Shown: piece after piece, positions 1 to 64,000 of the stretch
Numbering within the stretch: position 1 is the stretch's first letter
How the letters are laid out: every line of letters begins with the position of its first letter
Origin: Brevibacillus brevis
GTDB lineage: Bacteria > Bacillota > Bacilli > Brevibacillales > Brevibacillaceae
DNA length: 64,000 nt
Assembly (NCBI RefSeq): GCF_031583145.1
Contig: NZ_CP134050.1
Coordinates: forward strand, 1,020,001-1,084,000
Reading direction: 5' to 3'
Program-made: the position numbers and the translations under genes
The notes under the pieces: model-generated
Told to the model about the DNA's origin: nothing
The model's input: only the letters and a program-made list of their open reading frames with translations
The model's database searches: none

Positions 1-1511
<1,511 letters not shown>

Positions 1512-1559
1512 CACAATCTTGGCAATCATGCAGATCCAGTTTTGAAGGTGCGAACGTAA

Positions 1560-1600
1560 AGCAAAAGGACCAGATGATACGATCATCTGGTCCTTTTGCT
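1560..1600 (+). terminator. Terminator of the rRNA operon
   Basis: A 19-bp perfect inverted repeat (AGCAAAAGGACCAGATGAT and its complement) around a 3-nt loop lies about 50 nt after the 23S 3' end. The right arm itself ends in TTTTGCT, giving a weak U-tract. It closes the operon where a 5S gene would normally be. Confidence 0.8.
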
Positions 1601-1691
1601 TATGCAAATATCGGGAGGAATACCCCTTATCCTCCTTTTTTGATTTCACCGACTTTTCACTGCTCCCTTGGGACATTTACTTCCGTTTGCA

Positions 1692-1720
1692 AATAAAAAA
1701 AACCTTGTCAAAACAAGGTT
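1692..1720 (-). terminator. Terminator of tRNA-Val
   Basis: Inverted repeat AACCTTGT-caaa-ACAAGGTT at 1701-1720, followed on the minus strand by a run of seven T. It sits 16 nt past the encoded CCA end of the tRNA. Confidence 0.85.
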
Positions 1721-1735
1721 CTCCGGGTGTTCTTA

Positions 1736-1811
1736 TGGTGATTCGGACTGGGTTCGAACCAGCGACCCCCGCCCTGTCAAGACGGTGCTCTCCCAGCTGA
1801 GCTACCGAATC
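1736..1811 (-). tRNA. tRNA-Val (anticodon GAC), CCA encoded
   Basis: On the minus strand the 76-nt sequence folds as a tRNA: 7-bp acceptor stem GATTCGG/CCGAATC, D-arm TAGCTCAGCTGGGAGAGCA, anticodon stem CCGTC/GGCGG with loop TTGACAG (anticodon GAC, valine), and T-arm with GGTTCGAACCC. The 3' CCA is encoded. It is transcribed towards the rRNA operon from its own promoter and ends at its own terminator. Confidence 0.95.
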
Positions 1812-1825
1812 ACGATTGTCTTTTT

Positions 1826-1854
1826 ACTATAACCCGAAACAGTGGACAAGTCAA
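1826..1854 (-). promoter_or_regulatory. Sigma-A promoter of tRNA-Val
   Basis: Reading on the minus strand, TTGACT and TATAGT are separated by exactly 17 nt, and the -10 ends about 15 nt before the mature tRNA 5' end. Confidence 0.7.
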
Positions 1855-2029
1855 TTGGTTTGTGCTAAAAACACAGAATTTGTTTAGAGTCACTGAAAAT
1901 AGAGACGTCGAAGGGGCAGGATGGCTACCTGCATGGTTTCTGCAGGCGAAGAAGGGATGGAAGCGTGCAAAAGCGAGAAAAGTAATCCTATCCGAAAGTC
2001 ACAACAGTGTTGAAGGAGAGGATGTAACT

Positions 2030-2326
2030 ATGCTGCTTATTCATGCCCATCTGCAAGTAAAGCCTGATCAGGAACAGCCATTCCTGGAAGCGGCCAAGGT
2101 ACTGGTCTCTGCGAGCCGCGCCGAGGCAGGCAATACAGGGTACACCCTGTTGAAAAGCACGGAGCAGGAGTATTCGTACACCATGGTGGAGGTGTGGAAA
2201 GATCAGGCTGCGATCGACGCGCACAATGCCAGCCCCCATTTCCAGGAGTTCGTCCGGCAAGCCGCTGCCTTCAGCGCAGCGCCGATGAAACTGGAGGTAT
2301 TTGCGGGAGAGCCCGTTGAGCTTTAG
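2030..2326 (+). CDS. Antibiotic biosynthesis monooxygenase (ABM) domain protein
   Basis: A 98-residue single-domain protein of the dimeric alpha+beta barrel (ABM) superfamily. The pattern is typical: an N-terminal strand (LLIHAHLQVKPD), central ASRAEAGNTGYTLLKS, then YTMVEVWKDQAAIDAHNAS and a C-terminal SPHFQEF helix with a final beta strand. Family members are small heme- or quinone-related monooxygenases or simply dimeric scaffolds, so the substrate cannot be read from sequence. The start at 2030 is chosen because AAGGAGAGGATGTAACT precedes it; the frame stays open further upstream but without a ribosome site. It stands alone. Confidence 0.8.
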   Translation: MLLIHAHLQVKPDQEQPFLEAAKVLVSASRAEAGNTGYTLLKSTEQEYSYTMVEVWKDQAAIDAHNASPHFQEFVRQAAAFSAAPMKLEVFAGEPVEL

Positions 2327-2431
2327 TCCCCAAACCCAGGCATTGATCATCGACAGAAAAGGAAACCATCCAAAGGAATCCGAAAAGCAGAACCAGATAG
2401 CCGGTCAAAAGGGATGAGCAGCAAAGTATCC

Positions 2432-2460
2432 TTGACAATCCCCTAGATTCAAGCGATAAT
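2432..2460 (+). promoter_or_regulatory. Sigma-A promoter of the hydrolase gene
   Basis: TTGACA at 2432, exactly 17 nt, then GATAAT at 2455. A start near 2467 would give a leader of about 33 nt before the hydrolase start codon. Confidence 0.75.
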
Positions 2461-2499
2461 ACCAATAACAAAGTAAACTACTCGGATTACTTAAAATAA

Positions 2500-3324
2500 A
2501 TGGATGTGAGTTCAATGGAACGGAATTTACAAATTCCAAGCGGAAACAGTACGTTGGCGGCCACGCTGCATACGCCAGAGCAGACGGGTAGCCTTCACAA
2601 CGAAGCATGTCCACTCCTCATCATCTGCCATGGTTTTATCGGCAGCCGAATCGGCGTCGACCGCTTGTTTGTCAAAGCCGCCAGAGATTTGACTGAAAGC
2701 GGCTTTGCCGTCTTGCGCTTCGACTACGGAGGATGCGGGGAAAGCGCCGGTGAATACGGCGAAGGCGGACTCGACGTCCTGTTGTCACAGACCCGCGATG
2801 TGATCGATTACGCCAGCGGACTGACGGGTATCGATCCAGCGCGGATCAGTCTCATCGGACACAGCCTTGGCGGGGCTGTCAGTATGCTCACCGCCAGTGC
2901 GGATGCACGCATCCAGTCGCTCGTTCTGTGGGCGGCGGTCGCCCGTCCCTATGATGACATCGTCCGCATCGTCGGCGAAGAGGAATACCAGGAAGCTCTG
3001 CTCACCGGAAAAACGGACCACCGGGGCTACTTGCTTTCGGACCGCTTTTTCCGATCCTTGAACAGTGCACTTCCTTTGCGCCAGGCCAAGCAATTTGAAG
3101 GAGACGTCCTCCTCCTGCATGGAAACAGAGACGACGTCATCTCCGTCGACTCCATGTTCCATTACGAACGCGAGCTTCGCTTGCGCAGGCGGGGACGCTG
3201 CGAGGCGGAAGTCATCGTCGGCGGCGACCACACCTTCTCGACGGCAGCGAGCTACCAGCGGCTGATCGGGAGCACCATTCACTGGCTCAAGGGTCAGTCA
3301 GCCAGGGAAGACGTAGCCGTATGA
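2500..3324 (+). CDS. Alpha/beta hydrolase (S9-like / serine esterase family)
   Basis: A 274-residue cytosolic alpha/beta-hydrolase. The nucleophile elbow is GHSLGG with Ser122, the oxyanion strand motif is ICHGFIGS near residue 43, and the likely acid and base are Asp211 or Asp212 (HGNRDD) and His244 (GGDHTF). The fold resembles small acylaminoacyl-peptidase/esterase-type hydrolases of Bacillota; the substrate is unknown. Start is ambiguous: ATG at 2500 has no clear ribosome site, and the in-frame ATG at 2515 has only a weak one (GGATGTGA). It faces the phosphatase gene and shares its terminator. Confidence 0.8.
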   Translation: MDVSSMERNLQIPSGNSTLAATLHTPEQTGSLHNEACPLLIICHGFIGSRIGVDRLFVKAARDLTESGFAVLRFDYGGCGESAGEYGEGGLDVLLSQTRDVIDYASGLTGIDPARISLIGHSLGGAVSMLTASADARIQSLVLWAAVARPYDDIVRIVGEEEYQEALLTGKTDHRGYLLSDRFFRSLNSALPLRQAKQFEGDVLLLHGNRDDVISVDSMFHYERELRLRRRGRCEAEVIVGGDHTFSTAASYQRLIGSTIHWLKGQSAREDVAV

Positions 3325-3341
3325 GAGTAAGCGGAAAAGCA

Positions 3342-3375
3342 AAAGGGATAGCCCGTCAAACGGCTATCCCTTTTT
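3342..3375. terminator. Shared terminator overlapping the phosphatase stop codon
   Basis: AAAGGGATAGCC and its complement GGCTATCCCTTT flank an 8-nt loop with T and A runs outside, so it can work in both directions between the convergent genes. The right arm includes the last codons and stop of the minus-strand phosphatase (3364). Confidence 0.85.
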
Positions 3376-3825
3376 GGTTTGGATGTGCCTGAGAAGTCCT
3401 CTGCAGCCGTCCTCCACGAGGTCGTAGACATAGCTGAAACGTCCGGTGTAGTAAGGGTCCTCCACATTCTGCTCGCTTGTAAGGGAGGCGAAGTCAAGCA
3501 GGCGGTGCACCTTTTTGCCGGGGGGAGCCATCCGCTCCAGGGCAGACAGGTTTTCTTCATCCATGCAGACAATGTAATCGTAATCGGCAAAATCGTCAGG
3601 GGTGATCTGACGGGCGCGCAAAGTGTCGTGGGCGATGCCCTTTTCGTTCAACACCTTTTGCGTTCCGGCATGTGGGCGTTCTCCCGCATGCCAGCCGCCG
3701 ATTCCCGCCGAATCGATGGCGATCTCGCCGGACAAGCCCTCCTCTGCGACCAGATGACGGAACACCGCCTCCGCCATCGGCGAACGGCAAATGTTTCCGA
3801 GACAAACAAACAGGACATGGGTCAT
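3364..3825 (-). CDS. Low molecular weight protein-tyrosine phosphatase
   Basis: A 153-residue LMW-PTP. The catalytic P-loop CLGNICRS (Cys8, Arg14) lies at the very N-terminus as in the family, and the general-acid loop DPYY is near residue 124. Such cytosolic enzymes dephosphorylate tyrosine or arginine residues (YwlE and YfkJ/YwqE-type roles in Bacillus); sequence alone does not say which. YwlE-type arginine specificity depends on a Thr in the P-loop; here that position is Ile (GNICR), which favours the tyrosine-type. The start at 3825 has AAGGAG 7 nt upstream. It is divergent from the histidine kinase gene. Confidence 0.9.
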   Translation of the reverse strand: MTHVLFVCLGNICRSPMAEAVFRHLVAEEGLSGEIAIDSAGIGGWHAGERPHAGTQKVLNEKGIAHDTLRARQITPDDFADYDYIVCMDEENLSALERMAPPGKKVHRLLDFASLTSEQNVEDPYYTGRFSYVYDLVEDGCRGLLRHIQTKKG

Positions 3826-3913
3826 GGGAATACTCCTTTTCCTTAGGCAAAATAAGCCGGTCTTGTATGATAGAATAACACAAGAGAGGGTAAGGAAGGG
3901 CGAGGAATGCACA

Positions 3914-5740
3914 TTGAAAGCGTACATCTACCGAATACGTCTGATCGCCTCCGTGGTGGCTGTGACCATCCTGCCGATTCTGATCACGGGAATGGTTCTT
4001 CTGAATGCCGCCGAGCAGGCATTACTGGAGGAAAAAAAGCAGAAGCTGCTCGCCATCACGCAGCAGCTCGATTTCGCCCTGTCCAAAAATTACGACGAGC
4101 TCATCGGCGAAATCGGGGCACAAAAGGCGACCCGCCAGCAAAAAATCGCATACTTAAACCGGCTGTTGCAACCGCTTACAGACCGTATAGCCGCCGAGCA
4201 TCCCGGCATCGGGGTCGGGTATTATGCGGCGGATCTGGATGCCATCGTGACGTACGGGCCAAGTACGGAGATGAAATGGCATGTGGGGGAATCGATTTCT
4301 CCCTCGCATCTCGGACGTCTCGTCATGGAAACGGGCAAGCCTCAGATTGCCATCGGGGAGCAGGTCAGGGGCAATATTATGAACGCGATGTACCCGCTTG
4401 AGCGGGACGGCCGGATGATTGGCTATACGTGGGCGAACGAATTGATGAGCAGCATCGATGTGCAGCTGGCAGGGATGCGCGGAAGCATTATCGCCATTTC
4501 CGGTATCGGCTGCCTGATAGCGGCGGCAGCCAGCGGCTTGATGGTGCACAGGCTGGAGGCCGTCCTGGAAGAGATCAAGGCCGGACTGAAAAGGCTTAGC
4601 TTCGATCTGTCGTTCCGCATGCGGCGGCTGGCCGGGGAACCAGGAGAAATCTCGGAGGCGATCAACAAAATGGCGGACGACCTCCAAGCCAGCCGGACCC
4701 ATACAGAGACGATCATGCAGAGCATGGACAGCGGTGTCATTGCGCTGGACGGAAACGGCATCATCACATCATGGAACGAGGCGGCGGCCAGGATCACGGG
4801 CCGGTGCGCAGACCAGGTGATGGGGAAAAGCTACACCGACGTGTTCGCCGAAAGTGAAGCGTTCGTGGAGCTGTTGGCACAGACGTTGGAACAGGGCAGT
4901 ACGATCCGGGATGCGGAGTGGGAATACGAGCATCCGGAGTGGGGGCACCGGTACGTGAAGGTGGCGACATCCACATGGGTCAGTCCGACCGAGCAAACGC
5001 TGGGCATGATCGTCGTTCTGGATGAACGCACGCAATGGAAGCAGATGGAGATGCGGCTGGCGCAGGCAGAGCGATTGGCAGTGATCGGGGAATGGGCGGC
5101 CAGCATTGCCCACGAGGTGAGGAACCCGCTCACCTCCATCAAGGCATTTGCCCAAATCATCGAGGAGGATTTGCCGAAGGAACACGTCAGCCGGGAGTAC
5201 ACGGGTATCATTGTGGAAGAAGTGGAGAGGCTGAATCGTTTTGCCGACGAGCTGCTGCTCTTTACCCGCCCGGATGAAGAAGCCAACGTCCCTACCCGCG
5301 TGGAGGATGTGCTTGGACAAACCGTGCTGTTGATTGAGCGGAGCGCTGCAAGCAAGGGCGTTCGGGTGGAAAAGCGGTTCGGGCAGGACGTGCCGCTGGT
5401 TCTGGCTTCTCCCGATTTATTGAAGCAGGTATTCCTGAATATTTTGATCAATGCGCTGCAAGCGATGCCGGGCGGGGGAGTCGTACAGATCCTGACGGAA
5501 AAGGCGGGCGGGCAGGCCTGCATTCATGTCACCAACGAAGGCCAGCCCATCGCCGAAGAGCACTTGCTTTCGGTATTCGAGCCGTTCTATACGACCAAGC
5601 CGTCCGGAACCGGCTTGGGGCTGGCGATCTCCCAACGAATCGTCCACGCGTATGGCGGGCATATCACGGCGCAAAACGTCCCGGGCGGTGTACGCTTCAC
5701 GGTCATGCTGCCCGGCAGCGGAGAGGAGGCAGAAGGATGA
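3914..5740 (+). CDS. Membrane sensor histidine kinase with PAS domain (AtoS/ZraS-like)
   Basis: About 608 residues if started at the TTG at 3914 (GAAGGGCGAGG upstream); the frame extends further up but overlaps the divergent phosphatase. Order: TM helix (residues ~9-29), extracytoplasmic sensor (~30-185), second TM (~188-210), linker, PAS (~270-385; LDGNGIITSWNEAAARITG), HisKA with phospho-acceptor His400 in AHEVRNPLTSIKAF, and HATPase_c with TGLGLAISQRIV. Its stop overlaps the start of the response regulator (ATGA), so the two are translationally coupled. The pair precedes a short-chain fatty acid transporter, the same logic as AtoS-AtoC-atoE; the ligand is inferred, not shown. Confidence 0.88.
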   Translation: MKAYIYRIRLIASVVAVTILPILITGMVLLNAAEQALLEEKKQKLLAITQQLDFALSKNYDELIGEIGAQKATRQQKIAYLNRLLQPLTDRIAAEHPGIGVGYYAADLDAIVTYGPSTEMKWHVGESISPSHLGRLVMETGKPQIAIGEQVRGNIMNAMYPLERDGRMIGYTWANELMSSIDVQLAGMRGSIIAISGIGCLIAAAASGLMVHRLEAVLEEIKAGLKRLSFDLSFRMRRLAGEPGEISEAINKMADDLQASRTHTETIMQSMDSGVIALDGNGIITSWNEAAARITGRCADQVMGKSYTDVFAESEAFVELLAQTLEQGSTIRDAEWEYEHPEWGHRYVKVATSTWVSPTEQTLGMIVVLDERTQWKQMEMRLAQAERLAVIGEWAASIAHEVRNPLTSIKAFAQIIEEDLPKEHVSREYTGIIVEEVERLNRFADELLLFTRPDEEANVPTRVEDVLGQTVLLIERSAASKGVRVEKRFGQDVPLVLASPDLLKQVFLNILINALQAMPGGGVVQILTEKAGGQACIHVTNEGQPIAEEHLLSVFEPFYTTKPSGTGLGLAISQRIVHAYGGHITAQNVPGGVRFTVMLPGSGEEAEG

Positions 5741-7131
5741 AACGAAAAATATTGCTGGTCGATGATGAAGCTAATGTGAGAAAAGCGTTGTCCACGAGCC
5801 TGCAAAAGGCGGGGTACGATACAAAGGAGGCGGCGAGCGGTGCGGAAGCGCTGGAGCGGCTGGACGAATACCAGCCGGAAGTCATGCTCTTGGATCTGCG
5901 CATGCCAAAGCTGGATGGCATGGAGACGCTGCGCCGCTTGAAGCAAAGGAGAGGACATATGCCGAACGTCGTCATGATGACCGCGTACGGTTCCGCCAAT
6001 GACGTCATGGAGGCGATGCGGCTGGGGGCATTCGACTACGTGCAAAAGCCCTTCGACCTCGCGCAGGTGAAGCAGGTCGTGGCCAAAGCGCTGAAGCAGC
6101 CGGAAGCCGAGGACGATGCGGGAAGCATGCGCCCGTCACCGGAAGAGCGCGCAGACGTACCAGGGCTTCTGATCGGTTTGAGCCCTGCGATGCAGGAGGT
6201 GTACAAGCTAGTCGGAAAGGTGAGCATGTCCCGGGCGACCGTCTTGATTCAGGGGGAAAGCGGCACGGGCAAGGAGCTGATCGCAAAGGCGATTCACGCG
6301 AACAGCCCGCGGGCGGACAAGCCGCTGATCTCGGTCAACTGCGGAGCCATCCCGGAAAAACTGCTGGAGAGCGAGCTGTTCGGCTACGAACGGGGGGCGT
6401 TTACAGGAGCGGTCGGAAGAAAACAGGGGCTGTTTGAGGTTGCGGACGGAGGCACGCTCTTCCTGGACGAAGTGGGAGAGCTCACGCTGCCTCTGCAGGT
6501 AAAGCTGCTGCGAGTCCTGCAGGAAAGAACGCTGGTCCGACTGGGAGGAGTAGAGTCCATTCCTGTGGATGTCCGGATCATCGCCGCCACCAACCGCGAT
6601 CTGCGGGAGAGAATGCAGAAGGAGCTGTTCCGCGAAGATTTGTACTACCGATTGAATGTCGTCCCGATCAAGATGCCGCCGCTGCGGGAGCGGAAGGAGG
6701 ACATTCCCTTGTTGATTCGCCACTTCCTGGCCAAGTTCAGCCGCGAGACAGGCAAGGAGGGCTGCTATTTGTCGCCGGCTGCCGTGGAATTGCTGCATGC
6801 GTATGACTGGCCGGGAAACGTGCGGCAGCTGGAGAATACGATCGAGCGGGCCGTCGTCCTTGCGAGCGGTCCTGCTATCCTCCCCGAGCATGTTCAGGTG
6901 CATATGGAGGAGAGCAGCCAGACGATCGAGTCTCCGTCCGAGAAACAAGGGATCCGCTACGACGACCGGCCTATGAAAGACATCATTCAGGAAGTGGAGA
7001 AGGAAGCAATCACGCGCGCCCTTCATCGGGAAAAGGGAAACAGGCTGCGGACCGCCAAGCGGCTCGGGATATCCCGCAGTGCGCTGCTGTACAAAATGGA
7101 GATGTACGGAATCGACGTCTCCGAAGAATGA
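5737..7131 (+). CDS. NtrC/AtoC-family sigma-54 response regulator
   Basis: 464 residues with receiver domain (phospho-acceptor Asp53 in LLDLRMPK), AAA+ sigma-54 interaction domain with Walker A GESGTGKE, the sigma-54 contact motif GAFTGA, Walker B FLDEVGE, and a C-terminal Fis-type HTH ([18 protein letters not shown]). All motifs needed for activation of sigma-54 RNA polymerase are intact. It overlaps the kinase gene by 4 nt. A sigma-54-like promoter lies about 115 nt downstream, in front of the fatty-acid transporter, so that gene is the likely target. Confidence 0.92.
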
Positions 7132-7146
7132 GGGAAGAGGAAACGA

Positions 7147-7193
7147 AGTGTGCAAAAAGTAAGCAGAACGGTTTACTTTTTGCACACTTTTTA
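7147..7193 (+). terminator. Terminator after the response regulator (or activator site)
   Basis: A perfect 16-bp inverted repeat AGTGTGCAAAAAGTAA (7147-7162) and its complement (7173-7188) with a 10-nt loop, followed by a short T run. It fits a terminator. It also lies about 70-100 nt upstream of the sigma-54-like promoter, where an NtrC-family dimer could bind, so a dual role is possible. Confidence 0.65.
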
Positions 7194-7247
7194 TGCTTGG
7201 GGCTCCCACCTGTGGTCGAAACATGCTGATTTTTGGCAAATCATCGG

Positions 7248-7264
7248 TTGGTATGATTCTTGTA
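7248..7264 (+). promoter_or_regulatory. Candidate sigma-54 (-24/-12) promoter of the fatty-acid transporter
   Basis: TTGGTATGATTCTTGTA matches the TGGCAC-N5-TTGCA pattern with the invariant GG and the TTG of the -12 element at correct spacing; C-to-T changes occur at three positions. It lies 40 nt before the transporter start and just after a sigma-54 activator gene. Confidence 0.6.
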
Positions 7265-7303
7265 AGAGAAGGAGGAAGACACAGAAAAGCAAGGAGGACA
7301 TTC

Positions 7304-8632
7304 ATGAAAGCGTTGTCACGTTTCTTTTCGACATTGGTGCAAAAGTTTTTGCCCGATCCATTTGTATTTGCCCTTATTCTCACGATCATCCTGTTCGCCT
7401 CCGGCCTGATTTTTACGGATCACGGTCCGCTCCAGATGGTGCAGTTCTGGGGCAACGGCTTCTGGAATCTGCTCGCCTTTGCCATGCAGATGAGTCTGGT
7501 GCTGGTCACAGGACATGCGCTGGCCAGCTCTCCGCTCGTCAGCCGCAGCCTGACCCGTATGGCGGGAGTGGCCAAGACGCCGACGCAAGGCGTCATTCTG
7601 GTCACGCTCGGCTCGGCCATCGCCTGTCTGCTTAACTGGGGCTTCGGGCTGATCGTCGGAGCGCTGTTTGCCAAAGAAGTGGCGAAGCGCGTGCCTGGAT
7701 CGGACTATCGCTTCCTGATCGCCTGTGCGTACATCGGGTTCTTGACATGGCACGGCGGGCTCTCGGGTTCTGTTCCGCTGACGGCGGCGACTCCTGGCAA
7801 CCCGATGGAAAAAACAGCGGGTCTGATCCCACTGACGGATACGATTTTCACGGGCTACAACCTGTTCATTACCATCGCCCTGCTCGTCGCGTTGCCGATC
7901 ATGACGCGCCTGATGATGCCGACCGGCAAAGAAGTGGTGGAGATCGACCCGCAGCTGCTGGCGAAGGAAGAAGTAGCTGCCGCGACAGAGGTGGCCGCTC
8001 CTGGCGAAAAAACATTCGCAACCGTGATGGAAAACAGCCGCATCCTGACCTTCATCATTGGAGCGCTGGGCCTCGCTTATCTGGTTTATTACTTCGCAAA
8101 CAAAGGGTTCAAAGTGGACATCAACACGGTCAACCTGCTCTTTTTCATCTTGGGATTGCTGCTGCACGGCACACCGCTCTCGTATATGAAAGCCGTGGGA
8201 AATGCGGCGAAAGGGACAGCCGGGATTCTCATCCAGTTTCCGTTTTATGCAGGGATCCAGGGGATGATGGAGCAGTCGGGATTGGGCGGCTTGATGACAA
8301 ATGCCTTCATCTCCATTTCCACACCGGAGACGTTCCCTCTCCTCGCGTTCCTCAGCTCCGGATTTGTGAACTTCTTCGTGCCGTCCGGCGGCGGACACTG
8401 GGTCGTCCAAGGGCCGTTCATCATGCCGGCAGCCCAGCAGCTCGGGGTGGACGGAGGCATCGCGGCGATGGCGATCGCTTACGGAGAAGCGTGGATGAAC
8501 ATGGCGCAGCCTTTCTGGGCCTTGCCTGCCCTCGCGATTGCGGGTCTCGGCGTGCGCGACATCATGGGGTACTGCGTCACCACCTTGCTGGTTTCCGGCG
8601 TGATCTTCGCCGTCGGATTGTCCTTTTTCTAG
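7304..8632 (+). CDS. atoE: Short-chain fatty acid transporter, AtoE family
   Basis: 442 residues, polytopic membrane protein of the AtoE/SCFA transporter family: N-terminal FVFALILTIILF helix, the conserved NWGFGLIVGALFAKE segment, HGGLSGSVPLT, and the C-terminal FFVPSGGGHWVVQGPF and YGEAWMNMAQPFWALPAL motifs. Family members import short-chain fatty acids such as acetoacetate or butyrate. The start at 7304 is set by AAGGAGG 6 nt upstream; more upstream in-frame codons lie within the promoter region. It follows a kinase/sigma-54 regulator pair and a sigma-54-like promoter. No atoDAB-type CoA transferase or thiolase genes follow, so only uptake is encoded here. Confidence 0.9.
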   Translation: MKALSRFFSTLVQKFLPDPFVFALILTIILFASGLIFTDHGPLQMVQFWGNGFWNLLAFAMQMSLVLVTGHALASSPLVSRSLTRMAGVAKTPTQGVILVTLGSAIACLLNWGFGLIVGALFAKEVAKRVPGSDYRFLIACAYIGFLTWHGGLSGSVPLTAATPGNPMEKTAGLIPLTDTIFTGYNLFITIALLVALPIMTRLMMPTGKEVVEIDPQLLAKEEVAAATEVAAPGEKTFATVMENSRILTFIIGALGLAYLVYYFANKGFKVDINTVNLLFFILGLLLHGTPLSYMKAVGNAAKGTAGILIQFPFYAGIQGMMEQSGLGGLMTNAFISISTPETFPLLAFLSSGFVNFFVPSGGGHWVVQGPFIMPAAQQLGVDGGIAAMAIAYGEAWMNMAQPFWALPALAIAGLGVRDIMGYCVTTLLVSGVIFAVGLSFF

Positions 8633-8733
8633 GAGGACGCCTGCCGCCCAGCACGATCCATTGCGGAATTGACCCAAGTGTGATACAGTAAGTGGAACAC
8701 AAAAACGTATCGACCCAACTTTATATGCAGAGT

Positions 8734-8830
8734 TTTCTAGGGTTCCGCGGATGGCAAATCGTCCGGTCTGGTCCGAGAGAAAACCCACGGCGCAGCCGTG
8801 TACACGGAGGGACAAAAGCCCGGGAGAATA
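8734..8830 (+). ncRNA. Guanidine-I riboswitch (ykkC class)
   Basis: The leader carries the signature conserved blocks of the guanidine-I aptamer: CTAGGGTTCCG (8738-8748), GGTCTGGTCCGAGAGAAAAC (8765-8784) and ACGGAGGGACAAAAGCCCGG (8804-8823). The aptamer binds guanidinium. It lies upstream of a paired SMR transporter gene set, the classic target of this class. Boundaries are approximate. Confidence 0.93.
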
Positions 8831-8860
8831 TCGCACAGGTATTCGACCGCGGCTTTTTTT
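8814..8860 (+). terminator. Riboswitch-controlled intrinsic terminator
   Basis: AAAGCC...GGCTTTTTTT: a hairpin whose 5' arm is shared with the 3' end of the aptamer (AAAAGCCCGGG) and whose 3' arm CGCGGC runs into seven T. Ligand-stabilised aptamer folding would free the downstream SMR genes for transcription. Confidence 0.75.
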
Positions 8861-8941
8861 GCGTGAGAAAAACATCGCCGCAGCCCCCGGTGCAAAGAAG
8901 ATGGGAAAGATACGAAGGAGAAGAGAGGAGAGTATGTCGCC

Positions 8942-9292
8942 ATGGGAAAGAACTGGCTTCTTGTCGTGATCGCTGCCGTGTTTGAAGTCGTATGGGTGGC
9001 AGGGCTGAAGCATGCCGACAGCGTGCTGACGTGGGCCATTACTGCCGTCGCCATCCTGATCAGTTTTGGGGTGTTGATCTACTCCGGGAAGAGGCTGCCC
9101 ACAAGTACCGTATATGCGGTGTTTGTCGGGCTCGGGACGGCAGGGACTGTCATCTGTGAAATGGTGCTGTTTGGCGAGCCGTTCAGCTGGGCCAAGGTCG
9201 TCTTGATCGCTGTGCTGCTGGCGGGCATCATCGGTCTCAAGCTGGTGACGCACGAGCATGAAGATCCGCGGAAGGAAGGGGAAGCCGCATGA
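8942..9292 (+). CDS. ykkC: SMR-family guanidinium exporter subunit (YkkC-like)
   Basis: 116 residues, four predicted TM helices, small multidrug resistance family. The essential membrane glutamate is Glu15 in [17 protein letters not shown] charged C-terminal tail ([13 protein letters not shown]) follows TM4. Paired SMR proteins act as heterodimers; those behind guanidine riboswitches (Gdx type, YkkCD) exchange guanidinium for protons. The ATG at 8942 follows GAGGAG at about 11 nt. It overlaps the second subunit by 4 nt (ATGA). Confidence 0.9.
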
Positions 9293-9603
9293 CATGGATC
9301 GCTTTGATACTTGCGGGATGCTTTGAAGTCGTAGGCGTCATGGGAATTACACAGGTCAACCAAAAGCCGTCGCTGCGCTCCTATCTGGTGTTGATTGGCG
9401 GTTTTGCCCTCAGCTTTATTCTGCTTTCCGTCGCGATGAAAGATATCGCGATGGGGACGGCATACGCGGTCTGGACCGGGATCGGCACGGTCGGCAGCGC
9501 GCTGGTGGGCATGCTGGTGTACGGCGAGCCGAGAGACAAGCTGCGTATTTTCTGCATCGCGCTTGTCATCGTCTCGGTAGCCGGGCTTAAGCTGATTGCA
9601 TAA
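9289..9603 (+). CDS. ykkD: SMR-family guanidinium exporter subunit (YkkD-like)
   Basis: 104 residues, four TM helices with conserved Glu13 in [16 protein letters not shown] and the SMR loop [20 protein letters not shown]. It is translated from an ATGA overlap with the first subunit, as expected for obligate heterodimer partners. A terminator follows at once. The guanidine riboswitch upstream makes guanidinium the likely substrate of the pair. Confidence 0.9.
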
Positions 9604-9616
9604 GGTGAGGATCGAA

Positions 9617-9658
9617 GGGGACAGGCGTGGCAGACGGCCTGTCTCCTTTCAATTTTTT
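9617..9658 (+). terminator. Terminator of the SMR operon
   Basis: GGGGACAGGC and GCCTGTCTCC pair across a 10-nt loop, followed by TTTCAATTTTTT. Confidence 0.8.
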
Positions 9659-9751
9659 ACCGTTTATGTAAAAAGGACCATCCGCAAGCGCAGAGGGAAT
9701 AGTATAATAAAACGTGCATAACCTTACAAGTCGAGGAGGATACATACCGGG

Positions 9752-10729
9752 ATGGGCTCACTTTGGGCAATGTTGAAAAAGGGCAACACGTCTTCGGCTA
9801 CGGCCGCATTGGGAAACGCAGGGCTCGCGATCGTGAAGGGTCTGGCTGCGGCGTACAGCGGCAGCGGCGCTATGTTTGCTTCTGCCATGCACTCGGTCGC
9901 AGACGCGGTAAACCAGGGCTTCGTCTTTTTAGGCAGCGTTCTCGCTGAAAAAGAGCCGACGCGAAGGTTCCCGACAGGATTTGGCCGCGTCATCAACCTC
10001 TTTTGCATGATCGCCGTGATCGTCGTCACCGTGATGGCGTACGAGACGATCAGGGAAGGTCTGCACCTGATCAAGGAGCCAGCTCATTCCAGCCATTTCT
10101 GGGTCAACTTCATCATTCTGTTCCTCGCGATTGCGGTGGACGGGTACGTACTGGTGAAAGCCATGAAGGAAATCGTCCACGAGACCCGCGCCGAGGCGAC
10201 TGGCTGGGGCATTATCCCGGCTGCCTTTCGCAATGTAGGGCGCGCCGCACCGCCCACACGCCTCGTCTTCTACGAGGATATCGTCGCGACGACAGGAGCG
10301 CTTCTGGCGTTGATCGCCGTGACAGTGACCCAATTCACGACGTTTGCCCTGCTGGACGGAATCGCGACCGTGATGATCGGCGTGCTGATGATCGGAGTGG
10401 CCTTCAAGGTCGGCTACGACAACATGGTCGGGTTGATCGGAGTCGCTGCGCCCAAAGAGGTGGAGGAGCGCGTCGTTCGGAGCATTTTTGCCGATCCCGA
10501 TGTGACGGATATCAACCGGCTTCGGATCGTACAGGAAGGGCGCTTCTACCATGTCGAGTGCTACGTGGAGCTGCGTCCGGGCTTGACGCTGGCCGTAGCG
10601 GACGACATCAAATACCGGATTCGCGACAGTGTGCTCACCGATCCGGACATCAGCGATGTGACGATGGGGATCCTCGAGGACAACGGCGTCTCGGATTGGG
10701 AAGCGAGAAATGTGGTAGAAGGTACGTAA
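9752..10729 (+). CDS. Cation diffusion facilitator (CDF) transporter
   Basis: 325 residues. The first half is a CDF transmembrane domain with the signature SAMHSVADAVNQGFVFLG (metal-site HxxxD in TM2) and a fourth-fifth TM pair containing YEDIVATTGALLALIAV. The last ~80 residues form the cytosolic ferredoxin-like domain (ICNRLRIVQEGR-type strand, CYVELRPGLTLA). These proteins export divalent metals such as Zn, Fe, Mn or Co by proton antiport; the sequence here does not settle the metal. GAGGAGG precedes the ATG by about 12 nt. It converges with the CNNM gene on a shared terminator. Confidence 0.87.
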   Translation: MGSLWAMLKKGNTSSATAALGNAGLAIVKGLAAAYSGSGAMFASAMHSVADAVNQGFVFLGSVLAEKEPTRRFPTGFGRVINLFCMIAVIVVTVMAYETIREGLHLIKEPAHSSHFWVNFIILFLAIAVDGYVLVKAMKEIVHETRAEATGWGIIPAAFRNVGRAAPPTRLVFYEDIVATTGALLALIAVTVTQFTTFALLDGIATVMIGVLMIGVAFKVGYDNMVGLIGVAAPKEVEERVVRSIFADPDVTDINRLRIVQEGRFYHVECYVELRPGLTLAVADDIKYRIRDSVLTDPDISDVTMGILEDNGVSDWEARNVVEGT

Positions 10730-10740
10730 ATAAACGCAAA

Positions 10741-10780
10741 AACGCCCCGTTCCATGCCATCTTGACTGGAACGGGGCGTT
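10741..10780. terminator. Bidirectional terminator between convergent genes
   Basis: A perfect 14-bp repeat AACGCCCCGTTCCA with its complement around a 12-nt loop, between the CDF and CNNM genes; A-rich on the left and T-rich partially on the right. Confidence 0.8.
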
Positions 10781-10804
10781 GCCGTTTGGACGTGATCAGG
10801 GTGA

Positions 10805-12157
10805 TCAGGAAACGGTTTGCAACTCTTCGGAAGCTTCGGCCTCTTTCGGCGGCAATTCCGTGATCAGGACGCGCGTCACGCGGTGATTATCCATTTGTTT
10901 GACGGTAAACAGGTGATTCTCCCACTCGACGGAAGCGCCGACGGCAATATCCTCTTCCAGCTGGCTGTAGAGCCAGCCGCCGATCGTATCCACATCCTCG
11001 GATTCCAGCTCGAACGGGATATGGTCGTTCAGATCCGCGAGGGTGAGCATACCCGAGACGGAAAGGCCGTTTTCCACTTTCTCGATTTCCGGATGTTCCT
11101 CGTCGAATTCGTCCTGAATGTCGCCGACGATTTCCTCCAGGATGTCTTCCATCGTCACCAGACCGGCAGTGCCGCCGTATTCGTCGATGACGATCGCCAT
11201 CTGCGAGCGCTTTTTCTGCATCAACCGCAGGACCGTGCTGATCTCCATCGTCTCCGGCACCGTCAGTACCGGGCGGAGCAGCTGGCCGAGATCGGCGTAT
11301 CCGTCCTGCAGGGCGGACAGGTAGAAATCGGTGGCGTGGACGAAGCCGATGATGTTGTCCTTGTCGTCATCCGCTACAGGGAAACGGGTGTGGCGCTGCG
11401 AGCGGATGATCTCCAGGTTTTCTTCAAACGTATTCGAGGTATATAAGCAAACCATGTCGATACGGGGGATCATCGTCTCCCGCGCCAAGGTTTCGGAAAA
11501 ATCAAAAACGTGTTCCACCAGCGCCAATTCCGTTTGGTCGATATGGCCGCTTTGGTGGCTTTGGTTCACCAGAATGCGAATCTCTTCTTCCGTATGCGCG
11601 GCTTCGTGTTCGGAGACGGGCTCCAATCCCGCTCGTTTCAGAAGCGCGTTGGCAGTTCCGTTCAAAAACCAGATTGCCGGATAGAACAATTTATAGAAGA
11701 ACATTAATGGCGCAGCAACCCACAGCGAAGTCGCTTCCGCTTTCTGAATAGCCAGTGATTTCGGAGCCAGCTCACCCAGCACAATGTGGAGGAACGTGAT
11801 GATCGCAAAGGCTACGGAAACCGAGATGGCAGTGATCACATAATCAGGAAGTCCTGACGAGCCCAAGAGCGGTTCTACGATCATGTGGGCGATTGCGGGT
11901 TCCCCGACCCACCCCAAACCAAGTGAAGACAGCGTAATCCCTACCTGACAAGCAGACATGTAGCCATCCAGCTTTTGGGTTACTTTTTGGGCAAAGGCAG
12001 CACGCTTGTTTCCTTCGTTGACCATCTGCATCAGCCTAGTTTGCCGTACTTTGACGAGAGCAAACTCCGCGGCTACGAAAAAGCCGTTCAGAAAGACAAG
12101 AAACAGGACAAGCAGCAGGTTGAGCACTATCGGAACGCTATCCAAGTAAATAGTCAT
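10805..12157 (-). CDS. CNNM/CorC-family transporter (hemolysin-like, DUF21-CBS-CorC)
   Basis: 450 residues: N-terminal DUF21 membrane domain with ~3-4 TM helices ([30 protein letters not shown]), a CBS pair (~200-340; [45 protein letters not shown]) and the C-terminal CorC_HlyC domain (~355-435). Bacillus relatives (YhdP, YhdT, YqhB family) are linked to magnesium homeostasis or efflux. The ATG is only one nt from an AGAGAGG site, so the true start may be the nearby TTG at residue 5. A sigma-A promoter with an inverted repeat lies ~90 nt upstream. Confidence 0.87.
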
Positions 12158-12234
12158 CCTCTCTGGAATTTTTTACGTGTTGGCACTTTCATTCCTCGCT
12201 GCCCATATACGGGAAACGATGGACATTTTCAGAT

Positions 12235-12278
12235 GAAAGTACACTTTCTATTTTACAGGGTTTGTAAGGGGCCGACAA
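12235..12278 (-). promoter_or_regulatory. Promoter and operator-like repeat of the CNNM gene
   Basis: On the minus strand TTGTCG, 17 nt, TAAAAT (12250-12278). Directly downstream, around the expected start site, lies the inverted repeat GAAAGT-gt-ACTTTC (12235-12248). The position suits a repressor operator; no known box is recognised. Confidence 0.45.
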
Positions 12279-12386
12279 AACCGATATACCCCCGTGTTGG
12301 GCCCTGCGGACCCGTTGCCTCAGAAGAGCGTCGGTCAGATTACCGAATCGCACGTTTTTGCCTTCTTAGAAGGTCATAGATGGTCA

Positions 12387-12414
12387 AACCGCCGCTTGAA
12401 AAAATGAGGCGGTT
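12387..12414 (-). terminator. Weak terminator after the site-2 protease gene
   Basis: AACCGCC ... GGCGGTT with a 14-nt A-rich loop, followed on the minus strand by only TTTG. Between 12158 and 12386 there is no gene; it holds the CNNM leader and promoter and several short GC-rich hairpins I could not match to a riboswitch. Confidence 0.45.
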
Positions 12415-12427
12415 GCCTCCCGCCCAT

Positions 12428-13543
12428 TTAACGGCCCAGCAAATGCTGGCTGTACAAGAAAAAGGCGGACAGGACGGCAGCCAGGGCGAGATATGCCGCC
12501 AGAACCTTCCATTTGGTGGACGCCGCGGCCACGTAGTAGGTGGTCAGGCGGTGCAGCTGCTCATCCACTTCGGCCAGCCGGTGCCGCGCTGCATGCTCGG
12601 CCTCCTGCAATACGGCCGAAGGCGCAGGTTGAAAGGGGTTGCTGTCCACGAACAGGACAGGCTCCCGCTCCCATTGCTTGAACAAGTCCCACTTCCGGTG
12701 CATGTATACTTTGTCCAGCCGCAGCCGGTCGCGCTTGAACCGCTTTTCGTCCTGCAAGAACGGAACGAGAAAGCCTTTCGGGGGCTCGGCCCGATCGAGG
12801 AAGGCCACTTCTTCACTCAGCTCGACGCGTTTGTTCCATGACGACTCCAGCTGGGGCCACACCGCGACCTCCTGCAGGAAGTCCTGCAATTTGTCTCTTT
12901 CGTACGCCAGCACCTGATGCTGATAACTCTCCCGCAGTCTGCTCCACCAGGTAAGCAGCCCGATGATGAAGATGAAGACCATGAGTGGTCCCGGCGATGC
13001 GAACAGCATGATCCCCAGGCCGACCAGTCCGACGAACCAGATCTTGGTGGACAGGACGGATACGATCCGGCCTCCGTCCAGCGGCGAGATCGGCATCAGG
13101 TTGAACAGGTTGAGCAAGGCGCCGAGATAGATGACCAAAGCCCAAAACGGCTCGTGCGTCCACCAGTAAAGGGGCAGAGCCGGCAAAAAGGCGATCGTTC
13201 CGGCGAGCGGTCCGCCATAGGCGAGGTAGGCTTCGGTCCCGGCGTCCCTCGGGGTGTCCTTCATGGAGATGAAGGCACCGGCGAACGGAATGAAAACAGC
13301 GGGCGATGTGGCGATTCCTTTCTGTTTGGCTGCGATCACATGGCCCATCTCATGGACGAAGATCAAGTAGACGAGGGCGGCAGCGAATTTCCACCCGTAA
13401 AAGGCCGCGTAAGCCCCCAGGCTGATGATCATCGACAGCAGAGTCGTACCGAATTTGGAAAACTTCAGAATGCTAAGCAGCCACTTGAGGTTGGTAAGCA
13501 AAAAGGCACCGATGGCCAAGAGGACCGAACGGCTTTTTTTCAT
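12428..13543 (-). CDS. Site-2 protease family (M50) membrane zinc metalloprotease
   Basis: 371 residues. The zinc motif is HEMGH (His64, Glu65, His68) in a TM helix, and the second metal ligand motif is NLFNLMPISPLDGGR near residue 160, which define M50 peptidases. The C-terminal ~170 residues form a charged cytosolic region ending in a last TM (VLAAYLALAAVLSAFFLY). Substrate unknown; such enzymes cleave within the membrane or act as processing factors. The start at 13543 has GGGAGG 7 nt upstream, better than the in-frame ATG five codons earlier. Confidence 0.87.
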   Translation of the reverse strand: MKKSRSVLLAIGAFLLTNLKWLLSILKFSKFGTTLLSMIISLGAYAAFYGWKFAAALVYLIFVHEMGHVIAAKQKGIATSPAVFIPFAGAFISMKDTPRDAGTEAYLAYGGPLAGTIAFLPALPLYWWTHEPFWALVIYLGALLNLFNLMPISPLDGGRIVSVLSTKIWFVGLVGLGIMLFASPGPLMVFIFIIGLLTWWSRLRESYQHQVLAYERDKLQDFLQEVAVWPQLESSWNKRVELSEEVAFLDRAEPPKGFLVPFLQDEKRFKRDRLRLDKVYMHRKWDLFKQWEREPVLFVDSNPFQPAPSAVLQEAEHAARHRLAEVDEQLHRLTTYYVAAASTKWKVLAAYLALAAVLSAFFLYSQHLLGR

Positions 13544-13613
13544 TATCGTTCCTCCCATACGACATGGCAGTCATCAATCTATACGAATATCCCTTCGATA
13601 AGTTTCGAATTGG

Positions 13614-13913
13614 TCAATCTTCCAGACGCGGGTTGGAATAGAAAAAGCCGTATTCTCCATAGGCGGCTTCATAGCGAAGATGTCCGCCGTCAAAGTACCA
13701 GAAGTCGGTCGGACGAACGACGAAGCGAAGCCCTTCCACTTCAAAAACCGCATCGTCGCGCATCACTTCATCTTTTTCAATCGCATAAAACAAGCCCCCT
13801 GTGCCAGGGCCGCTCGTCCGGACGTACAAGCGCAGGATGTCGCCTGGCTCGAAACCGGCGTAGCGCATGTAGGCCTGAGCAAAAGCGGGCTCGATTTTTA
13901 GTGTGATTCCCAT
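13614..13913 (-). CDS. HesB/YneR-like small protein
   Basis: A 99-residue protein of the HesB-like (IscA fold) group similar to Bacillus YneR: MGITLKIEPAF, YAGFEPGDILRLYVR, then GGLFYAIEKDE and the C-terminal HLRYEAAYGEYGFFY. The conserved cysteines of true A-type Fe-S carriers are absent, so an iron-sulphur carrier role is doubtful; the family is uncharacterised. GAGGAGA precedes the ATG by 7 nt. It stands alone. Confidence 0.75.
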   Translation of the reverse strand: MGITLKIEPAFAQAYMRYAGFEPGDILRLYVRTSGPGTGGLFYAIEKDEVMRDDAVFEVEGLRFVVRPTDFWYFDGGHLRYEAAYGEYGFFYSNPRLED

Positions 13914-13962
13914 AGGTAAATCTCCTCTCGTCTCATTACCGCCATTTTACCACAAATGGAAA

Positions 13963-13998
13963 CAGCCCATCCGGCAGTCCAGCAGGCCGAATGGGCTG
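13963..13998 (-). terminator. Terminator after the DUF3905 gene
   Basis: CAGCCCAT-cc-GGC ... GCC-ga-ATGGGCTG hairpin 17 nt past the stop, followed on the minus strand by TTTCCATTTG. Confidence 0.55.
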
Positions 13999-14014
13999 TA
14001 ATGGCTGGAGAGAG

Positions 14015-14374
14015 TCAGTCTTTGCTCTTGCTGACGTCGAGAGTGGGATGCATGAAGCGTGCCCCGTCGTATCCCTCTTGGTTGTCCTCCAGCAGTTCTC
14101 TATTTTCAACCGTATTCCAGCCGATGTCATTGGTTGGGTGTACCCACTGATCCCCCGACATGATGGAAGGATCGGTCTCGGTGCTCCAGCTGTTGATGGG
14201 GGAATCCCCGGAATTGTACAGACTGTCTCCGATGACGACGCCAAATTCGTTGACGAACGGCTTCTGGATGGAGCGCGAGGAGTTTTTGAAATCAGGCGCG
14301 CTGATTTGATGCGGCAGCGTTCCGTCGATTGCGATATTCTCCAATTCCTTTTTTTTCTGTTTGTCGTTGTCCAT
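14015..14374 (-). CDS. DUF3905-like small protein
   Basis: 119 residues, hydrophilic, no TM or signal peptide. The blocks FVNEFGVVIGDSLYNSGDSP, ETDPSIMSGDQWVHPTNDIG and ENRELLEDNQ are those I associate with the DUF3905 family of spore-forming Bacillota. Function unknown. AAGGAGG precedes the ATG by about 8 nt. It lies divergent from the glycosyltransferase gene. Confidence 0.65.
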   Translation of the reverse strand: MDNDKQKKKELENIAIDGTLPHQISAPDFKNSSRSIQKPFVNEFGVVIGDSLYNSGDSPINSWSTETDPSIMSGDQWVHPTNDIGWNTVENRELLEDNQEGYDGARFMHPTLDVSKSKD

Positions 14375-14498
14375 CAGTTGGACCTCCTTTGTAGGAAGGC
14401 TTCTTACTTAAGATGCGTCAAGTGGCATTCGCTTATACCTTTGCGCCCAGCCCACCTGCAGCCTTTTGGCATACACTATAAAAAGGGGGAGAGATCCG

Positions 14499-15335
14499 AT
14501 GCTTGCCAGTGTCGTCATTCCGGTCAGAGACGCAGCCGATCAGCTCCTGTACACGTTGTTTAGCCTGAATCTTCAGCTCGCCTCGTTCGAGGATTTCGAG
14601 GTGATCGTGCTGGACAATGCTTCCAGCGACGGAATCGGAGAGAGGCTGGAGCGATTTTCGGCCCACTATCCGCTGCAGGTCATCCGGTTTCGCAAACGCG
14701 TGCCGTTTCACCGCCTGCTCGGAACAGGGCTGGCGCAAGCCGGAGGAGAGCTGATCGTACTGCTTTCCTGCAACATGATCGTGCCGCGGGAATTCATCGG
14801 CGTCCATCAGCAGGCCCACGAGCATACGAAGGATCTGGTACTGCTCGGGCTGGGAACGAGGCGCATCTACTCCGTCTACGACCCCGCTTTCAGTCCCATC
14901 CAACAGCTGGAGTGCAGGGAATGGCTGGAGCAATATCCGCATATCAAGCGGCCGCACACGCACCATCAGACAGTCCCGCTGCTCGAGGAGGGCCAGATCG
15001 TCAGCGGATTGCCATTCCGGATCGGTATGCCATGCCCGGAGGCTGAAAAGCGCATGGCCATCCGGCAAAAATACGGCCCAAGGCTGGAGGGCCACCGCGC
15101 TCCATGGACGCTGTTTACTACCCAGCACGTATCGCTGCCGAGAGACACCCTTGTCGGGATCGGCGGATGGAGGCAATTGCCTCGGCTGGAAATGGAGCGG
15201 GATATGGGAAAAAGACTGTGGAGGAAAGGCTGCCGCTTCCAGTTTGCCGACAAGCTCACGCTGATCAAGCAGGAGAGGTCGATACGGAAGAGCAGACAGC
15301 AAAACCTTCTGAGAAAAAACCGCCGAGTCCAGTAG
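14499..15335 (+). CDS. Family 2 glycosyltransferase-like protein
   Basis: 278 residues beginning with the GT-A fold (LASVVIPVRDAADQLLYTLF), nucleotide-binding region EVIVLDNASSDG, and a mid-region LIVLLSCNMIVPREF that corresponds to the DXD position but reads SCN, so metal binding may be altered. The C-terminal part carries RDTLVGIGGW and MERDMGKRLWRKGC, typical of GT2 acceptor domains. Sugar and acceptor unknown. The start at 14499 has GGGGGAGAG upstream. A strong terminator follows immediately. Confidence 0.75.
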   Translation: MLASVVIPVRDAADQLLYTLFSLNLQLASFEDFEVIVLDNASSDGIGERLERFSAHYPLQVIRFRKRVPFHRLLGTGLAQAGGELIVLLSCNMIVPREFIGVHQQAHEHTKDLVLLGLGTRRIYSVYDPAFSPIQQLECREWLEQYPHIKRPHTHHQTVPLLEEGQIVSGLPFRIGMPCPEAEKRMAIRQKYGPRLEGHRAPWTLFTTQHVSLPRDTLVGIGGWRQLPRLEMERDMGKRLWRKGCRFQFADKLTLIKQERSIRKSRQQNLLRKNRRVQ

Positions 15336-15348
15336 GATCGGCGGTTTT
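15316..15348 (+). terminator. Terminator overlapping the glycosyltransferase 3' end
   Basis: AAAACCGCCGA and TCGGCGGTTTT, perfect 11-bp arms with an 11-nt loop; the left arm lies within the last codons of the gene. The A/T-rich flanks let it serve sspK on the other strand too. Confidence 0.8.
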
Positions 15349-15365
15349 AAGCTGTTCCGAGCGGG

Positions 15366-15497
15366 TCAACGGTTTTCTTTTAGACGCTCTTGTGGTTCAC
15401 TATTAATGGAGCCGTCAGATCGGACAGCTTCGGATTGGGCTTTTGGCCCGCGAATTTCGGCGGTCTTGCCGAAGTCTTTCGCTTTGTTTCGCACCAT
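15366..15497 (-). CDS. sspK: Small acid-soluble spore protein K (SspK-like)
   Basis: 43 residues. The N-terminus MVRNKAK and the C-terminal RSDGSINSEPQER match the SspK minor SASP family (RADGSIN-PQERM in Bacillus). Minor SASPs accumulate in the forespore late in sporulation under sigma-G. The ATG at 15497 is preceded by AAGGAGG. Shorter than Bacillus SspK by about 7 residues. This supports a spore-forming host. Confidence 0.8.
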   Translation of the reverse strand: MVRNKAKDFGKTAEIRGPKAQSEAVRSDGSINSEPQERLKENR

Positions 15498-15594
15498 GCT
15501 GCTCCCTCCTCCTTCCTGTCGGATCACAGATAGTATGACCCGCAGGGAAGCATTGAATGAGGGCATTATCGTATAGAAAAGGGGTTGGAATCCG

Positions 15595-15870
15595 ATGGCA
15601 AAAAAACAGCAACGCAAGCAGCAGAGATCTTCGCATGAGACGCAAACGGCGGCAGAAACCAAAAATGGACTGAACCTGAAAGAAATGCTGAATGCCGATG
15701 CGCTTGGAAAGCTGAAGCAATTGGAAAAAGAGATGAAGGCGGAAAGCGAGCGGCAGGCACAGGAGGCAGCCGAGAGAAAACGGCGCGAGCAGGAAGAGCG
15801 GGAAAAGAACAAGAGCTTTGCCGAGCTGCTCGACGAATACGACAAAAAAGGCAAAGGGAAGTATAGCTGA
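15595..15870 (+). CDS. YqkE-like charged coiled-coil protein (DUF3886)
   Basis: 91 residues, very rich in Lys, Glu, Gln and Arg. The centre (LNLKEMLNADALGKLKQ) and the end (EREKNKSFAELLDEYDKKGK) fit the DUF3886/YqkE family of Bacillota; the middle is a predicted helix or coiled coil. Function unknown. It overlaps the next small gene by ATGA, so the two are co-translated. Confidence 0.7.
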   Translation: MAKKQQRKQQRSSHETQTAAETKNGLNLKEMLNADALGKLKQLEKEMKAESERQAQEAAERKRREQEEREKNKSFAELLDEYDKKGKGKYS

Positions 15871-16019
15871 TGGGTGAGGAACGGCAGAAGGGTCGGCCGG
15901 ACACGTCGAAAAACGGCATGATGAAAAAGCGCGAGCTCGCCTTGAAAGACGAGTCGATCAGGCAAAGGGGACGAGCTGTCCTCAGCCGGCTGGGAAAAAA
16001 GGATGTGCCAAAGGAGTGA
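15870..16019 (+). CDS. Small basic protein of unknown function
   Basis: 49 residues (MGEERQKGRPDTSKNG... ending LGKKDVPKE), strongly basic and hydrophilic. The start is the ATG of an ATGA overlap with the DUF3886 gene, which is the main evidence that it is real. No family recognised. In size and composition it resembles minor spore or nucleic-acid-binding proteins, but that is only a resemblance. Confidence 0.55.
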   Translation: MGEERQKGRPDTSKNGMMKKRELALKDESIRQRGRAVLSRLGKKDVPKE

Positions 16020-16069
16020 TTTTTTTTCCCTCCTTCCCATATAGCTAGGAGAGGGAAAGGAGGGAGATC

Positions 16070-16246
16070 ATGGGGACAATCTTGCTCCTGATCAGTCTCC
16101 TCTGTGTGGCCGTGGGCACCTGGAAGCTGATCGGCATCTACAAAACCGGCAAAGCGGACAATAAACCGCTTTGGTGGACGGTAGCGGCTGCAGGAATTGC
16201 GCTGTTCTTTCTTTTGAAACTGATGACGGATACGTTTCCGACATAA
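16070..16246 (+). CDS. Small two-helix membrane protein
   Basis: 58 residues with two predicted TM helices (GTILLLISLLCVAVGTWKLI and WWTVAAAGIALFFLLKLM) joined by a short charged loop KTGKADNK. AAAGGAGGG precedes the ATG by 7 nt, a strong site for so short a frame. It ends exactly at a terminator. No family recognised. Confidence 0.65.
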   Translation: MGTILLLISLLCVAVGTWKLIGIYKTGKADNKPLWWTVAAAGIALFFLLKLMTDTFPT

Positions 16247-16287
16247 ACATGCACCTGCAAGCGGATAGCCGGCAGGTGCATGTTTTT
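16247..16287. terminator. Bidirectional terminator
   Basis: AACATGCACCTGC and GCAGGTGCATGTT, 13-bp arms with a 12-nt loop and T-run on the right, between the small membrane protein and the ABC permease gene. Confidence 0.85.
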
Positions 16288-16292
16288 GCGTT

Positions 16293-17483
16293 CTATTCGT
16301 AACGCAGCGCCTCGATCGGATCGAGCTTGGCGGCTTTGTTCGCCGGATAGAGGCCGAAGAAGATGCCAATCGCGCTGGAGAAGGCAAAGGCGATGATCAC
16401 GCTGTTCCAGGAGAGGAGCGGCGGCAAGTTCGCAAAGTGCGAGATGAGCGCGGCGATCCCCAGTCCGAGCAGGACGCCGATCAGACCGCCGATCAGGCAA
16501 ACGATGACCGATTCGATCAGAAACTGGATCAGGATGTCGTGTCTTCGCGCGCCCAATGCCTTGCGTATCCCGATTTCCCGAGTCCGCTCGGTGACGGAGA
16601 CGAGCATGATGTTCATGACGCCCACGCCGCCGACGACGAGCGAGATGCCCGCGATGACGCTGAAAATCATCGTCAGGGTACCCGTCAGCTGGTTGAATTG
16701 ATCCATGTTGTCCTGCATGCTGTTGGCCCGGTAGTGGTCCTGCTTTTGGTGCTTGCGTGCCAGATACTGCGTCGTCTGCTGCATGGCCGGCTTGATGGAC
16801 TCCTTGTCCTTCGCCTTGCCCATAAACATTTGCACAGCCGGCTCTTCCATCAGGCTCAGCTGATAGCGAATGGGCGTAAAAGCGCCGAAGGACTGCGCGC
16901 CCATGTCAAACTTGAACTTTTCTTCCGTATACGTCCCGATGACCACCAGGGAGTTGTTCCCCCAGCGGACGCGCTGACCGATCGGGTTCATTTGCCCGAA
17001 CAGCTTTTCGCCCAGCGCCTCTTCAAGCACGATGACGGCACGCTGTTCCTTGTCGTCCGTTTCATTGAAAAAGCGCCCTTTGGCCAGCTTGATCGTCTTC
17101 TGCATGGCGAAGTAGTCGGAGGTGGTGGCCGTCAGATTGACCCGTTCTTCCTTTTTGGGGCCCTTCATGACATCCGTGATGTAATTGTAAGGCACGATGT
17201 AATCGATGGCCGGGCTGATTTTGCCGAGCACCTCTGCATCTTCGACCGTCAGATCGTCCGGGTAGTACTCCTCCTTGCTCTCCCAGTTGGTATAGACGTT
17301 GAAGGTGAATTGTCCGAACTTCTCCATTTCCTGGTTGATCGCCTTCTGGCCGCCTTCCCCGAGAGTGGTTACGGCAATCACCGAGGTGATCCCGATGATG
17401 ATGCCCAGCATCGTCAGGCCGGAGCGCATCTTGTTCGCCCAGATGCCTTCGATCGCAGTGGTAAAGCTCTCCAGTAAGTTCAC
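16293..17483 (-). CDS. MacB-type ABC transporter permease
   Basis: 396 residues, FtsX/MacB architecture: N-terminal TM (MRSGLTMLGIIIGITSVIAV), a large extracytoplasmic MacB_PCD domain (~45-265), then three C-terminal TM helices with VGGVGVMNIMLVSVTERTRE and the final GLYPANKAAKLDPIEALRYE. With the ATPase and the membrane-fusion protein it forms a MacAB-like tripartite exporter adapted to a Gram-positive envelope. It overlaps the ATPase gene by 4 nt and is the last gene of the operon. Substrate unknown (peptides, lipids or antibiotics in relatives). Confidence 0.9.
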   Translation of the reverse strand: MNLLESFTTAIEGIWANKMRSGLTMLGIIIGITSVIAVTTLGEGGQKAINQEMEKFGQFTFNVYTNWESKEEYYPDDLTVEDAEVLGKISPAIDYIVPYNYITDVMKGPKKEERVNLTATTSDYFAMQKTIKLAKGRFFNETDDKEQRAVIVLEEALGEKLFGQMNPIGQRVRWGNNSLVVIGTYTEEKFKFDMGAQSFGAFTPIRYQLSLMEEPAVQMFMGKAKDKESIKPAMQQTTQYLARKHQKQDHYRANSMQDNMDQFNQLTGTLTMIFSVIAGISLVVGGVGVMNIMLVSVTERTREIGIRKALGARRHDILIQFLIESVIVCLIGGLIGVLLGLGIAALISHFANLPPLLSWNSVIIAFAFSSAIGIFFGLYPANKAAKLDPIEALRYE

Positions 17484-18199
17484 GTCACGATCACCTCGGC
17501 TGAGGAAGTGGCGAACAGCCGGTCCTCTACGGGTTCGTCACGGATGATGACGCCGTCTTTAAAGGTGACGATCCGTTGGGCGTGCTGGGCGATGTCCAGT
17601 TCGTGCGTGACCAGGATGATCGTGACCCCTTGCCCGTGCAATTCTTGAAACATCGCCATGATTTCCGTGCCGGACCGGCTGTCGAGGTTTCCGGTCGGTT
17701 CGTCGGCCAGCAGGATGGCTGGTCGGTTCACCAGTGCTCGGGCGATGGCGACCCGCTGCTTCTGGCCGCCGGAGAGCTGTGTCGGCTTGTGGTGCATGCG
17801 CTCCGCCAGACCGACCCGCTTCAGCGCCTCTACCGCCCTGCTCCGGCGCTCCGTCCGGCTGAGGCCGGCATACATCATCGGCAGCTCCACGTTGTGCAGG
17901 GAAGTGGAGCGCGCCAGCAAATTGAAGGACTGGAAGACAAAGCCTATCTTTTGGTTGCGCACATGCGCCAGCTGCTTGTCCTTCAGACTGCTGATTTCGA
18001 TGCCGTCCAGCGTATACGTGCCGCTGTCGGGACGGTCAAGGCAGCCGAGCATGTTCATGAAAGTCGACTTTCCCGAGCCGGATGGCCCCATGATCGCGAC
18101 AAACTCTCCTTGTTCCACCAGCAAGGAGACGCCTTTTAGGATCGGCAGCGTCGAATCTCCCGTCTTGTATGATTTCGTCAAGCCTTCCACGTGCAGCAT
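17480..18199 (-). CDS. MacB/LolD-type ABC transporter ATPase
   Basis: 239 residues with Walker [11 protein letters not shown]-loop FVFQSFNLL, signature [15 protein letters not shown], Walker [13 protein letters not shown] and H-loop LVTHE. The NLD after Walker B marks the LolD/MacB group of mechanotransmission ATPases. Second gene of the operon adaptor-ATPase-permease, overlapping the permease by 4 nt. Confidence 0.93.
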
Positions 18200-18229
18200 G
18201 GTAGGAGACCTCCTTTTCTTGCAAAGTGG

Positions 18230-19507
18230 CTAGATGCCCATCGCCGCCGAGCCGGACATCGGCATGACAGGAGTTCCTTCGGCCAGTCCTTCGACAGGAT
18301 TCAGGATCAGCTGCTCATCGCCTTGCAGTCCGCTGCGGATTTGGGTAAACAGTTCGTTTTCCACTCCGGTCTCCACTTTTTGCTTTTTGGCGATCCCGTT
18401 TGCGGCTATCCAGACGAACGTGCTTCCGTCCGCATCTTGCTGGATCGATTCGATCGGCACCTGCAAGGCGTTGTCGATTTTGTCCACCGTGATGTTGATG
18501 TCGACGTGAAAGCCCGGCTTCAAGGCAGCGATTTCACGGGAAGAAGGCTCCAGCGTCACCTTGACGCGGGTCTTCTCCCCTTGGCCGGAGCTGCTCTGTG
18601 TGGTTACGGCGATCGGAGCGATCCGGGACACCTTGGCGCTCAGCTTTTGCTTGCCCAGGGAGGTCCCTTCGATGACGGCGTTTTGACCGAGGCTCAGCTT
18701 CGTGACGTCCGACTCGTTGATATCCGCTTCGATCAGCAGGCGATCCAGATCGGCAATCGTCAAGAGCTCGGTTCCTTTGTTCACGTATTGGCCATTGTCG
18801 GCTGCCCGGGCGATGACCGTGCCGTTTGCAGGCGCGATCACAACGCTCTGGACGCGCTCCTTGTCCAGCTGTCCTTTTTCAACCAGCAGCTTGTTGATTT
18901 GCGCCTGCTGGGATGCGATCTCTTCCTTGCGCGGCCCTTTTTGCTTGAGCGAGAGCTGCTGCTTCGCCACATTCAGGGTCGACAGGGCGGTGTCTACGGT
19001 CGACTTGGCCTTGTCCAGCTCTTGCTGGGTAGAGGCGCCCGAGGCGTACAGCTGGCTGATCCGGTCGTACTCCCGCTTGGCGGTATCGTATTCGCGCTGG
19101 GCTTGCGCCAGGCGTTCACGCTCCTGCTCGACCTCCTCCGGTTCGCTGCCTGCCTGCACCTTGGCGAGGTTGGCCTTGGCCAGCTCCAGCTGTGCCTCCA
19201 GCTCCAGGATGCGGCTTTCGACGTCGGACGTATCGATCTTCCCGATGATTTGTCCTTTTTTCACCTTGTCGCCTTCTTTGACGGAAAATTCGCGCAGTGT
19301 GCCGGTTACACCCGAAAACAGCTTTTGCTTGTCCTCCACAGTCACGACACCGGAGGTCAAAATTTTGCTTTCCAGCGCTGATTTGGTCGCTGCTCCGATA
19401 CTGACCGGCATGCCCATCGCCTGTTTGGAGCCCAGCATGCTAAACGAGGCTACCCCCACGACCAGCAAGGCCGCGACGGAACCAATGATCCACCAGCGTT
19501 TTTTCAT
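18230..19507 (-). CDS. MacA/HlyD-type efflux adaptor protein
   Basis: 425 residues. N-terminal TM anchor ([18 protein letters not shown]), barrel-sandwich halves flanking a long coiled-coil (~95-235; [16 protein letters not shown], repeated Q/E heptads), then beta-barrel and membrane-proximal domains ([18 protein letters not shown]). In Gram-positive bacteria such adaptors work with a MacB-like permease to export substrates. The start at 19507 has AAGGAG 7 nt upstream; earlier in-frame starts lack one. First gene of the operon, divergent from pgi. Confidence 0.88.
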
Positions 19508-19708
19508 GATCATTCTCCTTGGATGTTTTTCAGCTTCTGTTATTTCGATACCCGATGGTTTTACGGCGGAGGTGGAAAAAGGTAACAATCATGGCGAATC
19601 GTTCACCTTTTGGTCACATTTTGTACGATTTTGACGGAAAGTACTTTCTGCCGTTTTGGCGTGATAAGATGAAGAGTAAGAGTAGATGACGTTCCTGGGA
19701 GGGGAGCC

Positions 19709-21298
19709 ATGAACCAAGCGATTCGTTTCGACTACTCCAACGCTCTTGCTTTTGTCAGACCACATGAATGGGAGCTGCTCGCTCCAGCGATTGGACAAGC
19801 GCATGAGATGCTGCACAAAAAAACGGGACCAGGCAAAGAATATCTCGGGTGGGTGGATTTGCCCGAAAAGTACGACCGCGCCGAATACCAGCGGATTCGG
19901 GAAGCGGCGGCACGCATACAGTCTGATTCAGATGTGCTTTTGGTGATTGGAATCGGTGGTTCTTATCTGGGGGCAAAGGCCGTGCTGGACATTTTGGGGC
20001 ACAGCTTTTACAACCTGCTGCCCAAGTCAAAGCGGCGGGCTCCGGAAATATATTTTGTAGGCAACAACATCAGCCCTGTCTACATCTCTCACTTGATGGA
20101 CGTCTTGGACGGAAAAGAAGTCTCGATCAACGTCATTTCCAAATCAGGCACGACGACGGAGCCGGCGATTGCGTTTCGCCTGCTGCGCGACTGGCTGATC
20201 GGAAAGTACGGCCGGGACGGGGCGAAGAAGCGGATCTACATCACGACGGACAAAGCGCGAGGGGCATTGAAAAAGCTGGCGGACGAAGAAGGGTACGAGA
20301 GCTTTGTCATTCCCGACGACATCGGCGGCAGATTCTCCGTGCTGACGGCAGTCGGGCTTTTGCCGATCGGGGTGAGCGGGGCCGACTTGGATGCGCTCAT
20401 GCAGGGGGCAGCCGATGCGAGGGAGCGGTACATGGCCCAGGATTTGCTGGAAAATCCGTGCTATCAATATGCGGCTATCCGCAACGCCCTGTATCGAAAA
20501 GGCAAGACCGTAGAGCTGTTGGTCAGCTACGAGCCGCAATTTCGCTATTTCTCCGAATGGTGGAAACAGCTTTTTGGAGAATCGGAGGGCAAGGACGGAA
20601 AAGGAATTTTCCCTGCCTCCGCCGAATTTTCTACTGATTTGCATTCGATGGGACAGTACATACAGGATGGCATGCGGCAACTGTTCGAGACTGTCATATC
20701 GGTGACGACACCCTCCGTCGATGTGACCGTGCAGGAGGATCCCCTGGATGTAGACGGGTTGAACTTTCTGTCGGGCAAGCGGATGGGGTATGTCAATAAA
20801 AAGGCTTTCGAAGGGACGGTATTGGCCCATGTGGATGGGGGCGTGCCGAATCTGTTGGTGGAAATACCGGCGGCGACGGCCTACCATCTGGGCGGACTGA
20901 TCTACTTTTTTGAAAAGGCATGCGGGATCAGCGGCTATTTGCTGGGCGTCAATCCGTTTGATCAGCCGGGGGTGGAGGCGTACAAAGCCAATATGTTCGC
21001 TTTGTTGGGCAAGCCTGGCTACGAACGGCAGAAAGCGGAATTGGAGGCTAGATTGAAAGAGAACAAGACGTATTTGACCGTTGCCGAGACCGCGGAGTAT
21101 CTGGATCTTCCCGTGACGTTCATCCTGGAGAAAATCAAGGAAGGCCGGATTCGGGCGGTTCATGACGGCAACGAGTACTTGATCAACAAAGATCAGTTCA
21201 AGCATCATCTGGAGGAGATGCGCAGGCTGAGGGAGTGGGAAGAGGCCGCTCGCCACGAGCCGATCCCGGAGAGCTACGATGTGAAGGACGAAGATTGA
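19709..21298 (+). CDS. pgi: Glucose-6-phosphate isomerase with C-terminal excisionase-like HTH domain
   Basis: 529 residues. Residues 1 to about 447 are a full-length Bacillus-type phosphoglucose isomerase: [41 protein letters not shown] and [15 protein letters not shown]. It interconverts glucose-6-phosphate and fructose-6-phosphate. After [17 protein letters not shown] comes an extra segment (about 452-505) beginning [20 protein letters not shown] and continuing IKEGRIRAV...YLINKDQF, which reads as an HTH_17/excisionase-type winged helix, then an acidic tail. Typical Pgi of Bacillus stops near 450. The reading frame is continuous with no sign of an assembly error. GGGAGGGG precedes the ATG. 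Single gene, divergent from the exporter operon. Confidence 0.93.
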
Positions 21299-21409
21299 AC
21301 TGCTTCGTCACGGAACGATGGGAGCGCAAATCATCCGGCGGTCTGAATTTTACTTGTCAGATCACTTGCCGGAGGACTATACTGGTCAATGAAAATGACA
21401 TAACGAACA

Positions 21410-21510
21410 AGCAACTTGGGGAGTCCTTCACGCAGGGCTGAGAGGATGGCAGCAACGACCATCGACCCATTGCACCTGATCCGGATCATGCCGGCGCAGG
21501 GATACGGTTG
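21410..21510 (+). ncRNA. TPP riboswitch (THI element)
   Basis: Contains the conserved TPP aptamer blocks ACTTGGGGAGTCC, GCAGGGCTGAGAGGATG, GACCCATTGCACCTGATCC and GGATCATGCCGGCGCAGGGA in the right order. It binds thiamine pyrophosphate. It precedes thiO and a terminator, so high TPP should switch transcription off. Ends approximate. Confidence 0.96.
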
Positions 21511-21546
21511 CGAGCGAACAGCGCTTTGTTTCTTCATATGCGTATG

Positions 21547-21585
21547 AGCCCACCTTTTCCTGCACAGGATCGGTGGGCTTTTTGT
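21547..21585 (+). terminator. TPP riboswitch expression-platform terminator
   Basis: AGCCCACC and GGTGGGCT around a 17-nt loop, followed by TTTTTGTTTT, between the aptamer and the thiO start. The stretch 21299-21619 holds only this riboswitch. Confidence 0.85.
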
Positions 21586-21619
21586 TTTGGCCGGGCAGAC
21601 GAGAGAAGGAGTGGAGACG

Positions 21620-22723
21620 ATGAGTGATTGTCTGGTAGTAGGCGGAGGAATCATTGGACTGAGTGTGGCATATGAACTGTCGCGGCGGGGCTTGGCTGTC
21701 ACGCTGGTGGAGCAGGGGGAGTGGGGAGGCCAGGCTTCATCGGCCGCAGCAGGCATGCTCGCCCCGTTAAAGGAATTCGCTTCACCGGGGCCGATGCTGG
21801 AGCTCGGGATGGATTCGCTGCGCTTGTATCCCCAGTGGGCGCAGGAGCTGGAGGAGTGGACAGCGGGAGACGTCCAGCTCAGTCTGGAGGGGCTCGTCAC
21901 CGTGGCCCTGTCCGACGAGGAGAGCGAACAGCTCCATGCCAAATACCTCTGGCAAAAGGAAGCCGGTCACGATGTGCACTGGCTGAACGGCCAGGAGCTG
22001 CGGGATGTGGAGCCGCTCCTGACCGACAGGGCGATCGCGGGGATATACTCCCCGGGGGAAGGCCACATCAACAATCGGCTCTTGCTGCGATCGCTCGTCA
22101 CCGCCTGCAGCATCCAGGGCGTGAAGCTGCTCTCGGGCTGCGTAGTCAGCGGGATCGCGGTGAAATCAGGCAGGGTGATCGGGGTCGAGACTTCTACCGG
22201 ACCGATCCGGGCGGAGCATACGGTGATCGCGTCCGGGGCATGGGCAGGCATCATGATGCAAATGCTTGATTTGGCAATTCCGGTGCGTCCTGTGCGGGGA
22301 CAGATCGCGGCTGTCTCCTCTGTCGGCATTCCGCTGCGCACCGTTATTTTCGGCACGTCCGGCTACATCACCCCGAAAAAGGACGGCAAGATCGTGATTG
22401 GAGCGACAGAAGACGAGAGCGGATTCCAACGGGAAGTCACCCTGGCTGGACTTGCGAGCGTATTGAACGGCGTGATGCCGTATGTGCCGGCTCTGCACGC
22501 CGCAGCATTTCTGGAAGCGTGGGGAGGTCTGCGCCCGGCTACCGCAGACGGAAAACCTCTGCTGGGCCCTGTTCCCGGCTGGACAGGGCTGTCGCTCGCG
22601 GGCGGACACTTCCGCAACGGCATTCTTTTGTCACCGGTCACAGCCAAACGGATGGCGGATTATCTCACAAGCGGACAGCCCGATCGGTTGGAGGCGTTTT
22701 TGCCTGCCCGCTTCCTGCCTTGA
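21620..22723 (+). CDS. thiO: Glycine oxidase ThiO
   Basis: 367-residue FAD-dependent DAO-family oxidase. The dinucleotide-binding motif is VVGGGIIGLSVAYELSRRG at the N-terminus; PVRGQIAAVS, the ITPKKDGKIVIGATEDE strand and the C-terminal LSLAGGHFRNGILLSPVTA are typical of ThiO. It oxidises glycine to iminoglycine for the thiazole of thiamine. The start at 21620 has AAGGAGTGG upstream; the frame is open a little further into the terminator. It follows a TPP riboswitch but, unusually, is followed by a coat-like gene rather than thiS-thiG-thiF. Confidence 0.92.
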   Translation: MSDCLVVGGGIIGLSVAYELSRRGLAVTLVEQGEWGGQASSAAAGMLAPLKEFASPGPMLELGMDSLRLYPQWAQELEEWTAGDVQLSLEGLVTVALSDEESEQLHAKYLWQKEAGHDVHWLNGQELRDVEPLLTDRAIAGIYSPGEGHINNRLLLRSLVTACSIQGVKLLSGCVVSGIAVKSGRVIGVETSTGPIRAEHTVIASGAWAGIMMQMLDLAIPVRPVRGQIAAVSSVGIPLRTVIFGTSGYITPKKDGKIVIGATEDESGFQREVTLAGLASVLNGVMPYVPALHAAAFLEAWGGLRPATADGKPLLGPVPGWTGLSLAGGHFRNGILLSPVTAKRMADYLTSGQPDRLEAFLPARFLP

Positions 22724-22827
22724 TCTTTCGCCGGGGAAATTGGGCTGGTCCCGCCCCCAAAACGGTACACCTCCCTATGGGCTCTTGTATATGGTAGTAA
22801 AGAAACACCAGAAGGGGAGGAGTTTCC

Positions 22828-23814
22828 ATGCAGTCTGAGGAAGACAAAAACCTTTATCAGGTCGACTATCAGACGGTCACCCTGATCAAGGATATACGCC
22901 ATAATGTTCAAAGCATAGTCAAGGAGCATCTGGAAAAGAAAGTGCGTATCGAAGCAATTGACGGCCAGGTCGTGGAAGGCGTCATTGTGGATTACGACGA
23001 CCAGAACGTCTACATCGAAGTGGACGATCCCGACTACGATCCATCCGCAGATGAGATAGATGACTATCAAGTGGAACAGGTCGCCAGCAGGCAGCCGTAC
23101 GGCGGAGGCATGGGGGGCTATCCCTGGAGCCCGTACGGCGGCGGCTTCAATCCCTACCAAGGATTCGGATCGTTCGGCGGCAGCACGGGCTACCCCTATG
23201 GTCAGATGAATCCGTACGGGCAGTTCGGTCCATACGGCAGCAGCAGCAATCCGTACGGGCAGATGGGGCCGTTCGGAGGCAGCAGCAGCTACCCGGGATA
23301 CCCCATGAATCCATACAACGAAAACGCGCCGTTCAGCCAGGTCAGTCCGTACCATACGGAAAACGCACCGTTCAGCCAGGTCAGCCCGTATTATACGGAA
23401 AACGCACCATTCAGCCAGGTCAGCCCGTATCAGACAGAAAACGCACCGTTCAGCCAGGTCAGCCCGTATCAGACAGAAAACGCACCGTTCAGCCAGGTCA
23501 GTCCGTATCAGACGGAAAACGCACCGTTCAGCCAGGTCAGTCCGTACTCCACGGGAAAAAGCAACCCGAACCTAGTCAGCCCCTACCATGCACCAAACCC
23601 TTATCTCTCGCCGTTTCCGCCTTTTTCACCGTTCCCGCCGCCCATGCCCTGCATTCCGTTCATGCCGCCGCCCCCACCACCGCCGCCTCCGCGTCCGATC
23701 GGACCTCAGGCAGCCGTCGTCATTCCCAACCGGAGAAGAAGGCGCCGTTGCCGCAGCGGCCGCAAAGTCATTCCGTTGGCCCTGTTCACGCTGCTCACGA
23801 TCGCGCTTCTCTGA
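22828..23814 (+). CDS. Coat-like protein with six 13-residue repeats and Pro-rich C-terminus
   Basis: 328 residues in four parts. Residues ~1-85: a small beta-rich, possibly Sm-like domain (VRIEAIDGQVVEGVIVDYDD). ~90-165: Gly/Tyr/Pro/Ser-rich linker (NPYGQ, GGSS). ~165-242: six tandem copies of ENAPFSQVSPYxT. ~260-300: Pro-rich segment with nine prolines in a row, then a RRRRRR patch and a hydrophobic tail (PLALFTLLTIALL). Composition and layout resemble spore coat or exosporium proteins of Bacillota; that assignment is inference. GGGGAGGAG precedes the ATG. Its C-terminal hydrophobic segment could be a membrane anchor. Confidence 0.7.
   Translation: MQSEEDKNLYQVDYQTVTLIKDIRHNVQSIVKEHLEKKVRIEAIDGQVVEGVIVDYDDQNVYIEVDDPDYDPSADEIDDYQVEQVASRQPYGGGMGGYPWSPYGGGFNPYQGFGSFGGSTGYPYGQMNPYGQFGPYGSSSNPYGQMGPFGGSSSYPGYPMNPYNENAPFSQVSPYHTENAPFSQVSPYYTENAPFSQVSPYQTENAPFSQVSPYQTENAPFSQVSPYQTENAPFSQVSPYSTGKSNPNLVSPYHAPNPYLSPFPPFSPFPPPMPCIPFMPPPPPPPPPRPIGPQAAVVIPNRRRRRRCRSGRKVIPLALFTLLTIALL
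23320..23553 (+). repeat. Six tandem 39-bp coding repeats
   Basis: Six in-frame copies of a 39-bp unit encoding ENAPFSQVSPYxT; copies 3, 4 and 5 are nearly identical at DNA level, copies 1, 2 and 6 vary at the last codons (HT, YT, ST). There is no spacer between units, so this is a minisatellite within a gene and not a CRISPR array. Copy number may differ between strains. Confidence 0.92.
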
Positions 23815-23958
23815 CGGCGCGACAGCCGACAAGTCTCTGCCAAACTCGTTTTTGGCCCGGGGGCTTGTTGTTTTTTTTCGAAGGATGCCGTTCGGGTGAG
23901 TACAACCCATCGCTTTGTCGCACACTACAATCAGAATTTGGAAAGGCAGGGATTGGCG

Positions 23959-24357
23959 ATGAAGACGATACAGAGCAGCTTGCCGGGAACCAGGGGGACG
24001 TTCGGCTATTTTCGCGAGATGCTGCAACCACATTTTACCCTGGCGAATTGGGACTATGAGCAAGGATTCTTTGATCGGGCACTGGACGAGCAAAATACCG
24101 TGTATCTTCGTCTGCCGATCAAGGTGCTCCAGGGAGAGCTGGACAGCGCGGATGCCTGGATCGAATTGGGCACGCCGTATGTGCTGAGGCATTTGTATCG
24201 GACCGGGATGGAAGAGGACGTCGGGTACGTGATGCCGGTGGCTTCTGCGATGATGAACCAATTTCAGGAGCCGATTGACAAAGACGCCGATGTGGATGCC
24301 AGGTGGATGAGAAAGGCCGAGGCGATCGTCAAAGAAATGGAGAATCGCCTGGCGTAG
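23959..24357 (+). CDS. YugN-like family protein
   Basis: 132 residues from the ATG at 23959. The pattern WDYEQGFFDRALDEQNTVYLRLPIKVLQGELD and the C-terminal MRKAEAIVKEMENRL fit the YugN-like family of Bacillota (no known function). The frame extends back to a GTG at 23896, but an AGGCAGGG site sits before the ATG at 23959, which also matches family length. No TM or signal. A terminator follows. Confidence 0.75.
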   Translation: MKTIQSSLPGTRGTFGYFREMLQPHFTLANWDYEQGFFDRALDEQNTVYLRLPIKVLQGELDSADAWIELGTPYVLRHLYRTGMEEDVGYVMPVASAMMNQFQEPIDKDADVDARWMRKAEAIVKEMENRLA

Positions 24358-24359
24358 CC

Positions 24360-24387
24360 GACGGGCCTGAATAGGGGCCCGTCTTTT
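24360..24387 (+). terminator. Terminator after the YugN-like gene
   Basis: GACGGGCC and GGCCCGTC around an 8-nt loop, followed by TTTT. Confidence 0.8.
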
Positions 24388-24489
24388 CTAATTCGCCTAT
24401 GCAGGCTTGCAGGAAATCTTTTCTTTCCGTGGAAATGGTAGCCTCGTGGCTGCTTGAGGGGAATTCCGCGAGACGGAGGAGGCGATGAC

Positions 24490-24942
24490 ATGGCATGGTA
24501 CCATAAGCTGCAGCGATGGTATTGGAAAGTGATGAAGCCTGTTACCCTCGGCGTCAGAGTGATTGTGACGGATGAAAAAAGAGGCGTGCTGCTGATCCGG
24601 CACACCTATGTAAAAGGCTGGTACCTTCCGGGCGGAGGCGTGGAGAAGGGGGAGTCGTTTTTCGACGCCGCCCGCAGGGAATTGCTTGAGGAGTGCGGAC
24701 TGGTAGCGGAAGACATCAGGCTGTGCCATCTGTTTTACAGCGAGCGGGAAGGCAAACGGGACCATATCGCGCTCTTTCACGTCGCCAACGGCCATGAGCA
24801 CGAGGAACGGGCGAAGGACGACGGAGAAGTGGCGGAAATGCGCTTTTTCCCGTGGGATCAGCTCCCGGATGACTTGTCCCCGGCTACCTCCAGACGTCTG
24901 GATGAGTTTCGCAGCGGGTCGTTCCGCGAAGACCGTTGGTAA
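24490..24942 (+). CDS. NUDIX hydrolase
   Basis: 150 residues with a complete Nudix box: GGGVEKGESFFDAARRELLE followed by ECG (GX5EX7REUXEEXGU). The N-terminal WYWKVMKPVTLGVRVIV strand precedes it. Nudix enzymes hydrolyse nucleoside diphosphates linked to another group; substrate not assignable. GGAGGAGG precedes the ATG at 24490. Together with the following NAD kinase it may belong to nucleotide cofactor upkeep, though a promoter seems to separate them. Confidence 0.88.
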   Translation: MAWYHKLQRWYWKVMKPVTLGVRVIVTDEKRGVLLIRHTYVKGWYLPGGGVEKGESFFDAARRELLEECGLVAEDIRLCHLFYSEREGKRDHIALFHVANGHEHEERAKDDGEVAEMRFFPWDQLPDDLSPATSRRLDEFRSGSFREDRW

Positions 24943-24984
24943 CGGCCGGGAACGGGACTTTCCATGCAGGCGCCGCTTCCCTTG

Positions 24985-24993
24985 TGGTATAGT
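24985..24993 (+). promoter_or_regulatory. Extended -10 element of nadK
   Basis: TGTGGTATAGT holds a TG-N-TATAGT extended -10 about 60 nt before nadK. No good -35 is visible at 17 nt, as is common for extended -10 promoters. Confidence 0.4.
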
Positions 24994-25054
24994 GAGAAAA
25001 AAACAAAGCGATAACGAATGGCGCTTGTAAGGAGTAAAGTGAGGGCAGATCAGC

Positions 25055-25855
25055 ATGAAGATTGCGACTGTACTGCGAAATGACGACTATACGAGGGAAG
25101 TGGAGCACTCCCTGAAAGATAAGCTGGAGGCGGCGGGGAGCCGGTTTTGTTTCGTGGACGGTCCGGATGATCGACCGGACATGGTGCTCTCGATAGGGGG
25201 CGACGGAACGCTGCTGGAAGCGGTGCATCAGTACGGCATCGAGCCGGCCTACGTGGGGATCCATACCGGTCATCTGGGCTTTTACGCGGATTGGCGTCCC
25301 GACGAGCTCGACGAATTTGTGGAAAGGCTCGTGCAGCAGACAGAGCCGGCGATCGTAGAGTATCCGACGGTGGATTGCCGCATCGCAATGCGCGACGGAC
25401 AGGTTTTTCACAAGTGGGCGTTGAATGAGCTGGTCCTGCGCAACGCCTCGCTGTCTACCCTGGTGGCCTGCGTCTACATCAACGGCGACGAGCTCGAGAC
25501 CTTTCGCGGCGACGGACTGATCGTGTCATCGCCATCCGGAAGCACGGCCTACAACAAAGCGGTAGACGGCGCGATCGTCCATCCTTCCATCGAGGCGATC
25601 CAGCTCTCCGAGATCGCTTCGATCAACAACCAGGCGTACCGAACGATCAACAGCTCACTGGTGCTTCCGAAGCATCACGAGGTGGAGCTCATCGTCATGA
25701 ATCCGGAGATCATGATCGGTCTGGACCGCGAGCAAGGCATCTGGAAAAACGTGCGCTCCATTTCTTGCCGGGTAGGCAGATCCAAAGTGAAATTCGCCCG
25801 CTACAAACGGCTGACATTTTGGAGCCGCGTGCGCAATTCGTTTATAAAAGGCTAG
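25055..25855 (+). CDS. nadK: NAD kinase
   Basis: 266 residues, the usual length for Bacillus NAD kinase (PpnK/NadF). The catalytic GGDGT motif lies in VLSIGGDGTLLEAV, followed by GIHTGHLGFYADW, the NE/D motif ALNELVLRN and the substrate loop SSPSGSTAYNKAV. It phosphorylates NAD to NADP using ATP or polyphosphate. The ATG follows a GTAAGGAG site at some distance; no better start is visible. The MOSC gene follows 34 nt later and is probably co-transcribed. Confidence 0.95.
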   Translation: MKIATVLRNDDYTREVEHSLKDKLEAAGSRFCFVDGPDDRPDMVLSIGGDGTLLEAVHQYGIEPAYVGIHTGHLGFYADWRPDELDEFVERLVQQTEPAIVEYPTVDCRIAMRDGQVFHKWALNELVLRNASLSTLVACVYINGDELETFRGDGLIVSSPSGSTAYNKAVDGAIVHPSIEAIQLSEIASINNQAYRTINSSLVLPKHHEVELIVMNPEIMIGLDREQGIWKNVRSISCRVGRSKVKFARYKRLTFWSRVRNSFIKG

Positions 25856-25889
25856 AGAGAAAACAAGAGAGGCTGGGGAGGGATTTTCG

Positions 25890-26609
25890 GTGAAGCAGGT
25901 AGGAAAATTGGGCAGCGTCTTTCGCCATCCGGTGAAGGCGATGCGCGGCGAGAAGCTCGCTTCCTGTCGGGTGGACGCCTTCGGACTGTACGGGGACCGC
26001 GCCTATTACTTTTTGGATGAATCCCGGGACGGCAAATACCTCAGCGCAGATGTCGTGCCATCTCTTCTCGGATATTCGGCCAGCATGGCGGATGAATCCG
26101 CCGGGGACTCCTATCCGGAAGTCCGCATAACAGCGCAGGACGGGAGCGTACACACGTGGGGCGATTCGCTGTTTGCCCATGTGGAGGAGACGGCGAAGCG
26201 GCCGATCCGGCCCATGCGGAGCACTCCGGCGGAAGGCGGCAAGAATTGGGAGGATCACGTCCTGCTTGTGACGGATGCGTCCCTGCGTGAGGTCGCCCGA
26301 TTGATCGGCTGGGAAACGATCGATCCGAGGCGCTTCCGGGGAAACCTCGTCGTCGCCTTGGAGGAAGACGTGCCGTTTGTGGAAGATAGCTGGATCGGCA
26401 AACAGATCAGGATCGGCGAAGTCGTTCTGCAGGTGAACCGCCATTGCGAGCGGTGCATGTACGTCAATATCGATCCGGATACGCTGCAGCTGCATCCGGC
26501 TGTCTTGAAGACGTGCGTGCGCGTGCATGACAATCACTTCGGCGTGTACGCCTCAGTCGTGACCCCAGGAGAGATTGCGGAAGGTGACGCCGTATTTGTT
26601 TCTGAGTAA
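25890..26609 (+). CDS. MOSC domain protein
   Basis: 239 residues beginning at GTG (GGGGAGGGA 6 nt upstream). The N-terminal MOSC_N-like barrel (VGKLGSVFRHPVKAMRGEKL) leads into a MOSC core with RFRGNLVVAL, IGEVVLQVNRHCERCMYVNI containing the conserved Cys. MOSC proteins handle sulphur or molybdenum cofactor-linked chemistry, such as N-hydroxylated base reduction partners. Only fold and cysteine are seen; substrate unknown. Downstream of nadK, same direction. Confidence 0.85.
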   Translation: MKQVGKLGSVFRHPVKAMRGEKLASCRVDAFGLYGDRAYYFLDESRDGKYLSADVVPSLLGYSASMADESAGDSYPEVRITAQDGSVHTWGDSLFAHVEETAKRPIRPMRSTPAEGGKNWEDHVLLVTDASLREVARLIGWETIDPRRFRGNLVVALEEDVPFVEDSWIGKQIRIGEVVLQVNRHCERCMYVNIDPDTLQLHPAVLKTCVRVHDNHFGVYASVVTPGEIAEGDAVFVSE

Positions 26610-26691
26610 GTGTGTGTCCGAGTAGTGCCGGAGCGTCGTAAAGGGGCGCTCCGGCTTTTCGGATAGAAAAAAGACGGGAGGTTTGCTGCCG

Positions 26692-27168
26692 ATGAATAGT
26701 CCAATGGAGAGAGTCATGCATCACGTCAAACAATTCGAACCTGCGCTTGAGCCGCTGCTTTTTGCGGAACCCTTGAAGACTTCGGAGCAGGCTGCGGAGG
26801 CGCTGGGAGCTGAGGTCGGGCAGATCGCCAAGTCGATTCTGTTTCGTGCGGGAGAGCAATACGCTCTGTTTGTAGCAGCCGGCGACGTCCGCATCCATCC
26901 CAAGCAGGTAAAGGCGGCGCTGGGCAGCGGGAAGGCGAAGATGGCTTCGCCGCAGGAGGTAGAGGCCGTGACGGGGTTTCAGGTCGGTGCGGTCTGTCCG
27001 TTTGGCCTGGCAGAACAGGTCCCGATCTTTGTGGACTCCTCCTTGCAGCGCTTTGCCCATGTGTATACAGCCGCGGGAATCGCGGAGTCCTTGTTGCCTG
27101 TATCCTGGGAGCAGCTGCTGAAAATGACGGGCGGCCAGGTGATCGACGCCGCTTCGTCGCCGGAGTGA
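26692..27168 (+). CDS. YbaK/EbsC-family aminoacyl-tRNA deacylase-like protein
   Basis: 158 residues. Motifs of the YbaK/ProX fold are clear: TSEQAAEALGAEVGQIAKSI with the conserved Lys, FVAAGDVRIHPKQVK, and FQVGAVCPFGLAEQVPIFVD. Such proteins hydrolyse mischarged aminoacyl-tRNAs such as Cys-tRNA-Pro. The start at 26692 is preceded by GGGAGG 10 nt away; the TTG three codons earlier is too close to that site. A bidirectional terminator follows. Confidence 0.87.
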   Translation: MNSPMERVMHHVKQFEPALEPLLFAEPLKTSEQAAEALGAEVGQIAKSILFRAGEQYALFVAAGDVRIHPKQVKAALGSGKAKMASPQEVEAVTGFQVGAVCPFGLAEQVPIFVDSSLQRFAHVYTAAGIAESLLPVSWEQLLKMTGGQVIDAASSPE

Positions 27169-27183
27169 TCCCCCAAAACGTGC

Positions 27184-27220
27184 AAAAATCCGTCCTGCGA
27201 AAGTGAGGACGGATTTTTTT
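27184..27220. terminator. Bidirectional terminator
   Basis: AAAAATCCGTCCT and AGGACGGATTTTT around a 9-nt loop, between the convergent YbaK-like and acetyltransferase genes. Confidence 0.88.
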
Positions 27221-27714
27221 CATTTCACCATCCACTGATAGTAGTGGACGTCGTGCCACTCCCCGAACTTGAAGCCCACCTCGCTCAGCTTTCCGACCTG
27301 GCGGAAGCCGAACTTTTCATGGAGCCGAAAGCTGGCTTCGTTCCCGCCCGTAATTCCACTGATGACGGTGTGATAGCCAAGCTTCCGGGCCCGCTCGAGG
27401 ATTTCTGCCATCAGGACGCTTCCGACATGCTTGCCTCGCTGCTGCTCGTCGATGTAGATAGACAGCTCGGTTGTGTTTCCGTAAGCAGGCTTTTCGCGGA
27501 AGGCGGACAGGCACGCGTAGCCGATGACGGCTCCGGCGGCGTCTTCCGCGACGATGAGCGGATAGCGGTCGCCGTGCTTGTGAAACCAGACGGTTCGCTG
27601 CTCCAGGCTTTGCTCTTCCAGGTCGAAGGTAGCGACCAGCGTGTTGACTGCATGATTGTATATTGCCAGCATGGCTGGCAAATCGTTCAGATGGGCGTCA
27701 CGGATGTGCACCAT
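27220..27714 (-). CDS. GNAT acetyltransferase, phosphinothricin/methionine-sulfone type
   Basis: 164 residues of the Pat/YncA GNAT group: MVHIRDAHLNDLPAMLAIYN, VIGYACLSAFREKPAYGNTT, ELSIYIDEQQRGKHVGSVLM (acetyl-CoA binding QRGKHVG) and ASFRLHEKFGFRQVGKLSEV. Relatives acetylate phosphinothricin, methionine sulfone or small amines. Start at 27714 is preceded by AGAGGG. Frame is open far upstream on this strand but inside the exonuclease gene. Confidence 0.85.
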   Translation of the reverse strand: MVHIRDAHLNDLPAMLAIYNHAVNTLVATFDLEEQSLEQRTVWFHKHGDRYPLIVAEDAAGAVIGYACLSAFREKPAYGNTTELSIYIDEQQRGKHVGSVLMAEILERARKLGYHTVISGITGGNEASFRLHEKFGFRQVGKLSEVGFKFGEWHDVHYYQWMVK

Positions 27715-27755
27715 AGCATTTCCCTCTTCTGCAAATGAAATTTTCCTTTCGCCAG

Positions 27756-28490
27756 CTACCGCAAAGCTTCGTAGACCTGACGAAGGTTCGTATAGCCTGC
27801 GGCCTGGGCCTTGAGCAAGTATTTGCCCCAAAGCGTCCCCGCCGCCACGGCATCGCAATAGGCGTGGTGACGGCGGGAAATGGGGATGTCGTGCAGCTCG
27901 CAGAGGGCATCCAGCGAACCGTTGCCGATCGGCTTGGACAACAGGCGGATCAGCAGCATGGTATCCAGCATCCGGTGCGTCAAGGGACGACGGCTCGTCT
28001 TCCACAGGCCGGCGCGGAAAAATTCGCGTTCGTGCCGGGAGTGGTGGGCGACAAGCGGACGGTCGCCGACAAATCGAAAAAATCGGGACATGGCCAAGAG
28101 GAGGTCGGGTGCAGTGGCGACCATGTCGTCCGAGATTCCTGTCAGGGACTTGACGTGGGGAGGGATCGAACGCCCAGGGTTGACCAGCGTGTAAAAGGAA
28201 TCGCCCAATAGCAGCTTGTCGCCTTTCATGGCTACCGCCCCGATGGAGATAATGGCATCGCCGTGATCCGGGTAAAAACCGGTGGTCTCGATATCCACGA
28301 CGACGACCTCCAGATTTTCAAGCGGCAGATCCGCCCCTGAATCGGCCTGTTTGCGCTCCTTGTTCAGCGAGCGGAGGTAGGCGAGGTGGTGCTTGTCAAC
28401 GCTGTCTTTCCCGATGTTCCAATCTCCCTGCACAACTGCGGCGTCGCGGCTCCGATGCCATAAGCGTCCGAAAAGATCCCATTTTGCCAA
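27756..28490 (-). CDS. DnaQ-like 3'-5' exonuclease
   Basis: 244 residues with an N-terminal ~60-residue extension and an exonuclease domain: Exo I VVDIETTGF (Asp66, Glu68), Exo III HHAYCDA (His209, Asp213), so DEDDh type. At the Exo II position the usual Asp reads Glu (AHHSRHEREFF, Glu154), a conservative change. It lies 11 nt after the nucleotidyltransferase-like gene and is likely co-transcribed with it and amt. A similar DnaQ/DUF294 pairing occurs in other bacteria, in my memory; the role is not defined. Confidence 0.85.
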   Translation of the reverse strand: MAKWDLFGRLWHRSRDAAVVQGDWNIGKDSVDKHHLAYLRSLNKERKQADSGADLPLENLEVVVVDIETTGFYPDHGDAIISIGAVAMKGDKLLLGDSFYTLVNPGRSIPPHVKSLTGISDDMVATAPDLLLAMSRFFRFVGDRPLVAHHSRHEREFFRAGLWKTSRRPLTHRMLDTMLLIRLLSKPIGNGSLDALCELHDIPISRRHHAYCDAVAAGTLWGKYLLKAQAAGYTNLRQVYEALR

Positions 28491-28501
28491 TGTGTTCCCT
28501 C

Positions 28502-29671
28502 CTACCCTTCAAAACCGGACGGGAGCTTTGCTGTCATCCGTTGCAGACGTATGGCGAGCTTCATCGCTGTACGTGCCATGACGGTCGTGTCGGCTGACAG
28601 TTCCCCTAATTTGATGTAGCTGTTGCTGGTGTACTGGCCGTCTTCCCAATGCAGCGGGGCGACCAGGCGCAGCCCGAGAAGCTGGCGGAAATGGCTTTCT
28701 ACCTCATCGCAAAAGCTTTTGGGCCAAATGCCTTTTTCACGCAGCAGGACCAGTCGCTCGAGCGTCGAGCTGCAGAAGATCCCGTTTGCAAGGGCGAAGT
28801 GGCGGACACAATTGACGATTGGCAGGTAGACGCCGTATTTCAAATTGACGGCCCCCCGGAAACGGCCTTGGACCTCGGGCAGAATACGTCCGAACAATCC
28901 GAGCGGCACCCGGTAATGCAAGGTGTTGCTGACAAGACGGCTCATTAAAAAATGATTGTTGGCAAGCAACCGGCGAAAGTGGTCGAGGACCGGCCCGAAA
29001 ATGGCCGTTTCTCCCCAGAGGACGCGGGCGTCGCTCGCGAGCAGCAGGTAACGGGCATTTTCCCAGATGGGGTGAGAGGCCCAGCTATCGATTCGTTCGA
29101 TCCACTGTTCCACGCTTCCCCGCCATTTTGGGGAGACGCAGGTGACATTTCCTTGGCATGGAGGGTAGCCGGCTTCTTCCAGGCCTTGTACGATCGTCGC
29201 CCCCAAGAGGTGAAAGTAATGGTGCACCTTTTCTGTGTCAGCCGCATCGAGATGCGGGGGAAGTAGGTAGACCAGCCCGTTGTCCTGGTCGCTGATGAGC
29301 GCCTGTTCGTGTCTCCCGCCGCTGCCGAACTGGAGAAAGGCGAAAGGGACGGGCGGTGTTCCCCCGCCCCTTTTTGCCAGCTCTCTGACAGCGAGAAGAA
29401 CGCTATGCCGGATGATGCTGTCGTGGATCAGGTTGACGACGACGGCAAATGGCGCCAGCTCGCCCGCGCGTTTTAACGTATGCAGGGGAGCTGCATCCAG
29501 GAGCTCTTGCCGAAGGAGAGACAGCTCGCGGAAAGTCTCGGTCCGGCTGATCCTCTCCAGTTGATCAGGTGAGAGTGTGAGAGGTGCTGGCTTTGGTGGT
29601 TCCAGTGGGCTGAAGGCGTTCAGGCTGGAGAAGTTCGGGATAGCCGTATCCCCCGTGTTCGCTAAGGTCAA
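28502..29671 (-). CDS. DUF294/GlnD-like nucleotidyltransferase
   Basis: 389 residues if translation starts at the TTG at 29671 (AGAGGTGG about 7 nt upstream). The nucleotidyltransferase core is FGSGGRHEQALISDQDNGLV with Gly-Ser at 116-117 and Asp128/Asp130, the GS-x-D-x-D pattern of GlnD-type and DUF294 enzymes. The C-terminal half is helical (DUF294_C-like; NCVRHFALANGIF). No HD or ACT domains, no CBS. Its first 107 nt overlap the 3' end of amt in another frame. The setting next to amt suggests a signalling role in nitrogen control, as a hypothesis. Confidence 0.8.
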   Translation of the reverse strand: MTLANTGDTAIPNFSSLNAFSPLEPPKPAPLTLSPDQLERISRTETFRELSLLRQELLDAAPLHTLKRAGELAPFAVVVNLIHDSIIRHSVLLAVRELAKRGGGTPPVPFAFLQFGSGGRHEQALISDQDNGLVYLLPPHLDAADTEKVHHYFHLLGATIVQGLEEAGYPPCQGNVTCVSPKWRGSVEQWIERIDSWASHPIWENARYLLLASDARVLWGETAIFGPVLDHFRRLLANNHFLMSRLVSNTLHYRVPLGLFGRILPEVQGRFRGAVNLKYGVYLPIVNCVRHFALANGIFCSSTLERLVLLREKGIWPKSFCDEVESHFRQLLGLRLVAPLHWEDGQYTSNSYIKLGELSADTTVMARTAMKLAIRLQRMTAKLPSGFEG

Positions 29672-30899
29672 GACCGACCACCTCTTCTTCCTCGGTCACG
29701 CGAAGACCGATCGTTGCTTTCAATACGGACAAGACGATGTAAGAAATGACGAAGACGTAAACCATGGAGCCCGCCAGACCGAGGGCTTGCACTCCCAGCT
29801 GATGGAAGCCGCCGCCGTAGAACAGCCCCGCTCCGCCCACGCCGACCTTTTCCGCCAGCTCGGGAGTCGCAAACAGGCCGGTGGACAAGGTGCCCCAAAT
29901 CCCCGCGACGCCGTGCACGGAGAAGGCGAAGATCGGGTCGTCGATGCCGATGCGGTCAAACCAGATGGACGTGTAGAATGTTAGAATTCCTGACACCGCT
30001 CCGATCAAGACAGCTGCCCAGGGATCTACGAATGCGCAAGAGGCGGTGATGGCGACGAGCGCGGCCAGCACACCGTTCAGCATGCTCGGGATGTCCGCTT
30101 TGCCCATGACGATCCAGGAAATCGCCAGGGCTGCGACTGCCCCCGCCGCTGTGGCGAGGTTGGTCGTCATCGCCACGTAGCCGAAAAATCCGGAGGTGCT
30201 GCCAAGAGTGGAGCCTGCGTTGAAGCCGAACCAGCCGATCCACAGGAACAGCACACCGAGCACGGAGTACACCTGGTTGTGGCCGGGTATCAGGTTGGAG
30301 CTTCCGTCGCGATTGTATTTGCCGATCCGGGGCTTGAGGAGGATGGTGGCGACGAGGGCTACGATAGCGCCTTGCAGGTGGACGACCGTGGAACCGGCGA
30401 AGTCTTGCATGCCGAGCTGTGCCAGCCAGCCGCCGCCCCACACCCAGTGACCGACTACGGGATAAATGAGGACAGTAAACAATACGCTGAAAATGAAATA
30501 AATAGACAGCTTGGCGCGTTCTGCAAATCCGCCCCAGGCGATCGCGAGCGACACCGCGCAAAAAGCCAGCTGAAACAAAAAGAGGATGGAAATGGGGACG
30601 GTAGCTGCGGAAAAAGCAGAAAAAGATTCTGTAGAGGTGCCGTCAAAAAAGAATCCGGACAATCCGAGGAAAGAGTTCCCGTCCCCGAAAGTCAGGCCGA
30701 AGCCCAACGCCCAAAAAGCGATGGAGCAGATGCCGAACGTAAGCACAGTCTTGCCGGCGACGTGTCCGGCATTTTTCATGCGAGTCGATCCTGCTTCCAG
30801 CAAGGCGAAGCCAACTTGCATAAGGATGACCAGAATCGCAGAGACCATGACCCACGTGGCATCGATGGCGGAAGATAGTTGCGCTAGAGTCGGTTCCAT
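29565..30899 (-). CDS. amt: Ammonium transporter
   Basis: 444 residues, 11 predicted TM helices, Amt/MEP/Rh family. Signature ADATWVMVSAILVILM-type start, LLEAGSTRMKNAGHVAGK, the pore histidine regions VHLQGAIVAL and FSVHGVAGIWGTLSTGLF, and a C-terminal cytosolic tail after ISYIVLSVLKATIGLRV. No glnB/glnK (PII) gene is next to it. AAGGAG precedes the ATG by 8 nt. Upstream lie two GlnR/TnrA boxes and a sigma-A promoter, so expression should follow nitrogen state. Confidence 0.95.
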   Translation of the reverse strand: MEPTLAQLSSAIDATWVMVSAILVILMQVGFALLEAGSTRMKNAGHVAGKTVLTFGICSIAFWALGFGLTFGDGNSFLGLSGFFFDGTSTESFSAFSAATVPISILFLFQLAFCAVSLAIAWGGFAERAKLSIYFIFSVLFTVLIYPVVGHWVWGGGWLAQLGMQDFAGSTVVHLQGAIVALVATILLKPRIGKYNRDGSSNLIPGHNQVYSVLGVLFLWIGWFGFNAGSTLGSTSGFFGYVAMTTNLATAAGAVAALAISWIVMGKADIPSMLNGVLAALVAITASCAFVDPWAAVLIGAVSGILTFYTSIWFDRIGIDDPIFAFSVHGVAGIWGTLSTGLFATPELAEKVGVGGAGLFYGGGFHQLGVQALGLAGSMVYVFVISYIVLSVLKATIGLRVTEEEEVVGLDLSEHGGYGYPELLQPERLQPTGTTKASTSHTLT

Positions 30900-30917
30900 T
30901 CAATCCACTCCTTTTTA

Positions 30918-30934
30918 TGTCAGATAAACTGACA
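30918..30934 (-). promoter_or_regulatory. GlnR/TnrA box, proximal, in the amt leader
   Basis: TGTCAGATAAACTGACA fits TGTNA-N7-TNACA perfectly. It lies 19-35 nt before the amt start, about +13 to +29 from the predicted transcription start, a position suited to repression. Confidence 0.85.
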
Positions 30935-30947
30935 CACAATTTATTTA

Positions 30948-30964
30948 TGTCAGATTATATGACA
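30948..30964 (-). promoter_or_regulatory. GlnR/TnrA box, distal, over the amt -10
   Basis: TGTCAGATTATATGACA fits TGTNA-N7-TNACA perfectly. It contains the amt -10 and is exactly 30 bp from the proximal box, so both sites face the same side of the helix. Confidence 0.88.
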
Positions 30965-30982
30965 CAAAAATTAGGTTTGCAA
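30954..30982 (-). promoter_or_regulatory. Sigma-A promoter of amt
   Basis: On the minus strand TTGCAA, exactly 17 nt, TATAAT. The -10 is inside the distal GlnR/TnrA box. Confidence 0.7.
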
Positions 30983-31001
30983 TGCCTTTTTTCAAATAAA
31001 A

Positions 31002-31051
31002 GGGAAAACACCAATCCTTCTGACTATGCATCGAAAGATTGGTGTTTTTCC
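31002..31051. terminator. Terminator with an MFS stop codon in its loop
   Basis: GGGAAAACACCAATC and GATTGGTGTTTTTCC around a 20-nt loop that contains the stop codon and last codons of the minus-strand MFS gene. T-rich on the minus strand after the hairpin. Confidence 0.8.
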
Positions 31052-32262
31052 GTTTGATTTCGTTTCTCGATTAGCAGCCCCACCGCAGAGAGGGCTGCCA
31101 AAAACAGCCCGCTGGTCAGGAACAGCTGCTCGACCGGCAGCTTTCCGAGCCAGACTGCCCCCAGGGTGCTCGAAAGCATCCCGAAGAAGGTAAACATCAG
31201 CATGTTGATGGCGTACACTTTCCCGATGTGAGCATCCTTGGCCTTGAGCTGGATCGCCGTCACGGTCGGAATGCCGATCAGCGGTCCGCCGACTCCGGCG
31301 ATGGCAGCGCCGAGAAAAGCGATCCAGTGAAAGGTGCCGCCGGCCGTGAGCAGCAGGAACCCTCCCGCTTGCGCCACCCAGCCCATCAGAATGACAAACA
31401 GGTGTCGGGAGTAACTGGCGCGCGACATGTACAGGCTTCCCAGCAGATTGCCGACTCCGTAGAAGCCCATGAGCATGGCCAGGGTGCTACCGTTTCCTTG
31501 CTCCATTCGCTCTGCGAGGAAGGGGAACCCGACGTTGTACGTAACCAGCCACACGAGGTACCCCAGGTTGCTGAACAGGAGGATGGAAAGCAAGGAGCGG
31601 TTTTGCCTCAGCTCGTTGACGCCCGTCGCGATGTCTGCGCCGTACTGTCGGACGCTCAGCTTGGAGGCGGGGCCGCTATCGGTTCGCTTGGTCATGCCAA
31701 TGGTGCATACGAAAAGGACAGAGAGCAGGTAGCTGCCTGCATTCACGAAGAACAGGGTGGAAAGCGGGACAGCGGATGCGACCAGCCCGATGGTCATCGG
31801 CGCGAGGATCCGTACGGTGCGAAAGGTCGTGTCCAGGATTCCGTTTGCCCGACTCAGCTGCTCCAGCGGGACGATGGACTTCAGTGCGACAGTCCGTGCC
31901 GGCTGAAACAAGCTGGAAAATACCCCGAGCATAAATTGCGCGGCCAAAAAGAAGGAAAACTGCCTGGCTCCGAAAACGGTCATGACACCGACGGCGAGGA
32001 CGACCCCAATCCGTGCCACATCCGTACCTGCCATTAACAGACGGGGATTGCACCGGTCCGCGAGAACGCCGCCGATCAAGTAAAACAAGAGTCCCGCCAC
32101 CATTTCCGGAACAGCGAGCAGGCTCAGTGCCGTGCCCGACTTGGTCGTCTGAAGCAAGTACCACAGCAAGGCAAAGCTGTAGCACTGATCGCCGATGTTG
32201 GCTGTCAGCTGCGCCAGCCAAAGCTTCAGGAAAGAGCTGTTTTTCCATAGTGATGTCCGCAC
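31024..32262 (-). CDS. MFS transporter, macrolide-efflux-like
   Basis: About 412 residues from a GTG at 32262 (AGAGGAG 7 nt upstream); an in-frame ATG 11 codons earlier has no ribosome site. Twelve TM helices expected; the start SSFLKLWLAQLTANIGDQCYSFAL and GGVLADRCNPRLLMAGTDVAR loop are typical of the MFS_3/Mef-like exporter group. Substrate unknown. Adjacent to a second MFS gene on the same strand. Confidence 0.83.
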   Translation of the reverse strand: MRTSLWKNSSFLKLWLAQLTANIGDQCYSFALLWYLLQTTKSGTALSLLAVPEMVAGLLFYLIGGVLADRCNPRLLMAGTDVARIGVVLAVGVMTVFGARQFSFFLAAQFMLGVFSSLFQPARTVALKSIVPLEQLSRANGILDTTFRTVRILAPMTIGLVASAVPLSTLFFVNAGSYLLSVLFVCTIGMTKRTDSGPASKLSVRQYGADIATGVNELRQNRSLLSILLFSNLGYLVWLVTYNVGFPFLAERMEQGNGSTLAMLMGFYGVGNLLGSLYMSRASYSRHLFVILMGWVAQAGGFLLLTAGGTFHWIAFLGAAIAGVGGPLIGIPTVTAIQLKAKDAHIGKVYAINMLMFTFFGMLSSTLGAVWLGKLPVEQLFLTSGLFLAALSAVGLLIEKRNQTEKHQSFDA

Positions 32263-32350
32263 GCCCAATCTCCTCTGCCCTAAAATTTTCAGCAAAATTA
32301 TTTTGATTCAGACAATAGAGTAGCAAGGGCGCCAGGGAATGTAAAGAGCC

Positions 32351-33535
32351 TTACAGATTCACGCCAACCGGTTTGCTCTCGGGCTTGCGCAGGAACAGCA
32401 AGGAAGCAAAGAGGGTCCCGGCGATGGACAACATGGTCACGGCAAAAAAGCCAAAGGAGCTGTACAGTCCGCCGGCAAGAGCGGAGCCGGTCAAGGTGCC
32501 CGCGTACATGCAGGCGTTGGCCAGACTGGAGATCGTGCCACGGGAAGAAGCCGACAACGTCTGCAGCAGTCCCATCAGGATCGGGACAAGCATTCCAGAG
32601 AGGCAAAACATTCCGGTAAGAAGTACCTGTACAAAAGTGAGCCCGCTGACGTGAGGCAGGACGCTCAGCACAAGAGCGTTGGTCAGAAAACTGGCAGCCA
32701 GGGCGTTTTTTCTGCCCAACCGCTCGACCGCCCAGCCGCTGACAAGACTGCCTACCGTGTTTCCAAGCCCGATGAACACAGTCGTGACGCCGATTTGCGC
32801 AGTGGATTGGCCGAATTGATCGGACAGCCAGATTCCAAACAAGGAAAAGAACGCGTAGAAACCCGTCATAAGCAAATAGTAGGCAAAGAAATAGCGGGAA
32901 GCTCCAGGCACCGCCAAAAGGTCGCGGTAGCGAGTCCAGATTGAGCGGGCGCGGGCGGTTGCACCGCGCACGGATACAGCGGCCACGGGCGGCAGATCCG
33001 GCAAGCTGCGAGCGATGAATACGCACAAGAGCAAAGAGGCGGCACCCACAGCAAGAAATGGAAAGGAAATGTCCGCAGCGGCGAGGAAGCTGCCGAGCGG
33101 CACGCCGACAAACTGGGACGAAGTAAGACCGGTCATCACGATCCCCATGGCTTTGGCGATCTGAGCCGGAGAAAACAGGATGGGAACGGATGCCCAAACC
33201 TGCGGGCCGACAAAGGCGGAGCACACGCCAGCCAGGAAGCGGAAGGCAAACATCGCGGCATACTGATCGGCAAAACCGCAAGCGATGGTCGCGAAGGCGA
33301 AGCCCAGCATTCCGAATGTCATCACCCGCTTTCGGTTCCAGTTGTCCGACAGCGGTCCGGCCACAATGGCAAACAAGGCGTACCCGAGAGCGTAGGCCGC
33401 CACCAGCCAACCCGCTTCAGTCGTACTGGCGTGATACAGCTCCCGCAAGGCCGGCAGCAGCGGGCTGATGATAAAGGTGTCGGTGCCGATCAAAAACATC
33501 GTACAAAACAGGACAGTAAGCGAACGATAATTCAT
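32351..33535 (-). CDS. MFS transporter, DHA1 (drug:H+ antiporter) type
   Basis: 394 residues, 12 TM. The loop 2-3 motif A appears as GPLSDNWNRKRVM and the TM5 region as LTSSQFVGVPLGSFLA, fitting the 12-TM drug-antiporter or AraJ-like group. TTGGAGATG precedes the ATG. It lies directly downstream of an ArsR-type regulator gene on the same strand, with an inverted repeat between, so it is the likely target of that regulator. Confidence 0.85.
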   Translation of the reverse strand: MNYRSLTVLFCTMFLIGTDTFIISPLLPALRELYHASTTEAGWLVAAYALGYALFAIVAGPLSDNWNRKRVMTFGMLGFAFATIACGFADQYAAMFAFRFLAGVCSAFVGPQVWASVPILFSPAQIAKAMGIVMTGLTSSQFVGVPLGSFLAAADISFPFLAVGAASLLLCVFIARSLPDLPPVAAVSVRGATARARSIWTRYRDLLAVPGASRYFFAYYLLMTGFYAFFSLFGIWLSDQFGQSTAQIGVTTVFIGLGNTVGSLVSGWAVERLGRKNALAASFLTNALVLSVLPHVSGLTFVQVLLTGMFCLSGMLVPILMGLLQTLSASSRGTISSLANACMYAGTLTGSALAGGLYSSFGFFAVTMLSIAGTLFASLLFLRKPESKPVGVNL

Positions 33536-33562
33536 GTCTTCATCTCCAATGATCCTATAATT

Positions 33563-33576
33563 CTATTGTTTAATAG
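33563..33576 (-). promoter_or_regulatory. Operator-like repeat before the DHA1 gene
   Basis: CTATT-gttt-AATAG in an AT-rich 84-nt gap between the ArsR-type gene and the MFS gene. Short, so only suggestive. Confidence 0.3.
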
Positions 33577-33619
33577 TTAAATGATTTTTGAACTAAAGAC
33601 CAAAAAAGATGATACCGCG

Positions 33620-33919
33620 TTAGAGGGTATCCAAAAATCCGGGCAGGATTTGCTCGAATGTATCTGCGTGGATGCACATGTAACGAGTTTGCCCCTCCTT
33701 TCTTACTTTGATCAATCCTGCTTCCCTGAGCGTGCGAAAGTGGTAGGAGGCGTTGGATTTGGATGCCTCGCACCTGTCGCCCACTTCGGTGCAGTTCATT
33801 TCTCTGCCTGTCTGGTGCAGCAGTTTGATGATGGCAAGTCTGGTCTCGTCAGCCAGCGCTTTGAAAATTTTGACCCGCCATTCATTAAGGGATTGTTGGT
33901 TTTGTTGTTCAATAATCAT
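33620..33919 (-). CDS. ArsR-family winged-helix regulator
   Basis: 99 residues: KIFKALADETRLAIIKLLHQ, recognition helix region CEASKSNASYHFRTLREAGL and wing KVRKEGQTRYMCIH. It lacks the CxC metal motif of ArsR/SmtB sensors, so it probably senses something other than metals. Two Cys (CTEVGDRC) could be redox-active. The ribosome site is weak. It probably controls the MFS gene that follows and its own expression. Confidence 0.85.
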   Translation of the reverse strand: MIIEQQNQQSLNEWRVKIFKALADETRLAIIKLLHQTGREMNCTEVGDRCEASKSNASYHFRTLREAGLIKVRKEGQTRYMCIHADTFEQILPGFLDTL

Positions 33920-33971
33920 GGAAGTATCTTACCAAGGTTTTCTATATGAGGCAAGAGGGGAATGTGCGCAA

Positions 33972-34002
33972 AAAAAAGAAGCCGAGCGACGGCTTCTTTT
34001 TT
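33972..34002 (-). terminator. Terminator of the 51-residue gene
   Basis: AAAAAGAAGCCG and CGGCTTCTTTTT around a 5-nt loop, with long A and T runs, about 38 nt past the stop of the small minus-strand gene. Confidence 0.85.
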
Positions 34003-34040
34003 ATTGCGCCGGCGGATGCTCCGGCAAAAAGCTAACGGTC

Positions 34041-34196
34041 TTATGGGGAAGGAGGGGAGGATTGACGGCTTCTTGGCTGCTGCGACGATCCCTGGTTGCT
34101 TTCCGTATGGGTATCGTCCGCTGCTGTGCTGCTGGTCAAGCCTGTGACTGCCAGGCCTTTCTGGTTCAGGTTTTTCGCACTTTTCCACTTGGACAT
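34041..34196 (-). CDS. Small Ser/Thr/Gln-rich protein, unknown
   Basis: 51 residues: MSKWKSAKNLNQKGLAVTGL then a Thr/Ser/Asp/Gln-rich tail. It has a good ribosome site (AAAGGAAAGGAG, 9 nt spacing) and its own strong terminator, which is why I call it. No TM, no recognised family. Small basic-headed proteins like this are frequent among minor spore proteins, but nothing proves that. The 34197-34388 stretch has no other gene that I can support. Confidence 0.55.
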   Translation of the reverse strand: MSKWKSAKNLNQKGLAVTGLTSSTAADDTHTESNQGSSQQPRSRQSSPPSP

Positions 34197-34388
34197 GTCG
34201 GTCGCTCCTTTCCTTTGGTTTCTCTTTTACGATGCCAAACCATCCGCGGGGCTACTCATCCACATCTTGCCCTTGCCGCTTCCTTGCGTCATGGCTTGAG
34301 GGCCCTCGTAGGACCGGGTTGGGCCAGAGGGTGCTTCGAACGGAGACCGCAGGTATACTACAAGAAAGACCGTCTTGGAGAGGAGAAA

Positions 34389-34748
34389 ATGGGAATGGCT
34401 GGTTGCGTCATCATCGTGGAAGGCAAAACGGACAAGGAGCGGCTCCTGCGGGTGCTTGCGGAGCCTGTCACCATTCTGTGCACATACGGGACGTACAGCC
34501 CGGAGAAGGGGGAGGAGCTCGCAGAGCAAACCATGGACGCAGACGAAGTGTATCTGTTTACGGACGAGGATGCCAGCGGCAAAAAGCTGCGGGCCTGTTT
34601 GCGGGAGGATTTCCCCCGTGCCAGCCACCTGCATACGCTGAGCATGTACGCGGAAGTGGCCAACACGCCGCTTGACGTCCTGGCGGAGCTCCTGGATCGG
34701 GCAGGATTTGCGGTAGATCCGTCGGTCCTCGGGCACGGCGGAGGCTAA
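34389..34748 (+). CDS. Small Toprim-domain protein
   Basis: 119 residues, a lone Toprim domain: the first motif VIIVEGKTDKERLL has the catalytic Glu and the second VYLFTDEDASGKKLR the DxD. Such small Toprim proteins resemble the core of ribonuclease M5 and small primase-like proteins of Bacillota; the acceptor (RNA or DNA) is unknown. GAGAGGAG precedes the ATG. It is followed by a small membrane protein gene. Confidence 0.82.
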   Translation: MGMAGCVIIVEGKTDKERLLRVLAEPVTILCTYGTYSPEKGEELAEQTMDADEVYLFTDEDASGKKLRACLREDFPRASHLHTLSMYAEVANTPLDVLAELLDRAGFAVDPSVLGHGGG

Positions 34749-34793
34749 GGGATAAAACGCCGGCTCATCGGCTATAACATAGGTAGAGGACCT

Positions 34794-35018
34794 ATGGAGG
34801 TGCAAGCCGATTTGCGCAGTCTGATGACTTTTTTCAACCGCATGAATGTCCTGGCGTGGCTGGCGGGCATCTGGATCGCCCACGCTTTGCTGTATTTGGC
34901 GCTCGGAACGGCCACGTGGCTGGGGACGTCGATCCTGGCTACCGCGTTTTACGGGATTGTGATTCTGGTCGGGAAGCTCGTGGCGAGCCGTTATCCGGAC
35001 AAGGAAGAAAGCAAATGA
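34794..35018 (+). CDS. Small two-helix membrane protein
   Basis: 74 residues with two predicted TM helices (VLAWLAGIWIAHALLYLALG, LGTSILATAFYGIVILVGKL) and a charged C-terminus. Ribosome site GGTAGAGG. Its stop touches a bidirectional terminator. No family recognised. Confidence 0.6.
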   Translation: MEVQADLRSLMTFFNRMNVLAWLAGIWIAHALLYLALGTATWLGTSILATAFYGIVILVGKLVASRYPDKEESK

Positions 35019-35050
35019 AAAGCCGGCTTGCGAGAGCCGGCTTTCTTTTT
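35019..35050. terminator. Bidirectional terminator
   Basis: AAAGCCGGCT and AGCCGGCTTT around a 6-nt loop with a T-run, between the small membrane gene and uppP. Confidence 0.88.
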
Positions 35051-35057
35051 CGGGAGA

Positions 35058-35837
35058 CTACCAGCCCAGCCATTGCAGGGCGAGAATGACGATGCCGAGA
35101 ATCCATACGTAGATGGCAAATCCTTTCATGGAGCCTCTGCTGATAATCCCCAGCATCCAGCGTATGGCGATGTACCCGGCGATCGCCGAACAGATCGTCC
35201 CGACAGTCATCGGGATGAGCAGCGAGGTTTCCAGAGGGGCTTTGGCCACCTTTACGGCCTGCAGGGCGCATGCCCCCAGGATCGCGGGTAGCGACAGCAG
35301 AAAAGAGAAGCGGGCAGCGTCCGCCCGTTCGATCCCGCGCAGGAGAGAACCGGCGATGGTCAGTCCGGAGCGGGACAAGGCCGGCAGGATAGCGGCTCCC
35401 TGCAGCGTGCCGATGATCAGGGCGTCCGTGTAGCCGATCTCGTCAAAGGTGCGGCGCCCTCTGCGCATGGACTCCACGCCCCAGAGGATCGCCCCGGTGG
35501 CGAGAAACTCCCAGCCGATCGTGACCCCGGTCCGCGAGATTTCCTCGAAGTAGTCCTCGAAGGCAAGACCGATCACGGCGGTCGGGATCGTGCCGACGAC
35601 GAGCAGCCGCGCGAGCTTGCTTAGCGGATGAGCGAGGATGTAGCGGATCTGCTCCCAAAAGACGATGCACACGGCAATGAGCGTCCCGAAGTGGAGCATC
35701 GTATCGAAGAGCAGGCCGGCTTCCTGCAGACCGAACAGCTTGCGGAACAAGACGAGATGGCCTGTGCTGGAAATAGGCAAAAATTCGGTCAAGCCTTGCA
35801 CGATCCCCAGAAAGATGTGCTCGAGCAAGAGTAGCAT
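35058..35837 (-). CDS. uppP: Undecaprenyl-diphosphatase (BacA type)
   Basis: 259 residues, 8 predicted TM helices. Catalytic signatures: GLTEFLPISSTGHL near the N-terminus (Glu, Ser, His) and PALSRSGLTIAGSLLRG (Arg). It recycles undecaprenyl pyrophosphate to the monophosphate carrier for cell-wall synthesis and confers bacitracin tolerance. I chose ATG 35837 by family length; a GTG four codons earlier sits nearer the TTAGGAG site and is an alternative. Confidence 0.92.
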   Translation of the reverse strand: MLLLLEHIFLGIVQGLTEFLPISSTGHLVLFRKLFGLQEAGLLFDTMLHFGTLIAVCIVFWEQIRYILAHPLSKLARLLVVGTIPTAVIGLAFEDYFEEISRTGVTIGWEFLATGAILWGVESMRRGRRTFDEIGYTDALIIGTLQGAAILPALSRSGLTIAGSLLRGIERADAARFSFLLSLPAILGACALQAVKVAKAPLETSLLIPMTVGTICSAIAGYIAIRWMLGIISRGSMKGFAIYVWILGIVILALQWLGW

Positions 35838-36044
35838 GGGATGACTCACTCCTAACGTCACGAGGATGAAAAAAGGCATCTTTCAACGGCTTGCCATCTA
35901 TTGTCATATGTATGTCCACTTGCGCGAGACTTTCCCGTTTTGCCCTTCTTTCCGTGCGGGGAATGGAAAAAAGTTGTGGTATTTCTCCCTGCCGGACGGG
36001 TATATTTAGTGTCAGGATCGACGAGAGTGAGGAATTGTAGCGAT

Positions 36045-36953
36045 ATGTACAAAGGAAAGAAACAAGTGCGAAAGAGCATAGCGACCAGCCGTTTGCAAGC
36101 CGGGCTGACGCTGAATATGACCGTGTCCCGCAAGAGTGAGATCGGTTATTTTTTGCAGGCGGGAGACGACGAGGTCTTCCTGCACAGAAACGAGGCCCGC
36201 GGACCTTTGGATGTGGGGGAAGAGGTCGAGGTGTTTTTGTACCACGACCATGAAAACCGCCTGGCAGCCACGATGGACCTGCCTTATGTGGGGTTGGGCG
36301 AGTACGGCTGGCTGGAAGTCGTGGATCTATCGGCTCGCATGGGCGTATTCTTGGACAACGGGACGAAGAAGGATCTGCTGTTGTTCCTCGATGACCTGCC
36401 CAAGCTGAGGGACGAGTGGCCCAGGCCGGGCGACCGCCTGCTGGTGACGCTCAAACGGGACAAGCTGGGACGGCTGCTTGCTCAGCTGGTGACCGAGGAG
36501 GAAGTGACGAAAATATCCGCCCCGGCGGATGAGCGGATGAAAAACAAAACGGTCGAAGGCACCGTGTACAAGGTCATCGCGGCAGGGGCCTTCCTCTTGA
36601 CGGAAGACGAGCACATCCTCTTTATTCACCGCGACGAAATGACCGAACGGATGAGGCTGGGCCAGACTGTCCGCTGCCGGGTCAGCTACGTGCGAGAGGA
36701 CGGCAGGCTGAACGGCTCGATGAAGGAGCGCAAGGAAGTCCAGTACGAGACCGACGCGGACAAGCTGCTGCGCTACCTGGTCAACCGCGACGGAGCCATG
36801 CCGTACACCGATCAGACGGAAGCAGACATCATCCGGGAAAAGTTTCAGATGAGCAAGTCCAGCTTCAAGCGGGCGCTAGGAAAGCTCATGAAGGAACGCA
36901 GGATCGAGCAGGTGGATGGCTGGACGAAGCTCATCCAACACGAAGAGGCGTAA
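36045..36953 (+). CDS. cvfB: S1-like RNA-binding regulator CvfB
   Basis: About 302 residues. Three S1-like domains then a C-terminal winged helix: LTLNMTVSRKSEIGYFLQAG, VGLGEYGWLEVVDLSARMG, GTVYKVIAAGAFLLTEDEHI, and TEADIIREKFQMSKSSFKRA. CvfB (YitL) proteins bind RNA and affect virulence and protein production in relatives. Start uncertain: ATG 36045 (GAGGAA, far) or GTG 36066 (AAGGAAAG). A terminator follows. Confidence 0.85.
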   Translation: MYKGKKQVRKSIATSRLQAGLTLNMTVSRKSEIGYFLQAGDDEVFLHRNEARGPLDVGEEVEVFLYHDHENRLAATMDLPYVGLGEYGWLEVVDLSARMGVFLDNGTKKDLLLFLDDLPKLRDEWPRPGDRLLVTLKRDKLGRLLAQLVTEEEVTKISAPADERMKNKTVEGTVYKVIAAGAFLLTEDEHILFIHRDEMTERMRLGQTVRCRVSYVREDGRLNGSMKERKEVQYETDADKLLRYLVNRDGAMPYTDQTEADIIREKFQMSKSSFKRALGKLMKERRIEQVDGWTKLIQHEEA

Positions 36954-36961
36954 GCAAAAAG

Positions 36962-37010
36962 AATCCCTCCCGTACGAGGTCCCGGTGGACAGCGTACAGG
37001 AGGGATTTTT
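36962..37010. terminator. Bidirectional terminator
   Basis: AATCCCTCC-cGTAC ... GTACa-GGAGGGATT with T-runs on both outer sides, between cvfB and the TRAP permease. Confidence 0.82.
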
Positions 37011-37028
37011 GATTGGAGGAAGGAAACG

Positions 37029-38987
37029 TTATGCAGATGCTTGCAAGGCTCCTTTTTGTTTACGTGCCTTGTACAGGGACAAACCGAATACGAGTGCCAG
37101 CAAGACGATGCCAGCGATATCGCTTTCGATGCCAGGGATGACGGCGAGAATGCCGCCGGCGACTGCCAGGATGCGCTCCAGAGGGTTGAGCTTCGCCATC
37201 CAATAGCCGATCAAGCCTGCCCCTACCCCGATCATCCCCAGTGTGGACGTCAGCATGACCCAGATCGATTCAAAGAAAGTCGTATTGATCAGGAGCAACG
37301 CTGGTGAAACGACAAAGATGTACGGCGCCATGAACGCGGCGATCGATAATCGGGTCGACTCGATGCCCGTCCGGATCGGCTTTGATTTGGCGATACCGGC
37401 AGCGGCGAAGGCGGCCAGTGCGACCGGCGGCGTAATGTCCGCGACGATCCCGAAGTAGAACGTAAACATGTGAGCCGCGATCTCCGGCACGCCCAACTGG
37501 ATCAAAGCCGGTGCCGCAATGGTAGACGTAATGATGTAGTTCGCCGTGGTAGGCGTACCCATCCCGAGGATCAGCGAAGCAATCATGGTAAAGAACAGTG
37601 TCAGGAAGAGCTGTCCGCCTGCCAGGTCAATCAGGCCGTTGGCGAGCTTCAGGCCGATCCCCGTCAAGGTGATGGTCCCGACGATGATTCCGGCGCAAGC
37701 GGTCGCGGCTACGACGCCGAGCGCCATTCTCGCACCAGAGGCCAGCGCTTCCAAAATGTCGGCGACAGACATGCGCGTCTCTTTGCGGAATGCGCCGACG
37801 ACGATCGTGGCGACGATCCCGATAATCGCGGAGCGCTCTGCGGAAACGTTCATCATCAAAGCGGTGATGATGATAATAATCGGCAGCAGCAGGTACATTT
37901 TTTTCAAGACTTCTTTTTTGTCAGGCAGCTCTTCTTTGGTCAAGCCGCGCAGGCCGAGACGCTTCGCTTCGAAGTGCGTCATAATCCAGATCCCCACGAA
38001 GAACAGGATGGCCGGCAATGCCGCCGATTTCGCAATTTCCAGGTAAGGTACACCGATGAATTCAGCCATCAGGAAGGCGGCTGCGCCCATGACCGGAGGC
38101 ATGATCTGTCCGCCGGTAGAGGAAGAGGCTTCGACCGCAGCTGCGAATTCGGAACGATAGCCCAGGCGTTTCATCATCGGGATGGTAAAGGCACCGGACG
38201 TCACCACGTTGGCGACGGAGCTTCCGCTGATGGTTCCCTGCAGGGCGCTCGAGAAGACCGCTACCTTTGCGGGTCCGCCGATGCGGCGCCCTGCGACTAC
38301 CAGGGACAGGTCGTTAAAGTACTCGCCTACGCCGGTTTTCTCCAGGAAGGCGCCAAACAGGACGAACAAGAAAATGAAGGTAGAGGATACGGCCAGCGGC
38401 GTGCCGAGAATGCCCTCCAGCGTGTAGTAGCTGTGGCCGATGATCCTCTCGACATCGCTGCCGCGGTGCTCCAGAAAGCCTGGCATGTACGGACCGAAGT
38501 ACGTGTACAGCAGGAACAGGGCTGCAATGGTGGTGATTGGGATGCCTACGACGCGGCGCGCTGCTTCCAGTACCAGCAGGATGGCGATGCCCCCTACCAC
38601 CATGTCCAGGGTGGTGTAGTTACCCGTCCGCGTCACCAGCCCTTCATAATCGAAAACCCAATAAAGACAGACGCTTACGCCCAGCAAGGCGAGGATGATG
38701 TTGACGATGCCGACCTTGCCGTTGTTGCCTTTTTTGCTGCCGGCGTAAAGCAAGTAGACCAGCCCCAGGCCAAAAGCCAGGTGGATCGGGCGGTGAATTT
38801 GCGGCGGAAGGGTGAGGAACAGCGTGGCGCTCAATTGATAAACGGAAAACAGGACAAGCAGCCCGAAGGTAAGCCATTTCATGGGACCTTCGAATTGGCG
38901 GACAGCCGATTCCTTGTCGTACTGGGCAATCAGCTTATCCATCTCTTGCTGACTCATGGTTGATGCCGTGGTGGATGTTGTGCTCAT
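37029..38987 (-). CDS. TRAP transporter fused permease (DctQM type, 4TM/12TM)
   Basis: 652 residues. An N-terminal four-helix part corresponds to the small DctQ subunit and the rest to DctM: GSGGQIMPPVMGAAAFLMAEF, ILGMGTPTTANYIITSTIAAP and VADITPPVALAAFAAAGIAK are the hallmark TRAP permease motifs. This fused form pairs with TAXI-type binding proteins. TAGGAGG precedes the ATG. Last gene of an operon TAXI - DUF1850 - permease; the energy source is an ion gradient. Confidence 0.93.
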   Translation of the reverse strand: MSTTSTTASTMSQQEMDKLIAQYDKESAVRQFEGPMKWLTFGLLVLFSVYQLSATLFLTLPPQIHRPIHLAFGLGLVYLLYAGSKKGNNGKVGIVNIILALLGVSVCLYWVFDYEGLVTRTGNYTTLDMVVGGIAILLVLEAARRVVGIPITTIAALFLLYTYFGPYMPGFLEHRGSDVERIIGHSYYTLEGILGTPLAVSSTFIFLFVLFGAFLEKTGVGEYFNDLSLVVAGRRIGGPAKVAVFSSALQGTISGSSVANVVTSGAFTIPMMKRLGYRSEFAAAVEASSSTGGQIMPPVMGAAAFLMAEFIGVPYLEIAKSAALPAILFFVGIWIMTHFEAKRLGLRGLTKEELPDKKEVLKKMYLLLPIIIIITALMMNVSAERSAIIGIVATIVVGAFRKETRMSVADILEALASGARMALGVVAATACAGIIVGTITLTGIGLKLANGLIDLAGGQLFLTLFFTMIASLILGMGTPTTANYIITSTIAAPALIQLGVPEIAAHMFTFYFGIVADITPPVALAAFAAAGIAKSKPIRTGIESTRLSIAAFMAPYIFVVSPALLLINTTFFESIWVMLTSTLGMIGVGAGLIGYWMAKLNPLERILAVAGGILAVIPGIESDIAGIVLLALVFGLSLYKARKQKGALQASA

Positions 38988-39521
38988 CTAGTAGCCTCCT
39001 ATCTCGCTCAAAATGGATCGCTTTTCAGCCTGGATGGTGATGGCTGCTCCCGGTTTGTCGATGGTGCCGAGAGGAATTTCCTTCCCGGAAAAGAGCAGCG
39101 TATGGTTAGCCCGTACCTGCCCGATGTACAGGTGGAGGGCGGGAAAGACGCGGTTCATGTGAAGGACGTGGAATGCCCCGTCCGAGATGACCAGCTCTTC
39201 GCCAGGGGCCAGCTCGTTTTCCATGCCGATACCGTAGTCATGGAAGGACATGTCCGTCAAAATGATCTGTCCGCCCTGGATGCGGTAGTGCTCTTCGACT
39301 AAAGAGCGATGAATGGAATGAGTCCAACGAATGCCGAAAGTGGTATGGTCATCGATGCGGCTGCTCCACATGAGCCTGTGGGACAGCGTGTCGCGAATGA
39401 CCAGGGAGGGAAACAAGGGAATAGCGCAGAAGCCGACAATGGCCGCCAGAAGAATCAGTAAGGAGAAAAGGCGGAACGCGGTCCGCCCTTTCTGTGGTAT
39501 TGCCGTCTTGCCGGAAAGCAT
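38988..39521 (-). CDS. DUF1850 protein (TAXI-TRAP-associated)
   Basis: 177 residues with an N-terminal TM (FRLFSLLILLAAIVGFCAIP) and an outer domain containing the DUF1850 elements IRWTHSIHRSLVEEHYRI, MSFHDYGIGMENELAPGE and DGAFHVLHM. The family is found almost only between TAXI binding protein and fused TRAP permease genes; the function is unknown but likely accessory. It abuts the permease gene directly. Confidence 0.85.
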   Translation of the reverse strand: MLSGKTAIPQKGRTAFRLFSLLILLAAIVGFCAIPLFPSLVIRDTLSHRLMWSSRIDDHTTFGIRWTHSIHRSLVEEHYRIQGGQIILTDMSFHDYGIGMENELAPGEELVISDGAFHVLHMNRVFPALHLYIGQVRANHTLLFSGKEIPLGTIDKPGAAITIQAEKRSILSEIGGY

Positions 39522-39528
39522 GGGTTAC

Positions 39529-40530
39529 CTACTTCACGCCTTTTTCATCGAAGTACTTTTTCGCACCCGGATGCACAGGCAGGCTCACGCCGGACAGCAC
39601 GCTGTCCATTTTGATTTCTTTTGCCTTGGCGTGGCCGAGTTTGTCCGTGTTTTCAAAAATCGCTTTCGTCACTTTGTACACCAGGTCTTCGCTCAGGTCT
39701 GCGCGAATGACCAACATGGATTTCACGGATACGGTAGTGACTTCTTCAGGTACCGTTTGGTAGGTGTTCGCAGGAACCGTTGTTTTTACATAGAACGGAT
39801 ACTTGGCGATGATCGCATCGATCTTGTCCGCATCGATCGGGATGATTTTTACCCCGGTAGTTGCAGCCAGCTCTGTGATCGCAGCAGTTGGGGTTCCCGC
39901 TGTTTGGAAGGCGGCATCCAGCTGTCCGTCCTGAATCGCTTTCGACGAGTCAGCGAACGACAGGCGTTGCAGCTGCGTGTCTTCGAAGGTCAAGCCATAC
40001 GCTTCCAAAATTTGCTTGGCGTTCATTTCGGTACCGCTGCCTGGCGCCCCGACGGAAACGCGCTTGCCTTTCAGATCGGCTACGCTCTTGATGTTGCTGT
40101 CTTTCGCCACCACGATCTGGATCGTCTCGTCGTAGAGAGCGCCCAAAGCCTGGAAGGATTCGATCTTGCCGTCCTGTTCGAACATGTTGGTGCCTTTGGA
40201 CGCGTATTCAGCGATATCGTTTTGGGTGAAGGCAATATCCGCTTTCTTGTCGCGCAACAGACGGATGTTCTCTGCCGATGCGCCTGTCGCTTGGGCGGTA
40301 GCGGTAATACCGGCGTTTTTGGTGATTTGTTCGGCCATTCCGCCGCCGAGCGGGTAGTAGGTGCCGCCTGTACCGCCTGTGGCGATGATCAGTTGGGACG
40401 GGTCGTTGCTGCCGCCGCTGGCATTGCCGCCTTGGCCGCCTTGAGCGCTGCCGCCTCCGCCGCCACATGCCGTCACGAGCGACATGGTCAGCAGGAGGGT
40501 CAGAGAAAGGAGCAGACTGCGTTTTTTCAT
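39529..40530 (-). CDS. TAXI-family TRAP solute-binding lipoprotein
   Basis: 333 residues with a lipoprotein signal (LLLSLTLLLTMSLVTACGGG; the lipobox Cys about residue 22) followed by a low-complexity Gly/Ser linker, then the TAXI domain: IIATGGTGGTYYPLGGGMAE, VAKDSNIKSVADLKGKRVSV and GAPGSGTEMNAKQILEAYGL. TAXI proteins of known ligand bind glutamate, glutamine or related acids. Start: AAGGGGG 7 nt before ATG. Divergent from the GlnK/GlnL-like pair, consistent with regulation by it. Confidence 0.92.
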   Translation of the reverse strand: MKKRSLLLSLTLLLTMSLVTACGGGGGSAQGGQGGNASGGSNDPSQLIIATGGTGGTYYPLGGGMAEQITKNAGITATAQATGASAENIRLLRDKKADIAFTQNDIAEYASKGTNMFEQDGKIESFQALGALYDETIQIVVAKDSNIKSVADLKGKRVSVGAPGSGTEMNAKQILEAYGLTFEDTQLQRLSFADSSKAIQDGQLDAAFQTAGTPTAAITELAATTGVKIIPIDADKIDAIIAKYPFYVKTTVPANTYQTVPEEVTTVSVKSMLVIRADLSEDLVYKVTKAIFENTDKLGHAKAKEIKMDSVLSGVSLPVHPGAKKYFDEKGVK

Positions 40531-40638
40531 GGAAATTCCCCCTTATCTAAATATGTAATGGTTGCAGATAGCTGCCTACTCTGAATAACCAGAATAATCA
40601 GTAGCGTTTTCGGGAAGAAAGGCGCTATCTCATGGAAG

Positions 40639-40652
40639 TGTAAGCGCATACC
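40639..40652. promoter_or_regulatory. Possible CcpA (cre) site
   Basis: TGTAAGCGCATACC matches the cre pattern TGWAANCGNTNWCA at 12 of 14 positions. It lies 2 nt from the decamer repeats in the divergent promoter region. Two mismatches, so low confidence. Confidence 0.25.
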
Positions 40653-40653
40653 T

Positions 40654-40679
40654 ATAAAAAACTACAAAAAACTATAAAA
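40654..40679. promoter_or_regulatory. Three-copy decamer repeat, candidate GlnL-type operator
   Basis: On the minus strand the sequence reads TTTTAT-agtt-TTTTGT-agtt-TTTTAT: three hexamers with exact 10-bp period. The known Bacillus GlnL site is the direct repeat TTTTGT-N4-TTTTGT, the same period and core. It lies between the TAXI operon and the GlnK/GlnL-like genes. Confidence 0.65.
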
Positions 40680-40758
40680 GAATATAGTAAAATAGATGTC
40701 GAAACCTGTATGGGAAAATTTTGCTCCCCTGGGGCAGGAGGATTGTGAGCCACTACCG

Positions 40759-42039
40759 ATGAGAGAGAACTTCTACATTCTATTAGTCATGCTGCTCACC
40801 GTCCCGATCGCGGGCGAACTCAAGTTTCATCCCTTCCAGGACGATTTTCGCATCAGTTTTGGGACGACGGCTTTTTTCTTTTTGCTTCTGTGGCTGAGGC
40901 CCTCCTTTATAGCGGGGCTTTTGACGGGGGCGACCGTCGTGCTGTTTCGCATCTTGCTGGACTGGATGTCGCTGGACGCCTTCGATTTTGTCCGTTCGTT
41001 TCACTCGCACTTGCCCGCCTTCTTCTTTTACGCCACGTTTGCCGGATTGTTTTCCCTCTTTCGGGTCAACCGGTTTCACCATTTGCCGCTTTGGGTAGGT
41101 CTACTCGGGACCGCCGCCGAGATCGGAGCCAACCTGGTCGAGCTCTCGTTTCGCTCGTCTTCGTGGGGAAGTGTGCTGCATCTCTCCGTCATCGGGCCGA
41201 TCGCAGCCATCGCGCTGATTCGCAGCTTTTTTGTCCTCAGCTTTTTCAACATCATTCAACTGCGCCAGGCCAAATGGATGGAGAGTCAGCAGCGAAACCG
41301 CAACGAGCGCATCCTGATGCTGATTTCCAATCTGTACGAGGAATCGGTCCACCTGAAAAAGACGCTGCAGCAGGTCGAGGACATCACCCGGGATTGCTAC
41401 GATCTCTACCGGAAAATAAAAGAACAGGTGCCGGACGGCTGGGGGGACGGCTTCTCCAAGCAGGCGTTGTCGATCGCCGGTCAGGTGCACGAGGTGAAAA
41501 AGGACAACCAGCGCATTTACGCAGGGCTCTCCAAGCTCATCTCCGATCAGAACGAACGTGACTATATGGCCATGGGCGAGCTGATTGCCGTGACCGTTCG
41601 CGCTCATGAAAAGTACGCCAGACTGCTGGGCAAGACCATCCGTTTCGAGGCGGAGGTGGCTGCTCCGTATTTGGCTTGCCACATTTACACGACCTTGTCG
41701 CTGCTCAACAACCTCGTGGCCAATGCTGTCGAAGCGATCCAGGACAAAGGAACGGTGTCGATTCGAGCATCCTTGTCGGAATCGCGGCAATGGATTCAAT
41801 TTTCTGTGTCCGATGACGGACCGGGGATTCAGGTGAAGGATAGGGAGCTGCTATTCATGCCCGGCTTCACCACCAAGTACGATGTTTCGGGCAAACCGTC
41901 TACAGGCATCGGCCTCTGTTATGTAAAGGAAGTCATCGACAACCTGCAAGGACACATCGACATTTCGGACGAGCGGGAAGGGCGTGGCACCTGCTTTCTC
42001 CTGCGGCTGCCGATTGCCAGTCTTGTTCAGAAAGGGTGA
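40759..42039 (+). CDS. GlnK/YcbA-like sensor histidine kinase
   Basis: About 426 residues from ATG 40759. The N-terminus (MRENFYILLVMLLTVPIAGE, then LKFHPFQDDFRISFGTTAFF) and five to six TM helices match the Bacillus GlnK (YcbA) glutamine sensor. The cytosolic part has no recognisable His-box of the HisKA type (as in LytS/CitA-related kinases) and ends in an HATPase with NNLVANAVEAIQDKG, DDGPGI and STGIGLCYVKEVI. Start is uncertain: an AGGAGG at 40739 is 17 nt away, and the frame is open further upstream. Stop is 4 nt before the regulator. Confidence 0.8.
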   Translation: MRENFYILLVMLLTVPIAGELKFHPFQDDFRISFGTTAFFFLLLWLRPSFIAGLLTGATVVLFRILLDWMSLDAFDFVRSFHSHLPAFFFYATFAGLFSLFRVNRFHHLPLWVGLLGTAAEIGANLVELSFRSSSWGSVLHLSVIGPIAAIALIRSFFVLSFFNIIQLRQAKWMESQQRNRNERILMLISNLYEESVHLKKTLQQVEDITRDCYDLYRKIKEQVPDGWGDGFSKQALSIAGQVHEVKKDNQRIYAGLSKLISDQNERDYMAMGELIAVTVRAHEKYARLLGKTIRFEAEVAAPYLACHIYTTLSLLNNLVANAVEAIQDKGTVSIRASLSESRQWIQFSVSDDGPGIQVKDRELLFMPGFTTKYDVSGKPSTGIGLCYVKEVIDNLQGHIDISDEREGRGTCFLLRLPIASLVQKG

Positions 42040-42043
42040 AAAC

Positions 42044-42961
42044 ATGCGTTACTTCATTACCGATGACGATCCGGCCGTCCGCTCGATGCTGGCGCACATC
42101 ATCGAGGACGCCGACCTGGGGGAAGTGTGCGGGGAGGCGGAGGATGGCTCCCAAATCGACCGGGACTTTCTGGAGTGGAAGCGGGCGGACATTCTCCTGA
42201 TTGACCTCCTGATGCCAAACCGCGATGGGATCGAGACGGTGCGCCAGCTGCAGGATTACAGCGGGAAGATCGTGATGATCTCGCAGATCGAGTCCAAAGA
42301 GATGATCGCAGAAGCGTATTCGCTCGGCATCGAATACTACATCACCAAGCCGGTCAATCGGCTCGAGGTGATCAGCGTGTTGCAAAAAGTGCGGGAGCGA
42401 ATTTTGCTGCAGCAGTCGATCGAAGGCATCCAAAGATCGCTCAGCGTCCTTTCCGGCCATGCCGCTGCGCCTAAAAAGGAACCGGTTTACAAGGAGCAAA
42501 GCATCGGGAGCTCGGCGCGTTTTTTGCTTACCGAACTGGGGGTGATCAGCGAAGCCGGCAGCAGAGATCTGCTCGATATGATGGAATATTTGCACCGTTG
42601 GGAAAAAGGAAAGGCTCCGGAGGATTCGTTTCCTTCGCTTAAGGAGATCTTTCAGCGAGTGGCCGCAAGCAAGCTGGGGACGGAGAACGCGGCCCTGGTG
42701 CAAAAAGAGGTAAAGGCTGCGGAGCAGAGGGTCAGGCGTGCCATTTACCAGGCGTTGACCCATTTGGCCTCCCTCGGGCTGACGGACTACTCGAACCCCA
42801 AATTCGAGACGTACGCCGCGACCTTCTTTGATTTTACCGAGGTCCGCAAGCGCATGCGCGAGCTGGAATCGCAGCAGGAGTCGGCTCTCTCGAATGCCAA
42901 GATCAACACGAAAAAATTCATGTTCGTCCTCTATATGGAGTCCAAGCGCAGACTCGGGTAA
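42044..42961 (+). CDS. GlnL/YcbB-like response regulator
   Basis: 305 residues. The receiver domain spans 1-120 with LLIDLLMPNRDG (phospho-acceptor Asp near residue 51) and YYITKPVNRLEV. The C-terminal ~170 residues form a YcbB-type DNA-binding domain (RFLLTELGVISEAGSRDLLD, VRRAIYQALTHLASLGLTDY), the family of Bacillus GlnL, which activates glutaminase and glutamine transport genes. GAAAGGGTG precedes the ATG. Together with the divergent TAXI-TRAP operon it suggests control of uptake of a glutamine/glutamate-like solute. Confidence 0.87.
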   Translation: MRYFITDDDPAVRSMLAHIIEDADLGEVCGEAEDGSQIDRDFLEWKRADILLIDLLMPNRDGIETVRQLQDYSGKIVMISQIESKEMIAEAYSLGIEYYITKPVNRLEVISVLQKVRERILLQQSIEGIQRSLSVLSGHAAAPKKEPVYKEQSIGSSARFLLTELGVISEAGSRDLLDMMEYLHRWEKGKAPEDSFPSLKEIFQRVAASKLGTENAALVQKEVKAAEQRVRRAIYQALTHLASLGLTDYSNPKFETYAATFFDFTEVRKRMRELESQQESALSNAKINTKKFMFVLYMESKRRLG

Positions 42962-43033
42962 ACCAATTGCTCTTTTGGTGCACAGCAGCAAATGTGGTAA
43001 GATATCACTATTGTTGTGTTGGGAGGGAAACAA

Positions 43034-44089
43034 GTGAGCGAACTGCGTAATCCATGGCAGCTACTATACCGAGTCTATCGCCATGTGCTACCTGTGCTGG
43101 AGCGGGAGTTTGCGGCTTGGTACCAGAGGGCGCAGGCCATTCCCAATCCCGAGTTGCGGAAACAGGCGCTGGATAGTATGAATACAAAGAAATTTCATTG
43201 CCAGGGCGGATCGGTGTACGCCGCCCAGGTCGTTCCGTTCGTGGAGACCGTCGTCCCTCTGATTGTGGCTTACCAGACGATCAGCGATTATTTGGACAAC
43301 CTCTGCGACCGCAGTACCTCCCTGGATCCCGAAGACTTTCGGCAGCTGCACGTATCGATGCAGGATGCTCTGACCCCAGGAGCCCCGCTGCGGGACTACT
43401 ATCAGTATCGAGAAGACAAGGATGACGGCGGCTACCTGGCTGCCTTGGTGGAGACCTGCCAGAAGCATGCGGCCCGGTTGCCGGGATACGCCAAGATTCA
43501 GGCGAAGGTCGTGGAGTTCTCCTGCCTGTACAGCGACCTCCAGGTGTACAAGCACATCGCCCCGCAATTGCGGGAGGGAGAGCTCTTGAGATGGTGGGGC
43601 AAATACCAGGAGCGGTACGACGAGCTGTACTGGCAGGAATTTGCGGCGGTGACAGGCTCGACGATCGGCATTTTTGCTCTGTTTTGCCTGGCAACGCAGC
43701 CGGATGTTCCGGATGAGCAGATTCGCCGGGTGAGCGAGGCGTATTTCCCTTGGATGTGCGGATTACATATCTTGCTCGACTATTTGATCGATCTGGAGGA
43801 AGACAGGCTGGGCGGGGATTTGAACTTCGTCAGCTACTATGAATCGGAGCGGGACGCGACGGAGCGGCTGCAATACTTCATGAAACAAGCAAAGGCAAGC
43901 GTCAGACGCTTGCCAAATCCTTCATTTCACCGTATGATCGTGGACGGGCTCATTGCATTCTACCTCGCGGATCGCAAGGTAAACCGTAGTCAGCCACGTA
44001 TTTACACCATTGCAAAGCAGTTGTTAAAACAGGCGAAAGGCTTGCCGTCGATCCTGTTTTACGTGAATAGTTTGCTTGTGAGAAGGTAA
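43034..44089 (+). CDS. ytpB: Tetraprenyl-beta-curcumene synthase family (YtpB-like)
   Basis: 351 residues from GTG 43034 (GGGAGGG 5 nt upstream). DUF2600/YtpB family: LEREFAAWYQRAQAIPNPEL, the Asp-rich AYQTISDYLDNLCDRST, ALTPGAPLRDYYQYREDKDD and the second acidic motif ILLDYLIDLEED. In Bacillus YtpB cyclises long C35 prenyl diphosphates to tetraprenyl-beta-curcumene, a precursor of sesquarterpenes. No squalene-hopene cyclase gene is nearby. An isolated gene between the response regulator and a small minus-strand gene. Confidence 0.9.
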   Translation: MSELRNPWQLLYRVYRHVLPVLEREFAAWYQRAQAIPNPELRKQALDSMNTKKFHCQGGSVYAAQVVPFVETVVPLIVAYQTISDYLDNLCDRSTSLDPEDFRQLHVSMQDALTPGAPLRDYYQYREDKDDGGYLAALVETCQKHAARLPGYAKIQAKVVEFSCLYSDLQVYKHIAPQLREGELLRWWGKYQERYDELYWQEFAAVTGSTIGIFALFCLATQPDVPDEQIRRVSEAYFPWMCGLHILLDYLIDLEEDRLGGDLNFVSYYESERDATERLQYFMKQAKASVRRLPNPSFHRMIVDGLIAFYLADRKVNRSQPRIYTIAKQLLKQAKGLPSILFYVNSLLVRR

Positions 44090-44100
44090 CGGAGAAGGGG

Positions 44101-44274
44101 TCAGCGCAAATGCTTGCGCTTGTACGAAAAGCCATATCCCATCAAAGAGAAGGCAACGATGATACAGCCAAGGATACCGAGGGGACTTTTCTCCCCGATG
44201 GCAATGCCCACTCCGATGAGACAGGCGGTTACGCAAATTGCCAGAGCTAATGTTACCATTTGATAACGATTCAT
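44101..44274 (-). CDS. YlaF-like small membrane protein (DUF5325)
   Basis: 57 residues with two TM helices (VTLALAICVTACLIGVGIAI and LGILGCIIVAFSLMGYGFSY) around EKSP and a basic end KRKHLR. This matches the DUF5325/YlaF family of Bacillota in length and pattern. TAGGAGG precedes the ATG by 9 nt. Function unknown. Confidence 0.7.
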   Translation of the reverse strand: MNRYQMVTLALAICVTACLIGVGIAIGEKSPLGILGCIIVAFSLMGYGFSYKRKHLR

Positions 44275-44391
44275 CGGACTGTAACCTCCTATCTGTCAAT
44301 GTTCCCATTATACCTTATTTTCCGCGAAATACATCCAGGTAAAGAATTTGCAAACCCGGTAAAATATTGTGCGAAGTGGTGGAGACCGCAG

Positions 44392-45009
44392 ATGGAAAGC
44401 ATTTTACAAATTAAAAGAGGCAATCGGATCTTGGAAGGAAACGTGACGTACGAGGAAGGGGATTTGATCGAGGCCGTCTTTCCCTGTCAGGTGGATGTGA
44501 CGGTGGGCGATCAGCTCCCTTGCTTGCTGGCCACGGACTACGATACGATCAGCAATTTTGAAGCGGTAGTCGTAGCCAAGGAAAGCAATCGTCTCTTCCT
44601 GTTCCATTCGCCCACGATTGTCGAGTTTCGCGAGCAACGGCGCCGTTATCCGCGGTTTGACATGGATGTAAAAGGATGGATTCAGTATCCCACGCAAGAG
44701 CCGGACTCGCTTTTTTCCGTGTACAGCCAGATGGTTGATCTGGTCAATTTGAGTCTGGGAGGACTGGCGTTTCGCTCTGACAAGCCCGTCCCCGAGGAGC
44801 AGCCCATCCATTTTTCAGTCGAGTTGTACGGGCGCAACAGGCCGGATGGCGTGATCAAGACGGAGCTCAAGGTCATCCACGAGAGGACACAGGGCTCGCA
44901 TTATTTGTTCGGATGTACGATTCAGGCGATCAACGCCAGACACTTCCACAACCTGCGCAAATACCTCTTGCAGCGGCAAATCGAGGAGCGCAGAAAAGTC
45001 AAAGTATAA
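44392..45009 (+). CDS. PilZ domain protein (YpfB/YcgR-type)
   Basis: 205 residues. An N-terminal barrel (~1-90, YcgR-N-like) leads into a PilZ domain whose c-di-GMP motif RRRYPRF sits near residue 84 followed by MVDLVNLSLGGLAF; the canonical DxSxxG reads NxSxxG here. Such proteins relay c-di-GMP to motility or envelope functions. GGTGGAG precedes the ATG. A terminator follows directly. Confidence 0.85.
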   Translation: MESILQIKRGNRILEGNVTYEEGDLIEAVFPCQVDVTVGDQLPCLLATDYDTISNFEAVVVAKESNRLFLFHSPTIVEFREQRRRYPRFDMDVKGWIQYPTQEPDSLFSVYSQMVDLVNLSLGGLAFRSDKPVPEEQPIHFSVELYGRNRPDGVIKTELKVIHERTQGSHYLFGCTIQAINARHFHNLRKYLLQRQIEERRKVKV

Positions 45010-45026
45010 AGAGACACATCCTGAGG

Positions 45027-45058
45027 AATTGGTTCGATGAGGGCCAATTTTTTTGTTT
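45027..45058 (+). terminator. Terminator after the PilZ gene
   Basis: AATTGG and CCAATT around an 11-nt loop, followed by TTTTTTTG. Confidence 0.65.
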
Positions 45059-45217
45059 GCCAAAAACGCGAAAGGGTATAGCCAAAGTCACGCCAGGAAA
45101 ATGCTGCCGGAGTCGCACCGGCAAAGCAGCAAGAAAGGAAGCCGTCCGACGGGCAGGAACGTGCGTCGCGACGCTTACTTGATTGGAAATGTTCTGTGAT
45201 AATAAAATGGAAGCAAC

Positions 45218-45550
45218 ATGCAGCGTATCGTTAGAGTAATTAATCAGATCAAAAACAATTATGCTGCCCCTCTTCATATCGAAGAGTTAGCGCATTCCAT
45301 TCATATGAGCCCTGCGTCGCTATTCCGCCATTTCAAAGCAGTGGCCGCAATGAGTCCTCTACAATATCAAAAGAAGATCCGGCTTCTGGAGGCAAGGCGT
45401 CTTTTATTATCAGAAACGATAGATGCAGCTGAAGCAGGATTTAGAGTTGGCTATGAGAGCCCGTCTCAGTTCAGTCGTGAATATAGAAGAATGTTTGGAT
45501 TGCCTCCCGTCAGCGATATCAAACAATTACAGAGTTCCCTGCAAAAGTGA
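45218..45550 (+). pseudogene. AraC-type DNA-binding domain only (truncated regulator)
   Basis: 110 residues that are only the AraC C-terminal double HTH: IEELAHSIHMSPASLFRHFK, IRLLEARRLLLSETIDAAEA and VGYESPSQFSREYRRMFGLP. Full AraC-family regulators have a ~150-200-residue N-terminal sensing domain, absent here, and no ribosome site precedes the ATG. The surrounding 45.2-45.7 kb is visibly AT-rich compared with its neighbours. It is most likely a remnant of a larger gene or a horizontally acquired piece; a functional stand-alone HTH is less likely. Confidence 0.6.
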
Positions 45551-45666
45551 AAAAAATGAATCATACTTCACATACACCGATACCCTTCGCAATCACAGAA
45601 TTCTGATAAACAACAAAGATCTGTTCATTCGCTATTACACTAACCACAGATATCAATGGGAACGCA

Positions 45667-45702
45667 AAAAGATGACTCCTGTGCAGACAGGAATCATCTT
45701 TT
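45667..45702. terminator. Bidirectional terminator
   Basis: AAAAGATGA-c-TCCTGT and ACAGGA-a-TCATCTTTT, a hairpin with T/A runs between the AraC remnant and the MFS gene. The 45551-45775 gap holds only this and AT-rich sequence. Confidence 0.82.
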
Positions 45703-45775
45703 GTCAGCAGCCTAAACTTCAAGTCCCTTAATATAGGCTCTGTTAAACATACTTGTTGCGGGAGCGGCCAGGACT

Positions 45776-47023
45776 TTATCCGGCCTGCCTCGAAACGCCG
45801 TGTTCTTTGGCCCTCCGCGCTCCCCAGATAGCCCGTTGGAACAGCAGGGCAAAGGCGCCGATCGCCGCGATGGCGAAACCTACCGCCAGGAAGGCGGGGC
45901 TGGGACTCCATGCTGTCATCAGCCAGCCGCCCAGGAGCGGGGCCATGATAAACGTCGCGCTGGTCAGCGAGTCGATAATCCCGCGGACTCTCCCGAGTGC
46001 TTCCGGCGGGGTTTCCTTTTGCACGAGGTAATTGCTGCCGACCGTCGTCAGCCCGGTGCCGACCCCGCCGAACAAAGCGGCGACAAGCAGCCAATACCGG
46101 CTTTCCGCCGGCTCATACAGGGCGATCCACGCAAAGCAGACGCCGATCAGGAAGACGCCGCTGCCCAGTATCCAGCCGTACGAGCGCAGCTCGCGGAGAC
46201 GGTGCAGCCACGTGATGGTGCACAAGGCGCCGAAGCCGATAACGCTGACCGTATAGCCGACCATTTCCGGATGGCGGGGGAGTTTTTCCCGAAAGATAAC
46301 CGGCAACTGCGCGTCCGCCAGCTGGATCGCCATCATGGCGCACAGGGAAAAGATTGTACTGAGCAAAAGGATCCGGTTTTGCAAAAAGACTGCCCAGCCT
46401 TCCCGCCACGATTCATGAAGCGGGACGGCTTTTTGGCGGAGGCGTGCAGAAGCCTGGGCAGTCCGCCTGTCGGCATGCCGAATCGTCAGGAGCAGGACAG
46501 CGGAAAGCAAGAAGCTGCCGGCATTGATCATGAGGCAGACGGCAGGTGCATAAAACGCCGCGACGATGCCGCCGACCAAGGGGCCGATCAGCTTGCCCGC
46601 CTGCATGACGGCCCCGTTCAGGGAGGTCGCCTGCATGAGCTGCAGCTCTGGTACGACCTGCCGCGTCAACGTCTGCTGGGCAGGATCGTTGAACACCGAG
46701 GCGCATGAACGCAAGGCGATGACCAGCAAAAACGAGGCAGGATCGGGCATGGCAAGCAGAAGCAGGGTGGAGCCTGCCTGTACGACATCCATGACGATCA
46801 TCAGCCTGACCTTGTCTACGCGGTCGGCCAGCACTCCCGCGACCTGCCCCAGGACGATCCCGGGCGCAGCGTAAGCGATCGGCAAAAGCGCCATCGTCAT
46901 CGGATCAGCCTGCCAGACGAAGCCGAGCAAGATCGACACCGCAATAAAATCGAACCAGTCGCCGAGCGTAGACAGTCCGTAGGCAAAGAACAATATGCGA
47001 AAGGTTTTGTTTTCCCTGAGCAT
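45776..47023 (-). CDS. MFS transporter (EntS-like exporter group)
   Basis: 415 residues, 12 TM. N-terminal FRILFFAYGLSTLGDWFDFI and the TM2-3 loop GVLADRVDKVRLMIVMD place it in the MFS_3 group that includes EntS and macrolide exporters. GGAGGG precedes the ATG. A winged-helix regulator gene lies immediately upstream on the same strand and is its probable regulator. Confidence 0.85.
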   Translation of the reverse strand: MLRENKTFRILFFAYGLSTLGDWFDFIAVSILLGFVWQADPMTMALLPIAYAAPGIVLGQVAGVLADRVDKVRLMIVMDVVQAGSTLLLLAMPDPASFLLVIALRSCASVFNDPAQQTLTRQVVPELQLMQATSLNGAVMQAGKLIGPLVGGIVAAFYAPAVCLMINAGSFLLSAVLLLTIRHADRRTAQASARLRQKAVPLHESWREGWAVFLQNRILLLSTIFSLCAMMAIQLADAQLPVIFREKLPRHPEMVGYTVSVIGFGALCTITWLHRLRELRSYGWILGSGVFLIGVCFAWIALYEPAESRYWLLVAALFGGVGTGLTTVGSNYLVQKETPPEALGRVRGIIDSLTSATFIMAPLLGGWLMTAWSPSPAFLAVGFAIAAIGAFALLFQRAIWGARRAKEHGVSRQAG

Positions 47024-47083
47024 TTTGAATCCCTCCGTCGAAAGTTTCTCCTTCGATGATAAGAGGGATTTGTCAGAGGAATA

Positions 47084-48226
47084 TCAAACGGCTCTTGCGA
47101 CGAGGGAGAGGATCGATCTCTCGAGTTCCCCCAGCCGGTACTCGGCTTTCAGCTCTGACCACAGCTTATCGTATTTTCGCCGCCATTCTTCATCGCAGGC
47201 GAAGGTACGCAGGAAAAACTGGATGGTATGGATTCCGTAGATCAAATGAGGAACGAATTTCGTCGCACGAACGACTTCGATCCCTTCGTCAACCAGCTGC
47301 CGCGCCCTCGTGCGCTCTCCCCGCCGGTACAGGCAGATCCCCCGGTAGATGGTGAAGCTGCCCAGTTCACGCTGCATCGGGACCATTTGCAGCTTCTCGG
47401 CAGAAAGCCGGAGCAGCTCTTCCGCCTCGTCCAGCCGATCGGACAGGAGCGCGAGCAGAGCCTGTTGGGCTTGCAGGAAGAGGGTAAAGCTGTCGGAGCG
47501 GAGGTTCTCCACAATCGGTCGGGCCTTCGCCAACTGCGCTTCGGCTTCCTCGTGCAAACCGGCCATCGCGTACAATCCCACCGCAACGATTTGCATCTCA
47601 TCGTGAAACAGAGAAGGCATCTGCGCAAAAAGAGGCTCGATCCGTTTAAACAAGCCGAGTGCCTGCAAGGGATCGGTCACCGCCATGTAGTATATATGGA
47701 ACAGATAAAACAGCTTCTCCGGCATCGGGACGGACGAATTCTCCACAAACCAGGCAAAATTGCCGCGAATAAAATGCAGGTACTTGTCGTAATAAGGATC
47801 CAGGGAAAACCCGAGCACGTCCTGATTGGCGGCCAGCGTCTGCATGGCAGCGCCCATCCCCATGCCGTGATACGTCTCCAGCAGTCTGCGGAGGTGGTCA
47901 GAGAAGTCGCGATTGAGGTCTGACGGCTTGGGCGGCTGATACTGCTTCCACGTCAGCCGGTACCCCACTCCGCGCACGGTATCGATGGTAAACAGATGCG
48001 ACCATTTGTGCAGCTTGCGGCGCAGCCGGTAGATGTGGTCGTCGACGGTCCGGTCTGTCGGGTCCTCGAGCGGCCACACCCGGTCCAGCAGTTCTTCCCG
48101 GGAAAACGTCCGGTTTCTCCAGGTGAACAAATAGTGGAGCAAGGCGTATTCCTTCGGCAACAAAGTAACGGTCTCATCGGCGTAATGGACCTGAAACGAC
48201 TCGTCGGACCATGAGATCATCCCCAT
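47084..48226 (-). CDS. Winged-helix regulator with C-terminal helical repeats
   Basis: 380 residues. Residues ~10-95 are an OmpR-type winged helix (VTLLPKEYALLHYLFTWRNR, REELLDRVWPLEDPTDRTVD, DTVRGVGYRL). The remaining ~270 residues are all-alpha and look like TPR/BTAD-type repeats (AGLHEEAEAQLAKARPIVEN, RLDEAEELLRLSAEKL). SARP-like layout, with no receiver domain. GAGGAG precedes the ATG by 8 nt. Its start overlaps the stop of the sigma-54 activator by 10 nt, and the MFS gene follows 60 nt downstream. Confidence 0.8.
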   Translation of the reverse strand: MGMISWSDESFQVHYADETVTLLPKEYALLHYLFTWRNRTFSREELLDRVWPLEDPTDRTVDDHIYRLRRKLHKWSHLFTIDTVRGVGYRLTWKQYQPPKPSDLNRDFSDHLRRLLETYHGMGMGAAMQTLAANQDVLGFSLDPYYDKYLHFIRGNFAWFVENSSVPMPEKLFYLFHIYYMAVTDPLQALGLFKRIEPLFAQMPSLFHDEMQIVAVGLYAMAGLHEEAEAQLAKARPIVENLRSDSFTLFLQAQQALLALLSDRLDEAEELLRLSAEKLQMVPMQRELGSFTIYRGICLYRRGERTRARQLVDEGIEVVRATKFVPHLIYGIHTIQFFLRTFACDEEWRRKYDKLWSELKAEYRLGELERSILSLVARAV

Positions 48227-49977
48227 TTGAATGACTCCTCACGCAAATCGTATTTTTTCATCTTGTTGTACAACGTTCCGCGCGAGATGCCGAGCAGCTC
48301 GGCCGCCGCCTTTTTGTTGCCGTACGTGCGTGCCAGTGCGGCTGCGATGCGCTCTCGCTCCGATGCTGCCGGAGCAGGCGCGGGGAAGAAGGGCGCTCCC
48401 GCCTGCGGCCCAGAGGCATGGCTGGCGGACGGTGGCGCTGCTTGCAGTGGAAAGGCGGCCGATGGAAAGCCTCTGCCCGACTCTGCCGCGTGCTGCGAGC
48501 GGATGGCCGACGGAAGATGCTCCGGCTGAATCGCGCCGTTTTCCTGCAGGATGGACAATCGCTCGATGACGTTGCGCAGCTGGCGAATGTTGCCCGGCCA
48601 GCTGTAATCGAACAGCGCCTGCATGACCTCGGGAGCGATCCGGGGAACGGGCTGCTCATGGATCACGGAGTACTCCTGAATGAATATTTGCACGAGCTCC
48701 GGAAGGTCCTCCCGCCGTTCACGCAGCGGCGGAATTTCCAGGGAAAAGACGTTGAGCCGGTAGTAGAGATCTTCACGAAATCTTCCGTCTGCCACCATCT
48801 GCTCCAGCTGGCGGTTCGTGGCAGCGACGATCCGCGTGTTGACGGTGATCGGTTCCGTTCCGCCCACGCGGTAAAATTGCTTCTCCTGCAGAGCGCGCAG
48901 CAGCTTGACCTGCAGCTCCAGGGGAAGCTCCCCGATTTCATCGAGAAACAAGGTGCCGCCGTGCGCCAGCTCCAGCTTTCCGGGCTTTCCTTTCTTCTCG
49001 GCGCCGGTGAAGGCCCCTCCCTGGTAGCCGAACAGCTCGCTCTCAAACAAGGCCGCCGGGATGGCTCCGCAGTTGATGGCGATAAATGGCTTTTCCCGTC
49101 GCCGGCTCGCCTGATGGATCGCCTTGGCAAACAGCTCCTTGCCTACGCCGCTCTCCCCGTAGATCAGCACGGTCGCGTCGGTCTGTGCCACTTTTTGCGC
49201 GGACGAGATGGCCGACTGGATGGAGGCCGAATGCCCCTTGATCGCGTAGAACGGATCGTCCGCAGCCTGGAAGCGGCTCATTTCCTGCTGCAGCGTGTGC
49301 AGATGGGCGGTCGTGTGGGCCAGCTCCTCATTGAGTCTGACGAGCTCGGTGATGTCCTGCTCGATGGAAATCGCCCCGATGATATCGCCCTCGAGCAGAA
49401 TCGGAGCGGCATTGATCAGCACGTGGCTGTCCGGTCGGGGAATGTGGTATACGCGATGGACGGACGTCCCTTGGCGCAGAGCGTCCAGCAGGCGGATCGA
49501 TTCGCTGGCGAAGTGCTCGTCCAGCGCAGTCCCGAGCACCCCGGCACGATCGATCTCGTAGATCTTTTCCGCCGCCCGGTTCCAGTACTGGACGACATTG
49601 CGCGAGTCGACGATCGTCACGGCTTCGCTCATCGTATCCATCAGGGTCCCCAGCAGAACCGACTGGTTTTGCGTCAGGGCGAGAAACGCAGCAAGAAGCT
49701 GGCCGGGCGTGATGATGCCTGTCGGAGTGCCATCGTCGTCGACAGTCACGAGGGCGGGGATCTCCGCATCGTTCGCCGCAAGGGCCAGTTGCTTGCTGAT
49801 CTCATCCAGTGTCGTGCGCTGATTCACTGCAATGGCCCTCACGCTCTGCGCCCCGTTTTGCCACACACCTTCCGTTTCGCCCGCGCGTATTGTGATAGCG
49901 TCAGGATTGACCGGAGCGGCCAGCGAGGACACTTCCCCCCCGAGAGAAAATAGCGGTTTCAAACAATCACTCCCCAT
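48217..49977 (-). CDS. Sigma-54-dependent activator with CBS-like and PAS domains (PutR-like)
   Basis: 586 residues: a single CBS-like segment (~55-100; VTVDDDGTPTGIITPGQL), PAS (~105-215; TIVDSRNVVQYWNRAAEKIY), AAA+ domain (~245-475; Walker A GESGVGKE, sigma-54 motif GAFTGA, Walker B FLDEIGE) and a C-terminal Fis HTH (GNKKAAAELLGISRGTLYNK). All activator motifs are intact; no receiver domain, so the PAS probably senses a small molecule. It is divergent from putB, which has a sigma-54 promoter: the layout of PutR in the Bacillus cereus group. Its stop overlaps the next gene. Confidence 0.9.
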   Translation of the reverse strand: MGSDCLKPLFSLGGEVSSLAAPVNPDAITIRAGETEGVWQNGAQSVRAIAVNQRTTLDEISKQLALAANDAEIPALVTVDDDGTPTGIITPGQLLAAFLALTQNQSVLLGTLMDTMSEAVTIVDSRNVVQYWNRAAEKIYEIDRAGVLGTALDEHFASESIRLLDALRQGTSVHRVYHIPRPDSHVLINAAPILLEGDIIGAISIEQDITELVRLNEELAHTTAHLHTLQQEMSRFQAADDPFYAIKGHSASIQSAISSAQKVAQTDATVLIYGESGVGKELFAKAIHQASRRREKPFIAINCGAIPAALFESELFGYQGGAFTGAEKKGKPGKLELAHGGTLFLDEIGELPLELQVKLLRALQEKQFYRVGGTEPITVNTRIVAATNRQLEQMVADGRFREDLYYRLNVFSLEIPPLRERREDLPELVQIFIQEYSVIHEQPVPRIAPEVMQALFDYSWPGNIRQLRNVIERLSILQENGAIQPEHLPSAIRSQHAAESGRGFPSAAFPLQAAPPSASHASGPQAGAPFFPAPAPAASERERIAAALARTYGNKKAAAELLGISRGTLYNKMKKYDLREESFKWG

Positions 49978-50031
49978 CCAAACGAATTGTAGGACTCATC
50001 CCTGTCTGATCTTCAGTAGTTTCTAGTCAAA

Positions 50032-50070
50032 AGTGTACAAGAATAGACACAAGCTGTACATATGTGTTTA
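50032..50070 (+). promoter_or_regulatory. Possible activator binding region for putB
   Basis: Two copies of TGTACA (50034-50039 and 50055-50060) 21 bp apart, on the same face of the helix, within GTGTACA...TGTACATATGTGT. About 110-130 nt upstream of the -24/-12 promoter, the expected place for enhancer-binding dimers. Inference from position. Confidence 0.4.
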
Positions 50071-50165
50071 ATCTCTTTTGCTGTTTTGGGCCCGCTTTCG
50101 AGAATGAACAGGCAACTTTCTGATACGAATGAGAAATGTCCAGTTTCTTTTGGAGAAAAATTATT

Positions 50166-50182
50166 TTGGCACGGATTGTGCT
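50166..50182 (+). promoter_or_regulatory. Sigma-54 (-24/-12) promoter of putB
   Basis: TTGGCACGGATTGTGCT: a perfect TGGCACG -24 element and TGCT in place of TTGCT at the -12 with correct spacing; one mismatch from consensus. It lies 43 nt before the putB start and faces the sigma-54 activator gene. Confidence 0.82.
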
Positions 50183-50224
50183 AGAAGAAGGGAGCAGAGT
50201 ACGTTGAGGAGGAGACAGTCAACG

Positions 50225-51145
50225 ATGGAACAAGCGATGAAGGATTTCTTTTTATTCTTATCCAAAAACAAAACGCTGAACGCGGCCGCGAAAAAATGGG
50301 GATTGCGCTTTGGAGCGAGCCGTTTCGTATCGGGAGAAACCATTGCGGAGGCGATCAAGGCCGTCCGCGAGTTGAATCAGAAGGGCCTGGTCTGCACGCT
50401 GGACCATTTGGGCGAGTTCGTCTTCAGCGTAGAGGAAGCGAACGAATCGGCCGACTATTGCATCAAGACGCTGGAGGCGATCCACCAATCCGGCGTAGAC
50501 TGCAACCTGTCGCTGAAAATGACTTCGCTCGGTCTCGACATCAGCCGCGATCTGTGCATGAGCAATATGCGGCGCATTCTGGATGCAGCAAAGAAAAACG
50601 GCAATATCTTCGTGCGGATCGACATGGAGGACTACGCGCACAATCACGTCACCATGGAGATTTTAAACGAGCTTTTGGAAGAGTACCAGAACGTCGGTAC
50701 CGTAATTCAGGCGTACCTGTACAAGGCGTCCGATGACATCGAAAGCCTCAAGGACAAAAAGGTCAACTTCCGCCTCGTAAAGGGAGCGTACAAGGAGTCT
50801 CCGGAAGTCGCTTACCCGAACAAGCCGGACGTAGACGAAAACTACAAAAAAATCATCAAGCAGCACTTGCTCAATGGCGGATACGCGGCGGTCGCCACTC
50901 ATGACGACGCCATCATCGAATACGTCAAAAAGCTGGCCGTCGAACACAATATCCCGCGCACCCAGTTCGAGTTCCAGATGCTGTTCGGCATCCGCACCCA
51001 GTCCCAGATCGATCTGGCTCGCGAAGGCTATAAAATGCGCGTCTACGTGCCTTACGGGAACGATTGGTACGGCTACTTCATGCGTCGCCTGGCCGAGAGC
51101 CCGGCCAATGTGAAATTTGTGCTGAAAGGCATGTTCACCAAGTAA
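50225..51145 (+). CDS. putB: Proline dehydrogenase
   Basis: 306 residues, monofunctional Bacillus-type PutB, FAD enzyme with TIM barrel: LVCTLDHLGEFVFSVEEANE, SLKMTSLGLD, FVRIDMEDY, FRLVKGAYKE and EFQMLFGIRTQSQ, then YVPYGNDWYGYFMRRLAE near the end. It oxidises proline to pyrroline-5-carboxylate. The start at 50225 has GGAGGAG about 10 nt upstream. The pyrroline-5-carboxylate dehydrogenase gene is not in the window. Sigma-54 control is predicted. Confidence 0.95.
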   Translation: MEQAMKDFFLFLSKNKTLNAAAKKWGLRFGASRFVSGETIAEAIKAVRELNQKGLVCTLDHLGEFVFSVEEANESADYCIKTLEAIHQSGVDCNLSLKMTSLGLDISRDLCMSNMRRILDAAKKNGNIFVRIDMEDYAHNHVTMEILNELLEEYQNVGTVIQAYLYKASDDIESLKDKKVNFRLVKGAYKESPEVAYPNKPDVDENYKKIIKQHLLNGGYAAVATHDDAIIEYVKKLAVEHNIPRTQFEFQMLFGIRTQSQIDLAREGYKMRVYVPYGNDWYGYFMRRLAESPANVKFVLKGMFTK

Positions 51146-51159
51146 AAAGGCAAGATTGC

Positions 51160-51193
51160 AAACACCTTCGGATGAGATTCGGGGGTGTTTTGT
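51160..51193 (+). terminator. Terminator after putB
   Basis: AAACACC and GGTGTTT around a 17-nt loop, followed by TGTGTT. Moderate quality. Confidence 0.5.
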
Positions 51194-51224
51194 GTTACGA
51201 TGGGAAAAAATCGAGGAAGGTGCG

Positions 51225-52157
51225 ATGCTCTTGCATTCGACTGTCATTTCTCTCGTCCCCCCCTATTCGTTTGAACGGCTGCTGCGCCGTTTGGAGACCC
51301 ACCCTGATCCTCAGCTGTTCGTTGATACAGAAGCGAGCACGCTGCGGCGCGCATTTCGCGTCGGGACTCGCCCCGTACTCGCGAGTCTGCAGTTTGCCGG
51401 ATCGACGGAGGAGCCCGTAATTCGACTGAATACAGAGGCGACACTTTCGCCCGCGGAGCAGCAGCTTCTGGAGAAAACCGTCCGGCACATGTTCAGCGCC
51501 GATCAGGATCTGACGCCCGTTTATGAGCATATGCGCCAAAGCCCGGAGATGGCGGTGCTGACGGAGCGGTTCCGCGGGCTGCGCTTTTTTCTGGATTCCG
51601 ACCTGTTTCAATCGATGGTCAAGACCATCATCGGCCAGCAAATCAACCTGGCGTTTGCCGCTTCGCTTACTCAGCGCCTGCTGGAGCTCGCGGGCGATAT
51701 GATGGAAGACACGGATGGCCGCACCTTTATGGCGTTCCCCACGGAGGAAGCCGTCGCCAGGCTGGAGCCGGACGATTTGCGACCGCTGCAATTCAGCCAG
51801 CGCAAAGCGGAATACATCATCGACTACGCGCGTGCCATCGTCAACGGCACGATCGATCTGGACCGGCTGTGGCAGATGGAGGACGAAGAGATCGTCGCGT
51901 ATTTGACGTCGCTCAGAGGGATCGGCAGATGGACCGTCGAGTGCCTCATGATGTTCGGCATGGGCCGTCCGGATCTGCTTCCGGCAGCAGACATCGGTCT
52001 GCGAAACGGACTGCAGCTGGTCTTCGGCCTCGCGGACAAGCCGGACGAAAAGGAGATTCGTCGTATCGGCGCTGCGTGGACGCCGTGGCGAAGCTTGTAT
52101 TCGCTGTACATTTGGGAAGCGGTGGGAGCTGTCAGAAGAAAAGAGGTATGGGAGTAG
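51225..52157 (+). CDS. DNA-3-methyladenine glycosylase II (AlkA-like)
   Basis: 310 residues. AlkA N-terminal domain, then the HhH-GPD fold: FQSMVKTIIGQQINLAFAAS and the helix-hairpin-helix LTSLRGIGRWTVECLMMFGM with the catalytic Asp in LLPAADIGLRNGL. It removes alkylated bases in base-excision repair. The start at 51225 has GAGGAAGG upstream and gives the family length; the frame opens 23 codons earlier. Confidence 0.9.
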   Translation: MLLHSTVISLVPPYSFERLLRRLETHPDPQLFVDTEASTLRRAFRVGTRPVLASLQFAGSTEEPVIRLNTEATLSPAEQQLLEKTVRHMFSADQDLTPVYEHMRQSPEMAVLTERFRGLRFFLDSDLFQSMVKTIIGQQINLAFAASLTQRLLELAGDMMEDTDGRTFMAFPTEEAVARLEPDDLRPLQFSQRKAEYIIDYARAIVNGTIDLDRLWQMEDEEIVAYLTSLRGIGRWTVECLMMFGMGRPDLLPAADIGLRNGLQLVFGLADKPDEKEIRRIGAAWTPWRSLYSLYIWEAVGAVRRKEVWE

Positions 52158-52207
52158 TGCTTGGCGTTTCCTGAACCACCACTCGATCGTTTAGAAAAAA
52201 AAGAAAG

Positions 52208-52237
52208 TTGTTGTTTGAGGGGAGATTCGTCTATAAT
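52208..52237 (+). promoter_or_regulatory. Sigma-A promoter of brnQ
   Basis: TTGTTG, 18 nt, TATAAT. Predicted start near 52244, about 36 nt before the chosen brnQ ATG. Confidence 0.65.
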
Positions 52238-52279
52238 AAATAAAAATTTATGATTATTAAAAACATGAAAGGAATCAAC

Positions 52280-53635
52280 ATGAGAGAATTATCAACGAGA
52301 GAAACCATTACTGTCGGACTCATGCTGTTTGCGCTGTTCTTCGGAGCGGGCAATATGATTTTTCCACCGGCTTTGGGACAAGCCGCGGGCACTGATGTGT
52401 GGACCGCGATGCTCGGTTTTATTATAACGGGAGTGGGCTTGCCGCTGATGGGAGTCATTGCGGTAGGACTCGGCGGAGGAAACTTGCAGACGCTGGCGGG
52501 GAGAGTACACCCTGTTTTCGCTGGAATTTTCACATTTATCGTATATTTGGCCATCGGGCCTTTCATGGCAATCCCACGGACCGGCACTGTTACCTTTGAA
52601 ATGGGCGTCGCGCCGTTTTTGCCAGAGTCGGCAAAGGGTAGCTGGTTGCCGCTGTTCCTTACGACCATTGTCTATTTTGCGCTCACCTACTGGCTTTGCC
52701 TGAATCCGTCCAAGCTGGTCGATCGGATCGGGAAGGTTTTGACTCCGGCGCTGCTGATCATCATCGGGGTGATGTTCGTCGGCACCTTGCTGAACCCGAT
52801 CGGCGACATGGGGCAGCCGACGGGAGCCTATCAATCAACTCCGTTCATCAAGGGCTTCCTGGAAGGGTATTTGACGCTCGACGCGCTGGCGGCGATGGTA
52901 TTCGGAATCGTCGTGACCGCTTCGGTGCAGGCGGTAGGAGTGACGGACCGCAAGAAAATCACGATCTCGACAATCAAGGCGGCAGTGATCGCGGCTGCGG
53001 GTCTGGGGCTTGTGTACCTCGCTCTCAGCTATATGGGAGCGACCAGCATCTCCCTGGGGCAGTCCGAGAACGGGGGGCAGATCTTGAACGGAGTCGTCCA
53101 GCATTTGTTCGGGCCACTCGGGTCCATGCTGCTCGGCTTGGCCGTGACGCTGGCGTGCCTGACGACGTCGGTCGGCCTGGTAACCGCATGCGGCCGTTTC
53201 TTCTCGGATCTTTTCCCAGCCATTTCATACCGGACGATGGCGGCCATTCTCAGCGTGTTCAGTGCGGCTGTGGCAAACGTCGGGCTGACCCAGCTGATCG
53301 CGTTTTCCGTACCGGTGCTGATGGCGATTTATCCGATCGCGATCGTGCTGATGCTGCTGTCGTTTTTCCACAAGCTGTTCAAAGGGTACTCCTCGGTATA
53401 CATCGGGGCGATCGTCGTGACTGCCGCGATCAGCCTGGTAGACGGAGCGTCGATGATGGGACTGCCGGTTTCGGCCATCACGGATGTATACGGGCATCTG
53501 CCGTTGTATAAGGAAGGAATCGGTTGGCTCCTGCCTTCCATCGCAGGGGCGCTGCTCGGATTTTTGTGGGGAAGCCTGCGGCCCAAGCGCCAAGGGAACC
53601 AAGAAACCTATCGCGAGAAGCCGAGCAATACGTAA
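52280..53635 (+). CDS. brnQ: Branched-chain amino acid transporter BrnQ
   Basis: 451 residues, LIVCS family, 12 TM helices: MLFALFFGAGNMIFPPALGQ near the N-terminus, ATAGAGLGLVYLALSYMGAT-like central helices and SVGLVTACGRFFSDLFPAIS. It imports Leu, Ile and Val with Na+ or H+. Three in-frame ATGs exist (52250, 52265, 52280); the last has AAAGGA 7 nt upstream. Single gene with its own promoter and terminator. Confidence 0.92.
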   Translation: MRELSTRETITVGLMLFALFFGAGNMIFPPALGQAAGTDVWTAMLGFIITGVGLPLMGVIAVGLGGGNLQTLAGRVHPVFAGIFTFIVYLAIGPFMAIPRTGTVTFEMGVAPFLPESAKGSWLPLFLTTIVYFALTYWLCLNPSKLVDRIGKVLTPALLIIIGVMFVGTLLNPIGDMGQPTGAYQSTPFIKGFLEGYLTLDALAAMVFGIVVTASVQAVGVTDRKKITISTIKAAVIAAAGLGLVYLALSYMGATSISLGQSENGGQILNGVVQHLFGPLGSMLLGLAVTLACLTTSVGLVTACGRFFSDLFPAISYRTMAAILSVFSAAVANVGLTQLIAFSVPVLMAIYPIAIVLMLLSFFHKLFKGYSSVYIGAIVVTAAISLVDGASMMGLPVSAITDVYGHLPLYKEGIGWLLPSIAGALLGFLWGSLRPKRQGNQETYREKPSNT

Positions 53636-53656
53636 AAATAGAATGAAACAGGTAAA

Positions 53657-53684
53657 AGTCGGGGAGTGTTCCCCGGCTTTTTCT
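53657..53684 (+). terminator. Terminator of brnQ
   Basis: AGTCGGGGA and TCCCCGGCT with a 4-nt loop, followed by TTTTTCTTTT. Confidence 0.85.
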
Positions 53685-53981
53685 TTTAGAGGCAGAAGCT
53701 ACGTCCGGTTTCCACGCATGCTTTCATCCAACGGTTCTCCATGGAAAAGAAGCTGATGATGGAGGGAATGCACGGGCCGCCTTCCTTTTAGTTCCAGCTA
53801 GCTAGGACTTCCATCCGTCCACAATCACACGCATCTGTGGTACCATAGGAAAAAGCCTGTGTTCTGGACGGCAACATGCAGAGGAAACGGCCTGCAATGA
53901 CTCTGGCAGCAGGAGGTTCCTGGATCAGAACGGATTGGCCGCGTCGCCATCCGCTGATTTGCGCATGTGTTTTTTTATACA

Positions 53982-54005
53982 GATAGGAATTTACAAATTC
54001 CTATC
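53982..54005. repeat. Perfect 11-bp inverted repeat upstream of the OmpR-type regulator
   Basis: GATAGGAATTT-ac-AAATTCCTATC, perfect arms with only a 2-nt centre, 112 nt before the regulator start. No T-run follows directly in either direction, which argues against a terminator; a dimeric DNA-binding protein site is more likely. The 53690-53981 stretch before it contains no gene I can support. Confidence 0.7.
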
Positions 54006-54116
54006 CAGTATGAGGGCAACCGCGGCTCTGCCAAAAGGCATGGCGTAGCCGGGTTCTCTAATTCGCTTACGGATGTGGCGATCAGCCAAGCTTTTCGAAA
54101 AAGGAGGTTGTCGGCT

Positions 54117-54812
54117 TTGGCACCTACAAAGGTTTTGGTAGCAGATGACGATCCGAATGTACGCGAAATTATTCGCCTGTATTTTTCCAAGCAGCAAATC
54201 GACCTGGTCGTCGCGAGCGACGGTCAAGAGGCTATAGACATGATGGAAAAGGAAACGCCGGACATGGTGATCCTCGATGTGATGATGCCGCAAATGGATG
54301 GCTTCGAGGCTTGTCGGGAAATCCGCAAGAAGTGGGATACGCCCATCATCATGCTGACGGCGAAAGATGAAGAAATAGACCGCGTGCTCGGGCTGGAGCT
54401 CGGCGCGGATGACTACGTGACCAAGCCGTTCAGTCCACGCGAGCTGGTGGCGCGGATTCGGGCCATCCTCCGGCGCATGCAGCCGAAAGGAAAGGCTCCG
54501 GAAGAAGTGTCCAAACCGCTCGACTTTGACCAGCTGACCATCGATGTGGACAAACGCGAAGTAGTGGCGGCAGGGGAGAAGATCAGCTTCCGGCCCAAGG
54601 AGTTTGACCTCCTGGTGCAGCTGGCCAAGTCGCCGGGCAGCGTGTTCTCGCGGGAGCAGCTGCTGGAACAGGTATGGGGTTTTGACTATTTCGGCGACGT
54701 GCGCACCGTCGATGTGCACATCAAAAAGATCCGGCAGCGGCTGGAGAAGCTGCCGTACGACTGCATTCATACGGTATGGGGGATCGGCTACAAGTTTGGG
54801 GTGGAAAACTGA
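54117..54812 (+). CDS. OmpR-family response regulator
   Basis: 231 residues from TTG 54117 (AAGGAGG 9 nt upstream); a longer in-frame reading exists but lacks a site. Receiver domain with phospho-acceptor Asp in VILDVMMPQMDG and TAKDEEIDRVLGLELGADDY, followed by an OmpR winged helix (ISFRPKEFDLLVQLAKSPGS, VRTVDVHIKKIRQRLEKLPY). Overlaps the kinase gene (TGATG). Sigma-A target genes unknown. Confidence 0.9.
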   Translation: MAPTKVLVADDDPNVREIIRLYFSKQQIDLVVASDGQEAIDMMEKETPDMVILDVMMPQMDGFEACREIRKKWDTPIIMLTAKDEEIDRVLGLELGADDYVTKPFSPRELVARIRAILRRMQPKGKAPEEVSKPLDFDQLTIDVDKREVVAAGEKISFRPKEFDLLVQLAKSPGSVFSREQLLEQVWGFDYFGDVRTVDVHIKKIRQRLEKLPYDCIHTVWGIGYKFGVEN

Positions 54813-56257
54813 TGCTGGGGACGTCGAAAAGCATCTTCCGCCGCCTGCTGTTCAGCTTTCTGGCCACCGTACTGCTCGGGCTGGGCATCTCCGGCCTGCT
54901 CATCGCCTTTTTTGCACGGGAGTACATTTACGATTCCAAGGAAGAAGAAATGCTCAGGATGGCCAAAAAAGTGAACGTCGCCATCCACGACAGCAATAAG
55001 GTCAATAAGGCGCTGCTCGACAAGCTGGCGATGCTGGACGAAGCGTTCGATACGCGGATCTGGCTGTTCAACGAGCAGGGCAAAATCGTGGCGACCTCGA
55101 TGAAGGACGAAGTGTTTACCGGCAAGTCGGTAGCGGTCTCGATTGCGGACAACGTGCTGAAAGGCAAAAACGCCGTCACCGAGCTGCAGATCGAAGGATT
55201 GGAAGACCCGATGCTGTCCGTCTCCGTGCCGTGGGGAGAGGGCGAGAAGGTGTACGGCGGTATCATTTTGCATGCCCCTATCGAAGGGATCGAGCGCACA
55301 TTTGCACAGATGCGCGAGACGATTCTCTGGGCGACGCTGTTTGGTGTGCTCCTTTCCACGGCGATGGTCTCCTATTTGTCCTGGTCGATCTCCAGGCCGC
55401 TCCGGACCATCGAGCGAACGGCGGCGGAGATCGGGCGGGGCAACTACACCGAGCGCGTCCGCGTCGATACCTCGGATGAGATCAGCGATTTGGCGCAGAC
55501 GATCAACACGATGGCGGAAAAGCTCGAGAAGGTCGAGCAGGAGCGGTACCATCTGGAGCAGGTGCGAAGCGATTTCCTCGCCAATGTCTCGCATGAGCTG
55601 CGCACGCCCTTGACGGCCATGCAAGGCTTTCTGGAGGCCCTCCAGGACGGCTTGGTCGAGGACGAGGAGGCGCGGCAAAAGTATTATGCCGTGATGTACA
55701 CGGAGACGATGCAGGTCAATCGCCTGGTCGACGATTTGATGGACCTGATGAAGCTGGAAAACAACGAAGTCAACTTGGCGAAGTTTCCGGTGGACGTGGC
55801 GGACGTGATGAACAAAGTCGCGTTCTCATTCCGCGCGGAGGCCGAGGAAAAAGGGCTGACGATCAAGGTCGAGACGGAAGACGGCCTTCCGAAAATTTAT
55901 GCGGACCGCGATCGGGTGGCCCAAATTTTGAAAAATTTCGTAAAAAATGCCGTGAAGTTTACCGAGCATGGAGAAATTCGCTTGACGGCCGCAGCGGAGG
56001 AGCCGTACGTGCGGATTCAGGTGAGCGATACGGGCATCGGCATTTCCCAGGACGACTTGAATCGCATCTGGGAGCGGTTTTTCAAAGTAGACCGGGGACG
56101 TTCCAAAAACAACAAGGGGACTGGCCTGGGGCTGGCCATCGTCAAAGAGCTGGTAGAGCTGCACGATGGAAAGTGGAGCGTCGAGAGCGAGCTGGGCCAG
56201 GGAAGCACATTTACCGTCTGGCTGCCCACTGTTGGCGCGTACCGGCAATCCGGTTAG
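54812..56257 (+). CDS. HAMP sensor histidine kinase
   Basis: 481 residues. TM1 (~15-38), extracytoplasmic region (~40-185; FDTRIWLFNEQGKIVATS), TM2 (~187-208), HAMP (RTIERTAAEIGRGNYTERVR), HisKA with the His in NVSHELRTPLTAMQGFLE, HATPase with NAVKFTEHGEIRL, DTGIGIS and GTGLGLAIVKELV. Start codon overlaps the regulator stop. Ligand unknown. A Ser-rich lipoprotein gene follows, as in several envelope-stress systems; that link is inference. Confidence 0.9.
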   Translation: MLGTSKSIFRRLLFSFLATVLLGLGISGLLIAFFAREYIYDSKEEEMLRMAKKVNVAIHDSNKVNKALLDKLAMLDEAFDTRIWLFNEQGKIVATSMKDEVFTGKSVAVSIADNVLKGKNAVTELQIEGLEDPMLSVSVPWGEGEKVYGGIILHAPIEGIERTFAQMRETILWATLFGVLLSTAMVSYLSWSISRPLRTIERTAAEIGRGNYTERVRVDTSDEISDLAQTINTMAEKLEKVEQERYHLEQVRSDFLANVSHELRTPLTAMQGFLEALQDGLVEDEEARQKYYAVMYTETMQVNRLVDDLMDLMKLENNEVNLAKFPVDVADVMNKVAFSFRAEAEEKGLTIKVETEDGLPKIYADRDRVAQILKNFVKNAVKFTEHGEIRLTAAAEEPYVRIQVSDTGIGISQDDLNRIWERFFKVDRGRSKNNKGTGLGLAIVKELVELHDGKWSVESELGQGSTFTVWLPTVGAYRQSG

Positions 56258-56397
56258 GCTGGGATGGTCATACTTTTTTCATACTTTGCTCATGGTTTTT
56301 TCCCATTTCCCTCACAGAATGGTTATCTTTGACCGTTACCATGTAGTTGTGACCGAAGAGAGAGTCACAAAGCACTCGGAAAGAAAGGGGAATGAAC

Positions 56398-56820
56398 ATG
56401 AAGAAGAGATGGGTTTCCATCGCAGCTGTCGCCTTGCTCTTGTCCGGCAGTCTGGTCGCTTGCTCCAGCAATACGGGCAGCACTCCAGAGCCGGCAACAC
56501 AACAAGACGGAGGCAGCGCAACCACACCGGAGAGCTCCACCAACACCAATAGCCAATCGACCGACAGTTCGGTTTCCAAAGATCAATCTTCACCTGATGC
56601 TGCTACAGGCAGCTCCGACTCGACAGGCGGCTCTGACGCGACCTCGGGTTCGTCTGACAGCTCCAGCTCCTCGTCGACTGGATCTTCCACATCCAGTGAC
56701 AGCGGAAGCAGTACGGACAGCAATGCCAAAGCTGGCTCGTCTGATTCCACGGGAGCTTCCAGTGCAGACAGCGGCAGCACTTCCAGCCAGTCTGGCACGA
56801 CTGATACGACCAAGCAGTAA
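56398..56820 (+). CDS. Ser/Thr-rich lipoprotein
   Basis: 140 residues. Signal peptide with lipobox: MKKRWVSIAAVALLLSGSLV then AC-SS (lipid-modified Cys near residue 22). The rest, ~115 residues, is low complexity, mostly Ser, Thr, Asp, Gly and Gln with no folded domain or known motif; runs such as SSSSSS occur. AAAGGGG is 7 nt before the chosen ATG (two ATGs share the site). It sits directly behind a two-component system. A secreted, membrane-tethered disordered protein. Confidence 0.82.
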   Translation: MKKRWVSIAAVALLLSGSLVACSSNTGSTPEPATQQDGGSATTPESSTNTNSQSTDSSVSKDQSSPDAATGSSDSTGGSDATSGSSDSSSSSSTGSSTSSDSGSSTDSNAKAGSSDSTGASSADSGSTSSQSGTTDTTKQ

Positions 56821-56891
56821 CCGTGAAGGAACGACAAGCAGCCAACTTGTTCGTTTGAATCCTCTACTTCCCTCCCCGGGTTTACCATATA

Positions 56892-56915
56892 AGGCGGCTG
56901 ATGCCGCCTCTTTTT
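56892..56915. terminator. Bidirectional terminator
   Basis: AGGCGGC-tgat-GCCGCCT followed by TTTTT, between the lipoprotein and DUF2935 genes. Confidence 0.82.
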
Positions 56916-56929
56916 GTGCACACAGAAAT

Positions 56930-57355
56930 CTACTCCCTGTACAGCAGCGCCTGGGCGATTCCGATAAAATATTCCGATTCGCGGCGGATGTGGTTCAAAA
57001 CCGTAATGGCCGTCGGATTATGCTTCAATGCTTCACTTTCGGTCCCCAACTGATTCAGCAGCACAATAAATTGCTCGCTTTCCTCCAAGGCAAACTGCAC
57101 GAGCTTCAGCACGTCCTTGTAGAACTCCGGCCGAAGATACTCTCCGCCTCGTACGGCTGTTTCGATATATTGGACAAACGTGGCTTGCGTGCGCGACAAA
57201 GCCTGTTCCCATTCTTTCAACGCCTGCACAAACGGGGGCTCAAGATTGGGAACGAGCGCCCGGATCACCTCCGTATGCTCTGCCTCCTGATGCTTCCAAA
57301 ACTCGCCTTCGTCCAAAATCCGCAGCGGCATTTGTTCACCGTAATAAAATCGCAT
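56930..57355 (-). CDS. DUF2935 protein
   Basis: 141 residues from ATG 57355 (AAAGGGGA about 7 nt upstream). Helical, with metal-ligand-like residues in ILDEGEFWKHQEAEHTEVIR, TVLNHIRRESEYF; the DUF2935 family has a ferritin-like four-helix fold and may bind metal. Function unknown. Only one domain copy is present where many family members have two. Confidence 0.75.
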   Translation of the reverse strand: MRFYYGEQMPLRILDEGEFWKHQEAEHTEVIRALVPNLEPPFVQALKEWEQALSRTQATFVQYIETAVRGGEYLRPEFYKDVLKLVQFALEESEQFIVLLNQLGTESEALKHNPTAITVLNHIRRESEYFIGIAQALLYRE

Positions 57356-57429
57356 GCCTATTCCCCTTTGCACGAAATTCGATTTTCACGGTAGCCTATG
57401 CACAGGTGCCCAGGGAGGTTACGCAAAAC

Positions 57430-57470
57430 AAAACAGACCGCGCCAGCTCCGTTTGGCACAGTCTGTTTTT
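57430..57470 (-). terminator. Terminator of the ABC operon
   Basis: AACAGAC-cGCGCCA ... TGGCACa-GTCTGTT with A/T runs, 32 nt past the ATPase stop on the minus strand. Confidence 0.75.
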
Positions 57471-57501
57471 TTGCACGATGTCATTGCCTACCGATGCGTT
57501 T

Positions 57502-58287
57502 CTACGGGTTGGCTGCTTTCAAGCTTTCCTCGCGAATCAGCTCAAGCAGCTCCCGCTTCAAGGCCAGGAATTCTGCGCTGTCCTTGTTGTGGTAATCCCG
57601 TGGACGAGGCAGCGGCACCTTGATGTTCTTCTTGAGGCGTCCCGGCCTTGCCGTCATGACGTAGATGGAATCGCCCAGGAAGATGGACTCCTCGACATCA
57701 TGGGTGATGAACAGGATCGTTTTCTTCGACTCTTCCCATACTTTGAGCAGGATCTCCTGCATGATCGTGCGCGTCTGCGCATCCAGCGCCCCGAACGGCT
57801 CGTCCATGAGGAGGATTTCGGGATCGTTGGCCAGGGCTCTGGCAATCGCCACGCGCTGCTTCATCCCGCCGGACAGCTGAATCGGATAATGCTTGTCAAA
57901 GCCTTGCAGGCCGATCAGGTCCAGATAGTGGTACGCGACCTCATCCTGTTGTTTTTTGGGAAAGCCTTTGAGATCCAGTCCAAACGTGATGTTGTCCTTT
58001 ACCGTCAGCCACGGATAGAGCGTGTACGACTGAAAGACCATTCCCCGGTCCGGGCCAGGGCCGCTGATCTCCTTTCCATCCAGGTAGACGTGCCCCGAGG
58101 AGGGCTCCTCCAAGCCCGCGACGACGCGGAGGATGGTGGATTTCCCGCACCCGGAAGGCCCCAGGATGGTGACGAACTCCCCTTCGGCCACGGAAAACGA
58201 TGTCTGGTCCAGGGCGACCACCTGGCCGCTTTTGGTCGAAAATACTTTCCCTACATTGTCTATGACTAGTTTTGGCGTTGTTGTCAT
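57502..58287 (-). CDS. SsuB/TauB-type ABC transporter ATPase
   Basis: 261 residues: Walker A GPSGCGKST, Q-loop MVFQSYTLYPWLTVKDNI, signature [15 protein letters not shown], Walker B ILLMDEPFGALDAQTR and H-loop FITHD. This is the nitrate/sulfonate/taurine (NitT/TauT) class. Last gene of a five-gene operon, 1 nt after the permease stop region. Substrate not defined. Confidence 0.9.
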   Translation of the reverse strand: MTTTPKLVIDNVGKVFSTKSGQVVALDQTSFSVAEGEFVTILGPSGCGKSTILRVVAGLEEPSSGHVYLDGKEISGPGPDRGMVFQSYTLYPWLTVKDNITFGLDLKGFPKKQQDEVAYHYLDLIGLQGFDKHYPIQLSGGMKQRVAIARALANDPEILLMDEPFGALDAQTRTIMQEILLKVWEESKKTILFITHDVEESIFLGDSIYVMTARPGRLKKNIKVPLPRPRDYHNKDSAEFLALKRELLELIREESLKAANP

Positions 58288-58288
58288 C

Positions 58289-59092
58289 TCAGGATCCTTC
58301 CTTTCTCATCCAGGAGAAAGATGCGCGATAGACTGCTTTGAAAATCAAATCCATGATCAATCCCAATATCCCGATGATCAAAATTCCCACGATGATTTTG
58401 TCAGGCTTCAGGAAGCGAGAAGCCTGCATAATCATGTACCCGAGACCGTCCGAGGCGCCGACGAGCTCGGCGACCACCAGATACGTCCAGGCCCAGCCGA
58501 ACGTGATGCGCAGCGTATCGACGATCCCCGGCAGAGAGGCGGGGAGGATGACCCGTTTGAAGAGCTGGAGCTTTTTGGCCCCCAAGGTATAGGAGACTTC
58601 GATCAGCTCGTTTTGGATGTTTTTCGTGACGTCCATCACCATGAGCGTCAGCTGGAAGAAGGTCCCGAAGAAGATCACGGCCATTTTTTCCCCTTCCCCG
58701 AGGCCGATCCACAAAATGAACAAGGGAATGAAGGCAGAGGCGGGCATGTAGCGGATAAAGCCGATAATCGGTTCAAAGGCTCCTTCCATGATGCGCAAGG
58801 TCCCCATGAGCATTCCCAGCGGTACGCCGATCAGGGCAGCGATGACGAAGCCGAGTGCGACCCGGCTAAAGCTGATACCGATGTCTGCCCAGATCTCACC
58901 GCCTTGAAACATGGAGATGGCCGTTTTGATGATCTTGTCCGGCGCAGGGAGGAACAGCGGGTTGACGAGTCCTCCGTAGCTCAAGATGGACCAGACTGCG
59001 ATCAGAATGAGAAAGGTAGCGATTCCAGCCCCGGAATAAAGAGGTTTGGCGATATCCTTATTCGGGGTAAAGACATTTTTCCACATCGTCAT
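58289..59092 (-). CDS. SsuC/TauC-type ABC transporter permease
   Basis: 267 residues, six TM helices, NitT/TauT permease with the EAA loop ASLPGIVDTLRITFGWAWTY and LGYMIMQASRFLKPDKIIVG. Pairs with the ATPase downstream and the binding protein upstream. An 85-nt gap separates it from the binding protein gene. Confidence 0.9.
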   Translation of the reverse strand: MTMWKNVFTPNKDIAKPLYSGAGIATFLILIAVWSILSYGGLVNPLFLPAPDKIIKTAISMFQGGEIWADIGISFSRVALGFVIAALIGVPLGMLMGTLRIMEGAFEPIIGFIRYMPASAFIPLFILWIGLGEGEKMAVIFFGTFFQLTLMVMDVTKNIQNELIEVSYTLGAKKLQLFKRVILPASLPGIVDTLRITFGWAWTYLVVAELVGASDGLGYMIMQASRFLKPDKIIVGILIIGILGLIMDLIFKAVYRASFSWMRKEGS

Positions 59093-59177
59093 CCCTCATT
59101 TTTGCTTGAAGTAGAAAGTGCTTATCCGCGTTTGCGGGGGTGTGAACGAGAAAAGGAGGCCCGAGGCGGGCACTCCC

Positions 59178-60194
59178 TTAAAGTCCTCCAACAAATGTCG
59201 AGTTCAAGACGTCTTCTGGCTTAGGAGCGGTATCGATCAGTTTTTGTTCCATATAGAAGTCGATGGCGTTTTTGGCGGAGGTGTAAATCTCGCCTTTTCC
59301 ATCGCCAAAGAGCTGTTTGTTTTCGTCCTTGTGCAGGAATTTCAGCCCGGACACCGTGCCGGTGAATTCGGACAGATCAATTTTCAGGCCTTTTGCCATG
59401 ATTTCGTTGGATTCATCCGTGTGCTCTTTCCAGTAGTCCATGGCTTCGGCCATCGCTGCGACGAACGCTTTGATGTCGTCAGGACGCTGTTCGATCACGT
59501 CTTTCTTGAAGCCGACGGTATCGACGATGATTCCGGACAGCTCTTTCGTGGAGAGGAGCACTTTCCCGTTGGCCTGGGAAGCCTTGCTCAGCCATGGCTC
59601 CCATGTCACGGCTGCGTCCACTTTGCCCGCTACGAAAGCGGCGCCGGCGTCACCGGCAGACATTTGCACCATTTCGACGTCCTTGTCCGTCAGGTTGGCT
59701 TGCTTCAATGCGGTGAGGATCAGCATGTGGCTGGTGGAGCCTTGTTCAAACGCGACTTTCTTGCCTTTCAGGTCGGCCACGCTCTTGATGTCGTTTTTGG
59801 CGATGATCCCGTCGCCGCCATACGAGTCGTCGAGCAGCCATACGACTTGCATCGGTACGCCTGCAGCGGCAAGCGTCACTTGCACGTCGAGGGCAGTGGC
59901 CATACCGTCCACTTGTCCGCCGGCGAGGGCTTGCTTGCGCTCGGCCAAGCCTTCAATGGTCGACAGCTCGACATCGAGGCCGTGTTTTTCAAAGAGGCCT
60001 TTTTCTTTCGCAAGGAACAGAGGGCCGTACCCTGTCCACGTCGGCAGTGTGATTTTCAACGGCGTTTTGGCGGCAGATGCGGAACTGTTTCCCCCTTCGG
60101 CAGGCTTCGCTTGCTCGGCCTGATTGGAGGAGCCGCAACCGGCGGCAGCAAGGGCGACGATGACTGACAGCAGCAAAAACAGAAACTTTTTCAA
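59178..60194 (-). CDS. SsuA-type ABC solute-binding lipoprotein
   Basis: 338 residues. Lipoprotein signal (FLFLLLSVIVALAAAGCGSS, lipobox Cys near residue 20), Ala/Ser linker, then an NMT1/SsuA-type periplasmic-binding fold: ITLPTWTGYGPLFLAKEKGL, LSTIEGLAERKQALAGGQVD, VADLKGKKVAFEQGSTSH. These bind aliphatic sulfonates, nitrate, taurine or thiamine-precursor-like ligands. The two upstream enzymes, and not the fold, are the best hint to the ligand. Confidence 0.88.
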   Translation of the reverse strand: MKKFLFLLLSVIVALAAAGCGSSNQAEQAKPAEGGNSSASAAKTPLKITLPTWTGYGPLFLAKEKGLFEKHGLDVELSTIEGLAERKQALAGGQVDGMATALDVQVTLAAAGVPMQVVWLLDDSYGGDGIIAKNDIKSVADLKGKKVAFEQGSTSHMLILTALKQANLTDKDVEMVQMSAGDAGAAFVAGKVDAAVTWEPWLSKASQANGKVLLSTKELSGIIVDTVGFKKDVIEQRPDDIKAFVAAMAEAMDYWKEHTDESNEIMAKGLKIDLSEFTGTVSGLKFLHKDENKQLFGDGKGEIYTSAKNAIDFYMEQKLIDTAPKPEDVLNSTFVGGL

Positions 60195-60206
60195 TGTAAC
60201 TTCCCC

Positions 60207-61331
60207 TTATGCGTTAGTTTTGGATGTCTGAATGATTTCTTTGAAGGCAAGGGCGAATGCTTCCATTTCTTCCGGAAGCCCGATAGAGACGCGCAGGTGG
60301 CTCGTCAGCCCGTAGCCGTTCAGGGTGCGGACGATGATGCCGCGCTCGGCCAGGCGGTCGAATACTTCGCTGCCTTCCAGCCCTGTATCGACGCAGACGA
60401 AGTTCGCCTGGCTTTTCAGGTAGGACAGCCCGAGCTCGTCAAAGGTGCGATGCAAAAGCTGTTTGCCTCTCCGGTTGTTTTCCCGGGAGGAGGCGACGTG
60501 CTCCGCATCGTCGAGACTGGCCAGGGCGCCCGCTTGCGCAATGCTGTTCACATTGAACGGGGGACGGACGTGGTTCACCGCATCGACGAGCTCGGCCTGA
60601 CCGATCCCGTAGCCGATCCGGGCTGCAGCCAGCGAATAGATTTTGGAGAACGTCCGGATGACGAATACGTTGGCGAATTCTTTTGTCAATTCCACGGAAG
60701 AGGCATAGCCGTCGCCCTCCGCAAACTCGTGGTACGCTTCGTCGATGACCACGAGCACGTTTTCCGGGACGCGCTGGAGAAACGTCTTCATCTCATCAGC
60801 GGGTATGACCGTACCTGTCGGGTTGTTGGGATTGCAGAGGAAGACGACCTTCGTTTTCGCCGTGATCTTTTGCAGGACGTCTTCGAGGTCGATGGACAGG
60901 TCGTCCTTCATCCGCGAAAACACCGGCTTCGCTCCCATCACGTGCGTGGAAGCGAGGTACTGGACAAAGCAGACTTGCGGGATAATCGCTTCGTCCTGCG
61001 GCTCCAGGAACGTCTGGGCGACGAGGATGATCATCTCGTCTGCGCCGTTGGACAGGATGACATTCTCCGGGTGGACGCCTTCCTTTTCCGCGATCTTGGC
61101 CTGCACGGCATCGCCGCTGGAGCTCGGATACAGATTCAGCTGCGCGAGCGACTGCTGCATGGCCGCGATCGCCTTGGGAGACGGCCCGAGCGGATTCTCG
61201 TTAAAGGACAGCTTGTACACGCGCTCCTTGCCCAGCGCCTTTTTCATTTCCTCGATCGGCAGATCCGCGAGTGCGCACGTGTACGGCATCAGGTTGGGGT
61301 AGACGCTGCGAACCATTTGCTCCAGCTTCAT
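60207..61331 (-). CDS. HisC-like PLP aminotransferase
   Basis: 374 residues, class I/II aminotransferase close to histidinol-phosphate aminotransferase: KLSFNENPLGPSPKAIAAMQ, LSNGADEMIILVAQTFLEPQ, VFLCNPNNPTGTVIPADEM, and the PLP Lys in VIRTFSKIYSLAAARIGYGI. Not in a his operon, so histidine synthesis is unlikely. It overlaps the dehydrogenase stop by 4 nt and precedes the binding protein gene by 12 nt, so it acts in the same pathway. Confidence 0.87.
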   Translation of the reverse strand: MKLEQMVRSVYPNLMPYTCALADLPIEEMKKALGKERVYKLSFNENPLGPSPKAIAAMQQSLAQLNLYPSSSGDAVQAKIAEKEGVHPENVILSNGADEMIILVAQTFLEPQDEAIIPQVCFVQYLASTHVMGAKPVFSRMKDDLSIDLEDVLQKITAKTKVVFLCNPNNPTGTVIPADEMKTFLQRVPENVLVVIDEAYHEFAEGDGYASSVELTKEFANVFVIRTFSKIYSLAAARIGYGIGQAELVDAVNHVRPPFNVNSIAQAGALASLDDAEHVASSRENNRRGKQLLHRTFDELGLSYLKSQANFVCVDTGLEGSEVFDRLAERGIIVRTLNGYGLTSHLRVSIGLPEEMEAFALAFKEIIQTSKTNA

Positions 61332-62422
61332 TGGTATTTCACCTTTCTTCCGATCTGGTCTGCTCCCTGAATCGCTTGGACGACCATCTCAGGGGTTACC
61401 TCAAACGGCATGTTGTCCATGTCTTCGATGCCGACGGTGACTACGCCCAAGCGGTCCCAGTCTTCCTGGCTAAGCTCGGTGATCGCCATGTCTTCGAGCG
61501 TGTACGGCAATTCCACCTTTTGATAAAAGGAGATCAGCTCGCGGATGGTTTCTTCGCTTTTCCCTTCCAGGACGAGCTGGGACAGGATCCCGAAAGCGAC
61601 GATTTCGCCGTGGTACGTGTCGTGCACCTCGGGGAAGATGGTCAGGCCGGAGTAAATCGCATGAGCTGCGGCGGTCCTGCAGTCGTCGCCGCCGTAACCG
61701 CTCACGCTGCCGCTGATCAGGATGATGCTGTCGATGACGTCGTTTACCGCTTGATCGACGTTTCCGTGCTTGATCGTTTCTATCGCAGAAGGACCTTTTT
61801 CCAGAAGAAGCCGGTAGAGCCCCTCCGCCAAACGGACGGCACTTTGATTGAGCGCAGTCGGCTTGCTCTTTTGCACCGATACGGAAGATTCGAACCACTT
61901 GGCCAGCGTGTCGCCGATTCCTGCCGCCAAAAAGCGGTAAGGGGCAGCAGCGATCACGTTTGTGTCGACGAGGACGACATTGGGGGCCTTGGAGCGATGG
62001 CTGATCTCGATGAAGGTGCCTTCGTCGTCGTACATGATGGCGATCGGAGTAGCGGGTGCGCAGGTCGCCGCGATAGTAGGGATGGCCAGCAGGGGCAGAT
62101 TTTCTGCGAAAGCGACCGCTTTTACCGTGTCAATTGCCTTGCCGCCGCCAACCGCGACCAGCACCTCCGGCTTTTTCTCCTGGACGATGCTGCGCAGCTC
62201 GGCTACCTTTGACCACGAGCATTCTCCGCCGTACCAGACGAATCCCAGATTCTCGATGCCTTCTTTGTCCAAGCTGGCATTCACAGAGGCTTGTACGACA
62301 GACAAGGCCGTCTGCCCGCCGATCATCAGCGCGCTCCTACCGAATCCGCGGACGTATGTGCCGACTTCGTTTAACAGTGCTTCTTCTCGTACGTATTTCC
62401 CAGGTCCTGGAATGGTGAACAT
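61328..62422 (-). CDS. Iron/zinc-dependent alcohol dehydrogenase (GldA/HcxA-like)
   Basis: 364 residues from ATG 62422 (CAGGAG 8 nt upstream). N-terminal NAD-binding half with VAVGGGKAIDTVKAVA and PTIAATCAPATPIAIMYDD; metal-ligand half with AAGIGDTLAKWFES, AAAHAIYSGLTIFPEVHDTY-HGE. The glycerol dehydrogenase family includes HcxA, a 2-hydroxycarboxylate dehydrogenase that in enteric bacteria lies next to an aminotransferase. First gene of the operon. Upstream is the repeat TGTAT-gaat-ATACA and AT-rich promoter sequence. Confidence 0.85.
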   Translation of the reverse strand: MFTIPGPGKYVREEALLNEVGTYVRGFGRSALMIGGQTALSVVQASVNASLDKEGIENLGFVWYGGECSWSKVAELRSIVQEKKPEVLVAVGGGKAIDTVKAVAFAENLPLLAIPTIAATCAPATPIAIMYDDEGTFIEISHRSKAPNVVLVDTNVIAAAPYRFLAAGIGDTLAKWFESSVSVQKSKPTALNQSAVRLAEGLYRLLLEKGPSAIETIKHGNVDQAVNDVIDSIILISGSVSGYGGDDCRTAAAHAIYSGLTIFPEVHDTYHGEIVAFGILSQLVLEGKSEETIRELISFYQKVELPYTLEDMAITELSQEDWDRLGVVTVGIEDMDNMPFEVTPEMVVQAIQGADQIGRKVKYQ

Positions 62423-62454
62423 AGTGACAACTCCTGTTGTTTTATTCATGTAGA

Positions 62455-62468
62455 TGTATGAATATACA
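62455..62468 (-). promoter_or_regulatory. Operator-like repeat before the dehydrogenase operon
   Basis: TGTAT-gaat-ATACA, a perfect 5-bp inverted repeat 33 nt before the operon start within AT-rich sequence. The spacing is GntR- or MarR-like; no regulator gene is adjacent. Confidence 0.4.
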
Positions 62469-62594
62469 AGTGAATATTTTATGATTTTACCAATAGTTTG
62501 TCAACTTGTATCAATCTTTTATTTTTGTTTATTTTAATTTATATTTCAGTGTTTGAAAACAGAAATTTCTTGCAAATCCCGCGCCATTTTCAGT

Positions 62595-62637
62595 AAAAAA
62601 ACGGCTGCTGCCCCAAGAGGATCAGGGCAACAGCCGC
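62595..62637 (-). terminator. Terminator of the EamA gene
   Basis: GCGGCTG-ttgCCC ... GGGgcag-CAGCCG hairpin on the minus strand, followed by seven T, just past the EamA stop. Confidence 0.82.
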
Positions 62638-62661
62638 TTTCGTTTGCAGGGAATGTCCGGA

Positions 62662-63576
62662 TTACACCTCGTGCTTTTCTTTCTGGTCTTTGGCTTGCTG
62701 CAGATTGGACAGCGCTACGCCTGCAAAGATAAACGCCGCACCGGCGAAAAAGTACAGACCCAGATGCTCGTGCAGGAGCAGCCAACCCAGGAACGCGCCG
62801 ACGATCGGCTGGACGAAGAAGAAGCCTGCGCCGCTGCCCGCGTGCATCAGCTCAAACCCTTTGTTCCACAAATAGAAGGCTCCGGCGGTGGAGATGATCC
62901 CGATGTACAGGATGCCCGCCCAGATTTCCCAGCCGAAATGCCAGGATACGGGGGTGACCGCCAGCTCCCAGACCATGACCGGACTCGTAAAAATCAGGCC
63001 GAACAAGGCGACGTACGTGGTGACGGCGAGCGACGAGTAGGTCTGTGTGGCCCGCTTGCTGAGTACCGTATAGAGCCCCCAGCTGACGGCAGCGACGAGC
63101 AGGATCAGGTTGCCGGTCAGTGACGATTGAGCGTCCGTCTGATCGGGCACTCCGATGACGATGAGGACCCCGACGGTCGCGAGCAAAATGCCGGCGAGCT
63201 GCTTTGCGCCGATGCGCTCCTCCAAGAGCCACACGGCAAAGATGGCGATGAATGCCGGCGACGCCGAAGTGATCAAGGCGCCCATGTGGGCAGTTGACAG
63301 CTTGGTCCCGAGAAACTGGGCGGCAATAGACACGGTGACGCCCACAAAAGCGATGAGCATGACCTGCGGGTAGTCTTTTTTGGCGATGAACTCCTTGCGC
63401 GCTACGACAAAGGCGCCGAGAACCACCAAAGCGATGGCGAAGCGCATGATCAGCAGCGTAAATGGCGGAACGGCCTCCAGCACGACCTTGCTGACGACGT
63501 AGACGCCGCCCCAAATCGCCGCAGCGAGCGTCAGGCATACGGCTCCAAACAATTGCGTTTTCCAGTGTGATTGCAT
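62662..63576 (-). CDS. EamA/DMT-family exporter
   Basis: 304 residues, ten TM helices in two EamA halves: AAIWGGVYVVSKVVLEAVPP and AVSWGLYTVLSKRATQTYSS start each half. DMT exporters of this kind move amino acids or metabolites out. GGGAGGGG precedes the ATG. It lies downstream of a 15-codon ORF and a GNAT gene on the same strand. Confidence 0.88.
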   Translation of the reverse strand: MQSHWKTQLFGAVCLTLAAAIWGGVYVVSKVVLEAVPPFTLLIMRFAIALVVLGAFVVARKEFIAKKDYPQVMLIAFVGVTVSIAAQFLGTKLSTAHMGALITSASPAFIAIFAVWLLEERIGAKQLAGILLATVGVLIVIGVPDQTDAQSSLTGNLILLVAAVSWGLYTVLSKRATQTYSSLAVTTYVALFGLIFTSPVMVWELAVTPVSWHFGWEIWAGILYIGIISTAGAFYLWNKGFELMHAGSGAGFFFVQPIVGAFLGWLLLHEHLGLYFFAGAAFIFAGVALSNLQQAKDQKEKHEV

Positions 63577-63654
63577 GCAGTACCCCTCCCGGAATGTTCG
63601 TGAAAAAGGCGAGATTCCGTAGCCGAGGGGAGTGTACTACGCATTCCCTCCCGA

Positions 63655-63702
63655 CTAGGAGCGGAGTGCGGGTACGTCGCGTTCGAACAGGCGAGTGGCC
63701 AT
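63655..63702 (-). CDS. 15-codon ORF between GNAT and EamA genes
   Basis: MATRLFERDVPALRS, with a strong TAGGAGGTGA site 5 nt before its ATG; that site overlaps the stop codon of the GNAT gene. Its stop is about 80 nt before the EamA start, separated by hairpin-rich sequence. No family. It could be a leader peptide, a coupling device or chance; the ribosome site makes it worth noting. Confidence 0.4.
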   Translation of the reverse strand: MATRLFERDVPALRS

Positions 63703-63713
63703 TGTGTCACCTC

Positions 63714-64000
63714 CTAGGAGAAAGGTTGCAGCCATTTGGCTACGAGTAATACAGGCTGCATGAGCCGGCCGACCGGCGCATGAACCTGGCGATACTGTTC
63801 GTACCCGAGCTTGCCCCAGAAGAGCAGAGCCGGTTCGTTCAAGGCCATCACCCCGTGGTGGACGTGCAGGCCCCCAGCCTGTGCGAAGTAGGCTTCGGCG
63901 AGGCGGACCGCTTCCCTTCCGTAGCCTTTGCGTTGAAAGTCCGCATGCAGAAGCAGCACGCTGATCCAGCTTTTTCGGTCTGCGGGGTTGGACACGATGA
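63714..64000 (-). CDS. GNAT acetyltransferase, C-terminal part (runs off the window)
   Basis: The visible 95 codons encode the C-terminal half of a GNAT domain: WISVLLLHADFQRKGYGREA (acetyl-CoA loop QRKGYG) and ALNEPALLFWGKLGYEQYRQ. The N-terminal strands are beyond the window edge, since the frame is open to base 64000. Probably co-transcribed with the 15-codon ORF and the EamA exporter. Confidence 0.8.
   Translation of the reverse strand, partial: IVSNPADRKSWISVLLLHADFQRKGYGREAVRLAEAYFAQAGGLHVHHGVMALNEPALLFWGKLGYEQYRQVHAPVGRLMQPVLLVAKWLQPFS

Follow-up and report, generated by a model that had tools for sequence, protein, structure and literature searches.

The window analyzed here comprises 64,000 nt of Brevibacillus brevis DNA and carries, on the plus strand, a single open reading frame (ORF) of 529 aa (19709–21298) that encodes a complete glucose-6-phosphate isomerase (Pgi), a helix-turn-helix (HTH) domain of the HTH_17/excisionase type and an acidic C-terminus. 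The Pgi part (residues 1–449; 19709–21055, plus strand) scored 715.6 bits against NF010697 (PRK14097; cut-off 443), with residues 3–449 on positions 2–448 of the 448-position model, and residues 4–450 align near-continuously to the solved structure 1b0z. By score and full model coverage this is a Bacillus-type Pgi, yet it differs from that type in having an HTH tail of ∼80 residues past the ends of both the model and the 1b0z alignment (residue 450). Searched alone, the tail matched HTH_17 (PF12728; E 1.7e-9, 38.2 bits, cut-off 27) over residues 455–504 (21071–21220, plus strand) and the 'excise' model TIGR01764 (E 1.1e-13, 51.3 bits, cut-off 28.8) over residues 455–502, above the curated cut-off in each case. 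No PDB sequence matched the tail better than E 0.24; this and the next best match (E 0.66) are at chance level. The acidic C-terminus (21266–21295, plus strand) closes with KDED, an ending shared by 33 of 33 sequences (distinct ones) from the family Brevibacillaceae and by 33 of 35 from outside it. A preliminary description of this DNA had read a complete Pgi followed, in one frame, by an excisionase-like HTH tail and an acidic end, and the profile matches bear this out. It had placed the start of the feature at 20990, a position still within the Pgi part; the HTH match starts at 21071.

Downstream of the fused gene lies a TPP riboswitch (RF00059, 66 bits, 21407–21522), followed by an ORF (21587–22723) that we take to encode a ThiO-like oxidase. 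The next ORF (22828–23814) has tandem TENAPFSQVSPYQ-like repeats and a proline-rich, then arginine-rich end; it is poorly conserved (51% mean identity) and, as an impression only, perhaps encodes a spore or surface protein. The window also contains an efflux-adaptor-like ORF (18230–19588). Its longest frame begins at a TTG, and a Shine–Dalgarno (SD) element with a start codon is found at residue 28 in 10 of 14 genomes, which is probably the true start.

Distribution of the fusion and origin of its junction

A Pgi of this kind is encoded in all 26 genomes of the genus Brevibacillus, in 18 as a fusion and in eight with the tail encoded separately, the HTH lying in another frame directly behind pgi. 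The identical, uninterrupted frame in 18 of 26 genomes shows the same tail on other Pgi proteins and rules out a frameshift or assembly error as the source of the fusion. Across the family, the tail was found in 38 of 39 genomes. None of the 12 carriers from other genera has the fusion, and their HTH gene either shares bases with the end of pgi or begins within a few bases of it; in three of them (G028–G030) the two share a frame and are separated by TAA. Throughout the Brevibacillaceae examined, a gene for a small (∼76–80 aa), acidic HTH_17-type protein adjoins or overlaps the 3' end of pgi. The remaining genome (G035; L178) has neither pgi nor the HTH gene, with zero matches to PF00342. Its ThiO gene adjoins the gene that flanks the other side in G034, as compared by eye. 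Since the genes of both flanks are now neighbors, pgi and the HTH gene appear to have been lost together, and this organism would either live without this Pgi or use another isomerase.

In the tree, the 18 fused genes form one clade on one side of a single branch (support 99/97). Three unfused congeners (G014–G016) are the probable sister lineage, a status held at probable by the weaker support of that grouping (87/73). We also compiled 28 named loci, 25 of them from Brevibacillaceae and largely from the same genomes as the family set; among these 25, nine are fused (B. centrosporus, B. reuszeri twice, B. formosus, B. porteri, B. fortis, B. gelatini, B. parabrevis and one uncultured) and 16 are split. 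A second, diverged Pgi (60–65% identity; copies L027, L028, L029 and L093) occurs in four of the 39 family genomes, each of which has only one tail match; three of the copies form one clade, and the copy in G006 contains stop codons.

Beyond the family, the HTH protein is widespread. In a sample of 398 Bacilli genomes, 92 matched it at E 1e-9, 35 within Brevibacillaceae and 57 outside, and in these 57 the match spans 75–76 of 76 profile positions. We read 35 outside loci, 3–4 kb per side, drawn from 32 of the 57 genomes with at least one for each of 15 families, plus three from Jeotgalibacillus. There was no pgi near the HTH gene in any of the 35. When neighboring ORFs (at least 70 aa, up to three per side) were clustered, the largest shared cluster covered six of the 35 loci and gave no functional lead; nor did these clusters show the association with integrases or mobile elements expected of an excisionase. 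Because pgi is at none of the 35 loci and no neighbor cluster exceeds six, a solo HTH gene is most likely the ancestral state, and the HTH protein would have a job independent of pgi. To our knowledge, no job has been assigned to this acidic HTH-type protein family of Bacilli.

How the two frames came into line can be read at the junction. In each of the eight split congeners pgi itself contains the nearest HTH start codon, a GTG or ATG, so that the two genes overlap by 11–44 nt; in other genera of the family, the HTH start overlaps pgi or lies up to about 5 nt past its stop, with two starts possible in G031 and G034. Read base by base, the interval between the Pgi Leu codon and the AAT of the tail is 10 bases in G003, seven in G014–G016 and six in the fused genes. 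Being a single base shorter than in G014–G016, the fused junction has the two frames in line. The former pgi stop, TAA, is still present out of frame in 12 of the 18 fused genes. The N452 codon itself is AAT in 12 and AAC in six, the latter including the gene in the window.

A candidate internal start within the fused genes

In all 18 fused genes, a GGAGG is followed after 5 nt by a TTG that is in frame and 9 nt upstream of the N452 codon, so that the conserved internal SD and start of a dual-encoding ORF are present throughout. In the window, the candidate SD occupies 21043–21047 (plus strand), inside codons 445–447, and the candidate start is the codon for L449 (21053–21055, plus strand). 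Initiation there would yield a free HTH protein of 81 aa (21053–21298, plus strand). As a start codon TTG is weaker than ATG, and 5 nt is a short SD spacing. In five of the eight unfused congeners (G003, G004, G010, G021 and G025), the HTH start, GTG or ATG, is at the same 9-nt distance, and in G014–G016 it is at 6 nt. All eight have GGAAG at the position of the GGAGG.

Codon usage at the site is also constrained. Of 331 nine-codon windows, the one spanning codons 441–449 shows the least synonymous diversity (observed/expected 0.21); shuffling gave a value as low in place in 0 of 2000 trials and anywhere in the gene in 48 of 2000 (2.4%). Among 372 degenerate columns with an invariant residue, 10.8% are codon-identical, AGA at R448 and TTG at L449 being among them. 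Codon identity is seen in only two of 41 invariant Leu columns (L449 and L456) and in one of 17 invariant Arg columns (R448), with AGA used 23 times in 306, 18 of these at R448. The constrained stretch also includes Q441, K442 and E444, upstream of the SD, and the SD does not account for these codons. Unfused congeners have AGA at R448 in eight of eight cases and TTG at L449 in two (G015 and G016), suggesting that part of the codon pattern predates the fusion. Predicted folds of 45 nt around the TTG are only moderately weak, ranking 78–91 of 555 windows.

In-frame GGAGG-N4–9-start sites also arise by chance: window ORFs of at least 200 aa, real genes or not, contain 19 in 30096 codons. Within the fused gene, the next most conserved SD-start position is shared by seven of 18 genes. 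As a control, we compared about 20 kb around the gene in 16 of the 18 fused genomes, the window's own serving as query and G011, whose contig stops close to the gene, being left out. Of 18 ORFs of at least 150 aa, again real genes or not, 13 (Pgi-HTH and 12 others; 4249 codons) were present in at least 14 of the 16 genomes; the five dropped for too few genomes likewise had no fully conserved site. Among the 13, residue 449 is the sole internal in-frame SD-start kept in every genome compared. We also considered an internal promoter in place of an internal start. The sole promoter-like site in 19500–21650 lies at 21354–21383, behind the gene, and the count of one compares with a mean of 1.3 in shuffled sequences; this candidate was rejected.

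Nature of the HTH part and competing explanations

The tail is under purifying selection after fusion. With pairs of saturated or undefined dS removed, dN/dS is 0.050 for the fused tail (111 usable of 153 pairs), 0.043 for the Pgi part (153 of 153) and 0.074 for the tail in split congeners (19 of 28). The HTH part has a net charge of –6 to –3 in the 33 distinct family sequences and –6 to +1 in the 35 from outside. Eight other HTH_17 matches of the same genome (one below cut-off, two identical) range from –1 to +4, and the outside-family sequences overlap this range. The wing, with a consensus of mostly VHxGxEYxIN, contains K or R in one of 33 family sequences and in none of 35 from outside. 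We liken the protein, presumptively and by general kind rather than by alignment, to BldC, another small stand-alone protein of the broad winged-HTH (wHTH) class. In MerR-like BldC the wing is rich in basic residues, unlike that of the Pgi-HTH family; DNA is contacted by wing residues His46, Arg47 and Arg48 and by Arg30 of the recognition helix, and binding is all but lost in H46E or R30A variants (PMC5859096). Neither a basic wing nor a BldC-like DNA face was found in the Pgi-HTH family, the recognition-helix positions being compared by eye. Judged the same way, the other HTH_17 proteins of the same genome also have no basic residue at the Arg30 position, so the case is built on wing and charge. 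Acidity and wing would point away from DNA binding and toward protein contact, which is the least certain step of our interpretation.

Given the GGAGG-N5-TTG in 18 of 18 fused genes and the minimal synonymous variation of codons 441–449, both Pgi-HTH and a free HTH protein are probably made from this locus. We regard a fusion of two neighboring genes with a built-in second start as the likelier account of the locus. The fused mRNA would direct synthesis of Pgi-HTH (529 aa) and, by initiation at the GGAGG-N5-TTG of 21043–21055, of the free 81-aa HTH protein, which would continue its ancestral job. A rather unlikely though credible alternative is that only the 529-aa protein is made, with the HTH acting while attached to Pgi and codon conservation being due to chance, ancestry or some other nucleotide constraint. 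A single product fits the uninterrupted frame in 18 of 18 genes, and the tail's dN/dS of 0.050 would be needed by a one-product fusion as well; AGA, moreover, was already in place in all eight unfused congeners. Counting against it, the lowest synonymous diversity of the gene sits on the SD-start stretch, none of the 12 other nearby ORFs has a fully conserved internal in-frame SD-start, and the HTH is encoded free in 20 of 20 unfused family genomes and in 35 of 35 outside loci.

The preliminary description had favored a moonlighting regulator coupling the fructose-6-phosphate/glucose-6-phosphate state to transcription. That Pgi-HTH is such a sugar-phosphate-responsive DNA-binding regulator, or a DNA tether, now seems improbable. 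Elsewhere in Bacilli the HTH stands alone, and none of 35 loci has pgi next to it; of the 38 family genomes with the HTH, 20 encode it as a gene of its own beside pgi; within the family it is acidic, and 32 of 33 sequences have a wing free of K and R, whereas BldC depends on His46 and Arg30 and uses its wing arginines; and the fused genes retain an apparent start site for a free protein. In favor of such a role, the HTH_17 and 'excise' models match above cut-off, and fusion or adjacency in 38 of 39 family genomes hints at a functional link; from the remaining one pgi and HTH are jointly absent, with flanking genes kept. The moonlighting label does not apply in any case, as Pgi-HTH is a fusion and the definition excludes second functions due to gene fusion (PMC4473056, PMC4384022, PMC4481411). 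Least probable is a mobile-element origin, with the HTH as the excisionase left behind pgi by an element that has since decayed. Only the family name of TIGR01764 recommends it, and we rejected it because viral, phage and plasmid collections are nearly without relatives: none was confirmed among 32 pattern matches in IMG/VR, none of 50,697 phage records matched at E 1e-5, and one of 72,556 plasmid records matched, whereas the HTH is kept in 38 of 39 family genomes. Although above both cut-offs, the tail is thus set apart from HTH_17/TIGR01764 domains by its acidity, its want of detected phage relatives and its KDED end.

Returning to a fusion with a second start, the tail on Pgi may be tolerated or may be secondarily useful, tethering Pgi to the binding partner of the HTH protein. 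The latter would, in the weakest step of the scheme, be a protein-binding adaptor acting through its fixed C-terminus rather than a classic DNA-binding excisionase. More speculatively, and with considerable doubt, we propose that a widely kept mini-protein of Bacilli arose as an excisionase-type wHTH turned protein-binding adaptor with a KDED end, that a one-base change hung this adaptor on Pgi in one clade, and that, through a selected internal start, a single mRNA would yield both enzyme-bound and free adaptor and so link the amount and location of the adaptor to glycolysis. Work on N-terminal proteoform pairs describes in-frame internal starts that likewise give two proteins per frame (PMC11005335); here, if it works, the second start would differ in preserving a once-separate gene after fusion. 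The overlapping pair of the unfused congeners has the layout of translationally coupled neighbors (PMC12548453, PMC3711429), whereas the fused clade has both frames as one. We found no report of this fusion, judging by title or abstract opening, among the open-access papers listed on Brevibacillus Pgi, helix-turn-helix proteins and Pgi gene fusion or excisionase.

These observations offer a well-resolved case of bacterial gene merger, in which solo, adjacent, overlapping and fused genes all exist in living species and the change can be followed to one base. They also draw attention to a family of acidic HTH-type proteins in Bacilli, matched in 92 of the 398 genomes sampled from the class. Should the internal start prove functional, genes can fuse without depriving the cell of the free protein, and the annotation 'Pgi' conceals a second conserved protein.
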